Shown here: piece after piece, positions 1 to 64,000 of the stretch
How positions within the stretch are numbered: position 1 is the first letter of the stretch
How the letters are laid out: every line of letters begins with the position of its first letter
DNA from: Photobacterium phosphoreum
Lineage (GTDB): Bacteria > Pseudomonadota > Gammaproteobacteria > Enterobacterales > Vibrionaceae
Assembly: GCF_002954725.1 (NCBI RefSeq)
Contig: NZ_MSCQ01000003.1
Span: forward strand, 1 to 64,000
DNA: 64,000 nucleotides
Reading direction: 5' to 3'
Position numbers and translations under genes: made by a program
Notes under the pieces: model-generated
What the model saw: the letters and a program-made list of their open reading frames with translations, nothing else
Databases searched by the model: none
Told to the model about the DNA's origin: nothing

Positions 1-662
1 TTTTCATATTAGCCTTAATATCTACATTCCCAGTATTAGGTAAAGATGCACCACAAGAAGCAGCGACTAATGAACCAAAAGAAAAATGGGGATTAGGCGT
101 TCTATTTCTAGCGATTGCTGCTTTATGTTACATCCTAGGTCAACTTGGCTTTATTTCTTGGATCCCTGAGTATGCAACCCAAAAACTAGGCTTATCGATT
201 AGTGATGCTAGCCAATTAGTCAGTTACTTCTGGGGTGCTTATATGATTGGTATGTGGATTTTCAGTGCATTACTGAAAAAATTCGACCTGCATTATTTTG
301 TGGTTGTTTTATCTGGATTAGCCACTGTGCTAATGTATCTATTTAATAAAGATACTGACCCACATAACCTTATCTACATTATTTCAGCACTAGGCTTTAT
401 CAGTAGTGCAATTTACACCACGATCCTTACTTTAGGCTCACAACAAACCAAAGTATCATCACCAAAATTGGTTAACTTTATTTTGTTATGCGGCACAATC
501 GGTACCATGTTAACTTTCGTGGTAACAAGTCCTATTGTTAAAAACTATGGCGCACACGCAGCTCTAGTTACTGCTAATGGTCTTTACGCTGCAGTATTTG
601 TAATGTGTATCTTGGTCGGTTTTGTGACTAAACATCGTCTTCATGGTCATGCTGATCACTAG
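1..662 (+). CDS. tsgA: TsgA-like MFS transporter (3' part; start outside window)
   Basis: The reading frame is open from the window edge (first full codon at base 3) to the TAG at 660-662, so only the C-terminal ~219 residues are present. They contain several hydrophobic segments separated by short loops, and a soluble linker rich in charged residues near the left edge, as in the middle loop of 12-helix major facilitator proteins. The sequence resembles the TsgA family of inner-membrane permeases, whose substrate is not firmly known. The gene converges on lysS and shares a terminator with it. The family assignment rests on overall resemblance, so another MFS member is possible. Confidence 0.75.
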
Positions 663-681
663 CTAAAACGCTAACCAATAA

Positions 682-709
682 AAAAGCCTCATTTCATTAT
701 GAGGCTTTT
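682..709. terminator. Bidirectional terminator between tsgA and lysS
   Basis: A 9-bp stem (AAAAGCCTC / GAGGCTTTT) with a 10-nt loop has an A-tract on the left and a T-tract on the right, so it can end transcripts from both sides. Confidence 0.9.
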
Positions 710-758
710 TTTATAACTAAATAAAAGCAGAGACCACTCTGCTTTATCTATTTATTGT

Positions 759-2264
759 TTAATTATTACTAGGGCGCATTGATGGGAATAAAATCACATC
801 ACGAATAGTATGTGCGTTAGTAAATAACATCACTAAGCGATCAATACCAATCCCTTCACCCGCTGTTGGTGGTAAGCCAAACTCTAGCGCACGGATATAA
901 TCTTCATCATACTGCATGGCTTCATCATCGCCAGCGTCTTTAGCGTCCATCTGTGCTTTAAAGCGTGCGTCTTGGTCCTGAGCATCATTAAGCTCAGAGA
1001 AGCCATTGGCAACTTCACGACCACCAACAAAAAACTCAAAGCGATCAGTTAAGAATGAATCTTCATTACTGCGACGTGCTAATGGGGAAATGTCAGCAGG
1101 GTAGCCAGTAATAAAGGTCGGTTGAATTAGCTGAGGTTCAGCCGTTTCACCAAAGATTTCCTCTAATAACTGACCACAAGTCCAGAATGGTTCAACCGTT
1201 AAGCCAACTTCACGTGCAATATCTGCCATTAATTGACGATTTTTAACATCATCATAGGTTAACGCTTGAATACGCGCATTGTCTTTAGTGTAGTGCTGAA
1301 TTGCCGCTAGCATTGTCATACGAGTATAAGGACCATTAAACTCAATAACATGCTCACCATAAGGTAGGGCTGTGTTACCACAAAGATCTTTAGCAATAGT
1401 ACTTAATAAGCTTTCTGTAAAATCAATCAGATCATTATAATCAGAATATGCCATGTAAAATTCCATCATGGTAAATTCTGGATTATGGCGAGGCGATAAA
1501 CCTTCATTACGGAAATTACGGTTAATTTCGAACACACGCTCAAAACCACCAACGACAAGACGCTTCAAGTAAAGCTCTGGTGCAATACGAAGATACATAT
1601 CAATATCTAACGCATTATGATGAGTTACAAAAGGTCGAGCAGAAGCACCGCCAGCAATTGGGTGCATCATTGGGGTTTCAACTTCCATAAATTGCTGTTT
1701 GATCATGAATTGACGAATCGCTGCAACCACCTTAGAGCGCATAATCATTGTCTTGCGAGATTCTTCATTAATGATCAAATCAACATAGCGCTGACGGTAA
1801 CGTTGTTCTTGATCTGTTAAACCATGATATTTTTCAGGTAATGGACGTAATGCTTTAGTTTGTAGCTCATAGCTATCCATATTGACATAAAGCTCACCAC
1901 GATCGGAACGATATAGTTGACCTTTAACACCGATAATATCGCCAATATCTAAACCGTGATATTTTTCTTTTAATTCTTTTTGTACTTCTTTACTCGCATA
2001 AACTTGAATACGTCCAGAAACATCCTGTAATACTAAGAATGGTCCTCGTTTTGCCATAATACGACCGGCAACTGCGGTGGTATAAATGGTATTAATTAAA
2101 TCTTCTTTTGATTTATTTTCAAACTCAGTAATTAATTCATTTGCTAATTTCAACCGACGAAAAGTATTTGGGTGACCATTTGCTTTACTGCCTTTTCTTA
2201 TATGATCAAGTTTTGCTCGACGTTCCGCAATCAGCCTATTTTCATCAATTTCATTTTCTAACAT
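759..2264 (-). CDS. lysS: Lysyl-tRNA synthetase, class II (possibly LysU-type paralogue)
   Basis: This enzyme charges tRNA-Lys with lysine in the cytoplasm. The protein is 501 residues, close to the ~505 of E. coli LysS and LysU. An N-terminal OB-fold anticodon-binding domain (about residues 62-145) is followed by the class II catalytic core: motif 1 near MEVETPMM (193-200), motif 2 in [15 protein letters not shown] (241-255) and motif 3 in GIGIDRLVM near the C-terminus. I chose the ATG at 2264 because AAAGGT lies 6 nt upstream; a TTG 18 bp earlier has no better site. In gammaproteobacteria lysS usually follows prfB. Here there is no prfB, and the neighbour is cadC, which is where E. coli keeps its second synthetase, lysU. 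Whether this is the sole copy cannot be seen from the window. Confidence 0.96.
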
Positions 2265-2388
2265 AATATTACCTTTAATCAATTAATCGTTTTATTAAAA
2301 AGAGAGGTTTCGAATATTTATTTAAAAAAACTAAATTTATAACCCGATTATGGGCCTACTTTAAAATAAATAACCACCAAATAAAAAA

Positions 2389-2404
2389 CGTGACATTCGT
2401 CACA
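2389..2404. promoter_or_regulatory. CRP-like palindrome between lysS and cadC
   Basis: CGTGA-N6-TCACA matches 9 of 10 core positions of the CRP site TGTGA-N6-TCACA and forms a perfect GTGAC-ATTC-GTCAC inverted repeat. It lies 125 bp upstream of lysS and 154 bp upstream of cadC, in their divergent promoter region. Binding is inferred only. Confidence 0.45.
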
Positions 2405-2557
2405 AAACATTAGAAAGGCAATAAATATCTTTTATTCTAGGTTAAAAATGAAATATGAAATTACAGTTAGCCTTTGATTAATAATTTCCATCTATATATA
2501 AAAGCAAATAATATAGAATTAATTAAACACAATCATTAACAATAGAAATGAAACCAA

Positions 2558-4024
2558 ATGGCTTGGGTAAATTATAAAATAAATAACTGGTTATTAATTA
2601 CAACAGAAAATTGTTTATATAAATCAGGTAAAAATTATATTATTGAACCCAGGATAACCAAACTATTAGCTTTTTTAGCTAAGCATCAAGGTATCGTATT
2701 TACACGAGACGAACTGATTGAAAATGTTTGGGATGGTGCTGTAGTTAGTGAACAAGTAGTAACACAGTCTATTTTTGAGTTACGTAAAATACTAAAAAAA
2801 ATGGATGAAGAACATTGGATTGTTACTATTCCCAAACGAGGCTATAAGCTTGATATCGATGTACAACAAATATATGTCGATCCTAATACTGGTTTTAAGC
2901 TAGAAGAATTTCATTCTTCACATGAACATACCAATGATGTGTCAACTCATGCATCATTTCCAGCGGGACCAATGACACGGGCTTTTAACAATACAGCAAA
3001 AGAAACCCCATCGGCCACAACGAAAGCAGTTGATAATGCTAAATGGAACCATTGGTTTTTCGATATCTGCATTCTAACCATGCTACTAATAACACTCGTA
3101 TTTATCAGTTGGAGCAACGAAAAAGTTACCCCTCCTACTGCGGCCTTAAATCCTCGTTTAATCAATATAGTATCGGCACCGCAATCAGCAACCAATCAAT
3201 TGTACTCACTTGCAAATATAATCAAAGACACATTATTTAAGTCGACGAATTACATCAGTAGTTTTAGTCATCAACCCAATGCAGGTAAAACGCTATCGCT
3301 ATACGTTAATCAACACCATCAATTACATATTGAATTGTTTAATAACATATCAAAAACAATTATGTTACGTAAAAATCTAAGCCTTGATAGTAATAACGCA
3401 TATCTGATCATTGAAAAACTACTTAATGATTTAATACAATCCCTTAATTATAACCACCAACAAACTCAGTATTATATTGCTATTACTAACCCCGACATAT
3501 TGTATGATTACCTTGAGTTACCAACTGTTATCACTACTGATAACCAAACAAATACTCACTATATTGAAAAAATAAACACACTTATTCAATCATACCCTCA
3601 AAATAGTTACTTATTAGCACAACGATATCTTGCTTATGCGATCCTACTTACGACTAACAATAAAATAACATCGATGCCAACACTAATGAATTATGGTAAA
3701 GTATTAGTCAAAAATGTCACATTAAATAAACAACATGAACCTACTGAAATATATGATGCTTTAGCACTTAATGAACTTTACCAAGGTAATTTAGCAGCGT
3801 CTTATCATTATTTGTCTCTTGCAAAATCACAGTCGCAACAAAATACAGCTTTCCGCTATATATTATTAGGTAAGATCAGTGAATTGACACATAAAAACCA
3901 ACAAGCTAATGAGTATTATAGTATGGCTCTGTATTTATCCCCGGATCAAGAAACACGAATACTATGTGAAAAGCTCGTTTTCATATCACAAATAAATACG
4001 ACAGAAGGCACTCCCCGCCATTAG
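2558..4024 (+). CDS. cadC: CadC-like membrane-bound transcriptional activator
   Basis: This is a ToxR-type one-component regulator: an N-terminal OmpR/PhoB winged helix (residues ~1-100, with IPKRGYKL at the wing), a flexible linker, one transmembrane helix (~166-186) and a periplasmic sensor domain of ~300 residues. E. coli CadC (512 aa) activates cadBA under acid stress with lysine. Here the protein is 488 aa and sits directly upstream of cadB on the same strand, which supports the name. The periplasmic part contains only one cysteine, close to the C-terminus, so the C208-C272 disulphide switch of E. coli CadC is absent. The coding sequence is AT-rich and rich in Asn and Gln. The ATG at 2558 gives the expected winged-helix N-terminus; no strong Shine-Dalgarno is visible. 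Confidence 0.87.
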   Translation: MAWVNYKINNWLLITTENCLYKSGKNYIIEPRITKLLAFLAKHQGIVFTRDELIENVWDGAVVSEQVVTQSIFELRKILKKMDEEHWIVTIPKRGYKLDIDVQQIYVDPNTGFKLEEFHSSHEHTNDVSTHASFPAGPMTRAFNNTAKETPSATTKAVDNAKWNHWFFDICILTMLLITLVFISWSNEKVTPPTAALNPRLINIVSAPQSATNQLYSLANIIKDTLFKSTNYISSFSHQPNAGKTLSLYVNQHHQLHIELFNNISKTIMLRKNLSLDSNNAYLIIEKLLNDLIQSLNYNHQQTQYYIAITNPDILYDYLELPTVITTDNQTNTHYIEKINTLIQSYPQNSYLLAQRYLAYAILLTTNNKITSMPTLMNYGKVLVKNVTLNKQHEPTEIYDALALNELYQGNLAASYHYLSLAKSQSQQNTAFRYILLGKISELTHKNQQANEYYSMALYLSPDQETRILCEKLVFISQINTTEGTPRH

Positions 4025-4481
4025 TTTTATAACGTCATAGTATTGATCACACAACAACTGTGCTTGTTTCATTATTCATTGAATAAGATTAGCTATTCAA
4101 ATCTTATGATAGACCTTAGCTGTAGCACTTTTTTACTGCTCATAACAATGGCAGCATTACAATGCTAATTAAAATTAACACTCAATCTGAGGTTTATAAC
4201 CATTATAAACGAGTAATTATTTTATTGATAAATAAATTATTTTTTCACTATCAATGTAACGCATTGATTAAATTAAACTTAAAAATAAAATAAATTAAAA
4301 AAAAACCAATTTTATTATTTTAAAATTGTGAGTAGAAGGTTATTTAATTAACGTTTCTATCTGCTGTAGATTACATCGAACTTACTCGTCATTGATTATT
4401 TGAAAGTAAAAACATTCTTATTAATGACGCTAAACGTACATAAACATTTTAAATATAATTGTATTCTTTGGAGATTGTTAC
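4025..4481 (+). promoter_or_regulatory. cadC-cadB intergenic region, presumed cadBA control region
   Basis: This 457-bp gap is very AT-rich and has no credible ORF. It holds an 8-bp inverted repeat (ATAAGATT at 4083-4090 with AATCTTAT at 4100-4107) that lacks the GC content of a terminator, several A/T tracts at 4250-4330 of the kind ToxR-like winged helices prefer, and a TATAAT at 4454-4459. If that hexamer is the -10 element, the cadB leader is only about 16 nt. CadC and H-NS control is inferred from E. coli. I cannot place CadC sites with confidence. Confidence 0.45.
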
Positions 4482-5831
4482 ATGTCGTCCGATACATCCA
4501 AAAAAATAGGCTTAGTAGCCTGTACTGGTGTGGTAGCTGGTAATATGATGGGTAGTGGTATTGCGCTGCTTCCCTCGACATTAGCAAAAGTCGGTTCTAT
4601 ATCTATTTATAGTTGGATTATTTGTTTAGTCGGCGCGTTATCATTAGCTTTTGTTTACGCCCGCTTAGCAACCAATAACCCTCAAGAGGGTGGTCCAATT
4701 GCCTACGCTGGTGAAGTTTCGCCTGCTTTTGGTTTCCAAACGGGTGTGCTTTATTACCATGCAAACTGGATTGGTAACCTTGCTATTGCAATCACTGGGG
4801 TATCTTACCTTTCTGTGTTTTTCCCAATTTTGAATAACACTATTCCAGCGGCAATCGCAACTATTGCTTCAGTATGGGTATTCACCATTATTAACTTACT
4901 TGGTGGTTCATGGGTAAGTCGTCTATGTACGTTAGGTCTAGTACTAATTCTTGTTCCTATCGTTGGTACTGCTGTTGTTGGTTGGGGTCACTTTGATGCG
5001 ACAACGTACATGCAAAACTGGAATACATCACACAGCTCAAACTCTCATGCAATTGTAAGTGCTGTATTGATCACTCTATGGTCATTTGTGGGTGTTGAAT
5101 CCGCCGCAGTATCCTCTGGTATGGTAAAAAATCCTAAGAAAACAGTTCCGTTAGCAACCTTACTTGGTACGATTATTGCGGGTGTTATCTATATTCTATC
5201 AACCCAAGTTATTGCTGGTATGTTCCCAGCTTCTGAAGTAGCTGCTTCTGGTGCACCATTTGCACTAGCAACAACCGCTATTTTTGGTGCTTGGACTGCT
5301 CCATTTGTTGCAGCATTTACCGCTTTAGCGTGCTTTACATCTCTAGGTTCTTGGATGATGTTGGTCGGTGAGGCTGGCAAACGTGCAGCTCGTGATGGCA
5401 ACTTCCCTGCTGTTTTTGGTGAAACAGATAAAAACGGTGTTGCTAAAAAAGGCTTAGTACTTGCTTCTGTGATGATGACTATTCTGATGATCGCAATCAC
5501 TCTCTTTAGCTCAAGTGATAGCCATGCTTCAAACCTATTCGATATTTTAACTTCTGATGCAGTGTTATTGACTATGCTGCCTTACTTCTACTCAGCGGTT
5601 AACCTTATTCGTTACGAAGGTATGACTACCCGCAATGTATTTGTGATGTTATTTGCAGGTGTTGCATGTATCTTCTGTTTCATCGCACTTATCGGTGCAG
5701 ATCCATCAGCATTAGCCGCAACGTTTGTTGTTTCGCTAGCTATCTTCATGTTCTACGCTCGTAAGCTTGGTTTCCGTCAACACTTACAACTAGAACAAGA
5801 AAAAGCAAATAAAGTGGCACAATCCCACTAA
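4482..5831 (+). CDS. cadB: Lysine/cadaverine antiporter CadB
   Basis: This is an inner-membrane amino acid/polyamine antiporter of the APC superfamily. It takes up lysine and exports cadaverine made by CadA, which removes cytoplasmic protons. The protein has 449 residues (E. coli CadB 444) and about 12 hydrophobic segments. The N-terminal helix carries the GNMMGSGIALLPSTLA signature typical of the CadB/PotE/AdiC group. GGAG lies 9 nt upstream of the ATG. It is followed after 89 bp by cadA, with an intercistronic hairpin between them. Expression is expected to depend on CadC. Confidence 0.95.
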   Translation: MSSDTSKKIGLVACTGVVAGNMMGSGIALLPSTLAKVGSISIYSWIICLVGALSLAFVYARLATNNPQEGGPIAYAGEVSPAFGFQTGVLYYHANWIGNLAIAITGVSYLSVFFPILNNTIPAAIATIASVWVFTIINLLGGSWVSRLCTLGLVLILVPIVGTAVVGWGHFDATTYMQNWNTSHSSNSHAIVSAVLITLWSFVGVESAAVSSGMVKNPKKTVPLATLLGTIIAGVIYILSTQVIAGMFPASEVAASGAPFALATTAIFGAWTAPFVAAFTALACFTSLGSWMMLVGEAGKRAARDGNFPAVFGETDKNGVAKKGLVLASVMMTILMIAITLFSSSDSHASNLFDILTSDAVLLTMLPYFYSAVNLIRYEGMTTRNVFVMLFAGVACIFCFIALIGADPSALAATFVVSLAIFMFYARKLGFRQHLQLEQEKANKVAQSH

Positions 5832-5856
5832 ATTAACCCCCTCATAATATTATTCA

Positions 5857-5894
5857 GGCGCACAATTACACCTCCCAAACTGGAGTGGTGCGCC
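5857..5894 (+). promoter_or_regulatory. cadB-cadA intercistronic hairpin
   Basis: GGCGCAC (5857-5863) pairs with GTGCGCC (5888-5894), with an inner CTCC/GGAG pairing, and is followed by TTTGTTT. It ends only 12 nt before the cadA Shine-Dalgarno (TGGAG). It could act as a partial terminator or as an mRNA processing or stability element that sets the CadB:CadA ratio. Confidence 0.6.
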
Positions 5895-5920
5895 TTTGTT
5901 TACTCTGGAGATATTCAACA

Positions 5921-8053
5921 ATGAATACCATAGCAATCTTAAATAACTTAGGTGTATTCTTCAAAAAATACCCAGTTCAAGAATTAGAACAAGCATTAGC
6001 AGCACGTGGCTACAAGGCTGTGTACCCTGTTGATGAAAAAGACTTAATGAAACTACTTGAAATGAATCCACGTATCAGTGGTGTGATTTTTGACTGGGAT
6101 ACTTACTCATTAGACTTGTGCCAGCAAATTAACCAAATTAACGAGAAACTACCGTTATATGCATTTGCTAACGAGCATTCAACCTTAGATATTAACTTAG
6201 CGGATCTACGCTTAAATATTTACTTCTTTGAATATTGCCTTGGTAGTGCTTCTGATATTGCGCATAAAATTGAGCAAGCAACGGAAGACTACAAAGACAG
6301 TATTCTACCACCACTAACAAAAGCATTATTTAACTACGTTGATGAAGCTAAATATACTTTCTGTACGCCTGGTCACATGTCAGGTACAGCATTTAATAAA
6401 AGCCCAGTGGGTAGTATCTTCTACGATTTTTACGGTGCGAATACCTTCAAGGCTGATATTTCAATTTCAATGCCTGAACTCGGTTCGCTATTAGATCACT
6501 CAGGTCCTCACAAAGAAGCTGAAGAGTACATTGCGCGTACGTTTAACGCGGATCGTTCTTACATTGTGACTAACGGTACGTCTACTGCAAACAAAATTGT
6601 GGGTATGTTCTCAGCACCTGCTGGTAGCACTGTACTGATTGACCGTAACTGTCATAAATCATTAACTCACATGATGATGATGACAGATGTTGTGCCAATT
6701 TATTTCCGCCCAACACGTAATGCTTACGGTATTTTAGGTGGTATTCCTAAGAGTGAATTTAGCCGTGAAGTGATTGCTGAAAAAGTGGCTAACACTCCTG
6801 GTGCAACTAAACCTGGCTATGCGGTTATTACAAACTCAACTTATGACGGTTTGTTCTATAACACCCAATTTATCAAAGAATCATTGGATACTAAGTTCAT
6901 TCACTTTGACAGTGCTTGGGTACCTTACACTAACTTTAACCCTATTTACGAAGGTAAGTGTGGTATGAGTGGTGAAGCAATGCCGGGTAAAGTGTTCTAT
7001 GAAACCCAATCAACCCATAAATTATTGGCAGCATTCTCACAAGCTTCAATGATCCACGTTAAAGGTCAGCTTGAAGAAGAATCTTTCAACGAAGCATTCA
7101 TGATGCACACTTCAACATCACCACAATACGGTATTGTGGCGTCTGCTGAAATTTCTGCAGCTATGATGCACGGCAACGCAGGTCGTCGTTTAATTCAAGA
7201 CTCAATTGATCGCGCTATTCGTTTCCGTAAAGAAATCAAAAAATTACGTTCAGAATGTGACGGTTGGTTCTTTGATGTATGGCAACCAGAAAACATCGAT
7301 ACTACTGAATGTTGGAACCTAAAACCTAATGAAAAATGGCATGGTTTCAAAAACATCGATGAAGATCATATGTTCCTTGATCCCATTAAGATCACCCTCT
7401 TAACCCCAGGGATGAACGAAGATGGCGAACTTGATGCTTCAGGTATTCCAGCATCACTTGTGGCTAAATTCCTTGATCAACATGGTATCGTAGTTGAAAA
7501 AACTGGTCCATACAGCCTATTGTTCTTGTTCTCTATCGGTATCGATAAGCCAAAAGCAATGCAGCTACTACGTGCTCTAACTGAGTTTAAACGTGGCTAT
7601 GATCGTAACATGACCATTAAGTCATTCTTACCATCGCTATTTAAAGAAGATCCTCAGTTCTACACTAATATGCGTGTACAAGATCTTGCTCAAGGTATTC
7701 ACGACCTAACAGTGAAATACCAATTGCCAGAACTAATGTACAAAGCATTTGATGTGTTACCAGAAATGAAGATGACACCACATGATGCATGGCAGCAAGA
7801 ACTACGTGGTGAGGTTCGTGAGATCCCATTAGCAGAAATGGTTAATGAAATCAGTGCTAATATGATCCTACCTTATCCTCCAGGCGTACCTGTTGTGCTT
7901 CCTGGTGAAATGGTGACTGAGCAATCTCGCCCAGTATTAGATTTTCTTGAAATGCTATGTGAAATTGGTAATCACTTCCCAGGCTTTGAAACTGACATCC
8001 ACGGTGTTTACAACGTTGATGGTGTTTACAAAGTGAAAGTGATCAAGCGCTAG
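5921..8053 (+). CDS. cadA: Inducible lysine decarboxylase CadA
   Basis: This PLP enzyme converts lysine to cadaverine and CO2, consuming a proton, in the acid-stress response. The protein is 710 aa (E. coli CadA 715). It has an N-terminal response-regulator-like wing domain (~1-130), the fold-type I PLP core with the catalytic lysine in STHKLL at residue 367 (the same number as in E. coli), and the C-terminal domain that builds the decamer. I chose the ATG at 5921 because GGAG lies 10 nt upstream and the N-terminus MNTIAILNNLGVFF fits the family; an in-frame start 36 bp earlier lies inside the intercistronic hairpin. It forms one transcription unit with cadB. Confidence 0.97.
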   Translation: MNTIAILNNLGVFFKKYPVQELEQALAARGYKAVYPVDEKDLMKLLEMNPRISGVIFDWDTYSLDLCQQINQINEKLPLYAFANEHSTLDINLADLRLNIYFFEYCLGSASDIAHKIEQATEDYKDSILPPLTKALFNYVDEAKYTFCTPGHMSGTAFNKSPVGSIFYDFYGANTFKADISISMPELGSLLDHSGPHKEAEEYIARTFNADRSYIVTNGTSTANKIVGMFSAPAGSTVLIDRNCHKSLTHMMMMTDVVPIYFRPTRNAYGILGGIPKSEFSREVIAEKVANTPGATKPGYAVITNSTYDGLFYNTQFIKESLDTKFIHFDSAWVPYTNFNPIYEGKCGMSGEAMPGKVFYETQSTHKLLAAFSQASMIHVKGQLEEESFNEAFMMHTSTSPQYGIVASAEISAAMMHGNAGRRLIQDSIDRAIRFRKEIKKLRSECDGWFFDVWQPENIDTTECWNLKPNEKWHGFKNIDEDHMFLDPIKITLLTPGMNEDGELDASGIPASLVAKFLDQHGIVVEKTGPYSLLFLFSIGIDKPKAMQLLRALTEFKRGYDRNMTIKSFLPSLFKEDPQFYTNMRVQDLAQGIHDLTVKYQLPELMYKAFDVLPEMKMTPHDAWQQELRGEVREIPLAEMVNEISANMILPYPPGVPVVLPGEMVTEQSRPVLDFLEMLCEIGNHFPGFETDIHGVYNVDGVYKVKVIKR

Positions 8054-8076
8054 TACCTACGTGACTAACCAATAAA

Positions 8077-8110
8077 AAAAGGCCTAATTATTCATTTAAT
8101 TAGGCCTTTT
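8077..8110. terminator. Bidirectional terminator, cadA / sigma operon
   Basis: A 14-bp perfect stem (AAAAGGCCTAATTA / TAATTAGGCCTTTT) with a 6-nt loop lies between the convergent genes. Confidence 0.92.
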
Positions 8111-8133
8111 AAAATCAATGTAATAAATAATAA

Positions 8134-8643
8134 TTACTTGGCCATATATTCTTGAATCATAAGTCGACCGCGATGAATCCGACTTTTAACCGCCATTCTG
8201 GTTAATAATAATTTGTCTGCAATTTCACCAATAGAAAGCTCTTCTAAGTCCCTTAATAAAATAACCGCACGATATTTATCAGGTAAAGAGTGAATAGCCG
8301 CAATAAGATCTAACCGTAAATCATTATTTGAATAATAAGAAAATAGCTCTTGGTAATCATCGGGCATTTCATCTAACTTATGCGTTTGCTTCATTAATTT
8401 GGCGCATTCTCTTTTGACAATAATAAATAACCAGCCTGGAAATGCTTCCACTGTTTTTAAAGTACCAATGCGCCGCCAAATAATTGCAAGAGATTCTTGT
8501 ACTGCATCATCAACATCATTCAACGAACATTGTTTAAATGCCATTTTTTTTAATGTCGGTTGCCAATTAACCAACAATTTTTCAGTCGCTTGTTGATTAC
8601 CATTACGGGCTTCTTCGATTAAAAAGTAGCGATCATCCATCAT
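8134..8643 (-). CDS. ECF-type RNA polymerase sigma factor
   Basis: A 169-aa sigma-70 family protein of the extracytoplasmic function class: region 2 near residues 15-85 (DAVQESLAIIWRRI, then PGWLFIIVKR) and a region 4 helix-turn-helix near 115-160 (LSIGEIADKLLLTRMAVKSR). It lacks regions 1 and 3. It is the last gene of a three-gene operon, and its ATG overlaps the stop codon of the membrane protein upstream by one base (TGATG), which implies translational coupling. AGAGGAAT supplies the Shine-Dalgarno. No gene for a classical zinc-binding or RseA-like anti-sigma factor is next to it, so the membrane protein or the DUF302 protein may hold that role (inference). Target promoters are unknown. 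Confidence 0.9.
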   Translation of the reverse strand: MMDDRYFLIEEARNGNQQATEKLLVNWQPTLKKMAFKQCSLNDVDDAVQESLAIIWRRIGTLKTVEAFPGWLFIIVKRECAKLMKQTHKLDEMPDDYQELFSYYSNNDLRLDLIAAIHSLPDKYRAVILLRDLEELSIGEIADKLLLTRMAVKSRIHRGRLMIQEYMAK

Positions 8644-9323
8644 CAGATTCCTCTTACATAAAATGACGCGATAATTTTATTACTATGCTGAGCAATGAAT
8701 CCAAATGTCACTCCCCATGCAATATGGGCTAAGTAGACCGTTACAGGAAAAGCAATGGGAGCAAATTGATGGCCGAAATAACCAACACCTAGAATATTCA
8801 TTACCGGGCTAACCATAAATGTCGTGCCAACCGCAATGGAAAATAAGACTCCAAGCCACCACCTACCCTTGCTTTTACCAACCAGAGCTAAATAAATAAA
8901 AGTAAATCCAATCCCATTCCAGAAATGATCTCCCCAACCGACCATGTTTGACCACCAATTAGGTCCAACCATAAATTGGTCTGTGAGTTTAACTCCCATC
9001 AACATCGGTAAAGAGCCAGGCATTGCATGAAAATAACTAAAGCCAATACTTCTGACTATTTCCATACTAACAGTACCAGCACCGCCTGCTAGAATGGATA
9101 ACAACATCAAGTTAACCAATGACTTATTAGACGACCATGCTGCGTAAATTAGAATACTAAACCATACTAATACTGCAGGAACAATGGTATGAACACCTAG
9201 CCAATGAAAGGTATACAAACCCGTGGCAGATAACGTAAACGCAAGAGGAGAAATAGATGCCGCGACTACAGCTATTAATATTAACGTTACATCACGACTA
9301 TTTGATAGCTTTAATCGCTGCAT
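8643..9323 (-). CDS. Polytopic inner-membrane protein of unknown function, coupled to the ECF sigma factor
   Basis: I do not recognise a named family. The 226-aa protein has about six hydrophobic helices (roughly 11-31, 46-63, 68-88, 133-149, 154-176, 186-211). Seven histidines (H40, H45, H99, H133, H185, H200, H213) lie in or near the membrane segments, together with a Trp-rich stretch at 123-135 (NWWSNMVGWGDHFW). That pattern would suit metal, haem or quinone binding, but this is inference only. The gene starts 11 bp after the DUF302 gene and overlaps the sigma gene by one base, so the three are almost certainly co-transcribed. It could sense an envelope signal for the sigma factor or be an effector. 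Confidence 0.75.
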   Translation of the reverse strand: MQRLKLSNSRDVTLILIAVVAASISPLAFTLSATGLYTFHWLGVHTIVPAVLVWFSILIYAAWSSNKSLVNLMLLSILAGGAGTVSMEIVRSIGFSYFHAMPGSLPMLMGVKLTDQFMVGPNWWSNMVGWGDHFWNGIGFTFIYLALVGKSKGRWWLGVLFSIAVGTTFMVSPVMNILGVGYFGHQFAPIAFPVTVYLAHIAWGVTFGFIAQHSNKIIASFYVRGI

Positions 9324-9334
9324 GACTTATTGCC

Positions 9335-9799
9335 TTATTTAGTTGCTGCTTGAGTAGCAATATTCATAATTTTCTTTTCTAACATTTGGCCTGGCATGAC
9401 TAATTTAGGCGAGATCATGCCAAGTTGTTCTGCAGGGTTAAACCATCCAATCCATGTTTTATTATTTTGATTCCATACGTATAAACGTAACGGTAACACC
9501 GCACCCGCAGCTGGATTCATACTAAATACTTTTTTCGCCATTTCAGGATTACCAATTAAAAAGCTCGTTCCTTTTAAATCTAACCCTGTCATTGATAACA
9601 CCTTACCTTGATCTATTTTCCCCATCACCATCATTTGATGACGACTGGTTGCTGTTTGTATCGCAGCTGTAGTCTCGGTAAATGTTTGTTGCGATTCTAC
9701 TTTGGTAAATGAGGTAACAGGAGCCGCAATAGCACTTTGACTTGCCATAAAGAATACCGCACTCATTAGCGTTGATAGTAAAATATTTTTTGTTTTCAT
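9335..9799 (-). CDS. Exported DUF302 domain protein
   Basis: 154 aa with a clear signal peptide (MKTKNILLSTLMSAVFFMASQSAIA, then APVTSF), so the mature ~129-residue protein is periplasmic. The mature part looks like a DUF302 domain: the stretch FLIGNPEMAKKVF, then VLPLRLYVWNQ, then a TWIGWFNPAEQLG segment. DUF302 proteins are small alpha/beta proteins with no settled biochemical role. It is the first gene of the operon with the membrane protein and the ECF sigma factor. AAGGTG is placed 8 nt before the ATG. It has no cysteines or lipobox. Confidence 0.8.
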   Translation of the reverse strand: MKTKNILLSTLMSAVFFMASQSAIAAPVTSFTKVESQQTFTETTAAIQTATSRHQMMVMGKIDQGKVLSMTGLDLKGTSFLIGNPEMAKKVFSMNPAAGAVLPLRLYVWNQNNKTWIGWFNPAEQLGMISPKLVMPGQMLEKKIMNIATQAATK

Positions 9800-9975
9800 T
9801 TGGTGTCACCTTATTGATAGTAAGTAAAATAATTTGTTTCTACTTTAAAGAGCAATGAGATCACCAAAAGGATTCAATATATTTCATCTTTTTTTCATTT
9901 ATCACAAAAATAAAATATAACTAATTGATACTTATAATATTAACAATTAATTTTTTTAAATTTTAAGCATAAAAA

Positions 9976-10003
9976 AATCCGAGTATATAAATATACTCGG
10001 ATT
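9976..10003 (-). terminator. Terminator of the flavin oxidoreductase gene
   Basis: A 13-bp perfect stem (AATCCGAGTATAT / ATATACTCGGATT) is followed on the minus strand by seven T. The 176 bp between it and the DUF302 start should hold the promoter of the sigma operon; I could not assign one with confidence. Confidence 0.88.
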
Positions 10004-10052
10004 AATCATTAATCAAACTAACGTGTCTTTATAAATACAGCGACATCATGGT

Positions 10053-12053
10053 CTAAATATTACGTGCGACTTCATAAGCATCCCAAACCGCATTCATGAT
10101 ATTTGACACTTTACGTGCATCACCAATAAGGTAGGTATCTTTACCACGACTTAAAATCTCATCATGGAGATCGTTAACGCTTGAATAACCGACGGCAATA
10201 CAAACATTATCTGCAACTATTTCTTTAACACCAGTAGCAGTTTCGATATGCGCATGGCCATTTTTATAACCAACAAACTTACTGCTGGTCATAATGTTAA
10301 CTTGTGCTTCTTCCATTAAATCAAGCAGCATTGATTTGTTGGCCCAGTTAGTATCAGCACCGCCATCCATAACTTTGGCGAGGTATTCAACCACGGTTAC
10401 TTGCTTGCCTTGGTTTTTCAGCCATAGTGCAACTTCACAACCCACTAAACCACCACCGATAATCACCACGTTATCGCCAACAGGCTTTTTGGCTAATAAA
10501 ATATCATCTGCGCTGCAAATTTGTGGTTCATCAATACCTTCGATATTGCGTAAACGCACAGGCACAGAGCCTGTCGCAATGATCACCGCTTGCGCATCAT
10601 CTAACTCTTTTGAGTCTTTATCAATAATGGTATTTAAATACATTGGTACAGCAAGTCGCTCTAGTTCAACACGGTACCAATCAAGCAATTTCTCATCGGC
10701 TTTTTTAAAATCAGGTGCGGCAGCTTCATAAATATGGCCACCAATTTGATCTGATTTTTCAAATAGCTTCACTTCGTGACCTGCAAGTTTTGCTACTCGA
10801 GCACTTTCAAGACCTGCAATACCGCCACCGATCACGATCACACGTTTAGGCTCTAGTGCTTTTTCAATACTGTAAATTTTTTCACGACCACAAGCAGGGT
10901 TCACTGAACATGAAATTGGCTTATGGTTGAAAATACGTTGTAAGCAGCCATCATGACAACCGATGCAGGGACGAATTTGCTCTTCTCGATTTTTCATGAC
11001 CTTATTTGGCCACTCAGGATCAGTCAATAACGGACGTGCTAGGCCTACAAAGTCAATTGAACCGTTTTTAATTGAGTCTTGAGCAAGTTGAGGATCACCC
11101 ATCTTACCGCCCATAATGATAGGCACATTTACCACATCTTTGAGTTTTTTTACAAACGGAAGGTATAGACCATCTTTAGCATATAGCGGTGGGTGGGCCC
11201 AATACCATGCATCATAAGAGCCAGTATCAGCATTAAAGCCATCATAACCGGCTTTTTCAAGGATCTTTGCTAATTCAAGACCTTCTTCAGTATCACGACC
11301 AGATTCTTTAGCCGCAACATTAATACCGCCTTTACCTAATTCTTTGATAAAAGAACGAATACTATAACGTACGGTAACGGGGTAGTTTTCACCCGCACCA
11401 CGACGAATCGCTTTCAATATTTCAATAGGAAAAGTAGCACGTTGCTCTAAATCACCATTAAAGCGATCAGTTCGATCTTTGTTAAACACTGACATGGTAA
11501 ACTGATCGGCTAAATACCCCTCGTGAACTGCATGCAATTCGATACCGTCAAAACCGACTTTTTTAGCAATTGCCGCCGCTTCTTCAAAACGAGAGATAAT
11601 GCGCTCAACTTCTTCAGTTGTTAACGCACGGCACATCACTTCTGGATCCCAATAATTTGGTACTGCTGTTGGTGCCACTGGCTGAGTTTCAAGTAACGTT
11701 GGCTTCGCTACACGCCCAAGACCTGCTGATACTTGCAAAAATATTTTTGCGCCATAAGAATGCACACGCTCAATCATTTCATAACATGAATTTTCAAAAG
11801 CAGTAGGGTTATGAGTTACACAGGTAAATGTCGGCATTTTCATGCGTTCAATTTCATTTTCTACCTTCGTAAAACCCGTAATAATAAGACCAACACCGCC
11901 CTTCGCTCTTTCAACAAAATAATCAGCAGCGCGTTGATTAAATTCGCCTTCACGACCAGCAAGTCCCATCAGACCCATAGGTTCCATTACGATTCGGTTT
12001 TTAATAGTTACGCTACCAATTTTCATTGGTGTAAAGAGTTCTGATCTATTCAT
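10053..12053 (-). CDS. NADH:flavin oxidoreductase / enoate reductase family (Fe-S flavoenzyme)
   Basis: 666 aa with the three-part layout of 2,4-dienoyl-CoA reductase (FadH), clostridial 2-enoate reductases and bile-acid enzymes such as BaiCD. There is an Old Yellow Enzyme TIM barrel (~1-345), a [4Fe-4S] cysteine set CIGCHDGC plus CSVNPAC (starting near residue 363), and FAD and NAD(P) Rossmann folds with VIVIGGGIAGLESA and NVVIIGGGLVGCE. It should pass electrons from NAD(P)H through FAD, the cluster and FMN to an activated C=C bond. The substrate cannot be told from sequence. The barrel differs from FadH enough that I do not use that name. The gene stands alone, with no fatty-acid or catabolic neighbours. 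Confidence 0.88.
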   Translation of the reverse strand: MNRSELFTPMKIGSVTIKNRIVMEPMGLMGLAGREGEFNQRAADYFVERAKGGVGLIITGFTKVENEIERMKMPTFTCVTHNPTAFENSCYEMIERVHSYGAKIFLQVSAGLGRVAKPTLLETQPVAPTAVPNYWDPEVMCRALTTEEVERIISRFEEAAAIAKKVGFDGIELHAVHEGYLADQFTMSVFNKDRTDRFNGDLEQRATFPIEILKAIRRGAGENYPVTVRYSIRSFIKELGKGGINVAAKESGRDTEEGLELAKILEKAGYDGFNADTGSYDAWYWAHPPLYAKDGLYLPFVKKLKDVVNVPIIMGGKMGDPQLAQDSIKNGSIDFVGLARPLLTDPEWPNKVMKNREEQIRPCIGCHDGCLQRIFNHKPISCSVNPACGREKIYSIEKALEPKRVIVIGGGIAGLESARVAKLAGHEVKLFEKSDQIGGHIYEAAAPDFKKADEKLLDWYRVELERLAVPMYLNTIIDKDSKELDDAQAVIIATGSVPVRLRNIEGIDEPQICSADDILLAKKPVGDNVVIIGGGLVGCEVALWLKNQGKQVTVVEYLAKVMDGGADTNWANKSMLLDLMEEAQVNIMTSSKFVGYKNGHAHIETATGVKEIVADNVCIAVGYSSVNDLHDEILSRGKDTYLIGDARKVSNIMNAVWDAYEVARNI

Positions 12054-12569
12054 TGTTAGGCTTTTGCGTTAATCAACATTGCCCAAAGTCTAAAAGTAAA
12101 AACCCTATTAATTAAGTGTATTAAATGCATGTTTGTTATGCCTATATGTCATAACGATTACTTTTTGTATGACAATAATATTAGTTATTATTACCTTACT
12201 AAGTAAAGTCGTCATTAATACCGACTTTGAGACCATTGTTACTTAAACAGCCATAAATCATTGTATAAAGTAAGGATATAGGCTTGGATAGATATCCCTA
12301 TCACAATGCGACCACGCTAACCTAATACTTATCGAGGGGATTGGTTACTGTTTACATTAAAAATATCCATCATCAGTAAATAATGATCGGGAACATCTAT
12401 AAAACCAGACAAAGCCATTTTTCAAAAATATGACCATTCAGATTAATAGAATCATTTTAAGCATTGCTAATGGATATTATTTAACGATTAATGTTGTTAG
12501 CGCTGCCACAAAAAACAATACCTACAAAGGATATAATACTGTACTGTTTACTTCTTAGGGAGCCTTAAA
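12054..12569. other. Gene-free region with two inverted repeats between divergent genes
   Basis: This 516-bp region has no credible ORF. It contains GTTATG-N9-CATAAC (12135-12155), a spacing typical of LysR-type operators, 80 bp upstream of the flavin oxidoreductase, and AAAGTCG-N10-CGACTTT (12205-12228). Neither has a T-tract. No regulator gene lies next to it, so the binding protein is unknown. Confidence 0.4.
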
Positions 12570-13250
12570 GTGCTTAAAAAATGCATATTAACACTGGCAT
12601 TTGTTAGCCTGAGTCAAGCTGCACTAGCGAGTCCATCTCCAGCAGCAACCAGCTATAACCTGTTTTTGATCCCAAGTCACAATGTTGATACAACGGTATC
12701 AACAATTAGCAATCAACTAAAACAACACCAACTATCTGCTCTTTATAGCCAAGGTTATTTACCACATATCACTCTCTATCTAACCGAATACCCAACCACA
12801 AACCTCAAGTTACTCCAACAACAAGCCCAACAACTTGCTCATCAATGGCATCAATTTCCTTTAACACTCAAACATATTGAACGTACTAAGGGAGACTGGC
12901 TAATGCTTAAGGTCAGTAACACTCGTGAGTTACAACGCTTAGCCGATACCGCAGCTATTACTGTTTCACCTTTGCGTTCTATGGATCCTAAAGTACCAGC
13001 ATGGGTAAGCCACTACCCTGAAAAATTAGCTGCATTTCAGCGCTATGGCAGTCCTAATGTCTTTACTAATTTTGAACCACATATCACCTTATTAGCGCAG
13101 TCTGATCCTCAAAAACTGACCCAATTTATGGCTGATTATGGTGATAAATTTCAATCAGTAAACTTTAAAGCACTAGGCATAGGTATCGCAGCGGTTAATA
13201 GTAATGGCCAAGCTAAAGCGGTGATTGCACGTTACTCATTTGCTAAATAG
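12570..13250 (+). CDS. Exported 2H phosphoesterase superfamily protein
   Basis: 226 aa starting with GTG, with GGGAG 9 nt upstream. A signal peptide (MLKKCILTLAFVSLSQAALA) sends it to the periplasm. Two His-x-Thr motifs, PHITLYL near residue 65 and PHITLLA near 170, are spaced as in the bilobal 2H (LigT / 2'-5' RNA ligase-like) fold, whose members hydrolyse 2',3'-cyclic phosphates or transfer RNA ends. Because it is exported, a nucleotide-scavenging role is more likely than tRNA processing (inference). It stands alone between a divergent oxidoreductase and a convergent kinase. Confidence 0.82.
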   Translation: MLKKCILTLAFVSLSQAALASPSPAATSYNLFLIPSHNVDTTVSTISNQLKQHQLSALYSQGYLPHITLYLTEYPTTNLKLLQQQAQQLAHQWHQFPLTLKHIERTKGDWLMLKVSNTRELQRLADTAAITVSPLRSMDPKVPAWVSHYPEKLAAFQRYGSPNVFTNFEPHITLLAQSDPQKLTQFMADYGDKFQSVNFKALGIGIAAVNSNGQAKAVIARYSFAK

Positions 13251-13260
13251 CGCCGATAAA

Positions 13261-13287
13261 AAAGCCTCAACCAAAGATTGAGGCTTT
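13261..13287. terminator. Bidirectional terminator, 2H phosphoesterase / RIO kinase
   Basis: Stem AAAGCCTCAA / TTGAGGCTTT (10 bp, 7-nt loop), with A and T tracts, between convergent genes. Confidence 0.88.
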
Positions 13288-13328
13288 CATGTAACACTTT
13301 GCTATTTCAAGCTAAATAATGATAGCGA

Positions 13329-14195
13329 TTACTCACCTTCATCTTCATTTATTTCATCCATGAAACGAGCTCGACGTAATTCAGCTTCTGCCATAACCGC
13401 ATTGATTTCAGCCATTAAGCCATCAATATCAGCATCAATCTCGCTTTCAATATATACGCCAGTTAATTCTGTTTCTGGGGTTAGCGTACCAGCTTGAAAT
13501 AATGCCCACATTTCTTTGCCGTATTGAGTTTCAAGTACTTCTGGCGCATAACGACCATAATACTGGGCCATGTTATTAACATCACGCTCAAACATCCATT
13601 TAGCGTTATTATTTGCAGAAGCATCTACCGCTTGGGGTAAATCAATAATGACAGGCCCTTGACCATCCACCAGCACATTAAATTCAGATAAGTCGCCATG
13701 AATAAGACCAATACATAACATACGCTTGATATACTTTATCATTAGCGCATGATCGCGTAAGGCTTGCTCTTTGGTCAACGTAATATCATTTAAACGTGGA
13801 GCAACAGCGCCATCAGCATCTGTAATCAGCTCCATTAACAATACGCCATCGAAACAACCATAAGGAATAGGAGCACGTACATCGGCTTTTAGCAATAATG
13901 ACAGTGCATCAACTTCAGCCTGCTGCCATACTTTTTCTTGCTCATCACGGCCAAATTTAGAGCCTTTTTCCATTGCTCGAGCGCGGCGACTGTTACGTAC
14001 CTTACGCCCTTCACGGTAAGTTACCGCTTTTTTAAAACTGCGCTGATCAATTTCTTTATAGACTTTAGCGCAACAAATTTTACCACCACTGCGAACAACA
14101 TACACAGAGGCTTCTTTACCGCTCATCAGTTGAGATAAAACGTCATCAACAAGACCATCTTCAACGAGGGGTTGTAATCGTGGAGGAATCTTCAT
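13329..14195 (-). CDS. RIO1-family atypical serine protein kinase
   Basis: 288 aa with the RIO fold: a nucleotide-binding loop SGKEASVYVV (~25-34), the ATP-anchoring lysine in CAKVYK (~42-47), the catalytic loop HGDLSEFNVL with the acidic base, and the metal-binding IDLPQAVD. The C-terminus is strongly acidic (DEINEDEGE). RIO1 in archaea and eukaryotes acts in ribosome maturation; bacterial members of this type are poorly characterised. The gene is monocistronic. GAGG precedes the ATG at 9-12 nt. The kinase fold is well supported, but the target is unknown. Confidence 0.9.
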   Translation of the reverse strand: MKIPPRLQPLVEDGLVDDVLSQLMSGKEASVYVVRSGGKICCAKVYKEIDQRSFKKAVTYREGRKVRNSRRARAMEKGSKFGRDEQEKVWQQAEVDALSLLLKADVRAPIPYGCFDGVLLMELITDADGAVAPRLNDITLTKEQALRDHALMIKYIKRMLCIGLIHGDLSEFNVLVDGQGPVIIDLPQAVDASANNNAKWMFERDVNNMAQYYGRYAPEVLETQYGKEMWALFQAGTLTPETELTGVYIESEIDADIDGLMAEINAVMAEAELRRARFMDEINEDEGE

Positions 14196-14436
14196 TACAC
14201 CTACATTTGTCAGTAACTGGGAATATACTTATTTATAATATCGCATTATCGCCAGCTGAAAATTTTTAACAAGTATTGATGATGGTTATTTCTCAATAGC
14301 TCAAATAACCATCAAAGTTAACATGCAGATCACAGCGTTAAAATTAGATTATTAATCATTAAATACAACAACATAAAATTCCAATCTTCAATGTATCTTT
14401 CACCTTAAGCTCCTTTCATTATTAGTCTCAATAAAA

Positions 14437-14454
14437 CACCATCTGTCGATGGTG
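14437..14454 (+). promoter_or_regulatory. Hairpin in the porin leader
   Basis: CACCATC-TGTC-GATGGTG is a perfect 7-bp stem with a tetraloop, 37 nt before the likely porin start. An upstream in-frame ATG (14449) lies inside it and would be masked. It could be a 5' UTR control element. Confidence 0.4.
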
Positions 14455-14490
14455 ACTGATTTAAAAATAAAAAAAATAATGAGAAATCAC

Positions 14491-15825
14491 ATGAAAAATG
14501 GCTTATTACCCCAAAAATCATTACTCGCGGTAGTAATCATGAGCACCCTTGCTCTTTCACCACTAGCAATAGCACAAACACCAACCAATACCTCAATCAA
14601 TAATCAATTTATAAATAATTCATCATTAAATATTAAATTAATCAGTGATACTCGAGTTCGTTCTCGTAATGACAACTCAGCGTTTGATGCTTATGGTCGG
14701 TTAAATTATTCAGCCTACAATGCCATTATTGATTTTAATTCTGGCTATTATGATAATTTTATCGGAGTAGATGTTGCAGGCTATTTAGCCGGTGATGTTT
14801 ATAACAACAGTATCCAAAATGATAATAATGAATATTTATCCAATGAAATTTCATTATCACACAACCAAGATTGGGGGGCGGGTAATGGTCCACATCTCAA
14901 ACTTTATACTGCGGCGGTCAAATTTAAATACCACGATCTTTTTAGCGGCAAAATTGGTTTAATTCAATCAACAGGCAACGGCACAATCGGTAACGTCTGG
15001 TCATTTGTACCAGGTACTTACCGAGGTTTAGAACTGAACGCTCATATTGACGGGGGTAAGTTAACCTACTTCTGGGCTGATAAATACACCGCACCATGGC
15101 TACTCAGTGAGGATGATTACGTTGGTTGGGCAAATACCCAATGGAATTATATTCACTCATTAGGTTATGAAAACAGCTTCGGTGATTTTTCTTATAATCT
15201 TGGTATTGGTCAAGCGATGGATGTTCGTTATAGCGATACAACTCGCAGCGTTAATCCAACCTCCTATAAGATCTACACTCGCTATCAACTGAACCCTAAT
15301 ATTCAACTTGCAGCTGATTTTTATGGCGTTAACGACAAGATTAAATATAACGGTTTAGGTTATATGAGTGGGCTATCATTGAATATGAATCATGGTCAAT
15401 GGAGTTGGTTATCACAGTTAAGGTACGCTAATAGTAATAACGGTACTGAAATTGTGCCACGTACTATTTATACCTACGCCATGAATAATGGTAGTTGGTC
15501 TCAGTTTTGGGATGCACTCTCTGATTGGAACCAGTCAGGAGAAGTCTCGCTGTATAACCGCTTATCTTTTAATGCTGGCAATGGTTGGAACTACTACATG
15601 GGCTTAGGCTATGGTTCAGGAATGGACAGTGCTAAAGTGGGTTATAACAACGAAGCCGCCATAAATGGCACTGTTGGTTACACCTTACAACAAGGCACAT
15701 TAAAAGGCAGCGTAGTGCAATTACATAGCACCTGGTTAACCCGTGACGAAATTAAATCAGCTACTGCTGGTAGAGATGAAACCGATGTTCGCTTGCAAGT
15801 GATCATTCCCTATTCTGTATTTTAA
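14491..15825 (+). CDS. Outer-membrane porin, OprD family
   Basis: 444 aa from the ATG at 14491. A typical signal peptide (MKNGLLPQKSLLAVVIMSTLALSPLAIAQ) is followed by an Asn/Tyr/Gly-rich sequence of alternating amphipathic strands, ending in IPYSVF with the C-terminal aromatic residue expected of an outer-membrane barrel. The early region (DTRVRSRNDNSAFDAYG) and IQSTGNGTIGNVWSFVPGT resemble OprD/ChiP-type substrate-specific porins for amino acids, peptides or chito-sugars. Substrate not assigned. Upstream in-frame ATGs at 14449 and 14479 would precede the signal peptide with charged residues and lack a ribosome-binding site; GAGA lies 8 nt before 14491. The gene is monocistronic. Confidence 0.82.
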   Translation: MKNGLLPQKSLLAVVIMSTLALSPLAIAQTPTNTSINNQFINNSSLNIKLISDTRVRSRNDNSAFDAYGRLNYSAYNAIIDFNSGYYDNFIGVDVAGYLAGDVYNNSIQNDNNEYLSNEISLSHNQDWGAGNGPHLKLYTAAVKFKYHDLFSGKIGLIQSTGNGTIGNVWSFVPGTYRGLELNAHIDGGKLTYFWADKYTAPWLLSEDDYVGWANTQWNYIHSLGYENSFGDFSYNLGIGQAMDVRYSDTTRSVNPTSYKIYTRYQLNPNIQLAADFYGVNDKIKYNGLGYMSGLSLNMNHGQWSWLSQLRYANSNNGTEIVPRTIYTYAMNNGSWSQFWDALSDWNQSGEVSLYNRLSFNAGNGWNYYMGLGYGSGMDSAKVGYNNEAAINGTVGYTLQQGTLKGSVVQLHSTWLTRDEIKSATAGRDETDVRLQVIIPYSVF

Positions 15826-15862
15826 TTGAAGTAGTCAAAATCACTAAGCTACAGATATATGC

Positions 15863-15889
15863 GCCTCAACGTTTAGTTGGGGCCTTTTT
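15863..15889 (+). terminator. Terminator of the porin gene
   Basis: An 8-bp stem (GCCTCAAC / GTTGGGGC, one G-U pair) with a 5-nt loop, followed by five T. Confidence 0.7.
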
Positions 15890-16036
15890 ATATCAACAAT
15901 CATGATCACTTTATCAAAGACAATAAATACATAAAGGTAATAAACAATAAATTGGGGACTTAAACCCGCTTTCCTTTGATTGATGACAAGGTGAAAAGCG
16001 AACTTAAGAAATTTTGAATGACGATGAGGCACAAAA

Positions 16037-16064
16037 AAAGCCCCAATCTTGCGATTGAGGCTTT
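16037..16064 (-). terminator. Terminator of the tRNA-Leu gene
   Basis: Minus-strand stem AAAGCCTCAATC / GATTGGGGCTTT (one mismatch) with a TTTTTTT run, 12 nt after the tRNA CCA end. The stretch from 15890 to 16036 holds nothing else I can identify. Confidence 0.85.
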
Positions 16065-16075
16065 CTTCTGAAATT

Positions 16076-16160
16076 TGGTGCCCGAGGACGGACTTGAACC
16101 GTCACTCCCGAAGGAAACGGATTTTGAATCCGTCGTGTATACCAATTTCACCACTCGGGC
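16076..16160 (-). tRNA. tRNA-Leu (anticodon CAA)
   Basis: The minus strand folds as a class II tRNA: acceptor GCCCGAG / CTCGGGC with ACCA encoded, a D-loop with GGT, anticodon stem ACGGA / TCCGT with loop TTCAAAA (anticodon CAA, reads UUG), a long variable arm TTCCTTCGGGAG, and the T-arm GACGG-TTCAAGT-CCGTC. Length 85 nt with CCA. It is a single-gene unit with its own promoter and terminator. Confidence 0.97.
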
Positions 16161-16171
16161 TTATGGCGGCT

Positions 16172-16199
16172 ATTATACGGATATCATGTTGATGCGCAA
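16172..16199 (-). promoter_or_regulatory. Sigma-70 promoter of tRNA-Leu
   Basis: Minus strand TTGCGC-N16-TATAAT, with a perfect -10 element ending 12 nt before the mature tRNA 5' end. The pyrBI promoter has the same -35, spacer length and -10. Confidence 0.75.
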
Positions 16200-16403
16200 G
16201 TACTAATCCAGAACATTTATCATATAAATACTCAAGCGCTGATTTTTCAAACTATCTTGATTTTATTGATGGTAATCAAACCACTATGTAATGTGATCGA
16301 TGAATATATTTTGTAGCAATTTAGTGCATTCATTCGCAATTAGTTTACTGCTACACTGCCGCCCATAAGGATTTGTTCAACTATTATTGATACAGGAACC
16401 ATC

Positions 16404-16895
16404 ATGAAGAAAATCAAACCGCAACCGACTAAACCTTCACACCAATATCCAAGCTTATTACGTCGTTTAGGCGCTTGGTTCTACGATACTCTTATCGTCG
16501 CGGCTATTTTAATGGTTGCTGGTGCGGTTGCGATGGCAATGGTTGCGGCACTCCTTCATTTTGGTGTACTGACGTTAGGCAACTACCTAGATGCCAGTGA
16601 TTATATAATCTCTGACCCGACAGCTAGTGCGTTATACAGTGCTTATCTTGCCATGGTTATTATTGGTTTTTATAGTTATTTTTGGACTCAGGCTGGTCAA
16701 ACTCTAGGAATGCGAGCATGGAAACTAAAGCTTCAAAATAAAGATGGCTCTCATATTAAAATCACCCAAGCTTTTATTCGTATAGCGACTTCTGCATTTG
16801 GTTTAGGTAACTTAATGGCCTTTAATAATAAGCGCCGTTCAATGCAAGATATTATGGCAGAATGCGAAATGATCGTGACGACAGAAGTGCACTAA
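16404..16895 (+). CDS. RDD family membrane protein
   Basis: 163 aa. An RDD-type N-terminal motif (RRLGAWFYDTLI, residues ~20-31) starts the first membrane helix. A second hydrophobic pair lies at ~34-54 and ~82-102, and the conserved GQTLGMRAWKLKL follows the last of these. RDD proteins are small inner-membrane proteins; some have been linked to cation/proton exchange, but most have no known role. The C-terminal half is soluble. The gene is monocistronic and converges on lptG. Confidence 0.88.
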   Translation: MKKIKPQPTKPSHQYPSLLRRLGAWFYDTLIVAAILMVAGAVAMAMVAALLHFGVLTLGNYLDASDYIISDPTASALYSAYLAMVIIGFYSYFWTQAGQTLGMRAWKLKLQNKDGSHIKITQAFIRIATSAFGLGNLMAFNNKRRSMQDIMAECEMIVTTEVH

Positions 16896-16924
16896 CCCTA
16901 CGTACGATACAAAACAATGCCAAT

Positions 16925-16952
16925 AAAAAAGGAGCCATGCGGCTCCTTTTTT
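16925..16952. terminator. Bidirectional terminator, RDD gene / lptG
   Basis: A perfect 12-bp stem AAAAAAGGAGCC / GGCTCCTTTTTT with a 4-nt loop. Confidence 0.93.
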
Positions 16953-16957
16953 AATCG

Positions 16958-18031
16958 CTATAATTTACGGCGGAGTAAATAAATAGTGATCGCTAAAAAC
17001 ACCAGACTTGGCGCAAGCGCGCCAACTATCGGCGGTAAGTTATAGACTAAGCTCATTGGTCCAAACACTTCATTGGAAATATAAAACGCAAATCCAAAGA
17101 TAACCCCAGATAACACCCTTGCGCCCATGGTGACAGAACGCAACGGTCCAAACACAAACGACAATGCTAATAACATCATTACTGCAATAGAGACGGGTTG
17201 CAGTGCTTTACGCCAAAACGCCAATTCATAACGTACAGCATCTTGCTTCGATTCTTTTAAATAACCAACATAATCATATAACCCAGAAAGCGATAACTCT
17301 TCCGGTTTAACGGTTACAACGGCTAACTTATCGGGCGTTAATGTGGTTTGCCATTTTTTAGTGTCGTAATGAACATTTGTAATCTGAGCAGGATTAGTCA
17401 TATTGGTTACGGTAACATTCTGCATCGTCCAGCCAAGCTTGGCGTCATAAGTTGCGGTTTTTGCCGATAACACATCAAGTAGTTTATCTTGGTTATCAAA
17501 TTGCCAAATATTCACTACATCAATTTGATTTTTATCGTGCACACGACCCAGATAAATAAAGTCATTATCATCTTTTGCCCACACACCACTTTGCACCGAT
17601 AGCATACTGCCACCGCTGATCCACAATGCACGAAGTTCACGCGCTGCTTTTTGCGCTTGTGGTGCGCCCCATTGACCTAATAACGTCACAATGATCATTA
17701 ATGGTACAGCTGTTTTTAGGGTTGATAAGCCAATGTCTAACTTAGAAAAACCTGACGCTTGCATTACCACTAACTCAGAGCTTGATGCCAACATCCCTAA
17801 GCCGATTAATGCCCCCAACAATACTGCCATCGGGAAAAATGTCACAATGTCTTGTGGCATGGATAATAATACAAAATATAACGCTTTCAGCAGATCGTAA
17901 CTGCCCTCACCCACTTTACGTAACTGCTCAACATATTTAATGATGGCAGATAACCCCACCAAGGTTGATAAGGTTAATGCCGATGTCGCGATAATAGTTC
18001 GGCCAATATACCAGTCGAGAATTTTAAACAT
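16958..18031 (-). CDS. lptG: LPS export permease LptG
   Basis: One of the two transmembrane subunits of the LptB2FG transporter, which extracts lipopolysaccharide from the inner membrane and pushes it to LptC/LptA. The 357-aa protein has the family layout: helices 1-3 at the N-terminus (to ~residue 120), a periplasmic beta-jellyroll (~130-265), then three C-terminal helices ending with LLRRKL. It overlaps lptF by one base (TAATG), so translation is coupled and equal amounts are expected. The genes diverge from pepA, as in E. coli and vibrios. Confidence 0.96.
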   Translation of the reverse strand: MFKILDWYIGRTIIATSALTLSTLVGLSAIIKYVEQLRKVGEGSYDLLKALYFVLLSMPQDIVTFFPMAVLLGALIGLGMLASSSELVVMQASGFSKLDIGLSTLKTAVPLMIIVTLLGQWGAPQAQKAARELRALWISGGSMLSVQSGVWAKDDNDFIYLGRVHDKNQIDVVNIWQFDNQDKLLDVLSAKTATYDAKLGWTMQNVTVTNMTNPAQITNVHYDTKKWQTTLTPDKLAVVTVKPEELSLSGLYDYVGYLKESKQDAVRYELAFWRKALQPVSIAVMMLLALSFVFGPLRSVTMGARVLSGVIFGFAFYISNEVFGPMSLVYNLPPIVGALAPSLVFLAITIYLLRRKL

Positions 18032-19131
18032 TAACCGCGTCTCCGTAATTTATCTTTGAGGCGTCGAACCGGTAAGCTATCCCAGCTATTTAAACCAATC
18101 GCGATCAATAAAGCGCCAATATTAATCGGCCACATTCCCATCCACCCAGGAATAAAACCATCTTCAATCGCAGATTTTGCGGATGATATTGCTAGGAAAT
18201 ACGCTAAATAAATTAATACTGCTGGCGCTAATTTAGCAAATCGTCCTTGACGAGGATTGACCGCTGACAACGGCACCACAATCATAACCAATAACGGAAT
18301 ACATAAAATTAACGATAACCGCCACTGTAGTTCTGCGGTAGCGGCTAAACTTGGATCTTTTAACAATTCAGCGGTGGTTTTCGCTTCCCAATCACGGGAG
18401 CCTTGCTTTACTTTACGTTGCCCAATTAAGGCTTGATAATCATCAAAATGTGTAATGCCATAATTAAGCTGAGTCGGTACCCCTTCATAACGGGTACCAT
18501 GCTGTAAATCTAACATTTGGCGACCATCAGTTTGTTCTGTCACAAAACCACGTTCCGCCACCATAACGCTTGGTTGCAATGAATCTTGGGCTTTTAATTG
18601 CGCCACAAACACATGATGCAGTTTGGAACCTTTATCTGTAATGTTATTAACAAACACCACCCCTGAGCCATTTGGGGTCATTTGGAAAGTGCCTTTAACT
18701 AACATATTTAAGCCTGGATCCGCTTTGGCTTGATCTGTTACTTGTTCAATTTTATTTTGAGCCCACGGCGCAACCCATAATGAATTCGCCGTTGCTATCG
18801 ATCCGGTAATCAATGCCAATGCTAGTGCAGCGCGAATAAGAAACTTATTCCCCATACCAGTGGCACTCATCACAGTAATTTCGCTTTCAGCGTACAAGCG
18901 GCCAAAGGTGAGCAAAATACCAATATATAAACTCAGCGGTAACATTAACAATGCCATTGCTGGAATAGAAAGTCCCATTAAAGTAATGATCAGATTGCTC
19001 GGAATCGAACCATCGGTCGCTTGTGCTAAAATGCGAATGAACTTTTGGCTAATAAAGACAAGAAAAAGCACAAAAAGTACTGCTAATTGGCTTTTTACTG
19101 TCTCTCTCGTCAAATACCTAACAATAATCAC
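18031..19131 (-). CDS. lptF: LPS export permease LptF
   Basis: Partner of LptG in the LPS-extracting ABC transporter. 366 aa, starting with GTG; the N-terminus MIIVRYLTRETVKSQ aligns directly with E. coli LptF (MIIIRYLVRETLKSQ), which fixes the start, and GGGA lies about 9 nt upstream. The same 3 helices - jellyroll - 3 helices layout is visible, with the conserved VVPLSAVNPRQGRFAKL before the last helices. First gene of the lptFG operon. Confidence 0.96.
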   Translation of the reverse strand: MIIVRYLTRETVKSQLAVLFVLFLVFISQKFIRILAQATDGSIPSNLIITLMGLSIPAMALLMLPLSLYIGILLTFGRLYAESEITVMSATGMGNKFLIRAALALALITGSIATANSLWVAPWAQNKIEQVTDQAKADPGLNMLVKGTFQMTPNGSGVVFVNNITDKGSKLHHVFVAQLKAQDSLQPSVMVAERGFVTEQTDGRQMLDLQHGTRYEGVPTQLNYGITHFDDYQALIGQRKVKQGSRDWEAKTTAELLKDPSLAATAELQWRLSLILCIPLLVMIVVPLSAVNPRQGRFAKLAPAVLIYLAYFLAISSAKSAIEDGFIPGWMGMWPINIGALLIAIGLNSWDSLPVRRLKDKLRRRG

Positions 19132-19325
19132 GCGTTATATTCCCATAGAAAACTTGTTTTTTTGATGGAATCACTATAGTTTTTCGTTAAATTAGTTATT
19201 TTTTTATCTTTCGGCTGAATGTAGTCCGCGCTTCTAAGCCTATACCGAAATCTCGGCAGAGCAAGCAAGTGTGGTATTATCTAACATTTAGCGTTAATTG
19301 TCTTTATAGGATGTTAGGAGTACGC

Positions 19326-20834
19326 ATGGAGTTCAGTGTCAAAAGCGGTAGCCCCGAAAAACAGCGCAGTGCGTGTATTGTCGTGGGTGTATTTGAACCA
19401 CGTCGCCTCTCTCCAATCGCGGAACAGCTAGACAAAATAAGTGATGGCTATATTAGCTCATTACTGCGTCGTGGTGACCTTGAAGGTAAACCAGGACAAA
19501 TGTTGTTATTGCACCATGTTCCCAATGTATTATCTGAACGTGTATTACTGGTTGGTTGTGGTAAAGAACGTGAACTTGATGAACGCCAGTATAAGCAAAT
19601 CATCAAAAAAACCATCAGTACCTTAAATGAAACCGGTTCAATGGAAGCGGTATGTTTTCTTACTGAGTTGCATGTTAAAGGTCGCGATACCTACTGGAAA
19701 GTACGTCAAGCAGTAGAAACAACCAAAGATAGCCTTTATACCTTTAACCAATTTAAAAGTAACAAGCCTGAGACGCGCCGTCCACTACGTAAATTAGTTT
19801 TTAACGTACCAACACGTCGTGAACTGTCTTTAGGCGAACGTGCTATTACTCATGGTCTTGCTATTTCTTCAGGCGTAAAAGCCAGTAAAGACCTTGGTAA
19901 TATGCCACCTAACGTCGCTAATCCTGCTTATTTAGCCTCACAGGCACGTCGTTTAGCAGATGATTTTGAAACGGTTAGTACCAAAATCATTGGCGAGCAA
20001 GAAATGGCAACTTTAGGTATGACATCATACTTAGCAGTTGGTCAAGGCTCTAAAAATGAAGCCATGATGTCAGTGATTGAATACAAAGGTCATCCTGATC
20101 CAGAATCAAAGCCCATTGTACTTGTCGGTAAAGGTTTAACCTTTGACTCAGGCGGTATTTCTATTAAGCCTAGCGCTCAAATGGATGAAATGAAGTACGA
20201 CATGTGTGGTGCAGCTTCTGTATTTGGTACCATGAAAGCACTGGCTAAACTAAACTTACCAATCAATGTCGTGGGTATTTTAGCCGGTTGTGAAAATATG
20301 CCAGGTGGTGGTGCATATCGCCCAGGTGATATTCTTACTACTATGTCAGGTCAAACAGTTGAAGTATTAAATACTGATGCTGAAGGCCGTTTAGTGCTAT
20401 GTGATGCATTAACTTACGTTGAGCGTTTTGATCCTGAATGTGTGGTTGATGTTGCGACATTAACTGGCGCATGTGTGGTGGCACTTGGTCATCATATTAG
20501 TGGCTTAATGGGTAACCATAATCCACTTGCTCACGAACTGATTAATGCCTCTGAGCAATCGGGCGATCGCGCTTGGCGTTTACCAATGAGTGATGAGTAT
20601 CAAGAGCAAATTGCCAGTCCATTTGCAGATATTGCCAACCTAGGTACGCCTGGTGCTGGCACTATTACTGCTGCTTGTTTCTTATCTCGCTTTACTAAGA
20701 AATATAATTGGGCTCACCTTGATATTGCAGGTACGGCTTGGAAAGGTGGCGCTGCGAAAGGCTCGACCGGACGTCCAGTGCCATTGCTGGTCCAATTCCT
20801 ACTCAATCGAGCAGGCCAAGAGATTGTCGAATAA
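19326..20834 (+). CDS. pepA: Leucyl aminopeptidase PepA
   Basis: A cytoplasmic M17 dinuclear metallo-aminopeptidase, 502 aa (E. coli 503), that removes N-terminal leucine and other residues. In E. coli it is also a DNA-binding accessory protein for XerCD recombination and carAB control. Metal and catalytic motifs are intact: [15 protein letters not shown], the [12 protein letters not shown] helix, and [10 protein letters not shown], the family signature. I chose the ATG at 19326, with AGGAG 7 nt upstream and N-terminus MEFSVKSG as in the family. It is the first gene of pepA-holC-valS, with a terminator-like hairpin before holC. Confidence 0.97.
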
Positions 20835-20842
20835 GACACTCA

Positions 20843-20865
20843 GAAAAGGGCCTATGGCCCTTTTC
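20843..20865 (+). terminator. pepA-holC intercistronic terminator
   Basis: A perfect 10-bp stem GAAAAGGGCC / GGCCCTTTTC with a 3-nt loop and a following TTTTA. It lies 18 nt before the holC start, so it probably only attenuates read-through into holC-valS. Confidence 0.75.
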
Positions 20866-20882
20866 TTTTAGGACATTAATTT

Positions 20883-21338
20883 ATGACTCATGCTACGTTT
20901 TATATATTAGATGATAATCAAGATGATGCTGATAGCGATTTTCAGTGGCATTTTGCTTGTCGTTGCGCAGCCATGAGTTACCGTCAAGGATTACGGATTT
21001 ACCTACTTGCAGCAGACAAACAACAGGCAGAACAAATAGATGAATATCTATGGCAACAAGATCCCGACAACTTTGTCCCGCACAATTTAATTGGCGAAGG
21101 ACCAAGAGGTGGATCGCCGGTTGAAATTGGTTGGCCCGGTTTACGCTATAGCGGACACCGCGCAGTATTAATTAATTTAGCCGAAATTGTCGCAAATTTT
21201 GCGGTTAGCTTTGCACAAGTGGTAGACTTTGTCCCTTGCGACGAAACGCTCAAACAGCAGGCGCGCGAGCGTTACAAGGCTTATCGCCTTGCTGGCATTC
21301 AAATTACGACTGCCAATGCTGTTACTGAGACGCCTTAA
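20883..21338 (+). CDS. holC: DNA polymerase III chi subunit HolC
   Basis: The 151-aa chi subunit of the clamp loader, which with psi links the polymerase III holoenzyme to SSB at the fork. Family features are visible: an N-terminal strand THATFYILD, the FACRCAAMSYRQGLRIYLLA region, and the VPHNLIGEGPRGGSPVEIGW segment. It sits between pepA and valS in the conserved order. The central acidic/Gln-rich loop is typical. AGGACATTAATTT precedes the ATG. Confidence 0.95.
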   Translation: MTHATFYILDDNQDDADSDFQWHFACRCAAMSYRQGLRIYLLAADKQQAEQIDEYLWQQDPDNFVPHNLIGEGPRGGSPVEIGWPGLRYSGHRAVLINLAEIVANFAVSFAQVVDFVPCDETLKQQARERYKAYRLAGIQITTANAVTETP

Positions 21339-21371
21339 TTCCACATAGAATAGAATCCTTCTAAGAGCGCT

Positions 21372-24233
21372 ATGGAAAAGACATACAACCCACAATCAAT
21401 TGAACAAGCGCTTTATCAGCGCTGGGAAGAGGCTGGTTACTTTAAGCCTCATGGTGATACATCTAAAGATGCTTACAGCATTATGATCCCGCCACCAAAC
21501 GTCACAGGCAGCCTTCACATGGGCCACGCGTTCCAGGATACCATTATGGATACCCTGATTCGTTGTGAGCGTATGAAAGGTAAAAACACCCTATGGCAGG
21601 TTGGTACAGACCACGCAGGTATTGCTACCCAAATGGTTGTGGAGCGTAAGATCGCTGCTGAAGAAGGCAAAACTAAACACGACTACGGCCGTGATGCTTT
21701 CATCGATAAGATCTGGGAATGGAAAAACGAATCTGGTGGCACTATCACCAAACAGCTTCGTCGCCTTGGCGCATCAGTAGACTGGGATCGTGAGCGCTTC
21801 ACGATGGATGACGGTCTATCAAATGCAGTACAAGAAGTTTTCGTTCGCCTATACCAAGAAGATCTACTTTACCGTGGTAAGCGTTTGGTTAACTGGGATC
21901 CAAAACTGCACACAGCAATCTCTGACATCGAAGTTGAAAATAAAGATGTTAAAGGTTACATGTGGCATTTCCGTTACCCACTAGCAGACGGTATTAAAAC
22001 TGCTGATGGAAAAGATTACATTGTTGTAGCAACTACTCGCCCAGAAACTATGCTGGGTGATACAGGTGTTGCGGTAAACCCTGAAGATCCACGTTACAAA
22101 GATCTGATCGGTAAAGAGATCATTCTGCCTATCGTTGGCCGTCGCATCCCTATTTTAGGTGATGAACATGCTGATATGGATAAAGGTACGGGTTGTGTAA
22201 AAATCACCCCTGCACACGATTTCAATGACTACGAAGTCGGTAAGCGTCATAGCCTACCAATGATCAACATCCTAACTTTCAATGCTGATATTCGTGATGC
22301 GGCGGAAGTCTTCACCACTAACGGCGAAGAAAGCGATGTTTACAGCACTGAAATCCCAGCAAAATACCAGGGTATGGAGCGCTTTGCAGCCCGTAAAGCT
22401 ATCGTTGCTGAATTTGACGAGCTAGGTCTGCTAGAAGAAATTAAAGATCACGATCTTACTATTCCTTATGGTGATCGTGGTGGCGTGGTTATCGAACCAA
22501 TGCTAACCGCACAATGGTACGTTCGCGCGGCACCATTAGCTGAACCTGCTATCCAAGCAGTAGAGAACGGTGATATCCAATTCGTCCCTAAGCAGTACGA
22601 AAACATGTACTTCTCTTGGATGCGTGATATTCAAGATTGGTGTATTTCACGTCAACTTTGGTGGGGTCACCGCATTCCAGCTTGGTACGATAACGACGGT
22701 AATGTTTACGTTGGTCGTAACGAAGATGAAGTACGTGAGAAACACAATCTAGCGCCTGTTGTGGTGCTAAACCAAGACAACGACGTACTGGATACATGGT
22801 TCTCTTCAGCACTATGGACATTTGGTACCCAAGGCTGGCCAGAAAACACCCCTGATCTTAAAACTTTCCACCCATCTGATGTGTTGGTAACCGGTTTTGA
22901 CATCATCTTCTTCTGGGTTGCGCGTATGATCATGATGACCATGCACTTCTGTAAAGATGAAGACGGCAAGCCACAAGTTCCGTTTAAAACTGTTTACGTT
23001 ACTGGTCTTATCCGTGATGAAAACGGCGACAAGATGTCAAAATCGAAAGGTAACGTACTTGATCCTATCGATATGATCGACGGTATTGATCTTGAGTCTC
23101 TAGTAGAGAAGCGTTGTGGCAACATGATGCAGCCTCAACTAGCTGCGAAGATTGAAAAAGCCACTCGTAAGACATTTGAAGCAGGTATTGAACCTTACGG
23201 TACAGACGCATTACGTTTCACCCTTGCTGCAATGGCTTCTACTGGCCGTGACATCAACTGGGATATGAAGCGTCTTGAAGGTTACCGTAACTTCTGTAAT
23301 AAGCTATGGAACGCTAGCCGTTACGTACTGATGAATGCAGAAGATCAAGATTGTGGTTTTGCTGCCGATAGCGAACTTGAATACTCAGTTGCAGATAAGT
23401 GGATTGAATCACAATTCCAACTAGCCGCGAAAGACTTCAATGCTCACATTGATAACTTCCGTCTAGATATGGCTGCTGGTGTACTGTACGAGTTCATCTG
23501 GAATCAATTCTGTGACTGGTATTTAGAGCTAACTAAACCTGTTTTATGGAAAGGCACTGAAGCACAGCAACGTGCAACACGCCATACCCTAATTACAGTG
23601 TTAGAAAAGACATTACGTCTTGCTCACCCTGTTCTTCCTTACATCACTGAATCAATCTGGCAGAGCGTGAAGCCGCTAGTTGATGGTGTTGAAGGTGAAA
23701 CTATCATGACTCAGGCTCTGCCTCAGTTTGATGAAGCACAGTTTGATCAAGCGGCGATCACTGATATTGAATTTGTAAAAGCATTCATTACCAGCATTCG
23801 TAACTTACGTGCAGAATACGATATCGCACCAAGCAAGCCACTGTCAGTAATGCTGAAAGTCGCTGATGCTAACGATGCTGCCCGTATTGAAGCGAACCTG
23901 ACTGTACTTAAATCTCTGGCTAAACTTGAAGAAGTTAAACTATTGGCTGACGGCGAAGTAACACCGGCTTGTGCGACTGCACTTGTAGGTAAATCTGAGC
24001 TGATGATCCCAATGGCAGGTCTGATCGACAAAGATGCTGAACTTGCACGTTTAGACAAAGAAATTGCGAAAATGGCAGGCGAAATCAAACGCACTGCTGG
24101 CAAACTAAGTAACGAAGGTTTTGTTGCTAAAGCACCTGAAATCGTAATCACTAAAGAACGTGAAAAACTAGCGGGTTATGAAGAAACATTGGTTAAGCTG
24201 ACTGAGCAAAAAGCAACTATTGCTGCGCTATAA
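21372..24233 (+). CDS. valS: Valyl-tRNA synthetase
   Basis: A class Ia synthetase of 953 aa (E. coli 951) that charges tRNA-Val and edits mischarged threonine. The HIGH motif appears in [15 protein letters not shown] (residues ~38-52), the editing domain spans ~190-340, the KMSKS loop is in [10 protein letters not shown] (~554-563), and the C-terminal ~70 residues form the tRNA-binding coiled coil ([19 protein letters not shown]). Codon use is noticeably more C-ending than that of the neighbours, as expected for a highly expressed gene. It starts 33 bp after holC. Confidence 0.98.
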
Positions 24234-24255
24234 GTTTTAGCTAAATCCTAGAAAC

Positions 24256-24287
24256 AAAAACCGACGTTTTTTGGCGTCGGTTTTTTT
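24256..24287 (+). terminator. valS terminator
   Basis: AAAAACCGACG / CGTCGGTTTTT, with an 8-nt T-rich loop and seven T at the end. Confidence 0.92.
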
Positions 24288-24327
24288 ATTGCCCTTATCA
24301 TTACAAGCCTCCCCTCAATCTAAACAG

Positions 24328-24363
24328 ACTCCTAAACATACTCCTAAACATACTCCTAAACAT
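24328..24363 (+). repeat. Tandem repeat, 12-bp unit ACTCCTAAACAT x 3
   Basis: Three perfect copies at 24328, 24340 and 24352. A degenerate partial copy (CTAAACAG) precedes them. It lies between the valS terminator and the DUF2061 gene. No function is evident. Confidence 0.85.
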
Positions 24364-24469
24364 ACTGACAGATAATAGCTTTTACCTATTGGTAGTATAT
24401 AAAATACCGAATTTATCTATTGAAATAAGTTTGTAATACTCATTGCATCAAATTAATGAGATTACCCTT

Positions 24470-24880
24470 ATGAAGAAAACCCTCAGTTTTGCCATCATCC
24501 ATTTTACCGTTGCTTTTAGTTTGGCATTTCTCTTAACGGGAAATCTTTTAATTGGTGGCTTAATCGCTTTAATTGAGCCAATGGTTAATACTGTTGCTTT
24601 CTACTTCCATGAGAAAGTATGGCAAACCAAAAATCTTGTTCAAACCCAACATTCCTCTCCGAGTAAAAAGACAATCAGTTTCGCTATACTGCACTTTAGT
24701 GTCGCTTTTACGGTGGTGTATTTATTAACGGGTGATGTGCTTCTTGGCGGCACCATGGCAATGATCGAGCCGACTATCAATACTTTTGCTTATTACCTGC
24801 ACGAGCGAGTGTGGCAAAAGAAGCAGCATCAAAATACGCCTCAACAATTAATGTCGATGATGGTGTGTTTACACCATTAA
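24470..24880 (+). CDS. Small membrane protein with two tandem DUF2061 domains
   Basis: 136 aa from the ATG at 24470. Two near-identical halves (residues ~1-58 and ~64-122) each read KKT(L/I)SFAI-H-F-VAF, then LLTG-(L/V)L-GG, then IEP--NT-A-Y-HE-VWQ, so the protein is an internal duplication of the ~55-residue DUF2061 two-helix unit. It should make four short membrane helices. Function is unknown; single-domain DUF2061 proteins are common in marine bacteria. A TTG 27 bp upstream is a possible alternative start. The C-terminus has a Gln/Met-rich tail. Confidence 0.85.
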   Translation: MKKTLSFAIIHFTVAFSLAFLLTGNLLIGGLIALIEPMVNTVAFYFHEKVWQTKNLVQTQHSSPSKKTISFAILHFSVAFTVVYLLTGDVLLGGTMAMIEPTINTFAYYLHERVWQKKQHQNTPQQLMSMMVCLHH

Positions 24881-24889
24881 GATAGTAAA

Positions 24890-24935
24890 AAACCCTGCTT
24901 GTTAAATGACATTACATCAATAACAAGCAGGGTTT
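24890..24935. terminator. Bidirectional terminator, DUF2061 gene / beta-mannosidase
   Basis: A 15-bp perfect stem AAACCCTGCTTGTTA / TAACAAGCAGGGTTT with a 16-nt loop. Confidence 0.85.
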
Positions 24936-24987
24936 ATTAACTGGTATTATGGGTCGCTAATAACATTACTCACGCATAAACAGACTA

Positions 24988-27423
24988 CTAATAACTTTGC
25001 TTAAGGTGATAAACCCGTAAACCTTGTACCACTTCAGCATAAGTCGCAGCGCCAATGTATTTTATTTGACGTTGGTGTTCAGGCACTAAAGTGAAACTTG
25101 AATCTTCAAATCGTCCTTCGCCTTCAAATTCCAAATGCACAAAGAAAGCTGGCTTACTGCTACTGAGCATTACCACGATATCATTATTGTGTTCGGCAAC
25201 TTCAAACCGTAAATCAGGACAGGCTAACTCACAGTATTTAGGACGCGCTGGAAACCACGTATTTTCAATTAATTGCTGACCACTATGCAAATGAACATGG
25301 AAAAAACCATCTTGTTCATGACCATCTAAATCTTCATTAAGCCATTCCCAAACCACTTTGGTTGAGTCAGCTTCTAAATATTGAGTAATCGGCTCACGAT
25401 AAAGAATTTCCCCTTCCCAGCTTTGCCACACCACCTCGCCTTTTAACTCGGTATTTTTACGGCCATCATTGACTAAATGTAATTTCAGCCCTTGTTGATC
25501 TCGCGTAAAAGTGGCTATTTGAGGTGCAAAAAAACGCCGCGCATGGTAATGCAATTGTTTCCAACGGCCGCTGTATTCAATCGATGACCACGAGCTTACT
25601 GGCCAACAGTCATTTAACTGCCAAAACAGCATCCCACGGTTAGTTGGTTTTTGAGTACGCCAATATTCAGCAGCTGTTTTAACCGCTAATGCTTGTTGCA
25701 CTTGCGATAAATACAACATATTAACGAACCCGTTTGGAAACCTGAAATAGCGGGTAAACATCTCGGTAATAACCGAATTACCATGACTGCTTTTCTGATG
25801 GTTTTCAAAACTTGGCGAGCTTATATTCCAATCTTGTTCAGGTAAGAAACTCTTTACCGTTGGCAATGATGGCCAAGATTGAAAACCAAATTCAGAACAA
25901 AAACGCGGGGTCACTTGCAGATAAGCATCAAATTCTTTACCACTATCCCACACATCCCAACAGTGCATATCACCCCGTAGCGGATCATGATGCCACGTAT
26001 CGATAATATCCAATTCACCATTACACGGTGAGCTTGCCCAAAAACGACGAGATGGATCTTCACGTTCAACCACTTCAGCTAAAGTACGGTTAAGACGATC
26101 ATAGTTAAGCAGATGTTTTTCACGATGTTGACGCGATTCAGGATCGCGATCAATCGCACCTAAGACTTCATTATCACCGCACCATAGTACTAAACTAGGA
26201 TGATCTTTTAAGCGTCGAACTTGGTATTCGACTTCTTGCTCAACTTCAGCAATAAAATCTGGGGTTGATGGGTAAAGGGCGTTGGCAAACATCAAATCTT
26301 GCCAAACAAGCAACCCTAATTCATCACAAAGATTATAGAAAATATCTTTTTCATACATTCCACCACCCCATACGCGTAGCATGTTCATATTGGCAGCGGC
26401 AGCATCGGTTAACAAACTTCGATAACGTTGCTCAGTCATACGCGCAGGCATGGCATCAATCGGGATCCAATTGGCACCACGAGCAGAAATAGGCACATCA
26501 TTGACCATCACCACCATGCTTTGGCCCTGATCGTCATCTTCAGTGATCAGCTCTAACTTACGTAAACCAATTTGTTTGGTGATCGCAACGCCATCAGCTT
26601 CCAGCGCCAACTTATATAATCGCTGCTTACCGTAACCTGCTGGCCACCAATGACGAGGGTTATCAATACGGAAAATGACACTGGCTTTGGTGGCTTCACG
26701 ATCGAGAGTAAGGTGGAAAGTCTGACCGTCAAAGGTCACTGACGCATTAGCTAACCCTTTTTCAGAAACAACTTCATAATGTAATGTAACCGCTAACTCA
26801 CACCCTTGCTGGTGCCATTTCTGTTTGGTGGCTAAATGGCTTATGCGAACATGCTCAATCGGCTGCAGCACAATATCACCATAAACACCTAATACAGATA
26901 AACAAATACTCCAATCCCAACCACTATGGAACTGTGGTTTACGCAACGTATTCATAAACGGAATTTGGTTATTACCCTTTGCCCACGGCACTGGAAACGG
27001 TAATTTATCAGCACGATTTTTAGCCGCTAAATCAGCACGATGTAATACAATTTCAATACGGTTAGCACCAATTTGCAGACAACTTAACACATCCACTTTA
27101 TGACGCATGAACATATTATTAAAATCGGCAACGGTATGACCATTAATACGAATTTCGGCTACCGTATCAAGCTGATCTAATACCAAATCCATGGCATTAC
27201 ACGTCAATTGTTCGGCAGTTAATTCAAAGTGGCGGCTGACAATCCAGTCGCACTCACCAACCCACTGAACTTTTTTTTCATTGGTCGCCCAATAAGGATC
27301 AGGGATCTCTCCGGCTGCATATAATGCTGAGTGAACATCACCCGGCAAATCAATATGAAGGTCTTGAATTGCTGAGCGTTGGACACACGCAAGCAACCAC
27401 TGGCCATTAAGTGAGATTGTCAT
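24988..27423 (-). CDS. Glycoside hydrolase family 2 beta-mannosidase
   Basis: 811 aa, cytoplasmic (no signal peptide). Domain order is that of GH2 beta-mannosidases: an N-terminal jellyroll sugar-binding domain (~1-180), an immunoglobulin-like domain (~190-280), a TIM barrel with RGANWIPIDAMPAR and LRVWGGGMYE, then C-terminal beta domains. The acid/base glutamate is E419 in WCGDNE, and the nucleophile is E511 in FCSEFGFQ. It should remove terminal beta-mannose from short mannooligosaccharides; an exo-beta-glucosaminidase activity is a possible alternative in this family. I chose the ATG at 27423 (GGAG 7 nt upstream). It has no transporter, regulator or endo-mannanase beside it. Confidence 0.9.
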   Translation of the reverse strand: MTISLNGQWLLACVQRSAIQDLHIDLPGDVHSALYAAGEIPDPYWATNEKKVQWVGECDWIVSRHFELTAEQLTCNAMDLVLDQLDTVAEIRINGHTVADFNNMFMRHKVDVLSCLQIGANRIEIVLHRADLAAKNRADKLPFPVPWAKGNNQIPFMNTLRKPQFHSGWDWSICLSVLGVYGDIVLQPIEHVRISHLATKQKWHQQGCELAVTLHYEVVSEKGLANASVTFDGQTFHLTLDREATKASVIFRIDNPRHWWPAGYGKQRLYKLALEADGVAITKQIGLRKLELITEDDDQGQSMVVMVNDVPISARGANWIPIDAMPARMTEQRYRSLLTDAAAANMNMLRVWGGGMYEKDIFYNLCDELGLLVWQDLMFANALYPSTPDFIAEVEQEVEYQVRRLKDHPSLVLWCGDNEVLGAIDRDPESRQHREKHLLNYDRLNRTLAEVVEREDPSRRFWASSPCNGELDIIDTWHHDPLRGDMHCWDVWDSGKEFDAYLQVTPRFCSEFGFQSWPSLPTVKSFLPEQDWNISSPSFENHQKSSHGNSVITEMFTRYFRFPNGFVNMLYLSQVQQALAVKTAAEYWRTQKPTNRGMLFWQLNDCWPVSSWSSIEYSGRWKQLHYHARRFFAPQIATFTRDQQGLKLHLVNDGRKNTELKGEVVWQSWEGEILYREPITQYLEADSTKVVWEWLNEDLDGHEQDGFFHVHLHSGQQLIENTWFPARPKYCELACPDLRFEVAEHNNDIVVMLSSSKPAFFVHLEFEGEGRFEDSSFTLVPEHQRQIKYIGAATYAEVVQGLRVYHLKQSY

Positions 27424-27574
27424 CAATCACTCCAATACTGAATTATTCAGTATGATTTAAATGTGTGAGGATAAAAGGAAAGATTTACACGCGTCGTGAT
27501 TACAGACAGTGATCACGAGTAAATTTCTATCATATCGTTAATATCAAAGTTTGATACCAATGCCAAAAAGTAGA

Positions 27575-27599
27575 AAAAGCCAGCAAAATGCCGGCTTTT
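27575..27599 (-). terminator. rraB terminator
   Basis: Minus-strand stem AAAAGCC(G)GC / GC(T)GGCTTTT with loop ATTTT and a T-run. Confidence 0.85.
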
Positions 27600-27624
27600 A
27601 AGAACAGAGTGGTGTTATGACGAT

Positions 27625-28023
27625 TTATTCTTCGTCTTCATTCTCTTCTTCATCATCTTCGTCAGATTCGAAGTAAGTACCCCAACCGTCGTAATCGATG
27701 CTGTGCTTTTCAGCCAGTTTAATCAGCTTTTCAGCTTGCTCATCAATTAGTTCTACATTTAGGGCTGATTCCATTACGGCATCAAAACATACAACTTTGC
27801 CGCCGCCATCTTCAGGATCCAGTTCTAACTCTTCTGCTTCTAAAACATTAAAACCAAGTTTAAATGCTTCAACCGCAGCAGCTTCTAGTTCTTCAAATGT
27901 GTCTGCAGAGAAGTGGTGCTCAATAGTATAAAGCGCCTCTGGCTCACTGCCATCTTCAAGTAACGCGGCTATAATTTCGCGCGTTTCTTCTTTTTGCTCT
28001 GCAATCAATTCTGCGTAAGACAT
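27625..28023 (-). CDS. rraB: Ribonuclease E inhibitor RraB
   Basis: A small acidic protein of 132 aa that binds the C-terminal scaffold of RNase E and tunes degradosome activity. The family core is clear: an [27 protein letters not shown]-terminal region (in two halves), then [17 protein letters not shown] and the [12 protein letters not shown] segment. The extreme acidic tail ([12 protein letters not shown]) is typical. Monocistronic, with its own terminator. Confidence 0.94.
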
Positions 28024-28113
28024 AGTATCACTCTACCTATGGAATAAATTTGCTGGCAAATATCGCATGGTTTGCACTCAATTACCATATCTTACGCGTA
28101 AGCCCAGCCTAAA

Positions 28114-28127
28114 TTGATCTTAATCAA
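28114..28127. promoter_or_regulatory. Perfect FNR-type box
   Basis: TTGAT-CTTA-ATCAA is an exact match to the FNR consensus TTGAT-N4-ATCAA. It lies 91 bp upstream of rraB and 437 bp upstream of the YfcC-type transporter, so either gene could be the target. The anaerobic arginine pathway makes the transporter the more attractive guess. The rest of 28024-28480 holds no ORF I can support. Confidence 0.55.
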
Positions 28128-28488
28128 CCGTTGATGGATTAATGCTTGAAGACCAAATACTCATCAATATGCATAAAATTTCACAATCATTACCCTCTAT
28201 TCTTCGCTAATAACCACAACACCAACCTTCAGTCTGCTATTTAACAATAACGATTCGCATAGCCACCCAGTTTTTTTAAACAAATATCCCCAAGATAAAA
28301 ATGATGCTTTAACACCTCGATATAAAAGCCAAAAAACTGTGAACAGTCGTTGAGTTAGCAACCATAAACCACTTTAGAATCATGATGCCCCACCGCTAAA
28401 TGAGACCGCTTATGATCGATTTACCACCGTGATATTAGGCTGTACTTTTTTTAATTAGTTACGTTTATTGTTTGTTCCCTTATTTTTT

Positions 28489-28565
28489 CATGAGTGATCC
28501 TTATCTCTCATGCAGACAAACACACCTTATGGTTATCACTAACCGACGGTGCAGGAGATAACCAT
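28489..28565 (+). promoter_or_regulatory. Leader hairpins masking the transporter start codon
   Basis: ATGGTTATC (28529-28537) is perfectly complementary to GATAACCAT (28557-28565), which includes the AT of the start codon and borders the AGGAG Shine-Dalgarno (28553-28557). Just upstream, CATGAG (28489-28494) pairs with CTCATG (28507-28512). Folding would hide the initiation site, suggesting translational control. Confidence 0.5.
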
Positions 28566-30012
28566 GACAGCACATACAGAGATTAAACCGGTAAAGAAAA
28601 GCTTCTTTGCTCAGTTAAAATTCCCATCTGCTTATACTATTTTATTTATGCTGATTGCTTTTGTTGCCGCCCTCACATGGGTTGTACCCGCAGGTCAATA
28701 TGATCGTGAAATGAATACAGAACTCGGCAAAGAAGTACCTATTACCGGCACTTACAAACCGGTTGAGAGTAACCCTCAGGGCGTTGTCGATGTATTACTG
28801 GCACCAATAGATGGTTTTTATAACCATGAATCTTATGAAGCAGCGGCTATTGATGTGTCGTTGTTTATTCTCATTATTGGTGGCTTTCTAGGCCTTGTAA
28901 CTAAAACAGGTGCGATTGATGCTGGTATTGAACGCGTAACCGCTCGCTTACACGGTAAAGAAGAGTTAATGATCCCTATTTTGATGGGTCTGTTTGCTGC
29001 TGGCGGCACAATTTACGGTATGGCAGAAGAATCATTACCTTTTTATACACTGCTTGTTCCTGTGATGATGGCGGCACGTTTTGATCCCTTAGTTGCGGCA
29101 GCGACAGTATTACTTGGCGCTGGCATTGGAACGCTAGGATCAACCATTAACCCCTTTGCTACCGTTATTGCTTCTAATGCTGCTGGTATACCTTTTACTG
29201 ATGGCATTATGCTGCGAGTTATTATTCTGACTGTCGGTTGGTTAATCTGCGTTGGTTATGTGATGCGCTATGCAAAAATGGTGCGTGAAGATAAAACTAA
29301 ATCAATTGTGTATGACCAATATGAACAAAATAAAGCCCATTTTTTAAGTAATCAATCAGATCAAATGCTTGAATTCACCACCACTCGTAAAGTTATTCTG
29401 GCTATTTTTGGACTCTCTTTTGCGGTAATGATTTATGGGGTTGCCATTGCCGGGTGGTGGATGCCACAAATATCTGCCATGTTCCTTGGCGCTGCGATTG
29501 TAATAGGCTTGGTATCACGAATGAGCGAGGAAGATTTTTCAACCAGCTTCATTGATGGGGCGCGAGATCTGCTTGGAGTCGCGTTAATTATCGGTATTGC
29601 ACGTGGTATCGTGGTGATCATGGATCGTGGCATGATCACCGATACCATCCTAAACTCAGCCGAACATATCGTTACTGGTCTCTCGGCGGTAGTGTTTATC
29701 AATGTGATGTACATTTTGGAAATATTACTGTCATTTCTAGTGCCATCAACTTCAGGACTCGCAGTACTGACAATGCCGATCATGGCACCACTGGCTGATT
29801 TTTCTGGGGTCGGACGGGATCTGGTTGTCACCGCTTACCAATCGGCCTCAGGCGTCGTTAACCTTGTGACTCCAACCTCAGCAGTGGTAATGGGAGGGCT
29901 AGCAATTGCACGTGTACCTTATGTTCGCTGGTTAAAATGGGTCGCGCCATTATTAGGTATTATTATTCTATTTACGATGGTGGTACTCAGTGTTGGCGTG
30001 ATATTAATGTAG
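28564..30012 (+). CDS. YfcC-family transporter, probably for arginine/ornithine (ArcD role)
   Basis: 482 aa, polytopic (about 11-12 helices), of the YfcC / C4-dicarboxylate anaerobic-carrier-like group. Recognisable stretches are LTWVVPAGQYDRE near the N-terminus, GTIYGMAEESLPFY, GIGTLGSTINPFAT and FLVPSTSGLAVLTMPIMAPL. It lies directly upstream of arcA and arcC, the usual place of the arginine-ornithine exchanger, so it probably feeds the arginine deiminase pathway. That substrate is inferred from context. I chose the ATG at 28564 with AGGAG 7 nt upstream; the start is buried in a hairpin. It is followed by its own terminator, so arcA needs a separate promoter. Confidence 0.85.
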   Translation: MTAHTEIKPVKKSFFAQLKFPSAYTILFMLIAFVAALTWVVPAGQYDREMNTELGKEVPITGTYKPVESNPQGVVDVLLAPIDGFYNHESYEAAAIDVSLFILIIGGFLGLVTKTGAIDAGIERVTARLHGKEELMIPILMGLFAAGGTIYGMAEESLPFYTLLVPVMMAARFDPLVAAATVLLGAGIGTLGSTINPFATVIASNAAGIPFTDGIMLRVIILTVGWLICVGYVMRYAKMVREDKTKSIVYDQYEQNKAHFLSNQSDQMLEFTTTRKVILAIFGLSFAVMIYGVAIAGWWMPQISAMFLGAAIVIGLVSRMSEEDFSTSFIDGARDLLGVALIIGIARGIVVIMDRGMITDTILNSAEHIVTGLSAVVFINVMYILEILLSFLVPSTSGLAVLTMPIMAPLADFSGVGRDLVVTAYQSASGVVNLVTPTSAVVMGGLAIARVPYVRWLKWVAPLLGIIILFTMVVLSVGVILM

Positions 30013-30047
30013 CTTGTTAATTCACGTTTAAATTAATATCATCAATT

Positions 30048-30070
30048 AAAACCGCCAACTGGCGGTTTTT
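30048..30070 (+). terminator. Terminator after the YfcC-type transporter
   Basis: AAAACCGCC-AACT-GGCGGTTTT, followed by further T. Confidence 0.92.
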
Positions 30071-30159
30071 TATTATCCATAACAAACATAACCATAGTTA
30101 TTATCACAGAGCCATAAAATAGTTATTTATTCGGTTATTTTATAACTATCTATATCCCT

Positions 30160-30250
30160 CTATTCATCTATTCATCTATTCATCTATTCATCTATTCATC
30201 TATTCATCTATTCATCTATTCATCTATTCATCTATTCATCTATTCATCTA
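30160..30250 (+). repeat. Octanucleotide tandem repeat CTATTCAT x 11
   Basis: Eleven perfect copies (30160-30247) plus a partial CTA, in the 761-bp gap between the transporter terminator and arcA, 523 bp upstream of the arcA start. The array is uninterrupted and lies outside any gene. Such arrays change length by slipped-strand mispairing. Confidence 0.97.
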
Positions 30251-30773
30251 GAAGAATAAAACAGCCATTACACACATACAATAAAAACATTAAACAACAT
30301 ATTTAAATTAAAAAAATAACACTAAAACAGTTAAAAAAATAACAAACAGTCATCACAAAAAATACCTAAATGTATTATTTAAAAATCAAATAAACGCGTT
30401 ATTTACTATATCTACTCACCTTAATTGAATAATATTCGCGCCTGTTAATACTTATTTTAGACAACCAAATGCATAAGATTTCATATCAAAATAAAATAAA
30501 CAACAAAAACAAAAACTTACCAACAAACATTGCTTTAAAAAGCAGCGTGAGCACATAATAAATCACTGCGCCTATTTGTTTGTTGATGCTATTTTTCTGT
30601 AAATAACCACTTTACAGCGCCTAACTCATTAATAATTAAACTGTGATAGTGATCTTATACAAATAAAATCCATCACGTAGAATCAATTACATAAACAACA
30701 CCTAATACTTATTTAACGTTTCGTAACTTAAACATAGCCAATCACTAATAGGCATAAATAGAGAGATACTATC
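30251..30773 (+). promoter_or_regulatory. AT-rich arcA upstream region
   Basis: There is no credible ORF. The sequence is extremely A-rich at 30260-30380 and 30480-30540. Visible elements are a GAATA-A-TATTC palindrome near 30428 (close to, but one base shorter than, an ARG box) and TGTGATAGTGATC near 30642, which keeps one CRP half-site. GAGAGATACTATC precedes the arcA ATG. I could not place a convincing -35/-10 pair. Confidence 0.35.
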
Positions 30774-31994
30774 ATGAGTAACTTTTATGTGGGTTCTGAA
30801 ATAGGTCAACTACGCCGCGTACTCATTCATCGTCCAGAGCGTGCTTTAAATAATCTAACACCATCAAATTGCCAAGACTTATTATTTGATGATGTATTAT
30901 CTGTTGAAAAAGCAGGTCAAGAACATGATGTCTTTGCGAATACTTTACGCCAACAAGGTGTTGAAGTTTTATTATTACAAACCATGTTAAGTGAAACATT
31001 AGCCGTTCCAGAAGCAAAAGATTGGCTATTATCAACTCAAATATCAAATTACCGTTTTGGGGATACCTTTGCCAATGATATTCGCTGTTTCTTAGCTGAC
31101 TTACCTCACCCTGAACTCGCTTCTATCCTATTAGGTGGTTTAAGTTACGCCGAATTACCACTGCTATCATCTTCTATTATGCAAAAAATGCATTCGCCTT
31201 GTGATTTTATTATTAAACCATTACCGAATCATCTCTTTACCCGTGATACCTCATGCTGGGTCTATGGTGGTGTGTCTATTAACCCAATGGCCAAAGAAGC
31301 GCGTCAACGTGAAACTAATCATTTACGGGCAATTTATCGCTGGCACCCGACATTTGCAGGCCAAGACTTCATTAAATACTTTGGCGATGAGCAAAATGCT
31401 TATGACAAATCCACCATTGAAGGCGGCGATGTTTTAGTTATCGGTAAAGGCAGCGTGTTAATCGGGATGTCAGAGCGCACTACCCCACAAGGTGTTGAAG
31501 CGTTAGCGGCGAGCTTATTTAAGCACGGTCAAGCCAAGCAAGTCATTGCGATGGAATTACCAAAACACCGTTCATGCATGCACCTCGATACGGTTATGAC
31601 GCATATGCGTGAAGATACCTTCTCTGTGTACCCTGAAGTGATTCGTAAAGACGTCCAATGTTGGAGCCTAACTGGCGATAATTATGGCAACGTTAAAGCC
31701 AAAGAAGAAAATTATTTTGTTCACGCTATCGAAAAAGCTTTGGGCGTTGATCAACTAAATCTCATTACCACTGGCGGCGATGGCTTTGAAGCAGAACGTG
31801 AACAATGGAACGATGCTAACAACGTGCTAACCGTCAGCCCTGGAGTGGTTATTGGTTATGAGCGTAACACTTACACTAATGAAAAATATGATAAAGCAGG
31901 GATCACCGTGTTACCTATCCCTGGCGATGAATTGGGTCGTGGTCGTGGTGGCGCACGCTGCATGAGCTGCCCAATTGAGCGTGATGGTATTTAA
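30774..31994 (+). CDS. arcA: Arginine deiminase
   Basis: Converts arginine to citrulline and ammonia, the first step of the arginine deiminase pathway. 406 aa, as expected. Active-site motifs are intact: [12 protein letters not shown] (near residue 155), EGGDVLVIG (near 218), [18 protein letters not shown] (near 265), and the catalytic cysteine C396 in [11 protein letters not shown]. Followed after 62 bp by arcC on the same strand, with a small hairpin in the gap. Supplies citrulline to the ornithine carbamoyltransferase downstream. Confidence 0.98.
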
Positions 31995-32006
31995 CTTAAT
32001 AACAAA

Positions 32007-32030
32007 GGCTGGGGCGCCTATCGACCAGCC
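32007..32030 (+). promoter_or_regulatory. arcA-arcC intercistronic hairpin
   Basis: GGCTGG (32007-32012) pairs with CCAGCC (32025-32030) with no T-tract. It is more likely an mRNA stability or processing element than a terminator. Confidence 0.45.
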
Positions 32031-32056
32031 ACTAATAAATACGGAGAGACACAGCT

Positions 32057-32971
32057 ATGACTAAAAAAACAGTTGTTATTGCCCTTGGTGGTAACGCCTT
32101 ATTACGTCGCGGCGAGCCTTTAGAAGCCAGCATTCAACGCCAAAACATTGCCACCGCAGCCAAAACCATCGCTGAAATTGCACTGCAATACAATGTCGTG
32201 CTCGTTCATGGCAACGGTCCACAAGTGGGGTTACTGGCACTGCAAGGGTTGGAATATAAAAAAGTGATGCCTTACCCATTAGACGTATTGGGCTCTGAAA
32301 CACAAGGCATGATCGGCTACATCTTAATGCAAGAACTGAAAAATTTGCTCCCAGAACAAGATGTCTCGTGCATGCTCACTCAAATGCTAGTTGATCCACA
32401 AGACCCAGCCTTTGCCGATCCAACCAAGCCTATTGGCCCAGTGTATCAAGAAGCAGAAGCACGTGAATTAGCCGAGAAATTTCAATGGACAGTAAAAGCT
32501 GACGGTCAATATTTCCGTCGTGTAGTGCCAAGCCCACAACCGATTGGGATCGTTGAATGCGATGCTATCGAAACCTTAATTAAACGCAATCATTTGGTTA
32601 TTTGTACTGGCGGCGGCGGCATTCCAGTGAAACGTGAGAATAACAAACTGATTGGTGTCGAAGCCGTAATCGATAAAGACATGTCAGCTGCATATCTTGC
32701 CAAGCAATTAAATGCTGATGCCCTGCTTATTTTGACTGACGCTGATGCGGTTTATCTTGATTGGGGCAAAGCAACCCAAAAAGCAATTTCAAGCACCACC
32801 CCACGAGCATTAGCACAATACCGTTTTGATGCTGGTTCAATGGGGCCCAAAATCGAAGCATCGTGTGAATTTATCAACCAAGGCGGAAAGTTAGTCGGTA
32901 TCGGTGCATTGCATGACGGATTAGAGATCCTCAAAGGGCTTGCTGGAACAAATATTATCGCAGATAAATAG
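32057..32971 (+). CDS. arcC: Carbamate kinase
   Basis: Transfers phosphate from carbamoyl phosphate to ADP, giving ATP, CO2 and ammonia: the energy-yielding last step of the pathway. 304 aa with the amino acid kinase fold: GGNALLRRGE at the N-terminus, HGNGPQVGLL (~50), CTGGGGIPV (~184), the DKDMSAAYLA loop (~205) and MGPKIEA (~265). GGAGAG lies about 10 nt before the ATG. It lies between arcA and the ornithine carbamoyltransferase gene. Confidence 0.97.
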   Translation: MTKKTVVIALGGNALLRRGEPLEASIQRQNIATAAKTIAEIALQYNVVLVHGNGPQVGLLALQGLEYKKVMPYPLDVLGSETQGMIGYILMQELKNLLPEQDVSCMLTQMLVDPQDPAFADPTKPIGPVYQEAEARELAEKFQWTVKADGQYFRRVVPSPQPIGIVECDAIETLIKRNHLVICTGGGGIPVKRENNKLIGVEAVIDKDMSAAYLAKQLNADALLILTDADAVYLDWGKATQKAISSTTPRALAQYRFDAGSMGPKIEASCEFINQGGKLVGIGALHDGLEILKGLAGTNIIADK

Positions 32972-32983
32972 AATAACTATTCA
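32970..32983. promoter_or_regulatory. ARG-box-like site before argF
   Basis: AGAAT-AACT-ATTCA matches the ARG-box core TGAAT-N4-ATTCA at 9 of 10 positions. It overlaps the arcC stop codon, 115 bp before argF, and may be a site for the ArgR-family protein encoded at 36284. Confidence 0.4.
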
Positions 32984-33019
32984 CAAATAATAAAAAATGA
33001 GATACACATATTATTAACA

Positions 33020-33033
33020 TTGATTATTATCGA
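33020..33033. promoter_or_regulatory. FNR-like box before argF
   Basis: TTGAT-TATT-ATCGA matches the FNR consensus at 9 of 10 positions and ends 64 bp before the argF start. Confidence 0.4.
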
Positions 33034-33097
33034 GTAACTCAACCATAACATAACAAGATTCAGTCGAAGAGATACTGAACCTTAAGAGGGATACATC

Positions 33098-34108
33098 ATG
33101 GCTTTTAATCTTCGTAATCGTAACTTCCTAAAATTACTTGATTTCACTCCTCGTGAGATTCAACATTTACTTGAGCTTTCGGCTGAATTAAAAAAAGCAA
33201 AATACAATGGTTATGAGCAACCACGCCTAAAAGGTAAAAATATTGCACTGATTTTTGAAAAAACCTCAACCCGTACTCGTTGCGCATTTGAAGTTGCCGC
33301 TTTTGACCAAGGTGCTCAAGTTTCTTATTTAGGCCCGTCCGGTTCTCAAATTGGCCATAAAGAATCAATGAAAGATACCGCACGTGTATTAGGTCGAATG
33401 TACGATGGCATTGAGTACCGTGGTTTTGGTCAAGCCATTGTTGAAGAGCTTGGTACATATGCAGGGGTCCCAGTATGGAATGGTCTAACAGATGAATTCC
33501 ACCCAACACAAATTTTAGCTGACTTTCTAACCATGCAAGAGCACGGTCGCGGTAAAGCATTACACCAAATATCATTTGCTTACCTAGGTGATGCACGTAA
33601 TAACATGGGCAATTCATTGATGGTCGGCGCTGCTAAAATGGGAATGGATATTCGTCTAGTGGCACCAAAAACATTTTGGCCTGATGCTGAACTTGTGGCT
33701 CAATGCCGTGAAATTGCCGCTGAAACAGGGGCTAAAATCACCATGACTGAAGATGTTCAAGAAGGCGTTCAAGGCTGTGATTTCCTTTACACTGATGTCT
33801 GGGTATCTATGGGTGAAGCCAAAGAAGCGTGGGCAGAGCGAATTAACTTAATGCTGCCATACCAAGTTAATATGGCAATGTTAAAAGCAACGGGAAACCC
33901 ACACGTTAAATTTATGCACTGTTTACCAGCTTTCCACGGCGAAGATACCGCTGTTGGCAAAGAATTAGCCCAAGCTTATCCCGTGTTATCTAAAGGGGTT
34001 GAGGTGACCGATGAAGTGATTGAATCAGCGCATTCAATTGTGTTTGATGAAGCTGAAAACCGCATGCACACCATAAAAGCAGTAATGGTTGCGACGTTAG
34101 GTAGCTAA
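33098..34108 (+). CDS. argF: Ornithine carbamoyltransferase (catabolic role likely)
   Basis: Interconverts citrulline plus phosphate and ornithine plus carbamoyl phosphate. 336 aa with the carbamoyl-phosphate loop [17 protein letters not shown] (~residue 55), [12 protein letters not shown] (~133) and the ornithine/catalytic loop HCLPAFHG (~272). It is placed after arcA and arcC, so it probably runs in the catabolic direction and could be called arcB; sequence alone does not separate the two. AGAGGG lies about 10 nt before the ATG. The gap to arcC (126 bp) carries ARG-box-like and FNR-like sites, so it may have its own promoter. Confidence 0.95.
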
Positions 34109-34140
34109 CGGCTCCTCCTATAACATTACCACTGTTACTT

Positions 34141-34166
34141 AACTGCCGCTTACTTGAGCGGCAGTT
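34141..34166 (+). terminator. Hairpin after argF
   Basis: A 10-bp perfect stem AACTGCCGCT / AGCGGCAGTT with a 6-nt loop. The T-tract is weak (GCATATTATTT). Confidence 0.6.
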
Positions 34167-34290
34167 GCATATTATTTCAATCACATTATTTAACATTAAT
34201 TAAAAGTGTTATTTTACAAATAAATACAAACAAAATAGTCCTAAGATATTTCAGTTTTAATTGCATAAAAATCCGTTGTTTGAATAGTTA

Positions 34291-34306
34291 ACGCAAACGC
34301 TTGCGC
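34291..34306. promoter_or_regulatory. PurR-like operator over the pyrBI promoter
   Basis: ACGCAAACGCTTGCGC differs from the enterobacterial PurR consensus ACGCAAACGTTTGCGT at two positions. Its right half covers the -35 hexamer of the pyrBI promoter, so bound repressor would block RNA polymerase (inference). Confidence 0.6.
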
Positions 34307-34328
34307 CATTAAAAATAGACGGTATAAT
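34301..34328 (+). promoter_or_regulatory. pyrBI sigma-70 promoter
   Basis: TTGCGC-N16-TATAAT, with a perfect -10. Transcription should start near 34335, about 24 nt before the pyrL leader peptide. Confidence 0.75.
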
Positions 34329-34358
34329 CCTTGCAATTTGCCTAGCAAGAGATAAAAA

Positions 34359-34460
34359 ATGAACCCTGCCATGAACACAATATTGACTCGCAGTAATCAT
34401 CCATTGATGATGGTTTGTTATTTTATTTTTACTATTTTTCAAAAAAAAGCCTCCTTTTAG
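34359..34460 (+). CDS. pyrL: pyrBI leader peptide PyrL
   Basis: A 33-codon ORF (MNPAMNTILT..., ending QKKASF) that runs into the attenuator. Just before the hairpin the RNA has long U tracts (34421-34439), encoding Phe/Ile-rich CYFIFTIF. In the E. coli mechanism low UTP slows polymerase in such tracts, so the ribosome following on the leader stops the terminator from forming; high UTP uncouples them and transcription ends. Its stop codon TAG falls in the attenuator loop. AAGAGA is the only ribosome-site candidate. It is too short for ordinary gene finding, but context and layout make it convincing. Confidence 0.82.
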   Translation: MNPAMNTILTRSNHPLMMVCYFIFTIFQKKASF

Positions 34461-34476
34461 TAGGGGGCTTTTTTTT
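34441..34476 (+). terminator. pyrBI attenuator
   Basis: AAAAAAAAGCCTCC / GGGGGCTTTTTTTT (one G-U pair) with an 8-nt loop and eight T, 63 bp before pyrB. It overlaps the last codons of pyrL. Confidence 0.92.
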
Positions 34477-34538
34477 GCCTAAAATTTAGTAACAAAGACA
34501 GTTGTTAATTTAATCACACCATCATAGGGAAAGAAGCC

Positions 34539-35468
34539 ATGGCTAATTCGCTGTTTAAGAAGCATATTATTTCCATCCCCGAGCTTAATCGCGCTGAACT
34601 CGAGCTTATTATTGATACCGCTGCGAGACTAAAAGCCGATCCGAACCCGACTTTGCTGCAAAATAAAGTCATCGCAAGTTGCTTCTTTGAACCTTCAACC
34701 CGTACTCGTCTTTCTTTTGAAACCGCCATTCAGCGTCTAGGCGGTACTGTGGTTGGGTTTGATTCACCAGGCAATACCTCGCTGGCAAATAAAGGCGAGA
34801 CATTATCTGATTCAGTGCAAGTGATCACCTCTTATGTAGATGCCTTTGTTATGCGTCACCCACAAGAAGGTGCAGCTCGATTAGCGTCTGAATTTTCCAA
34901 TGGCGTCCCCGTTATCAATGGTGGTGATGGTGCTAACCAGCATCCAACCCAAACCTTATTGGATCTGTTTACTATCCATGAAACTCAAGGCCGACTTGAT
35001 GGTATTAATATCGCCTTTGTGGGTGATTTAAAATATGGCCGTACCGTACACTCATTAACTCAAGCATTATCAAAGTTTAATGATGTTAAATTCTTCTTTA
35101 TTGCCCCTGAAGTATTGGCAATGCCAGATTACATTTGTGAAGAATTGGATGATGCGGGGATCAGTTACAGCCTCCATAACAACATGGAAGATGTTATTCC
35201 TGAATTAGATATTCTTTATATGACACGGGTTCAAAAAGAACGTTTTGATGAGTCTGAATATGTCCATATGAAAGCGGCTTATATTCTGACAGCGAGCATG
35301 TTAGAAAGCGCCCGCGACAATTTAAAAGTATTACATCCACTACCACGGGTTGATGAAATCACGGTTGATGTCGATAAGACTAAACATGCTTATTTCTTCC
35401 AACAAGCAGAGAATGGCGTCTATGCACGTCAAGCATTACTTGCACTTGTCCTTAATGAAACCCTATAA
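34539..35468 (+). CDS. pyrB: Aspartate carbamoyltransferase, catalytic chain
   Basis: Commits carbamoyl phosphate and aspartate to pyrimidine synthesis. 309 aa (E. coli 311). The carbamoyl-phosphate loop [12 protein letters not shown] (~53-64), [10 protein letters not shown] (~134) and HPLPRVDEI (~266) are intact. It forms the c6r6 enzyme with PyrI, encoded 15 bp downstream of its stop. Transcription is controlled by the pyrL attenuator and possibly PurR. It is a paralogue of the ornithine enzyme encoded 430 bp upstream and uses the same intermediate. Confidence 0.98.
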
Positions 35469-35483
35469 CGAGGTATGACGATC

Positions 35484-35951
35484 ATGGTTAAAGAAACCCA
35501 ACTCAAAGTTGAAGCAATTAAAAACGGCACCGTTATCGATCATATTCCAGCAAATGTTGGCATTAAAATCCTTAAATTATTCAACATTGATGGTACTAAC
35601 GAACGCGTGACGATTGGTCTTAACTTACCGTCGTCAGCATTAGGCGCTAAAGATCTGATTAAAATTGAGAATGTGTTTGTTAGCGAAGATCAAGCCAATC
35701 AATTAGCCCTTTATGCTCCTAAAGCAACGGTTAATCAAATTGAAAATTATGCCGTGGTTAAGAAGCTTAATTTATCATTACCTGAGTTTATCAGTGCTAT
35801 TTTTAAATGCCCAAATAGCAACTGTATTTCACATGGTGAACCGGTAAATAGTGGTTTTAAAGTATTGACTAAAAAAGCGGATATTCAATTAAAGTGTAAG
35901 TACTGCGAAAAAGTATTCTCACGCCAAATCGTGACTGAATGTAATAGCTAA
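35484..35951 (+). CDS. pyrI: Aspartate carbamoyltransferase, regulatory chain
   Basis: Binds CTP, UTP and ATP and gives allosteric control to PyrB. 155 aa from the ATG at 35484. I prefer this start to the ATG at 35475 because [13 protein letters not shown] aligns end-to-end with E. coli PyrI, and GAGGT is about 8 nt upstream instead of adjoining the start. The nucleotide domain ([14 protein letters not shown]) comes first. The four zinc cysteines are in CPNSNC and CKYC near the C-terminus. Operon with pyrB. Confidence 0.97.
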
Positions 35952-35967
35952 CGCATTATATTTAACC

Positions 35968-36025
35968 TGCCCAGCACATACACTTTCAACGAGAAAGCAC
36001 TATCAATATGCGCTGGGCATTTTTT
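35968..36025 (+). terminator. pyrBI terminator
   Basis: TGCCCAGCACATA (35968-35980) pairs with TATGCGCTGGGCA (36007-36019) with one mismatch and a 26-nt loop, followed by TTTTTT. From here to 36283 I see only a possible -10 (TATAAT, 36155-36160) for the argR-type gene. Confidence 0.85.
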
Positions 36026-36283
36026 ATCTGGATTCAATTAACGACAAACTCAAAGTAATCTATAACGTTAATCGTCATCACATTACTATCATTCACTGGC
36101 ATAACTTCATATCACGTTTGTTATTTGGTGATAATGGTCATATCTCCGCTACATTATAATTGCTACCATTAATATACAACAAATGGCATTATCATCTAAT
36201 GATTACAGCCTCTTATAGCGACACCGATAATCTATCCCGCCTAATCTATTATTGATCGATACATTGCCAAGGAGTGACTTCAA

Positions 36284-36769
36284 ATGGACACCCAACACCC
36301 AGCAATCGAACATCATTCTTGTAATGATAATATGACATCTGCATGTAAACGCTTATTACAACAACAAAGTTTTACAACCCAAGATGATATTCGGTATCAA
36401 TTAATTCAATTAGGCTTTCACGATATCAGTCAATCAACAGTATCACGGCTATTATTACGACTAGGTGTCGCTAAGGTGCCCAATGCCGCAGGTAAAAAAA
36501 TATATTGTCTAACCACTGAAAATGAACCGATTCTGATTAATGCCTCGATTGCATCACAAATAGAGTTTGTTAGTCATAATCAGTTAGTGGTTGTTATAAA
36601 AACCCATCCTGGTGGGGCGCAATTGGTGGCAAGGTTAATTGATATGCAACCTCACGTTGACATTTTAGGCACGGTTGGTGGTAATGATACCGTTATGGTT
36701 GCGCCCAAAGACATTACACGAATAGACCAATGCTTACAGATCGTAAAACAACGCTTAGGACTTAAATAG
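36284..36769 (+). CDS. argR: ArgR-family arginine repressor/activator (probable second copy)
   Basis: 161 aa. N-terminal winged helix (~15-80, with SQSTVSRLLLRLGVAKVPN as the recognition region) and a C-terminal arginine-binding oligomerisation domain, with the GGAQLVARLIDM and GTVGGNDTVMVAP motifs that bind arginine in ArgR hexamers. GGAG lies 10 nt before the ATG. The main ArgR of gammaproteobacteria is usually next to mdh. This one, beside the arc genes, is probably a divergent paralogue dedicated to them, as pathway-specific ArgR copies are in other bacteria (inference). ARG-box-like DNA precedes argF. Confidence 0.88.
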   Translation: MDTQHPAIEHHSCNDNMTSACKRLLQQQSFTTQDDIRYQLIQLGFHDISQSTVSRLLLRLGVAKVPNAAGKKIYCLTTENEPILINASIASQIEFVSHNQLVVVIKTHPGGAQLVARLIDMQPHVDILGTVGGNDTVMVAPKDITRIDQCLQIVKQRLGLK

Positions 36770-36878
36770 CGATTGATAGCCATAATGATTAGTTGAATAT
36801 AGGTTTTATTGCCCCCATATCAATACACACTGAAAGGCGATTATTTTGCCTTTTAATGACCATAAAATAGGATAACTC

Positions 36879-37265
36879 ATGACAAAAATTCTTCATACAG
36901 AGCAAGCACCTGCAGCAATCGGTCCTTACGTACAAGGTGTAGATCTTGGCAGCATGGTAATGACATCAGGTCAGATCCCGGTTAACCCACTAACAGGTGA
37001 AGTTGCAGCAGATATTGCCGCCCAAACACGTCAATCATTAGATAACGTTAAAGCTGTTGTTGCAGCATCTGGTCTTACTGTGGCTGACATTGTGAAGATG
37101 ACGGTCTTTGTTAAAGATCTGAATGATTTTGGTGCGGTAAATGAAGTCTACGGTGCATTCTTTGATGAACACAATGCACCTTATCCTGCTCGATCTTGTG
37201 TTGAAGTTGCACGTCTACCTAAAGATGTGAAGATTGAAATTGAAGCAATTGCAGTACGTAAATAA
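36879..37265 (+). CDS. ridA: RidA family enamine/imine deaminase
   Basis: 128 aa; hydrolyses reactive 2-aminoacrylate and other enamines made by PLP enzymes, preventing damage to them. Typical motifs: GPYVQGVDLG, SGQIPVNPLTGEV (~30-42), MTVFVKDLNDF, and the catalytic arginine in PARSCVEVARLP (~105). AGGATAACTC is the ribosome site. In E. coli ridA follows pyrBI directly; here the ArgR-type gene is inserted between them. It converges on idi. Confidence 0.96.
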   Translation: MTKILHTEQAPAAIGPYVQGVDLGSMVMTSGQIPVNPLTGEVAADIAAQTRQSLDNVKAVVAASGLTVADIVKMTVFVKDLNDFGAVNEVYGAFFDEHNAPYPARSCVEVARLPKDVKIEIEAIAVRK

Positions 37266-37275
37266 TTATAAAAAT

Positions 37276-37311
37276 AGCGATCACGAGACTGAAATCAGTG
37301 ATCGCTTTTTG
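37276..37311. terminator. Terminator between ridA and idi
   Basis: AGCGATCAC / GTGATCGCT, 13-nt loop, followed by TTTTT on the plus strand and matched by AAAAT on the left. Confidence 0.82.
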
Positions 37312-37314
37312 TTC

Positions 37315-37854
37315 CTAGCACTCGCTATGTGTTCGCTCTGCCAGAGCTAATACTTGTGCAAACCATGCTGTAAACAACTGCGGTGCCTGTTGTAATTGCA
37401 ACTGTAATTCAGCAGTAGACCACCAACGATATGCCATCACTTCCGCCGGATTAGGAGTAAATACCATCCCCTCACCATTGGCAATCAAGACATGATCTAA
37501 CTCATGTTCAATCAATTTATTATCCAATTTAGCGTAATAACAAAAATGACCTACATCTGCTAACGGGGCCGTCAATGTAATCCCCATCTCCTCTTGTAAA
37601 CGACGCACACCAGCCTGACTTAGGCTTTCCCTCTGCCGAGGATGAGAGCAACAAGTATTAGTCCATAAACCGCCGCTATGATATTTTTCTAATGCACGTT
37701 GATGTAATAAATATTCACGCCCAAAAGGAGTATCTCGATAAAGTAATACCGAAAAAGCCAAGTGCAATGCACCATCACGATGAGCTTGCATTTTTTCTTG
37801 TAGACCAAGTTGATGGCCTTGTTCATCTACTAATATTACATATTCTTCAGTCAT
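37315..37854 (-). CDS. idi: Isopentenyl-diphosphate delta-isomerase, type I
   Basis: Interconverts IPP and DMAPP for isoprenoid synthesis. 179 aa (E. coli 182) with a Nudix-like fold. Catalytic cysteine in TNTCCSHPR (~residue 66) and catalytic glutamate in EHELDHVL (~115). The metal-binding histidines of HLAFSVLLY and CSHP are present. Non-essential where the MEP pathway supplies both isomers. No MEP gene lies nearby. The ATG at 37854 matches the family's usual start. Confidence 0.95.
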   Translation of the reverse strand: MTEEYVILVDEQGHQLGLQEKMQAHRDGALHLAFSVLLYRDTPFGREYLLHQRALEKYHSGGLWTNTCCSHPRQRESLSQAGVRRLQEEMGITLTAPLADVGHFCYYAKLDNKLIEHELDHVLIANGEGMVFTPNPAEVMAYRWWSTAELQLQLQQAPQLFTAWFAQVLALAERTHSEC

Positions 37855-37915
37855 GATTATCTTCTACTTACTGTCTCAAAATATTGCTTATCGTTATTAA
37901 GTAACTATAAAACAA

Positions 37916-37948
37916 AACAAGGACATGCTTATAAAACATGCCCTTGTT
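37916..37948 (-). terminator. plsC terminator
   Basis: Minus-strand AACAAGGGCATG / CATGTCCTTGTT (one mismatch), followed by TTGTTTT. Confidence 0.8.
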
Positions 37949-38004
37949 AATAACACTTATACTATATCTTTTAGTTATGATTTTTAAGTATTATATATTA
38001 AGTA

Positions 38005-38730
38005 TTAATGTTTATTACGCTGAGCGACTTCTTGATCCAATTCTGCCAGTTTAGTCGCCATTAGTTTACGGCTTTGAGTAAGTAAGTTTCGTACATCTTC
38101 TTTTTCTAAACCAACAGTTGCAATCGGCTTCATTACCTCAACAATCACTAACCCGTTATCCCAACGATTAAGTTTTACCTTATCGGTTGAGCTACACACA
38201 ATCGGTACAATCGGCACTTGAGCGCCAATAGCCGCATGAAAAGCACCGGTTTTAAACGGCAATAAACCACGACCACGCGAGCGTGTACCTTCAGGGAACA
38301 TCCATACGGATACTTTATTTTTTTTGATTTTATCCACAACCTGACCAATAGTACCTACTGCTTTACTGCGATTTGCACGATCAATTAGAATGTTACCGGT
38401 GATCCAATATAGCTGCCCAAACAATGGGATCCAGACTAAACTTTTTTTACCAACCGTGACTGTACGCTGCATGATTGCACCTGAAACGGTAAATAAATCA
38501 TAAGTATTTTGATGGTTAGCGATATAAACCGCAGGGCCGACTTGCTCAGCACCTTCCGCATAACGGATCTCTAGTTTAATGCCAACAACACGTGACATTT
38601 TGCTAAAAAGTCGCCCAAAAGTATAAACATGTTTAGGATTACGGGGACTAAATAAACAATAACCACAGCCAAAGACAAAAGTTACAATGGCAAAAATAGC
38701 GATCGCAATCATGCGCAAAATATAAATCAT
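38005..38730 (-). CDS. plsC: 1-acyl-sn-glycerol-3-phosphate acyltransferase
   Basis: Adds the second acyl chain to lysophosphatidic acid at the inner membrane, giving phosphatidic acid. 241 aa (E. coli 245). N-terminal membrane helix (MIYILRMIAIAIFAIV), then CLFSPRNPKHV, the catalytic NHQNTYD (H-x4-D) and substrate-binding FPEGTRSRGRG, all as in the family. I chose the ATG at 38730 because GAGGAG lies 8 nt upstream and it aligns with E. coli PlsC; the frame stays open 96 bp further but without homology. Downstream of parC, as in enterobacteria. Confidence 0.97.
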   Translation of the reverse strand: MIYILRMIAIAIFAIVTFVFGCGYCLFSPRNPKHVYTFGRLFSKMSRVVGIKLEIRYAEGAEQVGPAVYIANHQNTYDLFTVSGAIMQRTVTVGKKSLVWIPLFGQLYWITGNILIDRANRSKAVGTIGQVVDKIKKNKVSVWMFPEGTRSRGRGLLPFKTGAFHAAIGAQVPIVPIVCSSTDKVKLNRWDNGLVIVEVMKPIATVGLEKEDVRNLLTQSRKLMATKLAELDQEVAQRNKH

Positions 38731-38849
38731 TAAAACACTCCTCAGCGTACAAGTGTGCGCTAGTATACCCACCACAAGGGAAATTACACTTGTTATGTGT
38801 ATCGACAACTCAAGCGACAGCAGCACAATTGACGCAAATAAATCATTAA

Positions 38850-38875
38850 AAAGCCCTCATAGATACGAGGGCTTT
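38850..38875 (-). terminator. parC terminator
   Basis: AAAGCCCTC / GAGGGCTTT (9 bp, 8-nt loop), with a T-tract on the minus strand. Confidence 0.88.
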
Positions 38876-38894
38876 ATTGTGTGTATAGCCGAAA

Positions 38895-41174
38895 TTAACT
38901 GTCAGTTAATTGATCATCACTAAGAGTTTGTGGTGAATCAATTTCAATCTCAGTCACTCGTTGCAATCCACGTGGCAACATTGATCCTCGACGGCCTCGT
39001 TCACCACGGAAATTCTCAAGATCACTTGGTTTCAAGCCTAACTTCCGCTTACCAGCATACAAGGTAACATGGCTATCTGCGGTAATAACCGTTAAGTAAG
39101 ATAAAAATTCTTCACGCGCTTTTGCTCGTGCTGATGGAATATTAATGATCTTATTACCCTTACCTTTACCTAGTTGCGGCAAATCTTTAATTGGGAATAA
39201 CAACATTCGACCTTCATTGGTGATCGCCATGATTTGGTCGTTATTAATATCAGCAATCGGTTGAGGCGGTAATACCAATGACTTTTCAGGTACGGTTAAT
39301 AAGGCTTTACCGCTCTTATTTTTAGAAACCATGTCACTGCTTTTACAAATGAAACCATAGCCAGCATCCGATGCCATTAGCCATAATTGATTATCATCCG
39401 CCATCATTACCTGACGCATATTGGTGCCAGGAGTCAGATTTAGACGACCGGTAATAGGTTCACCTTGGCTACGTGCTGACGGTAGACTATGCGATTCAAG
39501 CGCATAACTACGACCATCTGAACTGAGGAAAATAGCAGGCTGATTACTCTTACCACGCGCATGGGCAAGATAATTATCCCCTGATTTATAATTCAGCGTA
39601 TTAGGATCAACCTCATGCCCTTTGGCATGACGGATCCAACCTTTTTCAGACAACACCACGGTGATCGTTTCACTTGGAATTAAATCACGCTCTGTTAATG
39701 CTTTTGCTTCTGCTCGTTCAACCAATGGAGAACGACGATCATCGCCATACTTTTCAGCATCAGCGATAATTTCTTTTTTAATCAAGGTATTTAAACGACG
39801 CTCAGAACCTAACAACTTTTCAAGCTGATCGCGCTCTTTAGCTAATTCGTCTAATTCACCACGGATCTTAATTTCTTCAAGCTTGGCTAATTGACGCAGT
39901 TTTATTTCTAAAATAGCATCAGCTTGAGTGACACTTAAATCAAAGCGAGACATTAATTCTGCTTTCGGATCATCTTCACTACGAATGATCTCAATCACTT
40001 CATCAATATTTAAATACGCCGCTAATAAGCCTTCTAAAATATGTAATCGAGCGATAACTTTATCTAAACGATACTGCAAACGACGACGGACCGTATTACG
40101 ACGATACTCGAGCCATTCTTTAATGATCGTCACTAAGCCTTTCACTTGTGGACGACCATCTAAACCCAGCATATTGATGTTAGCACGGAAACTTTTTTCT
40201 AAATCTGTCGAAGCGAATAAGTGATTCATCAATTGATCACAATCAATCCGATTTGTACGAGGCACTATCACGATTCGGGTTGGATTTTCATGATCAGATT
40301 CATCACGTAAATCTTCGACCATTGGCAGCTTTTTAGCACGCATTTGCGCGGCAATTTGCTCCAATAATTTGGCACCTGACGTCTGATGAGGCAGCGCAGT
40401 AATAATAATATCACCGTTCTCTTTATGCCAAATCGCACGCATTCTAATACTGCCACGACCCGTAGCATACATTTTCTGCAAATCAGATTTTGAAGTGATA
40501 ATTTCAGCTTCAGTCGGATAATCTGGACCTTGAACAAACATCATCAGTTGTTCAAGATCAGCATTTGGATTATCGATCATATGCACCGCAGCATTAGCGA
40601 CTTCACGCACATTATGCGGGGGAATATCGGTTGCCATACCCACGGCAATACCGGTAATACCATTCAATAAAATATGCGGTAATCGTGCTGGCAGCATTTT
40701 AGGCTCAAGCATAGTACCGTCAAAGTTAGGTACCCAATCTGCTGTGCCTTGATTTATTTCAGCTAATAATATTTCTGAAAAACGCGATAAACGGGATTCG
40801 GTATAACGCATTGCAGCAAAAGATTTTGGATCATCAGGCGCACCCCAGTTACCCTGACCATCCACTAACGGATAACGGTAAGAGAAAGGCTGTGCCATTA
40901 GTACCATCGCTTCATAACACGCCGAGTCGCCGTGTGGATGGAATTTACCTAATACGTCACCGACAGTACGTGCTGATTTTTTATATTTTGCAGTGGCACT
41001 CAAACCTAACTCTGACATCGCATAAATAATACGACGTTGTACTGGTTTTAAGCCGTCACCAATAAAAGGTAAGGCACGATCCATAATTACATACATGGAG
41101 TAGTTTAAATAAGCGTCTTCAGTAAACTTTCTAAGTGGAAGCTGTTCAACGCCATCCATAGAGACATCAGTCAT
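38895..41174 (-). CDS. parC: DNA topoisomerase IV subunit A
   Basis: The DNA-cleaving subunit that, with ParE, separates daughter chromosomes. 759 aa (E. coli 752). The breakage-reunion domain fills ~1-490, with catalytic tyrosine Y124 in AAMRYTESR; a C-terminal beta-pinwheel follows. The quinolone-resistance positions are wild type: S84 and E88 in [10 protein letters not shown] correspond to E. coli S80 and E84. The ATG at 41174 gives a slightly longer N-terminus than E. coli. It lies 82 bp after parE, with a strong hairpin in the gap. Confidence 0.98.
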
Positions 41175-41205
41175 CGTGAGATAATCCGTCTTAAATAATG
41201 CGATT

Positions 41206-41226
41206 CGGCAAACATAATGTTTGCCG
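41206..41226 (-). promoter_or_regulatory. parE-parC intercistronic hairpin
   Basis: CGGCAAACAT / ATGTTTGCCG, a 10-bp near-perfect inverted repeat without a T-tract, 32 nt before parC. Possibly an mRNA processing element. Confidence 0.45.
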
Positions 41227-41256
41227 ATTTAAAAATGAGATATATGTGGGGCTGAA

Positions 41257-43140
41257 TTACACTTCCGCCATGTCGCCTTTGCTTTGTAGCCAATGGCGAC
41301 GATCTTCTGCGCGCTTTTTACCGAGCAGCATATCCATCATTTCATTAGTTTCACTATCATCATCAATAGTAAGTTGAACTAAACGACGGGTATTAGGATC
41401 CATGGTAGTTTCACGTAATTGCAGTGGGTTCATTTCACCCAGACCTTTAAAGCGCTGCACGTTGATCTTACCGCGCTTGCCTTTTAAACGCTCCAGAATG
41501 GCATTTTTTTCTGATTCATCCAGTGCATAAAAAACCTCTTTACCCAAATCGATACGATAAAGGGGTGGCATCGCGATAAATATATGCCCTGCTCGTACTA
41601 ACGCTTCAAAGTGCTTCATAAACAAGGCACATAATAACGTTGCGATATGTAGTCCATCGGAGTCCGCATCGGCAAGAACACAGATTTTACCGTAACGTAG
41701 ACCACTTAAATCATCACTATCAGGATCAATACCTAATGCGATTGAAATATTATGGACTTCTTCTGATGCAAGTACTTGATCAGATGATACTTCCCACGTA
41801 TTCAATATCTTACCGCGTAATGGCATGATAGCTTGGAACATACGATCGCGAGCTTGTTTCGCTGAACCGCCTGCCGAATCACCTTCCACTAAGAACAATT
41901 CTGTGCGGTTTAGATCTTGCTGCGAACAATCGGCTAATTTACCCGGTAAAGCCGGACCTGAGGCAATTTTCTTACGCACCACTTTCTTGCTGGCACGCAT
42001 ACGTCGATGGGCATTAGCAATACAGACTTCAGCTAATAACTCCGCCAGCTGTGGACGTTCATTAAGCCATAAACTAAAGGCATCTTTCACTACACCTGAA
42101 ACAAATGCCGCACATTGACGTGACGATAAGCGTTCTTTGGTTTGACCAGCAAACTGTGGATCCTGCATTTTCACTGATAATACGTATGCACAGCGATCCC
42201 AGATGTCATCAGCGGTAAGTTTTACTCCACGCGGTAACAAATTGCGGAATTCACAGAACTCACGCATCGCATCAAGTAAACCTTGGCGCAGACCATTAAC
42301 ATGGGTACCACCTTGTGCGGTTGGGATCAGGTTAACGTAACTTTCAGTGATCAGTTCACCACCTTCAGGTAGCCACAATAACGCCCAATCAGCCGCTTCT
42401 GTCGCACCACTAAAGACACCTGTAAAAGGTTCTTCAGGCAGTAAAGTGTAACCTTTTACGCCTTCAGCCAAATAATCTTTCAAGCCATCGTCATAGCACC
42501 AACGTATTGTTTCATCGGTGATTTTATTAGTAAAAACAACTTCTAAGCCAGGGCATAAAACGGCTTTAGCTTTTAAATTACTTTTAAGACGAGTAACCGA
42601 AAATTTGGCACTATCAAAATATTTAGGGTTCGGCCAAAAATGGACTTTAGTGCCTTTAGCACGACGACCACAAGTACCAATAACCTCTAATTCAGAGACT
42701 TTATCGCCGTTTTCAAATGCGATTTGATACACTTGACCGTCACGTTTAACAGTCACTTCAACCCGATCAGAAAGGGCGTTAACAACGGAAATACCTACCC
42801 CGTGCAAGCCACCTGAAAATTGGTAGTTTTTACCCGAGAATTTACCTCCGGCATGTAATTTACAGAGAATAAGCTCAACCCCAGAAACACCTTCTTCTGG
42901 ATGAATATCAACAGGCATACCACGACCGTCATCAATCACTTCTAATGATTGATCGGCATGAAGAATGACTTCGACTTTACGAGCATGTCCAGCCAAGGCT
43001 TCATCGACACTGTTATCGATAACTTCTTGACCGAGGTGGTTAGGTCTTACCGTATCGGTATACATACCCGGACGGCGGCGTACTGGCTCAAGGCCATTTA
43101 GAACCTCAATGGCTCCAGCGTTATAGCTTTGATCTGTCAT
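41257..43140 (-). CDS. parE: DNA topoisomerase IV subunit B
   Basis: The ATPase subunit of topoisomerase IV, 627 aa (E. coli 630). GHKL ATP site: EVIDNSVDEALAG (with the catalytic Glu) and GLHGVGISVVNALSD. The TOPRIM domain begins at LVEGDSAGGSAKQARDR (~residue 412). I chose the ATG at 43140 because MTDQSYNAGAIEVLNGLEPVRR aligns directly with E. coli ParE (MTQTYNADAIEVL); the frame stays open 66 bp further. No clear Shine-Dalgarno is visible. A 7-bp GACTCAC/GTGAGTC hairpin (43219-43237) lies in the 215-bp gap upstream. Confidence 0.97.
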   Translation of the reverse strand: MTDQSYNAGAIEVLNGLEPVRRRPGMYTDTVRPNHLGQEVIDNSVDEALAGHARKVEVILHADQSLEVIDDGRGMPVDIHPEEGVSGVELILCKLHAGGKFSGKNYQFSGGLHGVGISVVNALSDRVEVTVKRDGQVYQIAFENGDKVSELEVIGTCGRRAKGTKVHFWPNPKYFDSAKFSVTRLKSNLKAKAVLCPGLEVVFTNKITDETIRWCYDDGLKDYLAEGVKGYTLLPEEPFTGVFSGATEAADWALLWLPEGGELITESYVNLIPTAQGGTHVNGLRQGLLDAMREFCEFRNLLPRGVKLTADDIWDRCAYVLSVKMQDPQFAGQTKERLSSRQCAAFVSGVVKDAFSLWLNERPQLAELLAEVCIANAHRRMRASKKVVRKKIASGPALPGKLADCSQQDLNRTELFLVEGDSAGGSAKQARDRMFQAIMPLRGKILNTWEVSSDQVLASEEVHNISIALGIDPDSDDLSGLRYGKICVLADADSDGLHIATLLCALFMKHFEALVRAGHIFIAMPPLYRIDLGKEVFYALDESEKNAILERLKGKRGKINVQRFKGLGEMNPLQLRETTMDPNTRRLVQLTIDDDSETNEMMDMLLGKKRAEDRRHWLQSKGDMAEV

Positions 43141-43355
43141 ATCACGGAAATTTACGGGAAAATTTTGCAAACAATAGTCAGTAACCCTCGCGATGTTGTC
43201 AAGCAAGAGTCAGCGGAAGACTCACATTCAGTGAGTCGAGTCTCTTTTCTGTCGTCATGAAAAGGGACGTAAACTGGGTATCGATTTTATGCTAATGCAC
43301 ATAACTTGATTTATAGGGTAGCCTATCTCGTTACTCAATGAACAGATAAGTCAGG

Positions 43356-43934
43356 TTATAACCCTAAGAATTGAAGAATGGTGGCGGGAAAACGTTCAAA
43401 ATTACAAAAACTATGATCACCATTAGCTTCTATTGTTAGCCTACAGTGTGCATATTTTAATGCTGCTTGACGATAATCTAGCACTTCATCGCCTTGTTGT
43501 AATAACACCCACAACCGTTGTGGCTGAGTAATAGTAATCACGTCGAGTGCTTTTAACTCATCAATGTGTTGAGGTTCCAACACGTAATTTTCACCACTAT
43601 AGGGATTCTGTTGTGGCCCAAGATAATCAACCAACAGCTGATAAGGCGTAACCGCTGGGTTAACTAACACTGCTGACAACTGATAACGCTCACTGAGCCA
43701 AGCACTTAAATAGCCCCCCAAAGAACTACCAACAACACCGATAGTGTAATGGTCGTTATATTGCTCAATCAATTGTGTCAAATATTGACTTGCTTGTGCC
43801 GGATAACTTGGTAATTGAGGCGCTATGACCTTTATATCAGGTCGATGTTCACGACAATAGGCTAGCATTTGTTGGGCTTTCAAGGAAAATGGTGAACTAT
43901 TAAACCCATGTAAATAAATTAATAACGACGGCAT
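43356..43934 (-). CDS. yqiA: YqiA-type esterase
   Basis: A 192-aa alpha/beta hydrolase: LIYLHGFNSSPFSLKAQ at the N-terminus (oxyanion region), nucleophile serine in VGSSLGGYLS (~residue 73), acid in QQGDEVLDY, and histidine in NGDHSFCNF (~174). Members cleave short-chain palmitoyl-CoA and p-nitrophenyl esters; the physiological substrate is unknown. The ATG overlaps the cpdA stop by one base (TGATG), so the two are translationally coupled. Part of the nudF-yqiB-cpdA-yqiA-parE cluster. Confidence 0.94.
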   Translation of the reverse strand: MPSLLIYLHGFNSSPFSLKAQQMLAYCREHRPDIKVIAPQLPSYPAQASQYLTQLIEQYNDHYTIGVVGSSLGGYLSAWLSERYQLSAVLVNPAVTPYQLLVDYLGPQQNPYSGENYVLEPQHIDELKALDVITITQPQRLWVLLQQGDEVLDYRQAALKYAHCRLTIEANGDHSFCNFERFPATILQFLGL

Positions 43935-44758
43935 CAGTACCCTTCTGCATCAAGTTTAGGTTTAAATTGATCACCACTAATACGGTGGACGCTGGTAATA
44001 ATTTGTCCATCATTGATTAATTCTAAGTAACGCCACCCCGGATTATTATGATCTAAAGCAAAATCATCAGAATCTGGCATAAATTGAATACAGGTTGATG
44101 GTGTCGCCAGCACGCGTACGCCATGGTAAGTACGATCTAAATCTTGATGAATATGACCACACAATACTGCTTTTACTTGAGGATGGTCATCAATCACCTT
44201 CCATAAGCCACTGTTATTATGTAGTTGATGTTGATCTAGCCACGCACTACCGGCTTCAAGCGGGTGATGATGTAATAAAATTAATGCATGCCGATCAGGG
44301 TAACGTGCAAGAGCGGCATCTAATAAAACTAACTGTGCAGCGCTTAGCTCACCATGCGGTACACCTTGCACTTGGCTATCAAGTAAAATCATTTGCCAAT
44401 GATCGCCCACTAGTACCTGCTGTTGTGGCTTTATTTGCTCACTCGGTAAAATGGATTGCATCGTTGGCTGAAAATCATGATTACCCGGTAACCAAAAGCA
44501 CGGTTGTGACCAGCGTGAAATACCATCAGCAAAACGCTGATAAGAATAAGGGGTGTGATCTTGAGAAATATCACCCGTAGCAACGATGGCGTCAAAATGA
44601 CGCGCAGCAGCATCTACCCCATTAAGCACGGCATGAAAACTGTCTTTGGTTGCCACGCCAAGCAAAGAGCCGGAACCATTGGCAAACAAATGAGTGTCGG
44701 TAATTTGCAGAAGAACCACACTTTCGGGGTTGGTCTGCGGCAGCGAATAGGTCTGCAA
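43934..44758 (-). CDS. cpdA: 3',5'-cyclic-AMP phosphodiesterase
   Basis: A class III metallophosphoesterase that hydrolyses cAMP and so tunes CRP signalling. Metal motifs: DTHLF, GDISQD, GNHDFQP, HHHPLEAGS and GHIHQDL. No in-frame ATG precedes the conserved core. I prefer a TTG at 44758 (274 aa, E. coli 275), which places the core at the same distance as in E. coli and has AAGG upstream, though with a long spacer. A TTG at 44788 would give 284 aa but has no ribosome site. The start is therefore uncertain. Coupled to yqiA. Confidence 0.93.
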   Translation of the reverse strand: MQTYSLPQTNPESVVLLQITDTHLFANGSGSLLGVATKDSFHAVLNGVDAAARHFDAIVATGDISQDHTPYSYQRFADGISRWSQPCFWLPGNHDFQPTMQSILPSEQIKPQQQVLVGDHWQMILLDSQVQGVPHGELSAAQLVLLDAALARYPDRHALILLHHHPLEAGSAWLDQHQLHNNSGLWKVIDDHPQVKAVLCGHIHQDLDRTYHGVRVLATPSTCIQFMPDSDDFALDHNNPGWRYLELINDGQIITSVHRISGDQFKPKLDAEGY

Positions 44759-44798
44759 AACGTCAAAAACCTTGTCTATTCTGAGCAATTAAGTTCAA

Positions 44799-45227
44799 TT
44801 AACAAACGCATTGTTTACTAAGCCCGTGGCGTAAACAATGCTTCAACCAGTCACCTAAGAAAAGGTTGACTTGATGTTTCTCATTTTTTTGGTGCATACG
44901 CAAGTTTGGATAATCATATATTGGCTTGAGACGAGAAATCTGCTGCACAGCACACACTTCTGCGACCTTAGCATCATGATATAACCGTACCGTGAGTAAG
45001 GGCGCTAAATAATCAACAACGCTCTCATTATCAACTAAACCTAATGTTACCACGGTGGTATAGCGAGTCGATTCAATAATTTTCAACTGGTATGTATCAT
45101 TACAGACGAGGTATACCTGCACATCTCCAACATCATCGCTACGCGGCAATAACGGTAAGAGTTTTGCGTAATTAGTTTCATACAAGCGCATTAGGCTTGT
45201 CAAATCAACAGTATACCTTTTATTCAA
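44799..45227 (-). CDS. yqiB: DUF1249 family protein YqiB
   Basis: 142 aa of unknown function; orthologous to E. coli YqiB over its whole length (RYT, then MRLYETNYAKLLPLLPR, STRYTTVVT, LTVRLYHDAKVAEVC, YDYPNLRMHQKNEKHQVN, DWLKHCL). The start is a TTG at 45227 with GGGG about 9 nt upstream; an overlapping ATG is out of frame and stops after two codons. It always travels with nudF and cpdA, but no activity is known. Confidence 0.92.
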   Translation of the reverse strand: MNKRYTVDLTSLMRLYETNYAKLLPLLPRSDDVGDVQVYLVCNDTYQLKIIESTRYTTVVTLGLVDNESVVDYLAPLLTVRLYHDAKVAEVCAVQQISRLKPIYDYPNLRMHQKNEKHQVNLFLGDWLKHCLRHGLSKQCVC

Positions 45228-45259
45228 ATCATTCCCCTAGGATTATACGATAATTTATT

Positions 45260-45895
45260 TTATGCTTTTCGCAAACGTTGATGATGTAACTGCAGCCATT
45301 GTAGTGCGATAATTGTAGCCGCATTTTCAATTTTACCAGATTCTAACCATTGATAAGCCTGATTTCTTGAAACAACATGAACCCGAATATCTTCTGATTC
45401 ACTGGCGACACCATGAATACCAGCAGCTAAACGGCTATCTACCTCACTAATAAAGATATCAAGTATTTCGGAACAGCCACCTGAACTGGATAAATAGCGT
45501 GATATTTTTTCTGTTTTACCCAACACTAATCCCGATTCTTCCGTCGCTTCTCGGCGTACCACTTGCTCCGGCGATTCATTATCATGATCGAGCATACCCG
45601 CAACAATTTCTAACTGCCATGGCTGACAATTAGCCGCCATCGCACCAACACGGAACTGCTCAATCAATACCACCCGATCAAGCACTGGATCATAAGGTAA
45701 AACCGCAGCGGCATGACCACGTTCAAACAATTCGCGTTCAAACTCGCCACTCCAACCACCAGCAAATAACTTATGCCGTAAGCGGTATTTAACCATTTTA
45801 AAAAAACCGTCATACACTGTTTTAGTTGATAAAATTTCAACATCTTGCCGATTAAACGTCGGTTGAGTAGGTAAACTATTTGACGTTTTATCCAT
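45260..45895 (-). CDS. nudF: ADP-ribose pyrophosphatase
   Basis: A Nudix hydrolase, 211 aa (E. coli 209), splitting ADP-ribose to AMP and ribose-5-phosphate. The Nudix box is complete: G in GMLDHDNE, then REATEESGL. The N-terminal strand-swapped region (FFKMVKYRLRH) and FERGHAAAVLPYDP match the family. First gene of the nudF-yqiB-cpdA-yqiA-parE series, diverging from tolC, an arrangement shared with E. coli. AAAGGAG precedes the ATG. Confidence 0.96.
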   Translation of the reverse strand: MDKTSNSLPTQPTFNRQDVEILSTKTVYDGFFKMVKYRLRHKLFAGGWSGEFERELFERGHAAAVLPYDPVLDRVVLIEQFRVGAMAANCQPWQLEIVAGMLDHDNESPEQVVRREATEESGLVLGKTEKISRYLSSSGGCSEILDIFISEVDSRLAAGIHGVASESEDIRVHVVSRNQAYQWLESGKIENAATIIALQWLQLHHQRLRKA

Positions 45896-46043
45896 AATTT
45901 CGTCTCCTTTGAGGATAGATATCTATTAAAAGTTAACCAACTTCAGTCAGATAGTATCAAATTTAGGTTATATTCCTTACGGCCATACTAAAAGTGTAAT
46001 ATTCCATTTTTAGCGTTTAAACAATTAAATATTATGTATCTTT

Positions 46044-46074
46044 TTGACACGCTGTTTATTAAATCGATTACAAT
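46044..46074 (+). promoter_or_regulatory. Candidate tolC promoter
   Basis: A perfect TTGACA (46044-46049) followed after 19 nt by TACAAT (46069-46074). The spacer is at the upper limit. It would give a ~135-nt leader. Nothing else in 45896-46215 was recognisable. Confidence 0.4.
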
Positions 46075-46215
46075 GAACCTATAATTGAATGTTAAAATAC
46101 AATCATTAAGTAAAACTACGTAATGATCAGTTTCAAGCAAGCCCGCTTCAGGTAAAATAACGCTTGCACTATTTATACATTCCCATTTTTGTCAGCAAGA
46201 CCAGGAAAGGCATCC

Positions 46216-47517
46216 ATGAAAAAATTGCTTCCAATCATTATTAGCCTTGTAATTGGCTCTATTAGTCAATCAGCATCGGCTGACGATCTCGCTCAGATTT
46301 ATCAGCAAGCCAAGCAAAATGATCCCCAACTTCTAAAAGCCGCGGCCGATAAAGATGCAGCTTTTGAAGCAATCAATTCTTCACGTAGCACACTTTTGCC
46401 ACAAATTAATCTTTCTGCTGGCTACAATACCTACTACCTTGATGCCAAAGATGGCCGAGATAACGGTTTTAATGCGGGTGTTAGTTTAAGCCAATCATTA
46501 TACAACCGTGCCAGCTGGGTAGGTCTTGATATCGCAGAAAAACAAGCTCGTCAAAGCGATGCTTCTTACGCGGTAGCTCAACAAGGTCTTATTTTACGCG
46601 TTTCTACAGCGTATTTTAATGTTTTAAAAGCCAAAGATGACTTGAAATTTGGTGAAGCAGAAAAAGCAGCCGTCGGTCGTCAATTAGAGCAAATGAAACA
46701 ACGCTTCGAAGTGGGTCTATCTGCGATCACAGACGTTTATGATGCTCAAGCACAATACGATACGGTACTGGCTTCTATCATTGTTAAGAAGAATACCCTT
46801 GCTAACAGCTACGAAGAATTACGTGAAATTACTGGTAATGCTTATTCGTCATTAGATCCATTAAATACTGCTAGCTTCTCAGCCAACAAGCCAAAACTGG
46901 CTGCCGATAATCTGGTAAAAGATGCTGAGACTGAAAACCTGACCTTATTAGCATCGCGCATTGGTCAAGATATTGCGCGTGATAATATTTCGTTAGCAGA
47001 TTCTGGACACTTACCGACCTTATCGTTTGAGTCAGGTTATCAATATGATGACACGAGCCCAATGCCTGGTTCGCCAGATCAAGGTAGCCTAACCGCAGGG
47101 ATTAAACTTGATTTACCCATTTACAATGGTGGTAATACCACCTCTCAGGTAAAACAAGCCCAATATAAATACGTATCAGCTAGTGAAAATCTGGAAGCAC
47201 AATACCGCTTAGTGGTAAAAAATGTCCGTAACTACTACAACAACATTAACGCGACCATTGGTTCAATCAATGCTTATAAACAATCAGTGGTTTCTGCAAA
47301 ATCTGCGTTAGAAGCAACTGAAGCAGGTTTTGATGTAGGTACCCGTACTATTGTTGATGTATTAGACTCAACCCGTAGCCTATACTCAGCTAACAGTGAG
47401 CTTTCTAATGCGCGTTACGATTATATCCTAGCGCAATTACAGTTAAAGCAAGCGGTAGGCACACTTAGCGAACAAGACGTATTAGATATCAATTCAGGTT
47501 TAGTACAAACTAAATAA
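46216..47517 (+). CDS. tolC: Outer-membrane channel protein TolC
   Basis: The trimeric outer-membrane exit duct for drug efflux pumps and type I secretion. 433 aa. The signal peptide MKKLLPIIISLVIGSISQSASA is followed by the DDLAQIYQQAKQNDPQLLKAAADK repeat region (in two stretches) and two similar halves of coiled-coil and strand segments; the second half ends with DVGTRTIVDVLDSTRSLY. I chose the ATG at 46216, with AGGAAAGG just upstream; earlier in-frame starts would spoil the signal peptide. The C-terminal Gln/Asn extension of E. coli TolC is missing, as in vibrios. Confidence 0.95.
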   Translation: MKKLLPIIISLVIGSISQSASADDLAQIYQQAKQNDPQLLKAAADKDAAFEAINSSRSTLLPQINLSAGYNTYYLDAKDGRDNGFNAGVSLSQSLYNRASWVGLDIAEKQARQSDASYAVAQQGLILRVSTAYFNVLKAKDDLKFGEAEKAAVGRQLEQMKQRFEVGLSAITDVYDAQAQYDTVLASIIVKKNTLANSYEELREITGNAYSSLDPLNTASFSANKPKLAADNLVKDAETENLTLLASRIGQDIARDNISLADSGHLPTLSFESGYQYDDTSPMPGSPDQGSLTAGIKLDLPIYNGGNTTSQVKQAQYKYVSASENLEAQYRLVVKNVRNYYNNINATIGSINAYKQSVVSAKSALEATEAGFDVGTRTIVDVLDSTRSLYSANSELSNARYDYILAQLQLKQAVGTLSEQDVLDINSGLVQTK

Positions 47518-47535
47518 GCCTGACAATATCGATAT

Positions 47536-47563
47536 AAAAAAAGCGCCTCACGGCGCTTTTTTT
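47536..47563. terminator. Bidirectional terminator, tolC / hldE
   Basis: AAAAAAAGCGCC-TCAC-GGCGCTTTTTTT. Confidence 0.93.
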
Positions 47564-47582
47564 GTGGGTGATAATCCTAAGA

Positions 47583-49013
47583 TTAACCACGCCCACCACG
47601 AATAGCTTCAATGATTTTAGAGGTCGAACAACCATCTTCAAAATTAAGCACTAATACTTGACCACCCGCAGCAATCACTTCTTTGCCACCCGCAATTTGG
47701 TCAGGTGTATAATCACCACCTTTAACTAAAATGCTCGGTAACACTTCACTAATTAGTCGTTGCGGTGTCTCTTCGGTAAACGGAACCACCCAATCAACCG
47801 CACCTAAACCTGCTAATACCGCCATACGGCGATCTTCAGGATTAACCGGACGTCCAGGGCCTTTTAAGCCTTTGACTGAATCATCAGAGTTAACGGCAAC
47901 AATTAAACGATCACCCAATTTAGCCGCTTGCGTTAAGTAAGCCACATGACCTGCGTGAAGAATATCAAAACAGCCATTGGTCATAACTACGGTTTCACCA
48001 CGGGCACGGGCTAATTTAACCGCATCAACCAGCGCTAATTCAGAAATAACCCCAAACCCACAATCTTGGCTGCCATGGATCGCTTCCGTTAATTCAATCG
48101 TCGATAAGGTTGAAGTACCTAACTTCGCGACTACCACGCCAGCAGCAGCATTCGCAAGCTTGCATGAATCTGACAACGATTTACCTGCTGACAATGAAGC
48201 GGCTAATACTGAAATAACCGTATCACCAGCACCGGTCACATCGTAAACTTCTTGCGCCAAAGTCGGCATATGTAATGGTTCACCGCCTTTTTCAAGCAGT
48301 GTCATTCCATGTTCAGAACGGGTGACTAATAAGGCTTCAAAATCAAATTTTTCAATTAATGCCATGCCTTTGTCGACTAACTCTTGCTCAGAATTAACAC
48401 ACCCTACAACGGCTTTAAACTCTGATAAATTCGGCGTCAGTAACGTTGCACCACGGTAACGTTCAAAGTCGGTACCTTTAGGATCAATCAATACCGGCAA
48501 TTTTGCTGCACGCGCTAATTGAATCATCGCCTGCACATGTACCAACGCGCCTTTGGCATAATCCGATAATATCACGGCCTTCGCATTCTTGAGCGCTGGT
48601 TGCATACGTTCAAGTATTAATGCAGGATCAACATTCTGAAAGCCTTCTTCAAAATCTAATCGAATCAACTGCTGACCACGGCTCATTACCCGTAATTTAG
48701 TAATAGTGGGATATTCAGCCAATGCAACAAAATCACTACTCACATTGAGTGACGACAATTTTTCAGTTAATGCACGTGCAGGTTCATCCGTTCCAGTTAA
48801 GCCGATCAATTTAGCATGACCACCTAACGCTGCAATATTCATTGCTACGTTGGCCGCGCCACCCGGGCGTTCTTCAATCTGATCAACTTTAACCACTGGC
48901 ACTGGCGCTTCTGGTGAGATACGTTCAGTGGGACCCGTCCAGTAACGATCGAGCATTACATCGCCAACAATCAATACCTCTGCATGGTTATAATCAGGCA
49001 GCGTCAGTTTCAT
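47583..49013 (-). CDS. hldE: Bifunctional heptose 7-phosphate kinase / heptose 1-phosphate adenylyltransferase
   Basis: Makes ADP-heptose for the LPS inner core. 476 aa (E. coli 477). The N-terminal ribokinase-type kinase domain (~1-320) has [11 protein letters not shown] and the C-terminal anion-hole motif [13 protein letters not shown]. The C-terminal nucleotidyltransferase (~345-476) has [15 protein letters not shown] and [17 protein letters not shown] lies 10 nt before the ATG. 71 bp downstream of glnE on the same strand, as in E. coli (glnE-hldE), so probably one transcript. In this window lptFG is another LPS function. Confidence 0.97.
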
Positions 49014-49084
49014 TTTTTTCTCCGAGAATATGGCAACGTTCGAATCTTAACATAAACTAAAATCGAGGGGCATTAGGATAACCG

Positions 49085-51973
49085 CTAAACCTCATTAGGC
49101 TCTAACCATTGTTGCCATACCAACTCAACAATATGCCGCATATCAACAAATTGCTGCTGATCGACATATGCAGGCAGACCTAACAAACTCAATCGATGTA
49201 TCGCATTTCGCATATCACAATAAGCGTGCTGTAATTGGTTCGCGATAGTGCTATCAATAATGTCATGATCCGCCAATGATTCAAAAATACGCACATTATC
49301 AGACCAGCGCGTTAAAGCAGGTTGTTGATGAGCATAAGCTAACACTAAATACTGCGCTAAAAACTCAATATCAGTGATCCCGCCTTGATCTTGTTTTAGA
49401 CCAAACATAGCCACTTTTTTCTTACCTAGATGCGCCCGCATTTTATGGCGCATACTAACCACATCATCGGCTAATTGAAGCTGATCACGCGGTATTGTTA
49501 ATACTTGCTGGCGAACATTAGCAAATGCTGCCTGTAACATTGCATCTCCATATACCATCCGTGCCCGTACTAATGCTTGATGCTCCCATGTCCATGCCTG
49601 TTGCTGCTGATACTCACCAAATGCACTCACGGTAGTAACTAATAAACCTGAAGCACCTGACGGACGTAAACGCATATCCACTTCATATAACACCCCAGAA
49701 GCGGTTCGGGTTGAAAATAAATGTATGATCCGTTGCGCTAAACGTAAATAAAACTGCCGTCCATCAATCTCTTTATTACCGGTAGTATAGATATTATCAG
49801 GGCAATCATGGACAAACACTAAGTCAAGATCTGAACCATAACCCAATTCCCAACCACCGACTTTGCCATAACCAATCACGGCAAAACCTTTACTTTGACG
49901 CTCTAACAAATGACCCGGTTCGCCATATTTTGCTGATATTTGTAACCATGCTTGATTGACTACCGCAGCAATAATCGCTTCTGCAAGATAGGTTAAGTGA
50001 TCACTTACTTTCATTATAGGCAGTACACCTGCAATATCAGCAGCAGCGATACGTAATAATTGGGTTTGTTTAAACTGTCGAATCGCTTCCATCTGTTGCT
50101 CCATATCCTCTTCAGGAATACGAGCCAGATATTCACGCAATTCATCTTGATAACTGGTGAGTTGGGTTGGCTGATACAAATGCTGCGGATCAAGCAATTC
50201 ATCCAATAACAACGGATACAAGGCTAATTGATCCGCCACCATTGGACTAGCAGCACATAGCCTAATAAGCTGTTTAAGTGCAACGGGATGTTCGGTTAGT
50301 AATTCAAGATAGGTGGTACGAGTAGCAATACGAATGATCAATTTCGTCAATCGCGGTAACAGTTGTACCGCATCATCACGTAACACCACTTGCGCTAAAA
50401 TTTCAGGCATTAATGTTGCTAGAGCTTCACGCCCACGAGGACCTAAGGTACGTTTTGATAATTCATGTTTAAAAGCCATTAAATTCTGAGCTTGTAACTG
50501 TTGCTCCGATGCCTCTAATTCAGCCAGAATACTGAGTAATACGTCCTCATTGGTCACCATCGACCACATTTCATGATACTGAGTCGCGACTTCTTGCTGA
50601 TTATCTTGTTCATCATGGCCAATAATATCATCGAAAATGGCATGAATAGCGCTCATATGCTGTTCTGTCGTTACTACTAATGCCGCCCAATTGGGCTCTG
50701 CCATTGCACACGCTAATCGTGCTTGATCAAGGGCTTTATCTGGCAAGGTTTGGGTTTGCTTATCATCAATCGCTTGCAATAGATTTTCTAGGCGACGTAA
50801 ATGGCAATATCCAGCGGTTAAAGTATCGACATCAACTGGCGGTAATAAAGCCAATTCCTTAATTGCAGCAAGGGTTGGTAATAAACCCCGTCCTCGTAAA
50901 CTTGGTTCACGTCCACCCCTAATTAATTGAAAAGATTGGGCGATAAATTCAACTTCTCGAATGCCACCCGCTCCTAATTTAATATTATTGGTCAGGCCAC
51001 GCCGACGCACCTCACTGCCAATCATCGCTTTCATGCGACGTAGCGACTGAATAGCACTAAAATCGATATACCGTCGAAATACAAACGGCCGTAGCATTTG
51101 GCGTAAACCTTGATATTGGCTAAAACTTTCTTTACCCATAACCCGTGCTTTGATCATCGCGTAGCGTTCCCAATCACGACCTTGTTCTTGGTAGTAATCT
51201 TCTAATGCCGCATAACTCATCACTAACGGTCCGCTATCGCCAAAAGGACGTAACCGCATATCAACCCGATAACAAAAGCCATCAAAAGTGACTTGATCAA
51301 GCGCTTTGATCAAGCGCTGCCCTAAGCGAGTAAAAAACTGGGCATTGGCAAGGCTACGTCGACCGCCGACCGTTTCACCGTTTTCAGGGTAAGTAAAAAT
51401 AAGATCAATATCCGAAGAAAAATTCAGCTCCCCCCCGCCCAGTTTACCCATGCCTAAAATTAACATTGGCTGTGGTTCGCCCTGATCATTCATTGGCGTG
51501 CCCCACTCGGTGCAACATTGGCGATAAAGCCAATGATACGCTTCCATGATCAACGCTTCTGCCAATTGTGATAAACAAGCGAGGCTATACTGCAAAGATG
51601 CCTGCTGGCTAAAATCTTGCCATGCGATTAACGTCATATAGCGACGTCTAAAATGACGCAAACTACGCATCAAACTGGCTTCATCGGTTACTTGGGCAAG
51701 TTGTTGGCTCAATAACTCACGATAATCAATCGCCACACAGTACTGACGCTGTTCAAATAACCATCCAAGTAACTGCGCGTCCTGTTGTAAAGAAGCACTA
51801 ATAAAATCACTCAGCCCTAACATGGCATACAATTCGTCTTTAGCATCCCCTTGCCATAACGCCAACTGTTGTGGCTGTTGCTGAGCTAATTTTTCCCACG
51901 CTAAATCTGCGGCGATAACGATATCGCTACAATGATTAATAGTTGGATATGGGTATGGTTTTTCGGTCGCCAT
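49085..51973 (-). CDS. glnE: Glutamine synthetase adenylyltransferase / adenylyl-removing enzyme
   Basis: Covalently inactivates and reactivates glutamine synthetase in response to PII and glutamine. 962 aa (E. coli 946). Two nucleotidyltransferase domains are visible: the N-terminal deadenylylation half has [21 protein letters not shown] (in the first third) and the C-terminal adenylylation half has [21 protein letters not shown]. Both G-S-D-x-D metal motifs are intact. I chose the ATG at 51973 with AAGGAC about 8 nt upstream; the frame extends 51 bp further to a TTG. Confidence 0.97.
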
Positions 51974-52025
51974 GTGCTGTCCTTGAACAAGTAACTCGAT
52001 AAAGAGTTCTAATTTAGCATACAAA

Positions 52026-52049
52026 AACGCCCATCAAGCGATGGGCGTT
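52026..52049 (-). terminator. Terminator of the chemoreceptor gene
   Basis: Minus strand AACGCCCATC-GCTT-GATGGGCGTT, followed by TTTGT. It separates the chemoreceptor from glnE. Confidence 0.88.
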
Positions 52050-52083
52050 ATAATTTTATTTTATCGAACCAACAGCAGTTTAT

Positions 52084-53670
52084 TTACACGTTAAACGTGG
52101 CTATTTTGGTTTCAAGATCATTGGCTTGCTGATGCATGTCTACAGCAGTTTGTGCTAACTCAGTAACGACACCTACCGAGCCATCGACTAATTCTCGCAC
52201 ATTGGTTAAGTTGAGGTTCATTTCATCAGCAACGGTACTTTGTTGCTCTGCAGCTGCGGCAATCTGAAAGTTCATATCATTAATCTGCTGAATTTGTTCA
52301 ACGATTTTATTCAATTCACCTCCCGCACTGGTGACTAATTCAACCCCTTCCGCCGCTTCAACAACACTGCGTTCCATTAAATGAACGGCTTGCTGTGCAC
52401 TTTGCTGCAACTGCGCGATCATATCTTGGATTTCAACCGTCGCAGTTTGAGTGCGCTGAGCGAGATTACGCACTTCATCCGCCACGACTGCAAAACCACG
52501 CCCAGCGTCTCCCGCTCGCGCCGCTTCAATGGCAGCATTAAGTGCTAATAGATTAGTTTGTTCTGAAATACTTTGAATCGTCACAATCACTGAGCTTATT
52601 TTATCCACTCGAGTTTCCACTTGATTAACGGCACCAGCTGATTGAGTAATGTCATTCGATAGTTGGTTAATCGTCACCATCGTACGACTGACAAACTGCT
52701 GCCCTGTTGCCGCTTGCTCTGAGGTATCAAGGGTTGCATTCGATGCATCACGAGCATGACCCGCAACGGTTTGTACTGTCGAGGTCATTTCTGCCATTGC
52801 TGAAGCTAATTGATCAATCTCAGCAAACTCTTCTTGAGCCGATTGTTTAGTTTGATCCATCATTAGTGACATCATTTCAGCTGATTGTAAGAGGGCTTTT
52901 GCTGCCTGTCGCTGAGCAATAAATACCGTGGTAAGCTGAATGCGACTCTGTTCAAGTTCTCGGCTCAGATCACCAAACTCATCACGGCATTCCATCACTA
53001 TTGGCGGAGATAAATCATAACAAGTTAATGCCTGAATACGTTGCTGAATATAGCTAATCTGACGCAACATAATCCGTGATACGAGAAATAATACTAGAAT
53101 AAAAATCGCCACCATCAAGGTGGTTTGCCACACAATTTGGAACAAGTATTGCTGATAATAGGCGAATGCCTGCGCATTGGATTGATAGCTAATCACCGCT
53201 AACTTTAAGGTCGGTAGCTTTACAATATAGCCATTACCGCTATTATCTTGCAGCGTAAAAGCCTGATTATTTTGATTATTATTAATAATAGCACTCAGTG
53301 TTTGACCACTTTTAAGCAGCTGTTTTAGATTAATCACTTGTTTAAGATCAGATTTATCTAGCATGCCACCATCACTATAATCAATAACGTAGACGCCATT
53401 ATTGGTCATTGTTGAAGATAATGCCGGTACTACCGCAGCAGATTTGGCCTCAGCAGTTATTAATGCCGTTAGCATCTGCGCATTAGACACCGCTAATTGC
53501 TGTACTTTATCTTGCTGATTGGCGATCACTGCTTGATAGAATAATTCCGCATCCCATAGCTGCTTACCAATTAACAGCAACGTACTAAATACCATTAATA
53601 GTATCAATTTTGGTCTTAATTTGAGGTTGGTTAACCACTTTTCCCACGGTTTAAACATTAGCGTCGCCAT
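52084..53670 (-). CDS. Methyl-accepting chemotaxis protein
   Basis: 528 aa. TM1 (~20-36), a periplasmic sensor of ~145 residues, TM2 (~186-202), a HAMP linker and a long cytoplasmic coiled coil. The signalling tip is complete: [20 protein letters not shown] and [16 protein letters not shown]. The sensor has no family I can name; it is Asn/Gln-rich ([20 protein letters not shown], then VIDYSDGG), and single-helix-like (sCache) folding is possible. It lacks a C-terminal CheR-docking pentapeptide. GGAG lies 7 nt before the ATG. A sigma-28-like promoter 110 bp upstream fits flagellar co-regulation. Confidence 0.93.
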
Positions 53671-53779
53671 TCATCATCTCCGTATCACTAACGTTTACAC
53701 CATTCACCTTGGCAGTGACGGCATTATTCGCCAGCCGTAATATCATCCATAAGCATCATTGCTTTACTCTCTGAATTAG

Positions 53780-53806
53780 TTATCGACATCCGTGATTAAA
53801 TATTTA
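53780..53806 (-). promoter_or_regulatory. Sigma-28 (FliA) type promoter of the chemoreceptor
   Basis: On the minus strand TAAATATT-N11-GTCGATAA, against the FliA consensus TAAAGTTT-N11-GCCGATAA: 6 of 8 and 7 of 8 positions, with exact spacing. It lies about 110 bp upstream of the chemoreceptor start. Confidence 0.7.
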
Positions 53807-53891
53807 GCCAACAACCTAAGATATTCTTTAAAACATGACCGATACCACATCAATGATGGTATCCGTAACGTTGTGATCAGTATAAAAACAA

Positions 53892-53918
53892 CAACGCCCC
53901 GCATAAAGCGAGGCGTTG
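53892..53918 (-). terminator. ygiF terminator
   Basis: CAACGCC(C)CGC / GCG(A)GGCGTTG with a 5-nt loop (one mismatch), followed on the minus strand by TTGTTTTTA. Confidence 0.85.
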
Positions 53919-53943
53919 ATATTTAAGACTAACTCGTTACCTA

Positions 53944-55458
53944 TTACGGCCAGTAAGGGGTTAGCTCAATACTGATCTGCCGAGTCTGACTCATGGCATG
54001 TAATAATGACTCTTCTTGACGCTGCAGCCATTTTTCAATTTGCGCTAAGTCATCACCTTCAAATAAAGGTAATAACTGTCGAATCGGTTCTAATTCACGT
54101 AAATCTTCTAGGCCTTGTAATAAATCTAACCATGGCATTCTAAAACAAGCGCGACGATCTTCATCATATAAGCCTGCAAAAGCAATACCACTCATCAAAT
54201 TACGGACTAAACGTGGCTTTTGATCAAGGTAATCAATTCGACTCAGCTGACGCTCTGCAGGAAATACATCAAGTAATTCCGACCATGAACGGGTTAACAT
54301 ATTATCAGCAAAACCTTTTACGGGAGCCGCTAACTTGTCGCGGGACTTATCATCAAGGAATGGCTGCCAGCCTCGGCTTAAAATCCAACGGCTGAGATCT
54401 AACAATAATCCACAATAGCGCGCAGATCGCATCAATTGGATCATATCGTCACTATCAGGTAATTGTACGTAACGAAGTTCTAATTGCTGTTGTAACGCTT
54501 TACGAACATTAAGCTTACGTAATACATAGGCTTTATCGTCAATCAACGCCTGAATACTGTTCGCTTCTTCCAACCAATCAAGCTCACCTTCTAGCCATTG
54601 CAATTCTTGACGTAACAAGGCACTAGCACGACGAGGAATGATACCGCCAAACGTCGCGAAAGTTTGACGAAGTAAACTTAACGCTTGTGAAATTTGTATT
54701 AACGCTTGCGGATCTTGGCGTTCCACATAAATTTGCTCATGATACAGCCAATGCTCTAACGCATGTTCAAGCGTATTAATAAATGTAGTTTCAACTGAAT
54801 CTTGAGACGTTGTCTCAACAAAAACTAACGACTTGATAGGATCGCCTTGATAATCAGCAGCAAGTCGGTAGCCACGAGCAGCCTTGCTAAGATTACCTAA
54901 CCGCATTCCACCATCAACGCATAATTCACGCGCTAAAGTGAATAAAGCGTCTGTCTGACCCGATTTAAGTTCTAGTTCTACTTCACAAATTGGCGAGCGT
55001 TTATCATCGACACTCACTTCACCATGATCAAATGCTAATTCAATTTGGCTACCATCTGGCATTGCTACTAACCATTGCTGACGAGTAAAATCAGTACTAA
55101 ATAATGGTTGAATTTGCTGCTGAACAGCAACAATATCAAAGTCGTGAGGCCAAGCATCTGCGGGATGAAGCGCTAAACTTGGTGCCGTACTATTCACTTC
55201 AACATTGTATTCAGGACGCTGATGTAATCCAGCAACAACACGGCCTGCCGTTTTTAATGTTTGAACAAACACATCATCAAAACGACGAATACGTAAACCG
55301 ATATCATGTTGGCGCAATACTTGATCGGGAGTGTCAAAGTAAATATTACCCAACTCTCGACGGCTCTGTTGCAGAATTTTAGCTGCGGAAATTTTTCCCA
55401 CCAGCTGAGTTGAAAATTCTGGTAAGACAAAAAACTTCAGTTCTATCTCGGTTTCCAT
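53944..55458 (-). CDS. ygiF: CYTH-CHAD domain inorganic triphosphatase
   Basis: 504 aa. The N-terminal CYTH domain (~1-200) has the ExExK motif in EIELKF, the basic/acidic tunnel residues in DIGLRIRRF and CEVELELKSG; the C-terminal CHAD domain (~215-500) is helical and histidine/arginine-rich, with conserved HALEHWLYHEQIY and RSARYCGLLLDLSRW. E. coli YgiF hydrolyses inorganic triphosphate; CHAD domains bind polyphosphate. I chose the ATG at 55458 with AGGT 7 nt upstream. It diverges from the PhoU-like gene and pit, so the locus has a phosphate theme. Confidence 0.94.
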   Translation of the reverse strand: METEIELKFFVLPEFSTQLVGKISAAKILQQSRRELGNIYFDTPDQVLRQHDIGLRIRRFDDVFVQTLKTAGRVVAGLHQRPEYNVEVNSTAPSLALHPADAWPHDFDIVAVQQQIQPLFSTDFTRQQWLVAMPDGSQIELAFDHGEVSVDDKRSPICEVELELKSGQTDALFTLARELCVDGGMRLGNLSKAARGYRLAADYQGDPIKSLVFVETTSQDSVETTFINTLEHALEHWLYHEQIYVERQDPQALIQISQALSLLRQTFATFGGIIPRRASALLRQELQWLEGELDWLEEANSIQALIDDKAYVLRKLNVRKALQQQLELRYVQLPDSDDMIQLMRSARYCGLLLDLSRWILSRGWQPFLDDKSRDKLAAPVKGFADNMLTRSWSELLDVFPAERQLSRIDYLDQKPRLVRNLMSGIAFAGLYDEDRRACFRMPWLDLLQGLEDLRELEPIRQLLPLFEGDDLAQIEKWLQRQEESLLHAMSQTRQISIELTPYWP

Positions 55459-55643
55459 AGTTATACCTATAAACGGTGGCAAACCAAGGATATTTGCTTA
55501 TTCACTCAAGGGCAAGTGAGAAATATCAATAAAACCTTGATCAAAACTAGTTCCACTATACTCTTTAATACGTTAAAATGCGCGATTCAATGACCATCGC
55601 TCAAGATTTAGCCTTATTCGGGCGCTCTTTAGGTTGATCGGCT

Positions 55644-56324
55644 ATGCCAGTAAATACAATAATGGGGCTCTTTGCAAAATCCCCAATCAAACCACTACAA
55701 CGCCATGTTATTCGCGTAACTGAGTGTTGTGATCTGCTTATCCCGTTCTTCGAGGCATGTAATGCTGGAGATTGGGAAAAGGCGGCCGTTTTACGCGAAC
55801 AGATATCGCAACTTGAAAAAGATGCGGATGTACTCAAGCGTGAGATCCGTCTGAAGCTTCCTCGTGGTCTTTTCATGCCAGTAGATCGTACTGATATGTT
55901 AGGACTGTTAACCCAGCAGGACAAACTCGCTAACCTCTCTAAAGATATCGCTGGTCGAGTCTTAGGTCGTAAGCTACAAATGCCTGCTATCATGTACCCA
56001 GACTTCGTGGCATATATTCAACGTTGCTTAGACGCGGCTGATCAAGCTCGCCGTGTAATCAATGAATTGGATGAATTACTCGAAACTGGTTTCAAAGGCA
56101 GAGAAGTGACGCTTGTCGCCGAAATGATTAATCAGCTAGATGTTATCGAAGACGATACCGATGCTATGCAGATTGTCTTACGCCAACAATTAATGTCCAT
56201 CGAAGACCAACACAGCCCGGTGGATGTCATGTTCCTGTACAAAATTCTCGAGTGGGTAGGCGCAATTGCTGATCAAGCACAGCGGGTCGGCTCACGTTTA
56301 GAAATTATGCTTTCGCGTTCTTAA
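55644..56324 (+). CDS. PhoU-like DUF47 (TIGR00153) protein
   Basis: 226 aa, all-helical. The N-terminus MPVNTIMGLFAKSPIKPLQRH is the hallmark of the TIGR00153/DUF47 family that accompanies Pit phosphate carriers. Helical bundle pairs with acidic metal-binding patterns (EKDADVLKREIRLKLP, DVIEDDTDAMQ) resemble PhoU. It probably regulates the transporter encoded 31 bp downstream. A weak AGG lies 11 nt before the ATG. Confidence 0.93.
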   Translation: MPVNTIMGLFAKSPIKPLQRHVIRVTECCDLLIPFFEACNAGDWEKAAVLREQISQLEKDADVLKREIRLKLPRGLFMPVDRTDMLGLLTQQDKLANLSKDIAGRVLGRKLQMPAIMYPDFVAYIQRCLDAADQARRVINELDELLETGFKGREVTLVAEMINQLDVIEDDTDAMQIVLRQQLMSIEDQHSPVDVMFLYKILEWVGAIADQAQRVGSRLEIMLSRS

Positions 56325-56355
56325 TAACGAGAATTTAACAAAACAAGGTTTTACA

Positions 56356-57621
56356 ATGGAAATCCTGGCTAACTACGGCACTCTATTAATCGGAGTGGCA
56401 GCTTTTTTTGGTCTTTTGATGGCGATTGGTATTGGTGCAAATGATGTTGCCAATGCCATGGGTACTTCAGTTGGTTCAAAAGCACTTACAGTAAAACAAG
56501 CGATCATCATTGCGATGATTTTTGAATTTGCAGGTGCTTATCTTGCAGGTGGTGAAGTTACCGATACTATTCGACAGGGTGTTATCGAAACTTCTCTATA
56601 TGCGGCCCACCCTGAAACCCTAGTTTTTGGCATGATGTCAGCGCTTCTTGCTGCTGGTACATGGCTACTTGTCGCTTCTTTTATGGGCTGGCCTGTTTCA
56701 ACAACACACTCAATTATCGGTGCTATCATCGGTTTTGCCTGTGTGTCAGTTGGCACCAATGCAGTGGATTGGCATTCAATTCAAGGTATTGTGGGTAGCT
56801 GGCTAATTACACCGCTTATTGCCGGTATATTTGCGTATCTAATTTTCATCAGTGCTCAACGATTAATCTTTGATACTGATAACCCGATGGCAAATGCAAA
56901 GCGTTTCGTTCCCATTTATATGTTTATCACAGCGATGGTCATTGCATTGGTAACAATTAAGAAGGGTTTGAAACATATAGGTTTGCATCTAACAACGGGT
57001 GAAGCTTGGATGGCATCCATTGGTGTCTCTTTTGTCATCATGGTTGTAGGTTACTTCTACATTCAGCGCAAATATGCTGATGACGATCTAGTAGATAGTA
57101 ATGGTTATGCAGGCGTTGAGAGTGTATTTAGCGTATTGATGGTTGTTACGGCGTGTGCAATGGCATTTGCCCATGGTTCAAACGACGTAGCAAATGCAAT
57201 TGGTCCACTATCAGCGGTTGTTTCAACCATTGAGAACTCAGGTCAAATTGCAGCGCAAAGCCAAATCGCATGGTGGATCCTTCCTCTAGGTGGTATTGGT
57301 ATCGTCATCGGTCTAGCGACTCTTGGTCATAAAGTAATGGCTACCGTAGGTACAGGCATCACTGAGTTAACACCGAGCCGTGGTTTTGCAGCTCAGTTAG
57401 CAACAGCGTCGACTGTTGTTATAGCATCAGGCACGGGTTTACCAATCTCAACCACACAAACACTTGTTGGTGCGGTATTGGGTGTTGGTTTTGCTCGCGG
57501 CATTGCTGCTCTTAACCTTGGTGTTGTTCGCAACATCGTTGCATCATGGATTGTTACTTTGCCGGCAGGTGCTTTACTTGCCATCATCTTCTTCTACATA
57601 ATACAAGCAGTATTTAGTTAA
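56356..57621 (+). CDS. pit: Low-affinity inorganic phosphate transporter (Pit family)
   Basis: 421 aa, about ten helices. The duplicated Pit signature is visible in both halves: GANDVANAMGTSVGSKALT (~27-45) and HGSNDVANAIGPLSAV (~275-290). Imports phosphate, probably as a neutral metal complex with protons. Short spacing to the PhoU-like gene suggests a two-gene operon. It is named pit rather than pitA because the vibrio paralogues cannot be separated here. Confidence 0.94.
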   Translation: MEILANYGTLLIGVAAFFGLLMAIGIGANDVANAMGTSVGSKALTVKQAIIIAMIFEFAGAYLAGGEVTDTIRQGVIETSLYAAHPETLVFGMMSALLAAGTWLLVASFMGWPVSTTHSIIGAIIGFACVSVGTNAVDWHSIQGIVGSWLITPLIAGIFAYLIFISAQRLIFDTDNPMANAKRFVPIYMFITAMVIALVTIKKGLKHIGLHLTTGEAWMASIGVSFVIMVVGYFYIQRKYADDDLVDSNGYAGVESVFSVLMVVTACAMAFAHGSNDVANAIGPLSAVVSTIENSGQIAAQSQIAWWILPLGGIGIVIGLATLGHKVMATVGTGITELTPSRGFAAQLATASTVVIASGTGLPISTTQTLVGAVLGVGFARGIAALNLGVVRNIVASWIVTLPAGALLAIIFFYIIQAVFS

Positions 57622-57636
57622 AGAGTGGCAGAGTTC

Positions 57637-57664
57637 AAAGAGAGAGGTCTCCCCCTCTCTCTTT
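57637..57664 (+). terminator. pit terminator
   Basis: An 11-bp perfect stem AAAGAGAGAGG / CCTCTCTCTTT with a 6-nt loop and a short T-run. Confidence 0.75.
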
Positions 57665-57736
57665 TCTTGCTCCCTTCCCGTAAAGCCCTTACTATCCTCG
57701 ATCTCTAACCATTTCAGGTTCATCAAGGATTCGATA

Positions 57737-58348
57737 GTGAAGCATCTCATAAGTTTTTTTTTGTTCTGTTTTACACTGATTAGCCCGATAGCTAATGCTG
57801 AACAACCTCATTATATTTCCGACAATTTATATACATACCTATTAAAAGGTCCTGGCAGTCAATACCGTATTGTCGGTAGTGTTAATGCTGGCGAACCGGT
57901 AACAGTATTAGAAACCAATAAAGACTATAGTCGTATTACTGATAACCGTGGTCGTAGTGGCTGGGTTGAATCTAAATTCCTTTCAACGGATGTCGCACTA
58001 AAACAGCGTTTACCCGTTTTAGAAACAGAGCTGACAACAGTAAAAGCACAATTGGCTGAAGCACTAACGAGCAATAACGCTCAAAATAGTGAACTCAATA
58101 AGACCTTGGTTCAACGTAATAGCCAAATTAATCAATTTGAAACGCGCAATACTCAATTACAAAATGAATTAACGATTATTCAAGATGAAATTCGAACGTT
58201 ACGTGCCAAAATTGATACCCAAAAAGATGACCTGTTGATGAAATGGTTTACTTATGGCGGCTTAGTTGCTGGCGTCGGATTGTTATTTGGATTATTGCTA
58301 CCCCATATCACCCCTCGTCGTCGCAAACGTACCAATGGTTGGGCATAA
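57737..58348 (+). CDS. ygiM: TIGR04211 family SH3 domain protein
   Basis: 203 aa starting with GTG (AAGG 9-12 nt upstream). Signal peptide (~1-21), bacterial SH3 domain (~27-90; TYLLKGPGSQYRIVGSVNAGEPV, split as YTYLLKGPGSQYR and GWVESKFL), a coiled coil (~97-165) and one C-terminal membrane helix (~172-190) before a basic tail. It is thus anchored in the inner membrane facing the periplasm. E. coli YgiM has the same layout and is adjacent to cca; function unknown. Confidence 0.92.
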   Translation: MKHLISFFLFCFTLISPIANAEQPHYISDNLYTYLLKGPGSQYRIVGSVNAGEPVTVLETNKDYSRITDNRGRSGWVESKFLSTDVALKQRLPVLETELTTVKAQLAEALTSNNAQNSELNKTLVQRNSQINQFETRNTQLQNELTIIQDEIRTLRAKIDTQKDDLLMKWFTYGGLVAGVGLLFGLLLPHITPRRRKRTNGWA

Positions 58349-58397
58349 TCTACCAAGATCTTCACCGTCGTTAATAGAACCATCCAAATAGACAATA

Positions 58398-58427
58398 AAA
58401 AGGCAGCTATCATATTAGCTGCCTTTT
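58398..58427. terminator. Bidirectional terminator, ygiM / exeB
   Basis: A 12-bp perfect stem AAAAGGCAGCTA / TAGCTGCCTTTT with a 6-nt loop. Confidence 0.92.
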
Positions 58428-58450
58428 GGTTAATTAATTGACTGTTACTA

Positions 58451-59428
58451 TTACCATTCAGATAACGCTGGCATGCTAAATTGATAGCCGTCAAATGCCA
58501 AAATCACATCCCGCGCTTCAATTTTCACTAACTTTACTCCAGGTGCAATCACATCACCCTGATGACGTTCATTACCATTAACTTTCACCCACCGTTTCGC
58601 TGGCGTAGAAGAGTAAATATGCTGATTAAAATTCATCTTCGGTAACTGGTGTTGCACAGAACTCGGTAATAACCCAATCGGAATAACATTGGTTTTTGCA
58701 GCAGTAGAAGCCTGACGACGCTCGGTGGCACTACGATCAACATCACTATCTGGATATTGTTCACCGTCAGTCGCCACAATCGCTGATTTGAGCTTAGCTG
58801 CAAGTTCTGGCGGTAAATCAGATAAATCGAGGTTATCTAGCTTATAAGGGTCATGGGATGCTGGTAATGCTTTAGAAGCGTGTTTTACTGGCTTAATCGA
58901 CACTACATCATCATATGTTGGTCCAAGATCAGTATATTGGTCATCATCCCTCTGATTATTGGACGGGCTTTTGGTCTGTGTGTGTGAAGTATAGGCTGGA
59001 GAGGCCGAGTAAAGACTATCACTGATAGGCAATGGCTCAGTCACCAAGTCAGGATACGCCATAAAAATCACATCAGTATTCGCGACGGTTTGATCTAATA
59101 GTGGCTTTTTAGGCGCTTGCAAGACGCTATTAACGGGTGTTGATAATGCCGTTTTGGTCGGTGTTCGCTGATCATCTGCTGCTCGCTGATCATTTAAGGC
59201 CGGTATCGGCACTACTGAATGCTGTTGATAAACCTTATACGCCACAACTGAGGCTGCGGGTAATAACGCAATAATTATCGGTACAATCCACTTCGATCGT
59301 GATTGTTGTGCTTTGACAGCACGCATAGGATGGACAATTTTCATTGGCTCACCATCACTCTTTCCTAAGCTTGATTGGTTAGTATTCTTTTCATCTGATT
59401 GCTTTAATGCCGTTAATAACTGAGACAT
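58451..59428 (-). CDS. exeB: GspB/ExeB-like type II secretion accessory protein
   Basis: 325 aa. A short cytoplasmic N-terminus (MSQLLTALKQSDEKN), one membrane helix (~47-66), a long low-complexity periplasmic linker, and a C-terminal GspB domain (~245-325) with GLLPSSVQHQLPKMNFNQHI and a RWVKVNGNERHQGD core. With ExeA it helps pass and assemble the secretin through peptidoglycan. Its ATG overlaps the exeA stop by one base (TAATG). Function is inferred from Aeromonas ExeAB. Confidence 0.88.
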   Translation of the reverse strand: MSQLLTALKQSDEKNTNQSSLGKSDGEPMKIVHPMRAVKAQQSRSKWIVPIIIALLPAASVVAYKVYQQHSVVPIPALNDQRAADDQRTPTKTALSTPVNSVLQAPKKPLLDQTVANTDVIFMAYPDLVTEPLPISDSLYSASPAYTSHTQTKSPSNNQRDDDQYTDLGPTYDDVVSIKPVKHASKALPASHDPYKLDNLDLSDLPPELAAKLKSAIVATDGEQYPDSDVDRSATERRQASTAAKTNVIPIGLLPSSVQHQLPKMNFNQHIYSSTPAKRWVKVNGNERHQGDVIAPGVKLVKIEARDVILAFDGYQFSMPALSEW

Positions 59429-61053
59429 TATGCTTGCTCCGGTTGTAACGTTGGCCCAGGAAGATTAAGTGCCGAATCAAGGATCATCAGCGTCATCGGT
59501 CCAGCAATACCATCGGCTGCAATATCTTGCGCACGCTGAAAACGTCGTAATTTTTCTAATACCGTTTGATCAAAATAACCAACTTGGGGTCCATTTTCAC
59601 CCAAATACGAATTCAATTGCTGATTCAACCATGTAACTCGATCCCCACTTTGACCAAAACGAATGGTGGTCTTATCCCCTAACGGTGGACGCCATAACAC
59701 ACTAAATTGACCGTCCCAACGCGCTTCAAACCAAGTTGGGGTCACAGAAATACGTTGATGATCTAATAACAATTCAATTCGATCATCAGTAATCGCATAT
59801 ACCACCGCATAAAATGGTAATTGTTGACCATCTTTTAAGGTTACGATCACAGGTCGATTAATCAATCCTAAGCGCGCTAATGTTGTTGATCCAGAAGAGC
59901 AAGTTAATGCAATGCGAGAACTGGTGGCGCAAGTTGCTTGATTTAACGCAGTCTCAAATCCCCATAATTGATACAGACTTTGCATCGCATTACGTTGCTT
60001 ACGACTATCATTGATCACTGCAACTAAACGTGACTCAACGCTCGTTGCTGCGGTTTCAACACCAGGAACAGCCGTTTTTACGGGAACAGAAACTTGATTC
60101 ATCACCGTGGTTGCGACTAATGGCTGCGACACACGGGTTGGCGATTGATATTGCCATGCTACCGTTGCCATTACCCCACATAACGTTGCCGCAACAGTCC
60201 AAGGCAGCCACGATAGGGTTGAACGAGAAGATGCTGCTGATGGTACCTGCCAACTTAAAATATCTTCACACGCTTGAATCGCCATTACTTTAGTAACGCT
60301 GTGCACACCACTCTGACACGCTAGCTGCATTGACTTATCACACACTAAATTTATTAGCCTTGGTACGCCTTGCGTTTGTTTAGCGATATAGCTGATAACA
60401 TTGGCATTAAATACTGGATAAAGACAATCAACAGCACTCAAGCGGTAATGAATATACTCACTGACTTCTGTTTCCGTCAGCGGTAACAAATGATAACGGG
60501 AAGTGATCCGTTGGGCTAATTGGCGTAAACGCTCTTGCTGTAATAATTGTTGTAATTCCGGCTGACCAATTAACACCACTTTTAATAATTTTCGACTATC
60601 CGTTTCCAAATTAGTCAATAACCGTAATTGTTCTAACACATCCGGCATTAAATGCTGGGCCTCATCCACTAACAGTAGTGTCTGTCGACCTGCGGCATGG
60701 TTAGCAATAAGATGCTGATAAATAATATCGGTTAGTTGCTTAAAACTGGCTTCATCACGGTAATTTAAGCCTAATTCATCACAAATAGTAGCCAATAAGT
60801 CATGGGATGATAGTGCCGGATTTAAAATAACAGCCACTTGTGCTTGCTGTGGCAACCGCGAAATCATTGCCCGTAATACCGTGGTTTTTCCAGTGCCAAC
60901 CTCACCGGTTAACAGCCCAAAACCACCGCCATCAGTTAACCCTGACAACATGTGTGTCAATGCTTCTCGATGACGCTCACTGAGATAGAGAAAACGGGCA
61001 CTTGGCACAATTGAGAATGGCGCTTCGGTTATGCCAAAAAAATCTTGGTACAT
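59428..61053 (-). CDS. exeA: ExeA/GspA-like AAA ATPase
   Basis: 541 aa. Cytoplasmic ATPase domain (~1-265) with Walker A GEVGTGKTT (50-58), Walker B LLLVDEAQHL (~133) and the opening MYQDFFGITEAPFSIVP typical of the ExeA family; a membrane helix (~277-297); a periplasmic part; and a C-terminal peptidoglycan-binding domain (~455-530, VLEKLRRFQRAQDIAADGIAG split by me as LRRFQRAQDIAADGI). Remodels peptidoglycan for secretin insertion. The other gsp genes are not in this window, which is normal for exeAB. Confidence 0.93.
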   Translation of the reverse strand: MYQDFFGITEAPFSIVPSARFLYLSERHREALTHMLSGLTDGGGFGLLTGEVGTGKTTVLRAMISRLPQQAQVAVILNPALSSHDLLATICDELGLNYRDEASFKQLTDIIYQHLIANHAAGRQTLLLVDEAQHLMPDVLEQLRLLTNLETDSRKLLKVVLIGQPELQQLLQQERLRQLAQRITSRYHLLPLTETEVSEYIHYRLSAVDCLYPVFNANVISYIAKQTQGVPRLINLVCDKSMQLACQSGVHSVTKVMAIQACEDILSWQVPSAASSRSTLSWLPWTVAATLCGVMATVAWQYQSPTRVSQPLVATTVMNQVSVPVKTAVPGVETAATSVESRLVAVINDSRKQRNAMQSLYQLWGFETALNQATCATSSRIALTCSSGSTTLARLGLINRPVIVTLKDGQQLPFYAVVYAITDDRIELLLDHQRISVTPTWFEARWDGQFSVLWRPPLGDKTTIRFGQSGDRVTWLNQQLNSYLGENGPQVGYFDQTVLEKLRRFQRAQDIAADGIAGPMTLMILDSALNLPGPTLQPEQA

Positions 61054-61252
61054 ATATATACTCTGATACGTAAATTATTTAGGAATAAATTTGTCGACAC
61101 TATTGATAAGCGCATTCAATCATCGTTCAACAAGATCATCAACAATATAAACACCACTGAATACAGACAAACTCTCATTACTGATCGATATTTGCTATCA
61201 TGGTGACTGAATAAATCAGTGTATATTGGTTAACAACATAATACCGATTAAC

Positions 61253-61271
61253 ATTATCATGCTGTGATAAT
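61253..61271. promoter_or_regulatory. Inverted repeat upstream of cca
   Basis: ATTATCA-N5-TGATAAT, a perfect 7-bp palindrome 60 bp before cca. The binding protein is unknown and the AT content makes chance occurrence plausible. Confidence 0.25.
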
Positions 61272-61330
61272 AATGACTTTTCATTGTGATCTACAACTAT
61301 TAGCCCCTGCGTGGTTTTAAGGAGTCTTCA

Positions 61331-62560
61331 TTGCAAACCTATCTTGTCGGCGGTGCTGTTCGCGACACCTTATTAGGCTTACCTACAACAGATCAAGACT
61401 GGGTTGTTGTCGGCACAACCCCAGCGACCATGCTTGATTTAGGTTATGAACAAATTGGCAGTGATTTTCCGGTGTTTCTGCATCCTCGAACCAAACAAGA
61501 ATACGCTCTGGCGCGTACTGAACGTAAATCAGGCCATGGTTATACTGGCTTTACGTGTTACGCAGCCGCTGATGTTACCCTTGAACAAGATTTATTACGA
61601 CGGGATTTAACCATCAATGCTATTGCTCAAGATCAACACGGGCAGTTAATCGATCCTTACGGTGGTCAACACGATCTAGAACATAAAATTTTACGTCATG
61701 TTTCACCTGCATTTAGCGAAGATCCACTGCGAGTATTGCGGATTGCACGTTTTGCCGCCCGTTTTGCTCATCTTGGTTTTACCATTGCAGCCGAAACCAT
61801 GGCGTTAATGCAAGAAATTGTCATCAGTGGTGAGTTAGCAAATTTAACCCCAGAGCGGGTTTGGAAAGAGTGGCAAAAATCACTCTCAAGTAATGATCCA
61901 CAAATCTTTTTAACCGTATTACGTCAATGTGGCGCACTCGCGGTGATCATGCCAGAGCTCGATGCATTATTTGGGGTCCCCCAACCAGCGAAATGGCATC
62001 CTGAAATAGATTGCGGCATTCATACGCTATTGGTTGCTAAACAAGCAGCATTACTCAGTGACAATACGATCATTCGTTTTGCCGCCCAAGTGCACGATCT
62101 TGGTAAGGCATTATCCCCAAAAGATGATTTACCTCACCATAAAACCCATTGTCGCGATGGCATTAAACCGATAAAAAGACTCTGCCAACGGATCAAAGTA
62201 CCCAATGACTATCGCGATCTTGCGTTATTAGTTTGCGCGCAACATACTAAAATCCACCACGCCCAAGAAATGCGGGCGAGTACTTTTATTACTATTTTTG
62301 ACCAAATAGATGGTTGGCGAAAACCGGAGCGTATCACTCAACTAGCAACATGCTGTCGTGCTGATGCTCGTGGTCGTCTAGGCTTAGAAGATACCCTCTA
62401 CCCACAAGCAGATATCGTGATAGCCGTGTTTGCTATCGCCCAAGCTGTCCCTGTCGCGCCGATTATTGCTGCAGGTTTTACCGGCGCTGATATCAAACAA
62501 CAATTAGCTCAAGCACGTGCTTACGCGGTTGATGAGTATTTACAACAAACTCGCGCGTAA
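61331..62560 (+). CDS. cca: tRNA nucleotidyltransferase (CCA-adding, HD domain)
   Basis: Adds or repairs the 3' CCA end of tRNAs. 409 aa (E. coli 412). The start is a TTG at 61331: GGAG lies 10 nt upstream, and [12 protein letters not shown] aligns residue-for-residue with E. coli [12 protein letters not shown]. Catalytic [27 protein letters not shown] and the HDLGK of the HD phosphohydrolase domain are intact, so the multifunctional form is present. Confidence 0.97.
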
Positions 62561-62572
62561 TATCAACTCATT

Positions 62573-62601
62573 AAAAAAGCCGACATGATGTCGGCTTTTT
62601 T
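62573..62601. terminator. Bidirectional terminator, cca / uppP
   Basis: AAAAAAGCCGACA-TGA-TGTCGGCTTTTTT, perfect 13-bp stem. Confidence 0.94.
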
Positions 62602-62622
62602 GTAACACACTAATTGATAGCG

Positions 62623-63426
62623 TTATTTAGACCATAAATACAGGAATAGACCGACACCTAAAATTAAACGATAAATAACAAACGGTGTCATACCAATACG
62701 AGTAACTAACTTTAAGAATACGTGAATACACGCATATGCACTAACAAAAGAGACCGCGATCCCGATACTAAGATTACTGACATCAATCGGCTCAACACCA
62801 GTGACCAATTTCAACCCTAAGTACCCGCCAGCTAACAGAATAATTGGAATCGACATTAAGAATGAGAACCGTGCTGCCGCCTCACGTGTAAAGCCTAAAT
62901 ATAATGCCGCTGTCATGGTTGCACCAGAGCGAGACGTACCAGGAATGATCGCAGCCGCTTGTGCTAAACCAATTAATACTGCACTTTTCCATGTGGTTTG
63001 ATATTCATTATCCGTTTGCTTAGCATGCTTATCGACCCACCATAGCAGCAAACCAAAAATGATGGTTGTACAAGCAATCACCCACGCTGAACGCAAATAC
63101 ATTTCAATGAAGTCTTTCATCAACAAGCCAAAAATACAGGCAGGGATGGTTGAAATAACAATCATCCATGCCAATTTAGACTCGGCATTATGTTGACGTT
63201 TAAAAATTGAAGCTAGCCACGCACCCAGCAATGTAACGACTTCTTTACGGAAATAAATCATTACGGCTAATAACGTACCAACATGCACAGCAACATCAAA
63301 TGCTAACCCTTGATCCGGCCACCCTAGTATTTCTGACGGTAAAATAAGATGGGCAGAGCTTGATACAGGTAAGAACTCTGTTAATCCCTGTAACAGGGCA
63401 AGCATAATCGCTTCAAAGTGACTCAT
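62623..63426 (-). CDS. uppP: Undecaprenyl-diphosphatase
   Basis: Recycles the lipid carrier undecaprenyl diphosphate for peptidoglycan and LPS synthesis; also known as BacA. 267 aa (E. coli 273), polytopic, with the two catalytic motifs: [19 protein letters not shown] (~14-32) and [10 protein letters not shown] (~162-171). Downstream of folB-folK on the same strand, a familiar gene order. AAGGATAATGA precedes the ATG. Confidence 0.97.
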
Positions 63427-63476
63427 TCATTATCCTTAATTTATATTTTTAACTATCAATGTAAGTAATCGCTTAC

Positions 63477-63956
63477 TCAAGATAATTCAACAGGCCATAG
63501 TTGCTGTTGAGGTGAAAATTTTTGCCATAATTCAGCAATCGTGTAATGTTGCCCAGGAATAACCAACTCTGGGCATAACTCACTCATCGGCCACAGTACA
63601 AATGCAAATTTATACAAATCGGAACGTGGTAACGTCGGGGAGCATTCACTGATCACGTCGCCATACAGTAAAATATCGAGATCAATAGTACGGCTTTGAT
63701 TTTTAGTCGCAGCTTCGGGTCGTCCCAGTTGACGCTCAATGTCTTTTAATGACTGCTGTAACACCGTCAATGGGAGTGATGTTGTTATTTCAACCACACT
63801 ATTAAAAAAGTTATCGCCATCAAAACCAACCGGCTCTGCTTCAAATACACGCGACATTCGCCATGAGGTTGCCAATTGCGTGACAGCTGCGATACCGGCC
63901 GGTAAATAATGTTCACGCTCAATATTGCTGCCAATGCTGATATAAGCGGTGATCAC
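63477..63956 (-). CDS. folK: 6-hydroxymethyl-7,8-dihydropterin pyrophosphokinase
   Basis: Transfers pyrophosphate from ATP to the pterin in folate synthesis. 159 aa. GSNIEREHYLPAG (~8-20), RVFEAEPVGFDGDNFFNSVV (in two parts: SRVFEAEP, FFNSVVE), and the signature RTIDLDILLYGD (~93-105). It starts with GTG, which overlaps the folB stop by one base (TAGTG); GAGGT is about 9 nt upstream. Translational coupling to folB is likely. This is the vibrio-type folB-folK pairing. Confidence 0.95.
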   Translation of the reverse strand: MITAYISIGSNIEREHYLPAGIAAVTQLATSWRMSRVFEAEPVGFDGDNFFNSVVEITTSLPLTVLQQSLKDIERQLGRPEAATKNQSRTIDLDILLYGDVISECSPTLPRSDLYKFAFVLWPMSELCPELVIPGQHYTIAELWQKFSPQQQLWPVELS

Positions 63957-64000
63957 TACTTAATACCTCGTTCAATTTGGACCCCGACCCCGCGCGCATT
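63956..64000 (-). CDS. folB: Dihydroneopterin aldolase, C-terminal end
   Basis: Only the last 14 codons and the stop are in the window: NARGVGVQIERGIK, then TAG. They match the FolB C-terminus (NVGVIIERG in E. coli), and the position directly before folK supports the call. Confidence 0.8.
   Translation of the reverse strand, partial: NARGVGVQIERGIK

Follow-up and report, generated by a model that had tools for sequence, protein, structure and literature searches.

Copper-sensing ECF sigma factors of the CorE type sense through a C-terminal cysteine-rich extension. In other systems the ECF sigma factor is accompanied by a membrane-associated regulator, as in SigF-NrsF and EcfF-OsrA, both assigned to ECF16, and in the ECF16-type pair RpoE7-EcfR7 of S. 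meliloti. EcfF-OsrA responds to H2O2 according to PMC3420878, and the targets of RpoE7 given in excerpts of PMC6180224 include DUF692 and DUF2063 genes, which are the kinds of gene found in bufferin clusters. For two further ECF sigma factors the same sources describe no anti-sigma partner. The EcfQ branch of ECF33 has no nearby anti-sigma gene and a conserved upstream region; EcfQ itself is oxidant-induced, is placed in class 33, and another, unknown regulator was proposed for it by the authors (PMC3420878). RpoE8 of S. meliloti (ECF29) has no anti-sigma candidate, carries the motif of its group before its own gene and has an amicyanin gene nearby, and its control without an anti-sigma factor was called a mystery by the authors (PMC6180224).

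The locus described here lies in the window, a stretch of 64,000 nucleotides of Photobacterium phosphoreum DNA analysed as a whole, and encodes a DUF302 protein, a polytopic membrane protein and an ECF sigma factor. Like the ECF16-type systems it combines an ECF sigma factor with a membrane protein. However, OsrA needs cysteines whereas the membrane protein of the window has none and no DUF1109/NrsF match, the RpoE7 promoters excerpted in PMC6180224 read TGTAAC...CGAA as against GAATCC...CTCTT here, and the pair formed by the DUF302 and membrane proteins, unlike the ECF16-type systems, also lives without this sigma factor. With EcfQ and RpoE8 the locus shares the lack of an anti-sigma candidate and a conserved region or motif upstream, but EcfQ and class 33 were rejected as the group of the window sigma factor because the promoter boxes differ, GCAGAC/TAACAAT in the passages of PMC3420878 against GAATCC/CTCTT here; the RpoE8 promoter, GGGAAC/GCATCCAA in the excerpts of PMC6180224, also differs from that of the present group. 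CorE is a precedent for direct sensing by cysteines, which one of the explanations weighed below proposes for the window sigma factor as well, although the latter ends after region 4, where CorE has its extension, and carries its cysteines in region 2.

Locus layout and operon architecture

The features of the locus are as follows.

8134..8643, minus strand: ECF sigma factor gene, 169 aa, last gene of the trio (Pfam and NCBIfam)
8643..9323, minus strand: polytopic membrane protein gene, 226 aa, middle gene of the trio
9335..9799, minus strand: DUF302 gene, 154 aa, first gene of the trio (Pfam)
9847..9875, minus strand: ECF-type promoter candidate, GAATCCTTTT-N13-CTCTTT, 47 nt 5' of the DUF302 start codon
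8077..8110, minus strand: terminator-like stem at the operon end, 3' of the sigma gene
10003-9976, minus strand: second terminator-like stem, separating the operon from the flavoenzyme gene upstream

The gene order and tight packing claimed in the first-pass annotation agree with the coordinates: the sigma gene comes last, an 11-bp gap (9324-9334) separates the DUF302 gene from the membrane gene, and the stop of the membrane gene shares one base, at 8643, with the sigma start in a TGATG overlap. The trio is a single minus-strand operon without a recognisable anti-sigma factor. The whole stretch contains three terminator-like stems, where shuffled sequences average 1.3. The last gene product is an ECF sigma factor, with regions 2 and 4 only; it matches Sigma70_r2 (27.9 bits, cut-off 24) and r4_2 (60.1 bits, cut-off 25.7) in Pfam and TIGR02937, sigma70-ECF, in NCBIfam (57.2 bits, cut-off 42.9), and the DUF302 protein scores 47.3 bits against a cut-off of 23 for PF03625 in Pfam. 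The operon had been called as one of an ECF sigma factor and a DUF302 protein, and both families are thus confirmed above their cut-offs. The accompanying claim that an anti-sigma factor is missing holds at the level of families, as the three proteins gave no Pfam match at an E-value of 1 or better to a zinc-finger (zf-HC2 or similar), DUF1109 or other anti-sigma family.

All three genes are under purifying selection in a codon comparison of the window with the Photobacterium genome G012. The dN/dS of the DUF302 gene is 0.154, and pN/pS, used for the other two genes as dS is saturated, is 0.150 for the sigma factor and 0.227 for the membrane protein.

Distribution in the genus Photobacterium

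A neighbourhood search for the trio, which the first-pass annotation had suggested, was made in 52 genomes of the genus. A close sigma factor (79-100% identity) was found in five of them, namely the window's own genome (G000), G022, G012, G427 and G010, and the remaining matches in the genus are of 21-33% identity only. The whole trio is kept in four of these five, in two chromosomal settings, one shared by G000 and G022, where it adjoins amino-acid antiporter and decarboxylase genes by eye, and another shared by G012 and G427. G010 lacks the DUF302 and membrane genes; its promoter, its sigma gene and a downstream DUF6789 gene are still there, and a DUF6789 gene is also located 3' of the sigma gene in G012. 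The G010 sigma factor is intact and conserved, with a dN/dS of 0.037 against G012. G010 also has a short stretch that, by eye, seems to be left over from the end of the DUF302 gene.

In each of the five sigma-positive genomes a membrane protein is encoded beside the sigma factor, either the larger one or, in G010, the DUF6789 protein. DUF6789 occurs in all five sigma-positive genomes as compared with two of the 47 sigma-negative ones, a co-occurrence for which shared ancestry may be the source.

The wider group of sigma factors

Relatives of the window sigma factor at 37-56% identity (group sigmas) are spread across Proteobacteria. They were found in 11 other genomes of the 398 searched at the level of the phylum (13 loci, E below 1e-20), in one other genome of 369 of the class (1e-18) and in genome G815. 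Among plasmids, 182 records have some sigma match at 1e-5, and two of the six records examined, drawn from 30 matches listed of the 182, share one gene set. Thirteen phage records with an ECF-like match (23-32% identity) were taken as distant ECF kin and the membrane protein has no phage match, so a phage origin was rejected. In a tree of 30 sigma factors, the Photobacterium proteins join that of genome G815 with support of 100/99, and the branch uniting the whole group has support of 91/97, with long branches meeting there. The G815 sigma gene closes a gene run encoding DUF2282 and DoxX as well as an MNIO enzyme split between two frames, which, judged by its gene content, is of bufferin-type make-up.

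In 16 of 20 distinct non-Photobacterium loci, the gene directly before that of the sigma factor encodes a YgaP-like membrane protein of 65-77 aa with a G[FY]CP[MA]CA motif, and the YgaP-like_TM family (PF11127) was confirmed by Pfam in all six scanned. The position of its stop ranges from 15 nt ahead of the sigma start to 4 nt past it, the start codons being chosen by script. In the window no YgaP-like TM gene lies directly upstream of the sigma gene; the slot is held by the larger membrane protein, which, in contrast to the small YgaP-like proteins with their GxCPxCA signature, has 226 aa, at least five helices and no cysteine. Four loci have no intact YgaP-like gene before the sigma gene (L125, L131, L088 and G815). 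L088 has haloacid dehalogenase and carboxymuconolactone decarboxylase family genes in its place. The YgaP-like copy of L125 appears to be frameshifted by eye.

The sigma group was collected by overall similarity, with cysteines playing no part. When 24 group sigmas were aligned with eight other ECF sigma factors, taken from Photobacterium and from genomes with the pair, C39 and C80, the sole cysteines of the window sigma factor, proved invariant in all 24, at a median pairwise identity of 45% (lowest 35%). They are two of the 16 residues that are invariant after the start methionine. Among the eight other ECF sigma factors, C39 is present in two and C80 in none, valine or alanine being found there in most cases. 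C39, where region 2.1 ends, and C80, within the region 2.4 helix, presumably lie close to each other in the fold.

What appears to be new is an ECF group that swaps its partners and is marked by a signature promoter and two invariant cysteines; it may already hold a published classification number. A literature search, directed mostly at papers outside subscription, gave nothing that pairs DUF2892 with an ECF sigma factor or YgaP-like proteins with a sigma factor, and for DUF6789 only nematode receptors surfaced.

Signature promoter

The promoter candidate is composed of a -35 box GAATCC, a T-tract and a -10 box CTCTT. An alignment shows that the pattern GAATCCTTTT-N13-CTCTTT is common to the window, G022, G012, G427 and the DUF302-membrane pair of Edwardsiella, amid upstream DNA that has diverged. 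A search of 11 genomes or records gave six exact sites, located before the trio in four genomes, before the pair on the Edwardsiella plasmid and 260 nt before the G010 sigma gene. Allowing up to two mismatches gave 32 sites versus 11 for a reversed control, and G815 has a one-mismatch site before the gene run that ends in its sigma gene.

The shortened pattern GAATCCTTTT-N13-CTCTT matches exactly at ten places in 18 genomes, never more than once per genome, and every one of these sites lies before a group-sigma operon; the chance expectation is about 0.75 exact matches in these 100 Mb (own arithmetic, equal base frequencies). This pattern was picked after inspection of the upstream sequences of the YgaP-linked operons, many of which contain the motif, so that its presence there cannot count as an independent test, while its absence elsewhere can. 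With up to one mismatch, 13 of 29 sites are at a group-sigma operon, the reversed control giving five sites. No site within one mismatch was found at the sigma operon in five of the 18 genomes (G622, G636, G767, G265 and G468). Scored out of 16, the best motif reaches at least 14 at ten of the 20 non-Photobacterium sigma operons, 11-12 at four and 8-10 at six. Simulations of five upstream regions under a first-order Markov model, 2000 each, reached at least 14 in none, 13 in 0-14 and 12 in 26-74 cases, and the middle scores therefore prove nothing alone.

For the pair loci without an adjacent trio sigma gene, the score is 15 in Edwardsiella and 9-13 in the other seven. The pairs of G548 and G583 score 13 though both genomes are without a group sigma, so the motif may be less than fully specific. 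The pair promoter of G815 scores 9, although the genome has a group sigma gene 12 kb away. The window's own genome has four further two-mismatch sites, of which two are inside reading frames and two are not followed, within 400 nt, by the start of a frame of at least 80 aa. A larger Photobacterium regulon was rejected, as two-mismatch sites are no evidence for it given the yield of the reversed control. Separately, a two-mismatch site was noticed in G012, 16 nt upstream of a frame that resembles a regulator (L070), with a similar site in G022. On the strength of the signature promoter, autoregulation of the sigma factor is predicted.

DUF302 and membrane proteins as a pair

The N-terminus of the window DUF302 protein resembles a signal peptide by eye, and the protein has 7.9% methionine after residue 28 and no cysteine. 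Across the pair loci, the DUF302 proteins have 4.3-9.4% methionine after residue 28, are free of cysteine and have N-termini that look exported. The homologue L055 scores 31.3 bits for DUF302 in Pfam, and a structural relative is 1q9u (E 1.4e-10).

The membrane protein of the window has five clear helices in a simple hydropathy scan, seven histidines, ten tryptophans and no cysteine. The seven histidines, from which the first-pass annotation had suggested metal, haem or redox sensing, are indeed present in the window, but of these H133 and H200 alone are kept in all 11 homologues, whose histidine count varies from four to nine (four in G012 and G427). A haem or metal sensor was consequently rejected as a reading of histidine-richness, five of the seven not being conserved; H133 and H200 remain candidates and belong to the invariant polar residues, which include E88, R91, H133, N136 and H200.

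The same annotation regarded the membrane protein as unfamiliar. This stands in so far as it has no Pfam or NCBIfam match, but its C-terminal part is probably a distant DUF6789 relative at best, an assignment that is weak for the window protein. The latter has no Pfam match to DUF6789 (PF20587), and among seven homologues scanned one (G540) reaches 33.1 bits against a cut-off of 27.1, four fall below it at 13.8-22.6 bits and two have none. Profile comparison with the small DUF6789 proteins gave an E-value of 0.00089 and a probability as low as 23%, and a thinner profile gave 0.0069 with 5.6%.

The membrane protein was found in three of the 60 relatives searched, a set that includes 36 genomes of the genus, and in four of 369 genomes of the class, the own genome being counted in both, strongly in four of 398 genomes of the phylum, again with the own genome counted, in three of five genomes in the family of G415, and in one of 72,556 plasmid records, from Edwardsiella tarda; phage records gave no match. 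Twelve weak membrane-profile matches (family f19; E 1e-5 to 5e-4) in the phylum search span about 60 positions inside frames of 457-518 aa and were set aside as chance membrane-segment matches.

A DUF302-type gene is located directly upstream of the membrane gene, on the same strand, in all 12 intact loci (the window, G022, G012, G427, Edwardsiella, G415 twice, G815, G206, G540, G548 and G583, with the broken pair copy of G209 left out), DUF302 homology being judged by alignment and Pfam run on two. A group sigma gene is not adjacent in eight of the 12. Among the seven non-Photobacterium pair genomes, with the broken copy of G209 included, only G815 has a group sigma (E 2e-57); the other six have none, their best profile match being 1.5e-9 or weaker or lacking altogether, and a profile search of the Edwardsiella plasmid gave no sigma match. 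Because the pair mostly occurs without a group sigma, it is an independent module that stands under a sigma factor in Photobacterium, and as eight of the 12 loci are without an adjacent one, the two proteins are probably the output of the system. Of the original proposal that the envelope proteins sense a signal or serve as the response, the two envelope proteins stand and the balance shifts to the response.

Proposed mechanism and signal class

We consider it somewhat probable that the trio forms a self-sufficient ECF operon that amplifies its own expression, with the DUF302 and membrane proteins as an envelope-protecting output and with either the membrane protein or the cysteine pair as a brake. 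The sigma factor, as far as the motif searches indicate, would read mainly one promoter in the genome, that before its own operon, and its firing would raise the DUF302 protein, the membrane protein and the sigma factor together, the first two acting as an envelope protection module. Such a positive loop would need a brake, for which the putative agents are the membrane protein, encoded by a gene that runs into the start of the sigma gene, and the two cysteines of the sigma factor. The membrane protein is a candidate because of this overlap and, by analogy, because of the YgaP-like protein in the same slot elsewhere.

The signal would most likely be a soft metal, for instance Cu(I), a compound that acts on thiols, or an oxidant, as suggested by the bufferin-type, copper, Egt and redoxin neighbours seen largely in other organisms and by the methionine-rich DUF302 protein. 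In G206, genes for a CopB-multicopper oxidase, a cupredoxin and a YHS protein are within 6 kb of the pair, which also has a flavin disulphide reductase gene (MerA-like by eye) near it. EgtD/EgtB-like genes flank one of the two pair copies of G415 and, by eye, the pair of G815, and DUF6789 genes elsewhere in the genus Photobacterium adjoin a gene for an AhpC/TSA redoxin (L170) and one for a cytochrome b561 (L166). Bufferin clusters chelate copper according to sections of PMC12452194, and an excerpt of PMC7760498 mentions a DUF302 gene among the elements flanking a heavy-metal gene cluster of Acidihalobacter yilgarnensis, a context that, by analogy, fits the proposed signal class.

Alternative explanations

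A real possibility, if not one that we would expect, is that the membrane protein acts as a genuine anti-sigma factor of the integral-membrane kind, NrsF/OsrA-like, which would hold the sigma factor at the membrane and free it upon a signal met by DUF302 or by the conserved E88, R91, H133 and H200. The overlap of the membrane and sigma genes, of one base in the window and 19 nt in G012 and G427, speaks for such a role, as do the small membrane protein in the slot before 16 of 20 sister sigma genes, the membrane protein beside the sigma factor in all five sigma-positive Photobacterium genomes, and the precedent of OsrA, a membrane-associated anti-sigma factor in the passages of PMC3420878. A dedicated anti-sigma factor everywhere is nevertheless difficult to reconcile with the eight of 12 pair loci without an adjacent group sigma and the six of seven non-Photobacterium pair genomes without any, and G010 retains its sigma factor though the membrane protein is gone. 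The window protein moreover has neither a DUF1109/NrsF match in Pfam nor a cysteine, and filing it as an NrsF-type anti-sigma factor was rejected on the first of these grounds. MerF was also discarded as a relative, with an E-value of only 0.23.

It is possible, but unlikely, that the sigma factor itself is the sensor, with C39 and C80 in region 2 binding a soft metal or forming a disulphide and thereby switching promoter binding with no anti-sigma factor involved. Both cysteines are present in 24 of 24 group sigmas and rare in the eight other ECF sigma factors, and they are kept where the YgaP-like gene is missing (L131) and even where this gene and a convincing motif are both missing (L088 and L125); the valine or alanine at these positions in most other ECFs compared means, however, that the role of the cysteines could be structural. 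Membrane and cysteine control are the two forms that the brake of the self-amplifying operon could take, and the chances that we give to them overlap with those of the preferred reading. A Proteobacteria-wide extension, rather unlikely in our view, would have these proteins as one-component ECF sigma factors, with direct metal or oxidant sensing via the region 2 cysteines, a single promoter of their own, interchangeable cargo (the YgaP-like protein, the DUF302 and DUF6789-like proteins, or a bufferin cluster) and no anti-sigma factor.

We doubt that the sigma factor is a passenger under unlinked, EcfQ-like control of its transcription or proteolysis by a distant regulator, with ordinary cargo for neighbours: EcfQ is a precedent in having no anti-sigma gene nearby (passages of PMC3420878) and a sigma factor found in only five of 52 genomes of the genus is therefore an accessory element, but the exact promoter occurs only at the sigma factor's own operon, in ten genomes of several families, which points to autoregulation.

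Implications

Read as a self-amplifying operon with a brake, the trio bears on how ECF sigma factors without an anti-sigma factor are kept off, and the present group offers for this a signature promoter, mainly one predicted target, a minimal operon and an invariant cysteine pair. DUF302 and DUF6789-like proteins would gain a regulatory setting and a likely class of stress.

Genomic context of the window locus

At window 10053-12053 lies an Old-yellow-enzyme-like flavoenzyme gene related to bilirubin reductase and BaiCD, but it stays below threshold for both, scoring 393 bits for the former (curated cut-off 750) and 391 bits for the latter (curated cut-off 825). The same genome carries a second DUF302 gene (L001:1399-2281, on G000:C2), preceded by a small membrane protein gene matching no Pfam family; no motif with two or fewer mismatches occurs at this locus among the sites listed in the genome motif search.

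Sigma genes and pair copies in other genomes

L122:5651-8913, gene run ending in a group sigma, G815
L088 and L089, 4523-6504, group sigma with the genes before it, enterobacterial plasmids
L031:7512-8383, ECF-like sigma gene (by eye) with a zf-HC2 gene, near the pair, convergent, G206
L057:11301-12150, ECF-like sigma gene (by eye) with a zf-HC2 gene, near the pair, G815
L029:10266-11551, pair copy 1, G415
L030:8846-10134, pair copy 2, G415

The G815 run is preceded by the signature promoter and includes DUF2282 (bufferin-type), MNIO (split across two frames) and DoxX genes, with the group sigma as its final gene. Sel1-like repeats were also noticed there by eye. On the plasmids, a TetR gene is followed by haloacid dehalogenase and carboxymuconolactone decarboxylase family genes and then the group sigma; by eye, G815 has similar genes close to its pair, and Cupriavidus has them close to its sigma. 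The two ECF-like sigma genes accompanied by zf-HC2 were not picked up by the group profile search.

An Edwardsiella plasmid (L012:4720-10037) retains the signature promoter at the pair, which is flanked on both sides by insertion sequences; a search of this plasmid with the sigma profile gave no match. G415 carries the DUF302-membrane pair twice, and because these nearly identical copies lie far apart on one chromosome, one of them near transposase-like frames (noted by eye), they suggest recent duplication or mobility of the pair.
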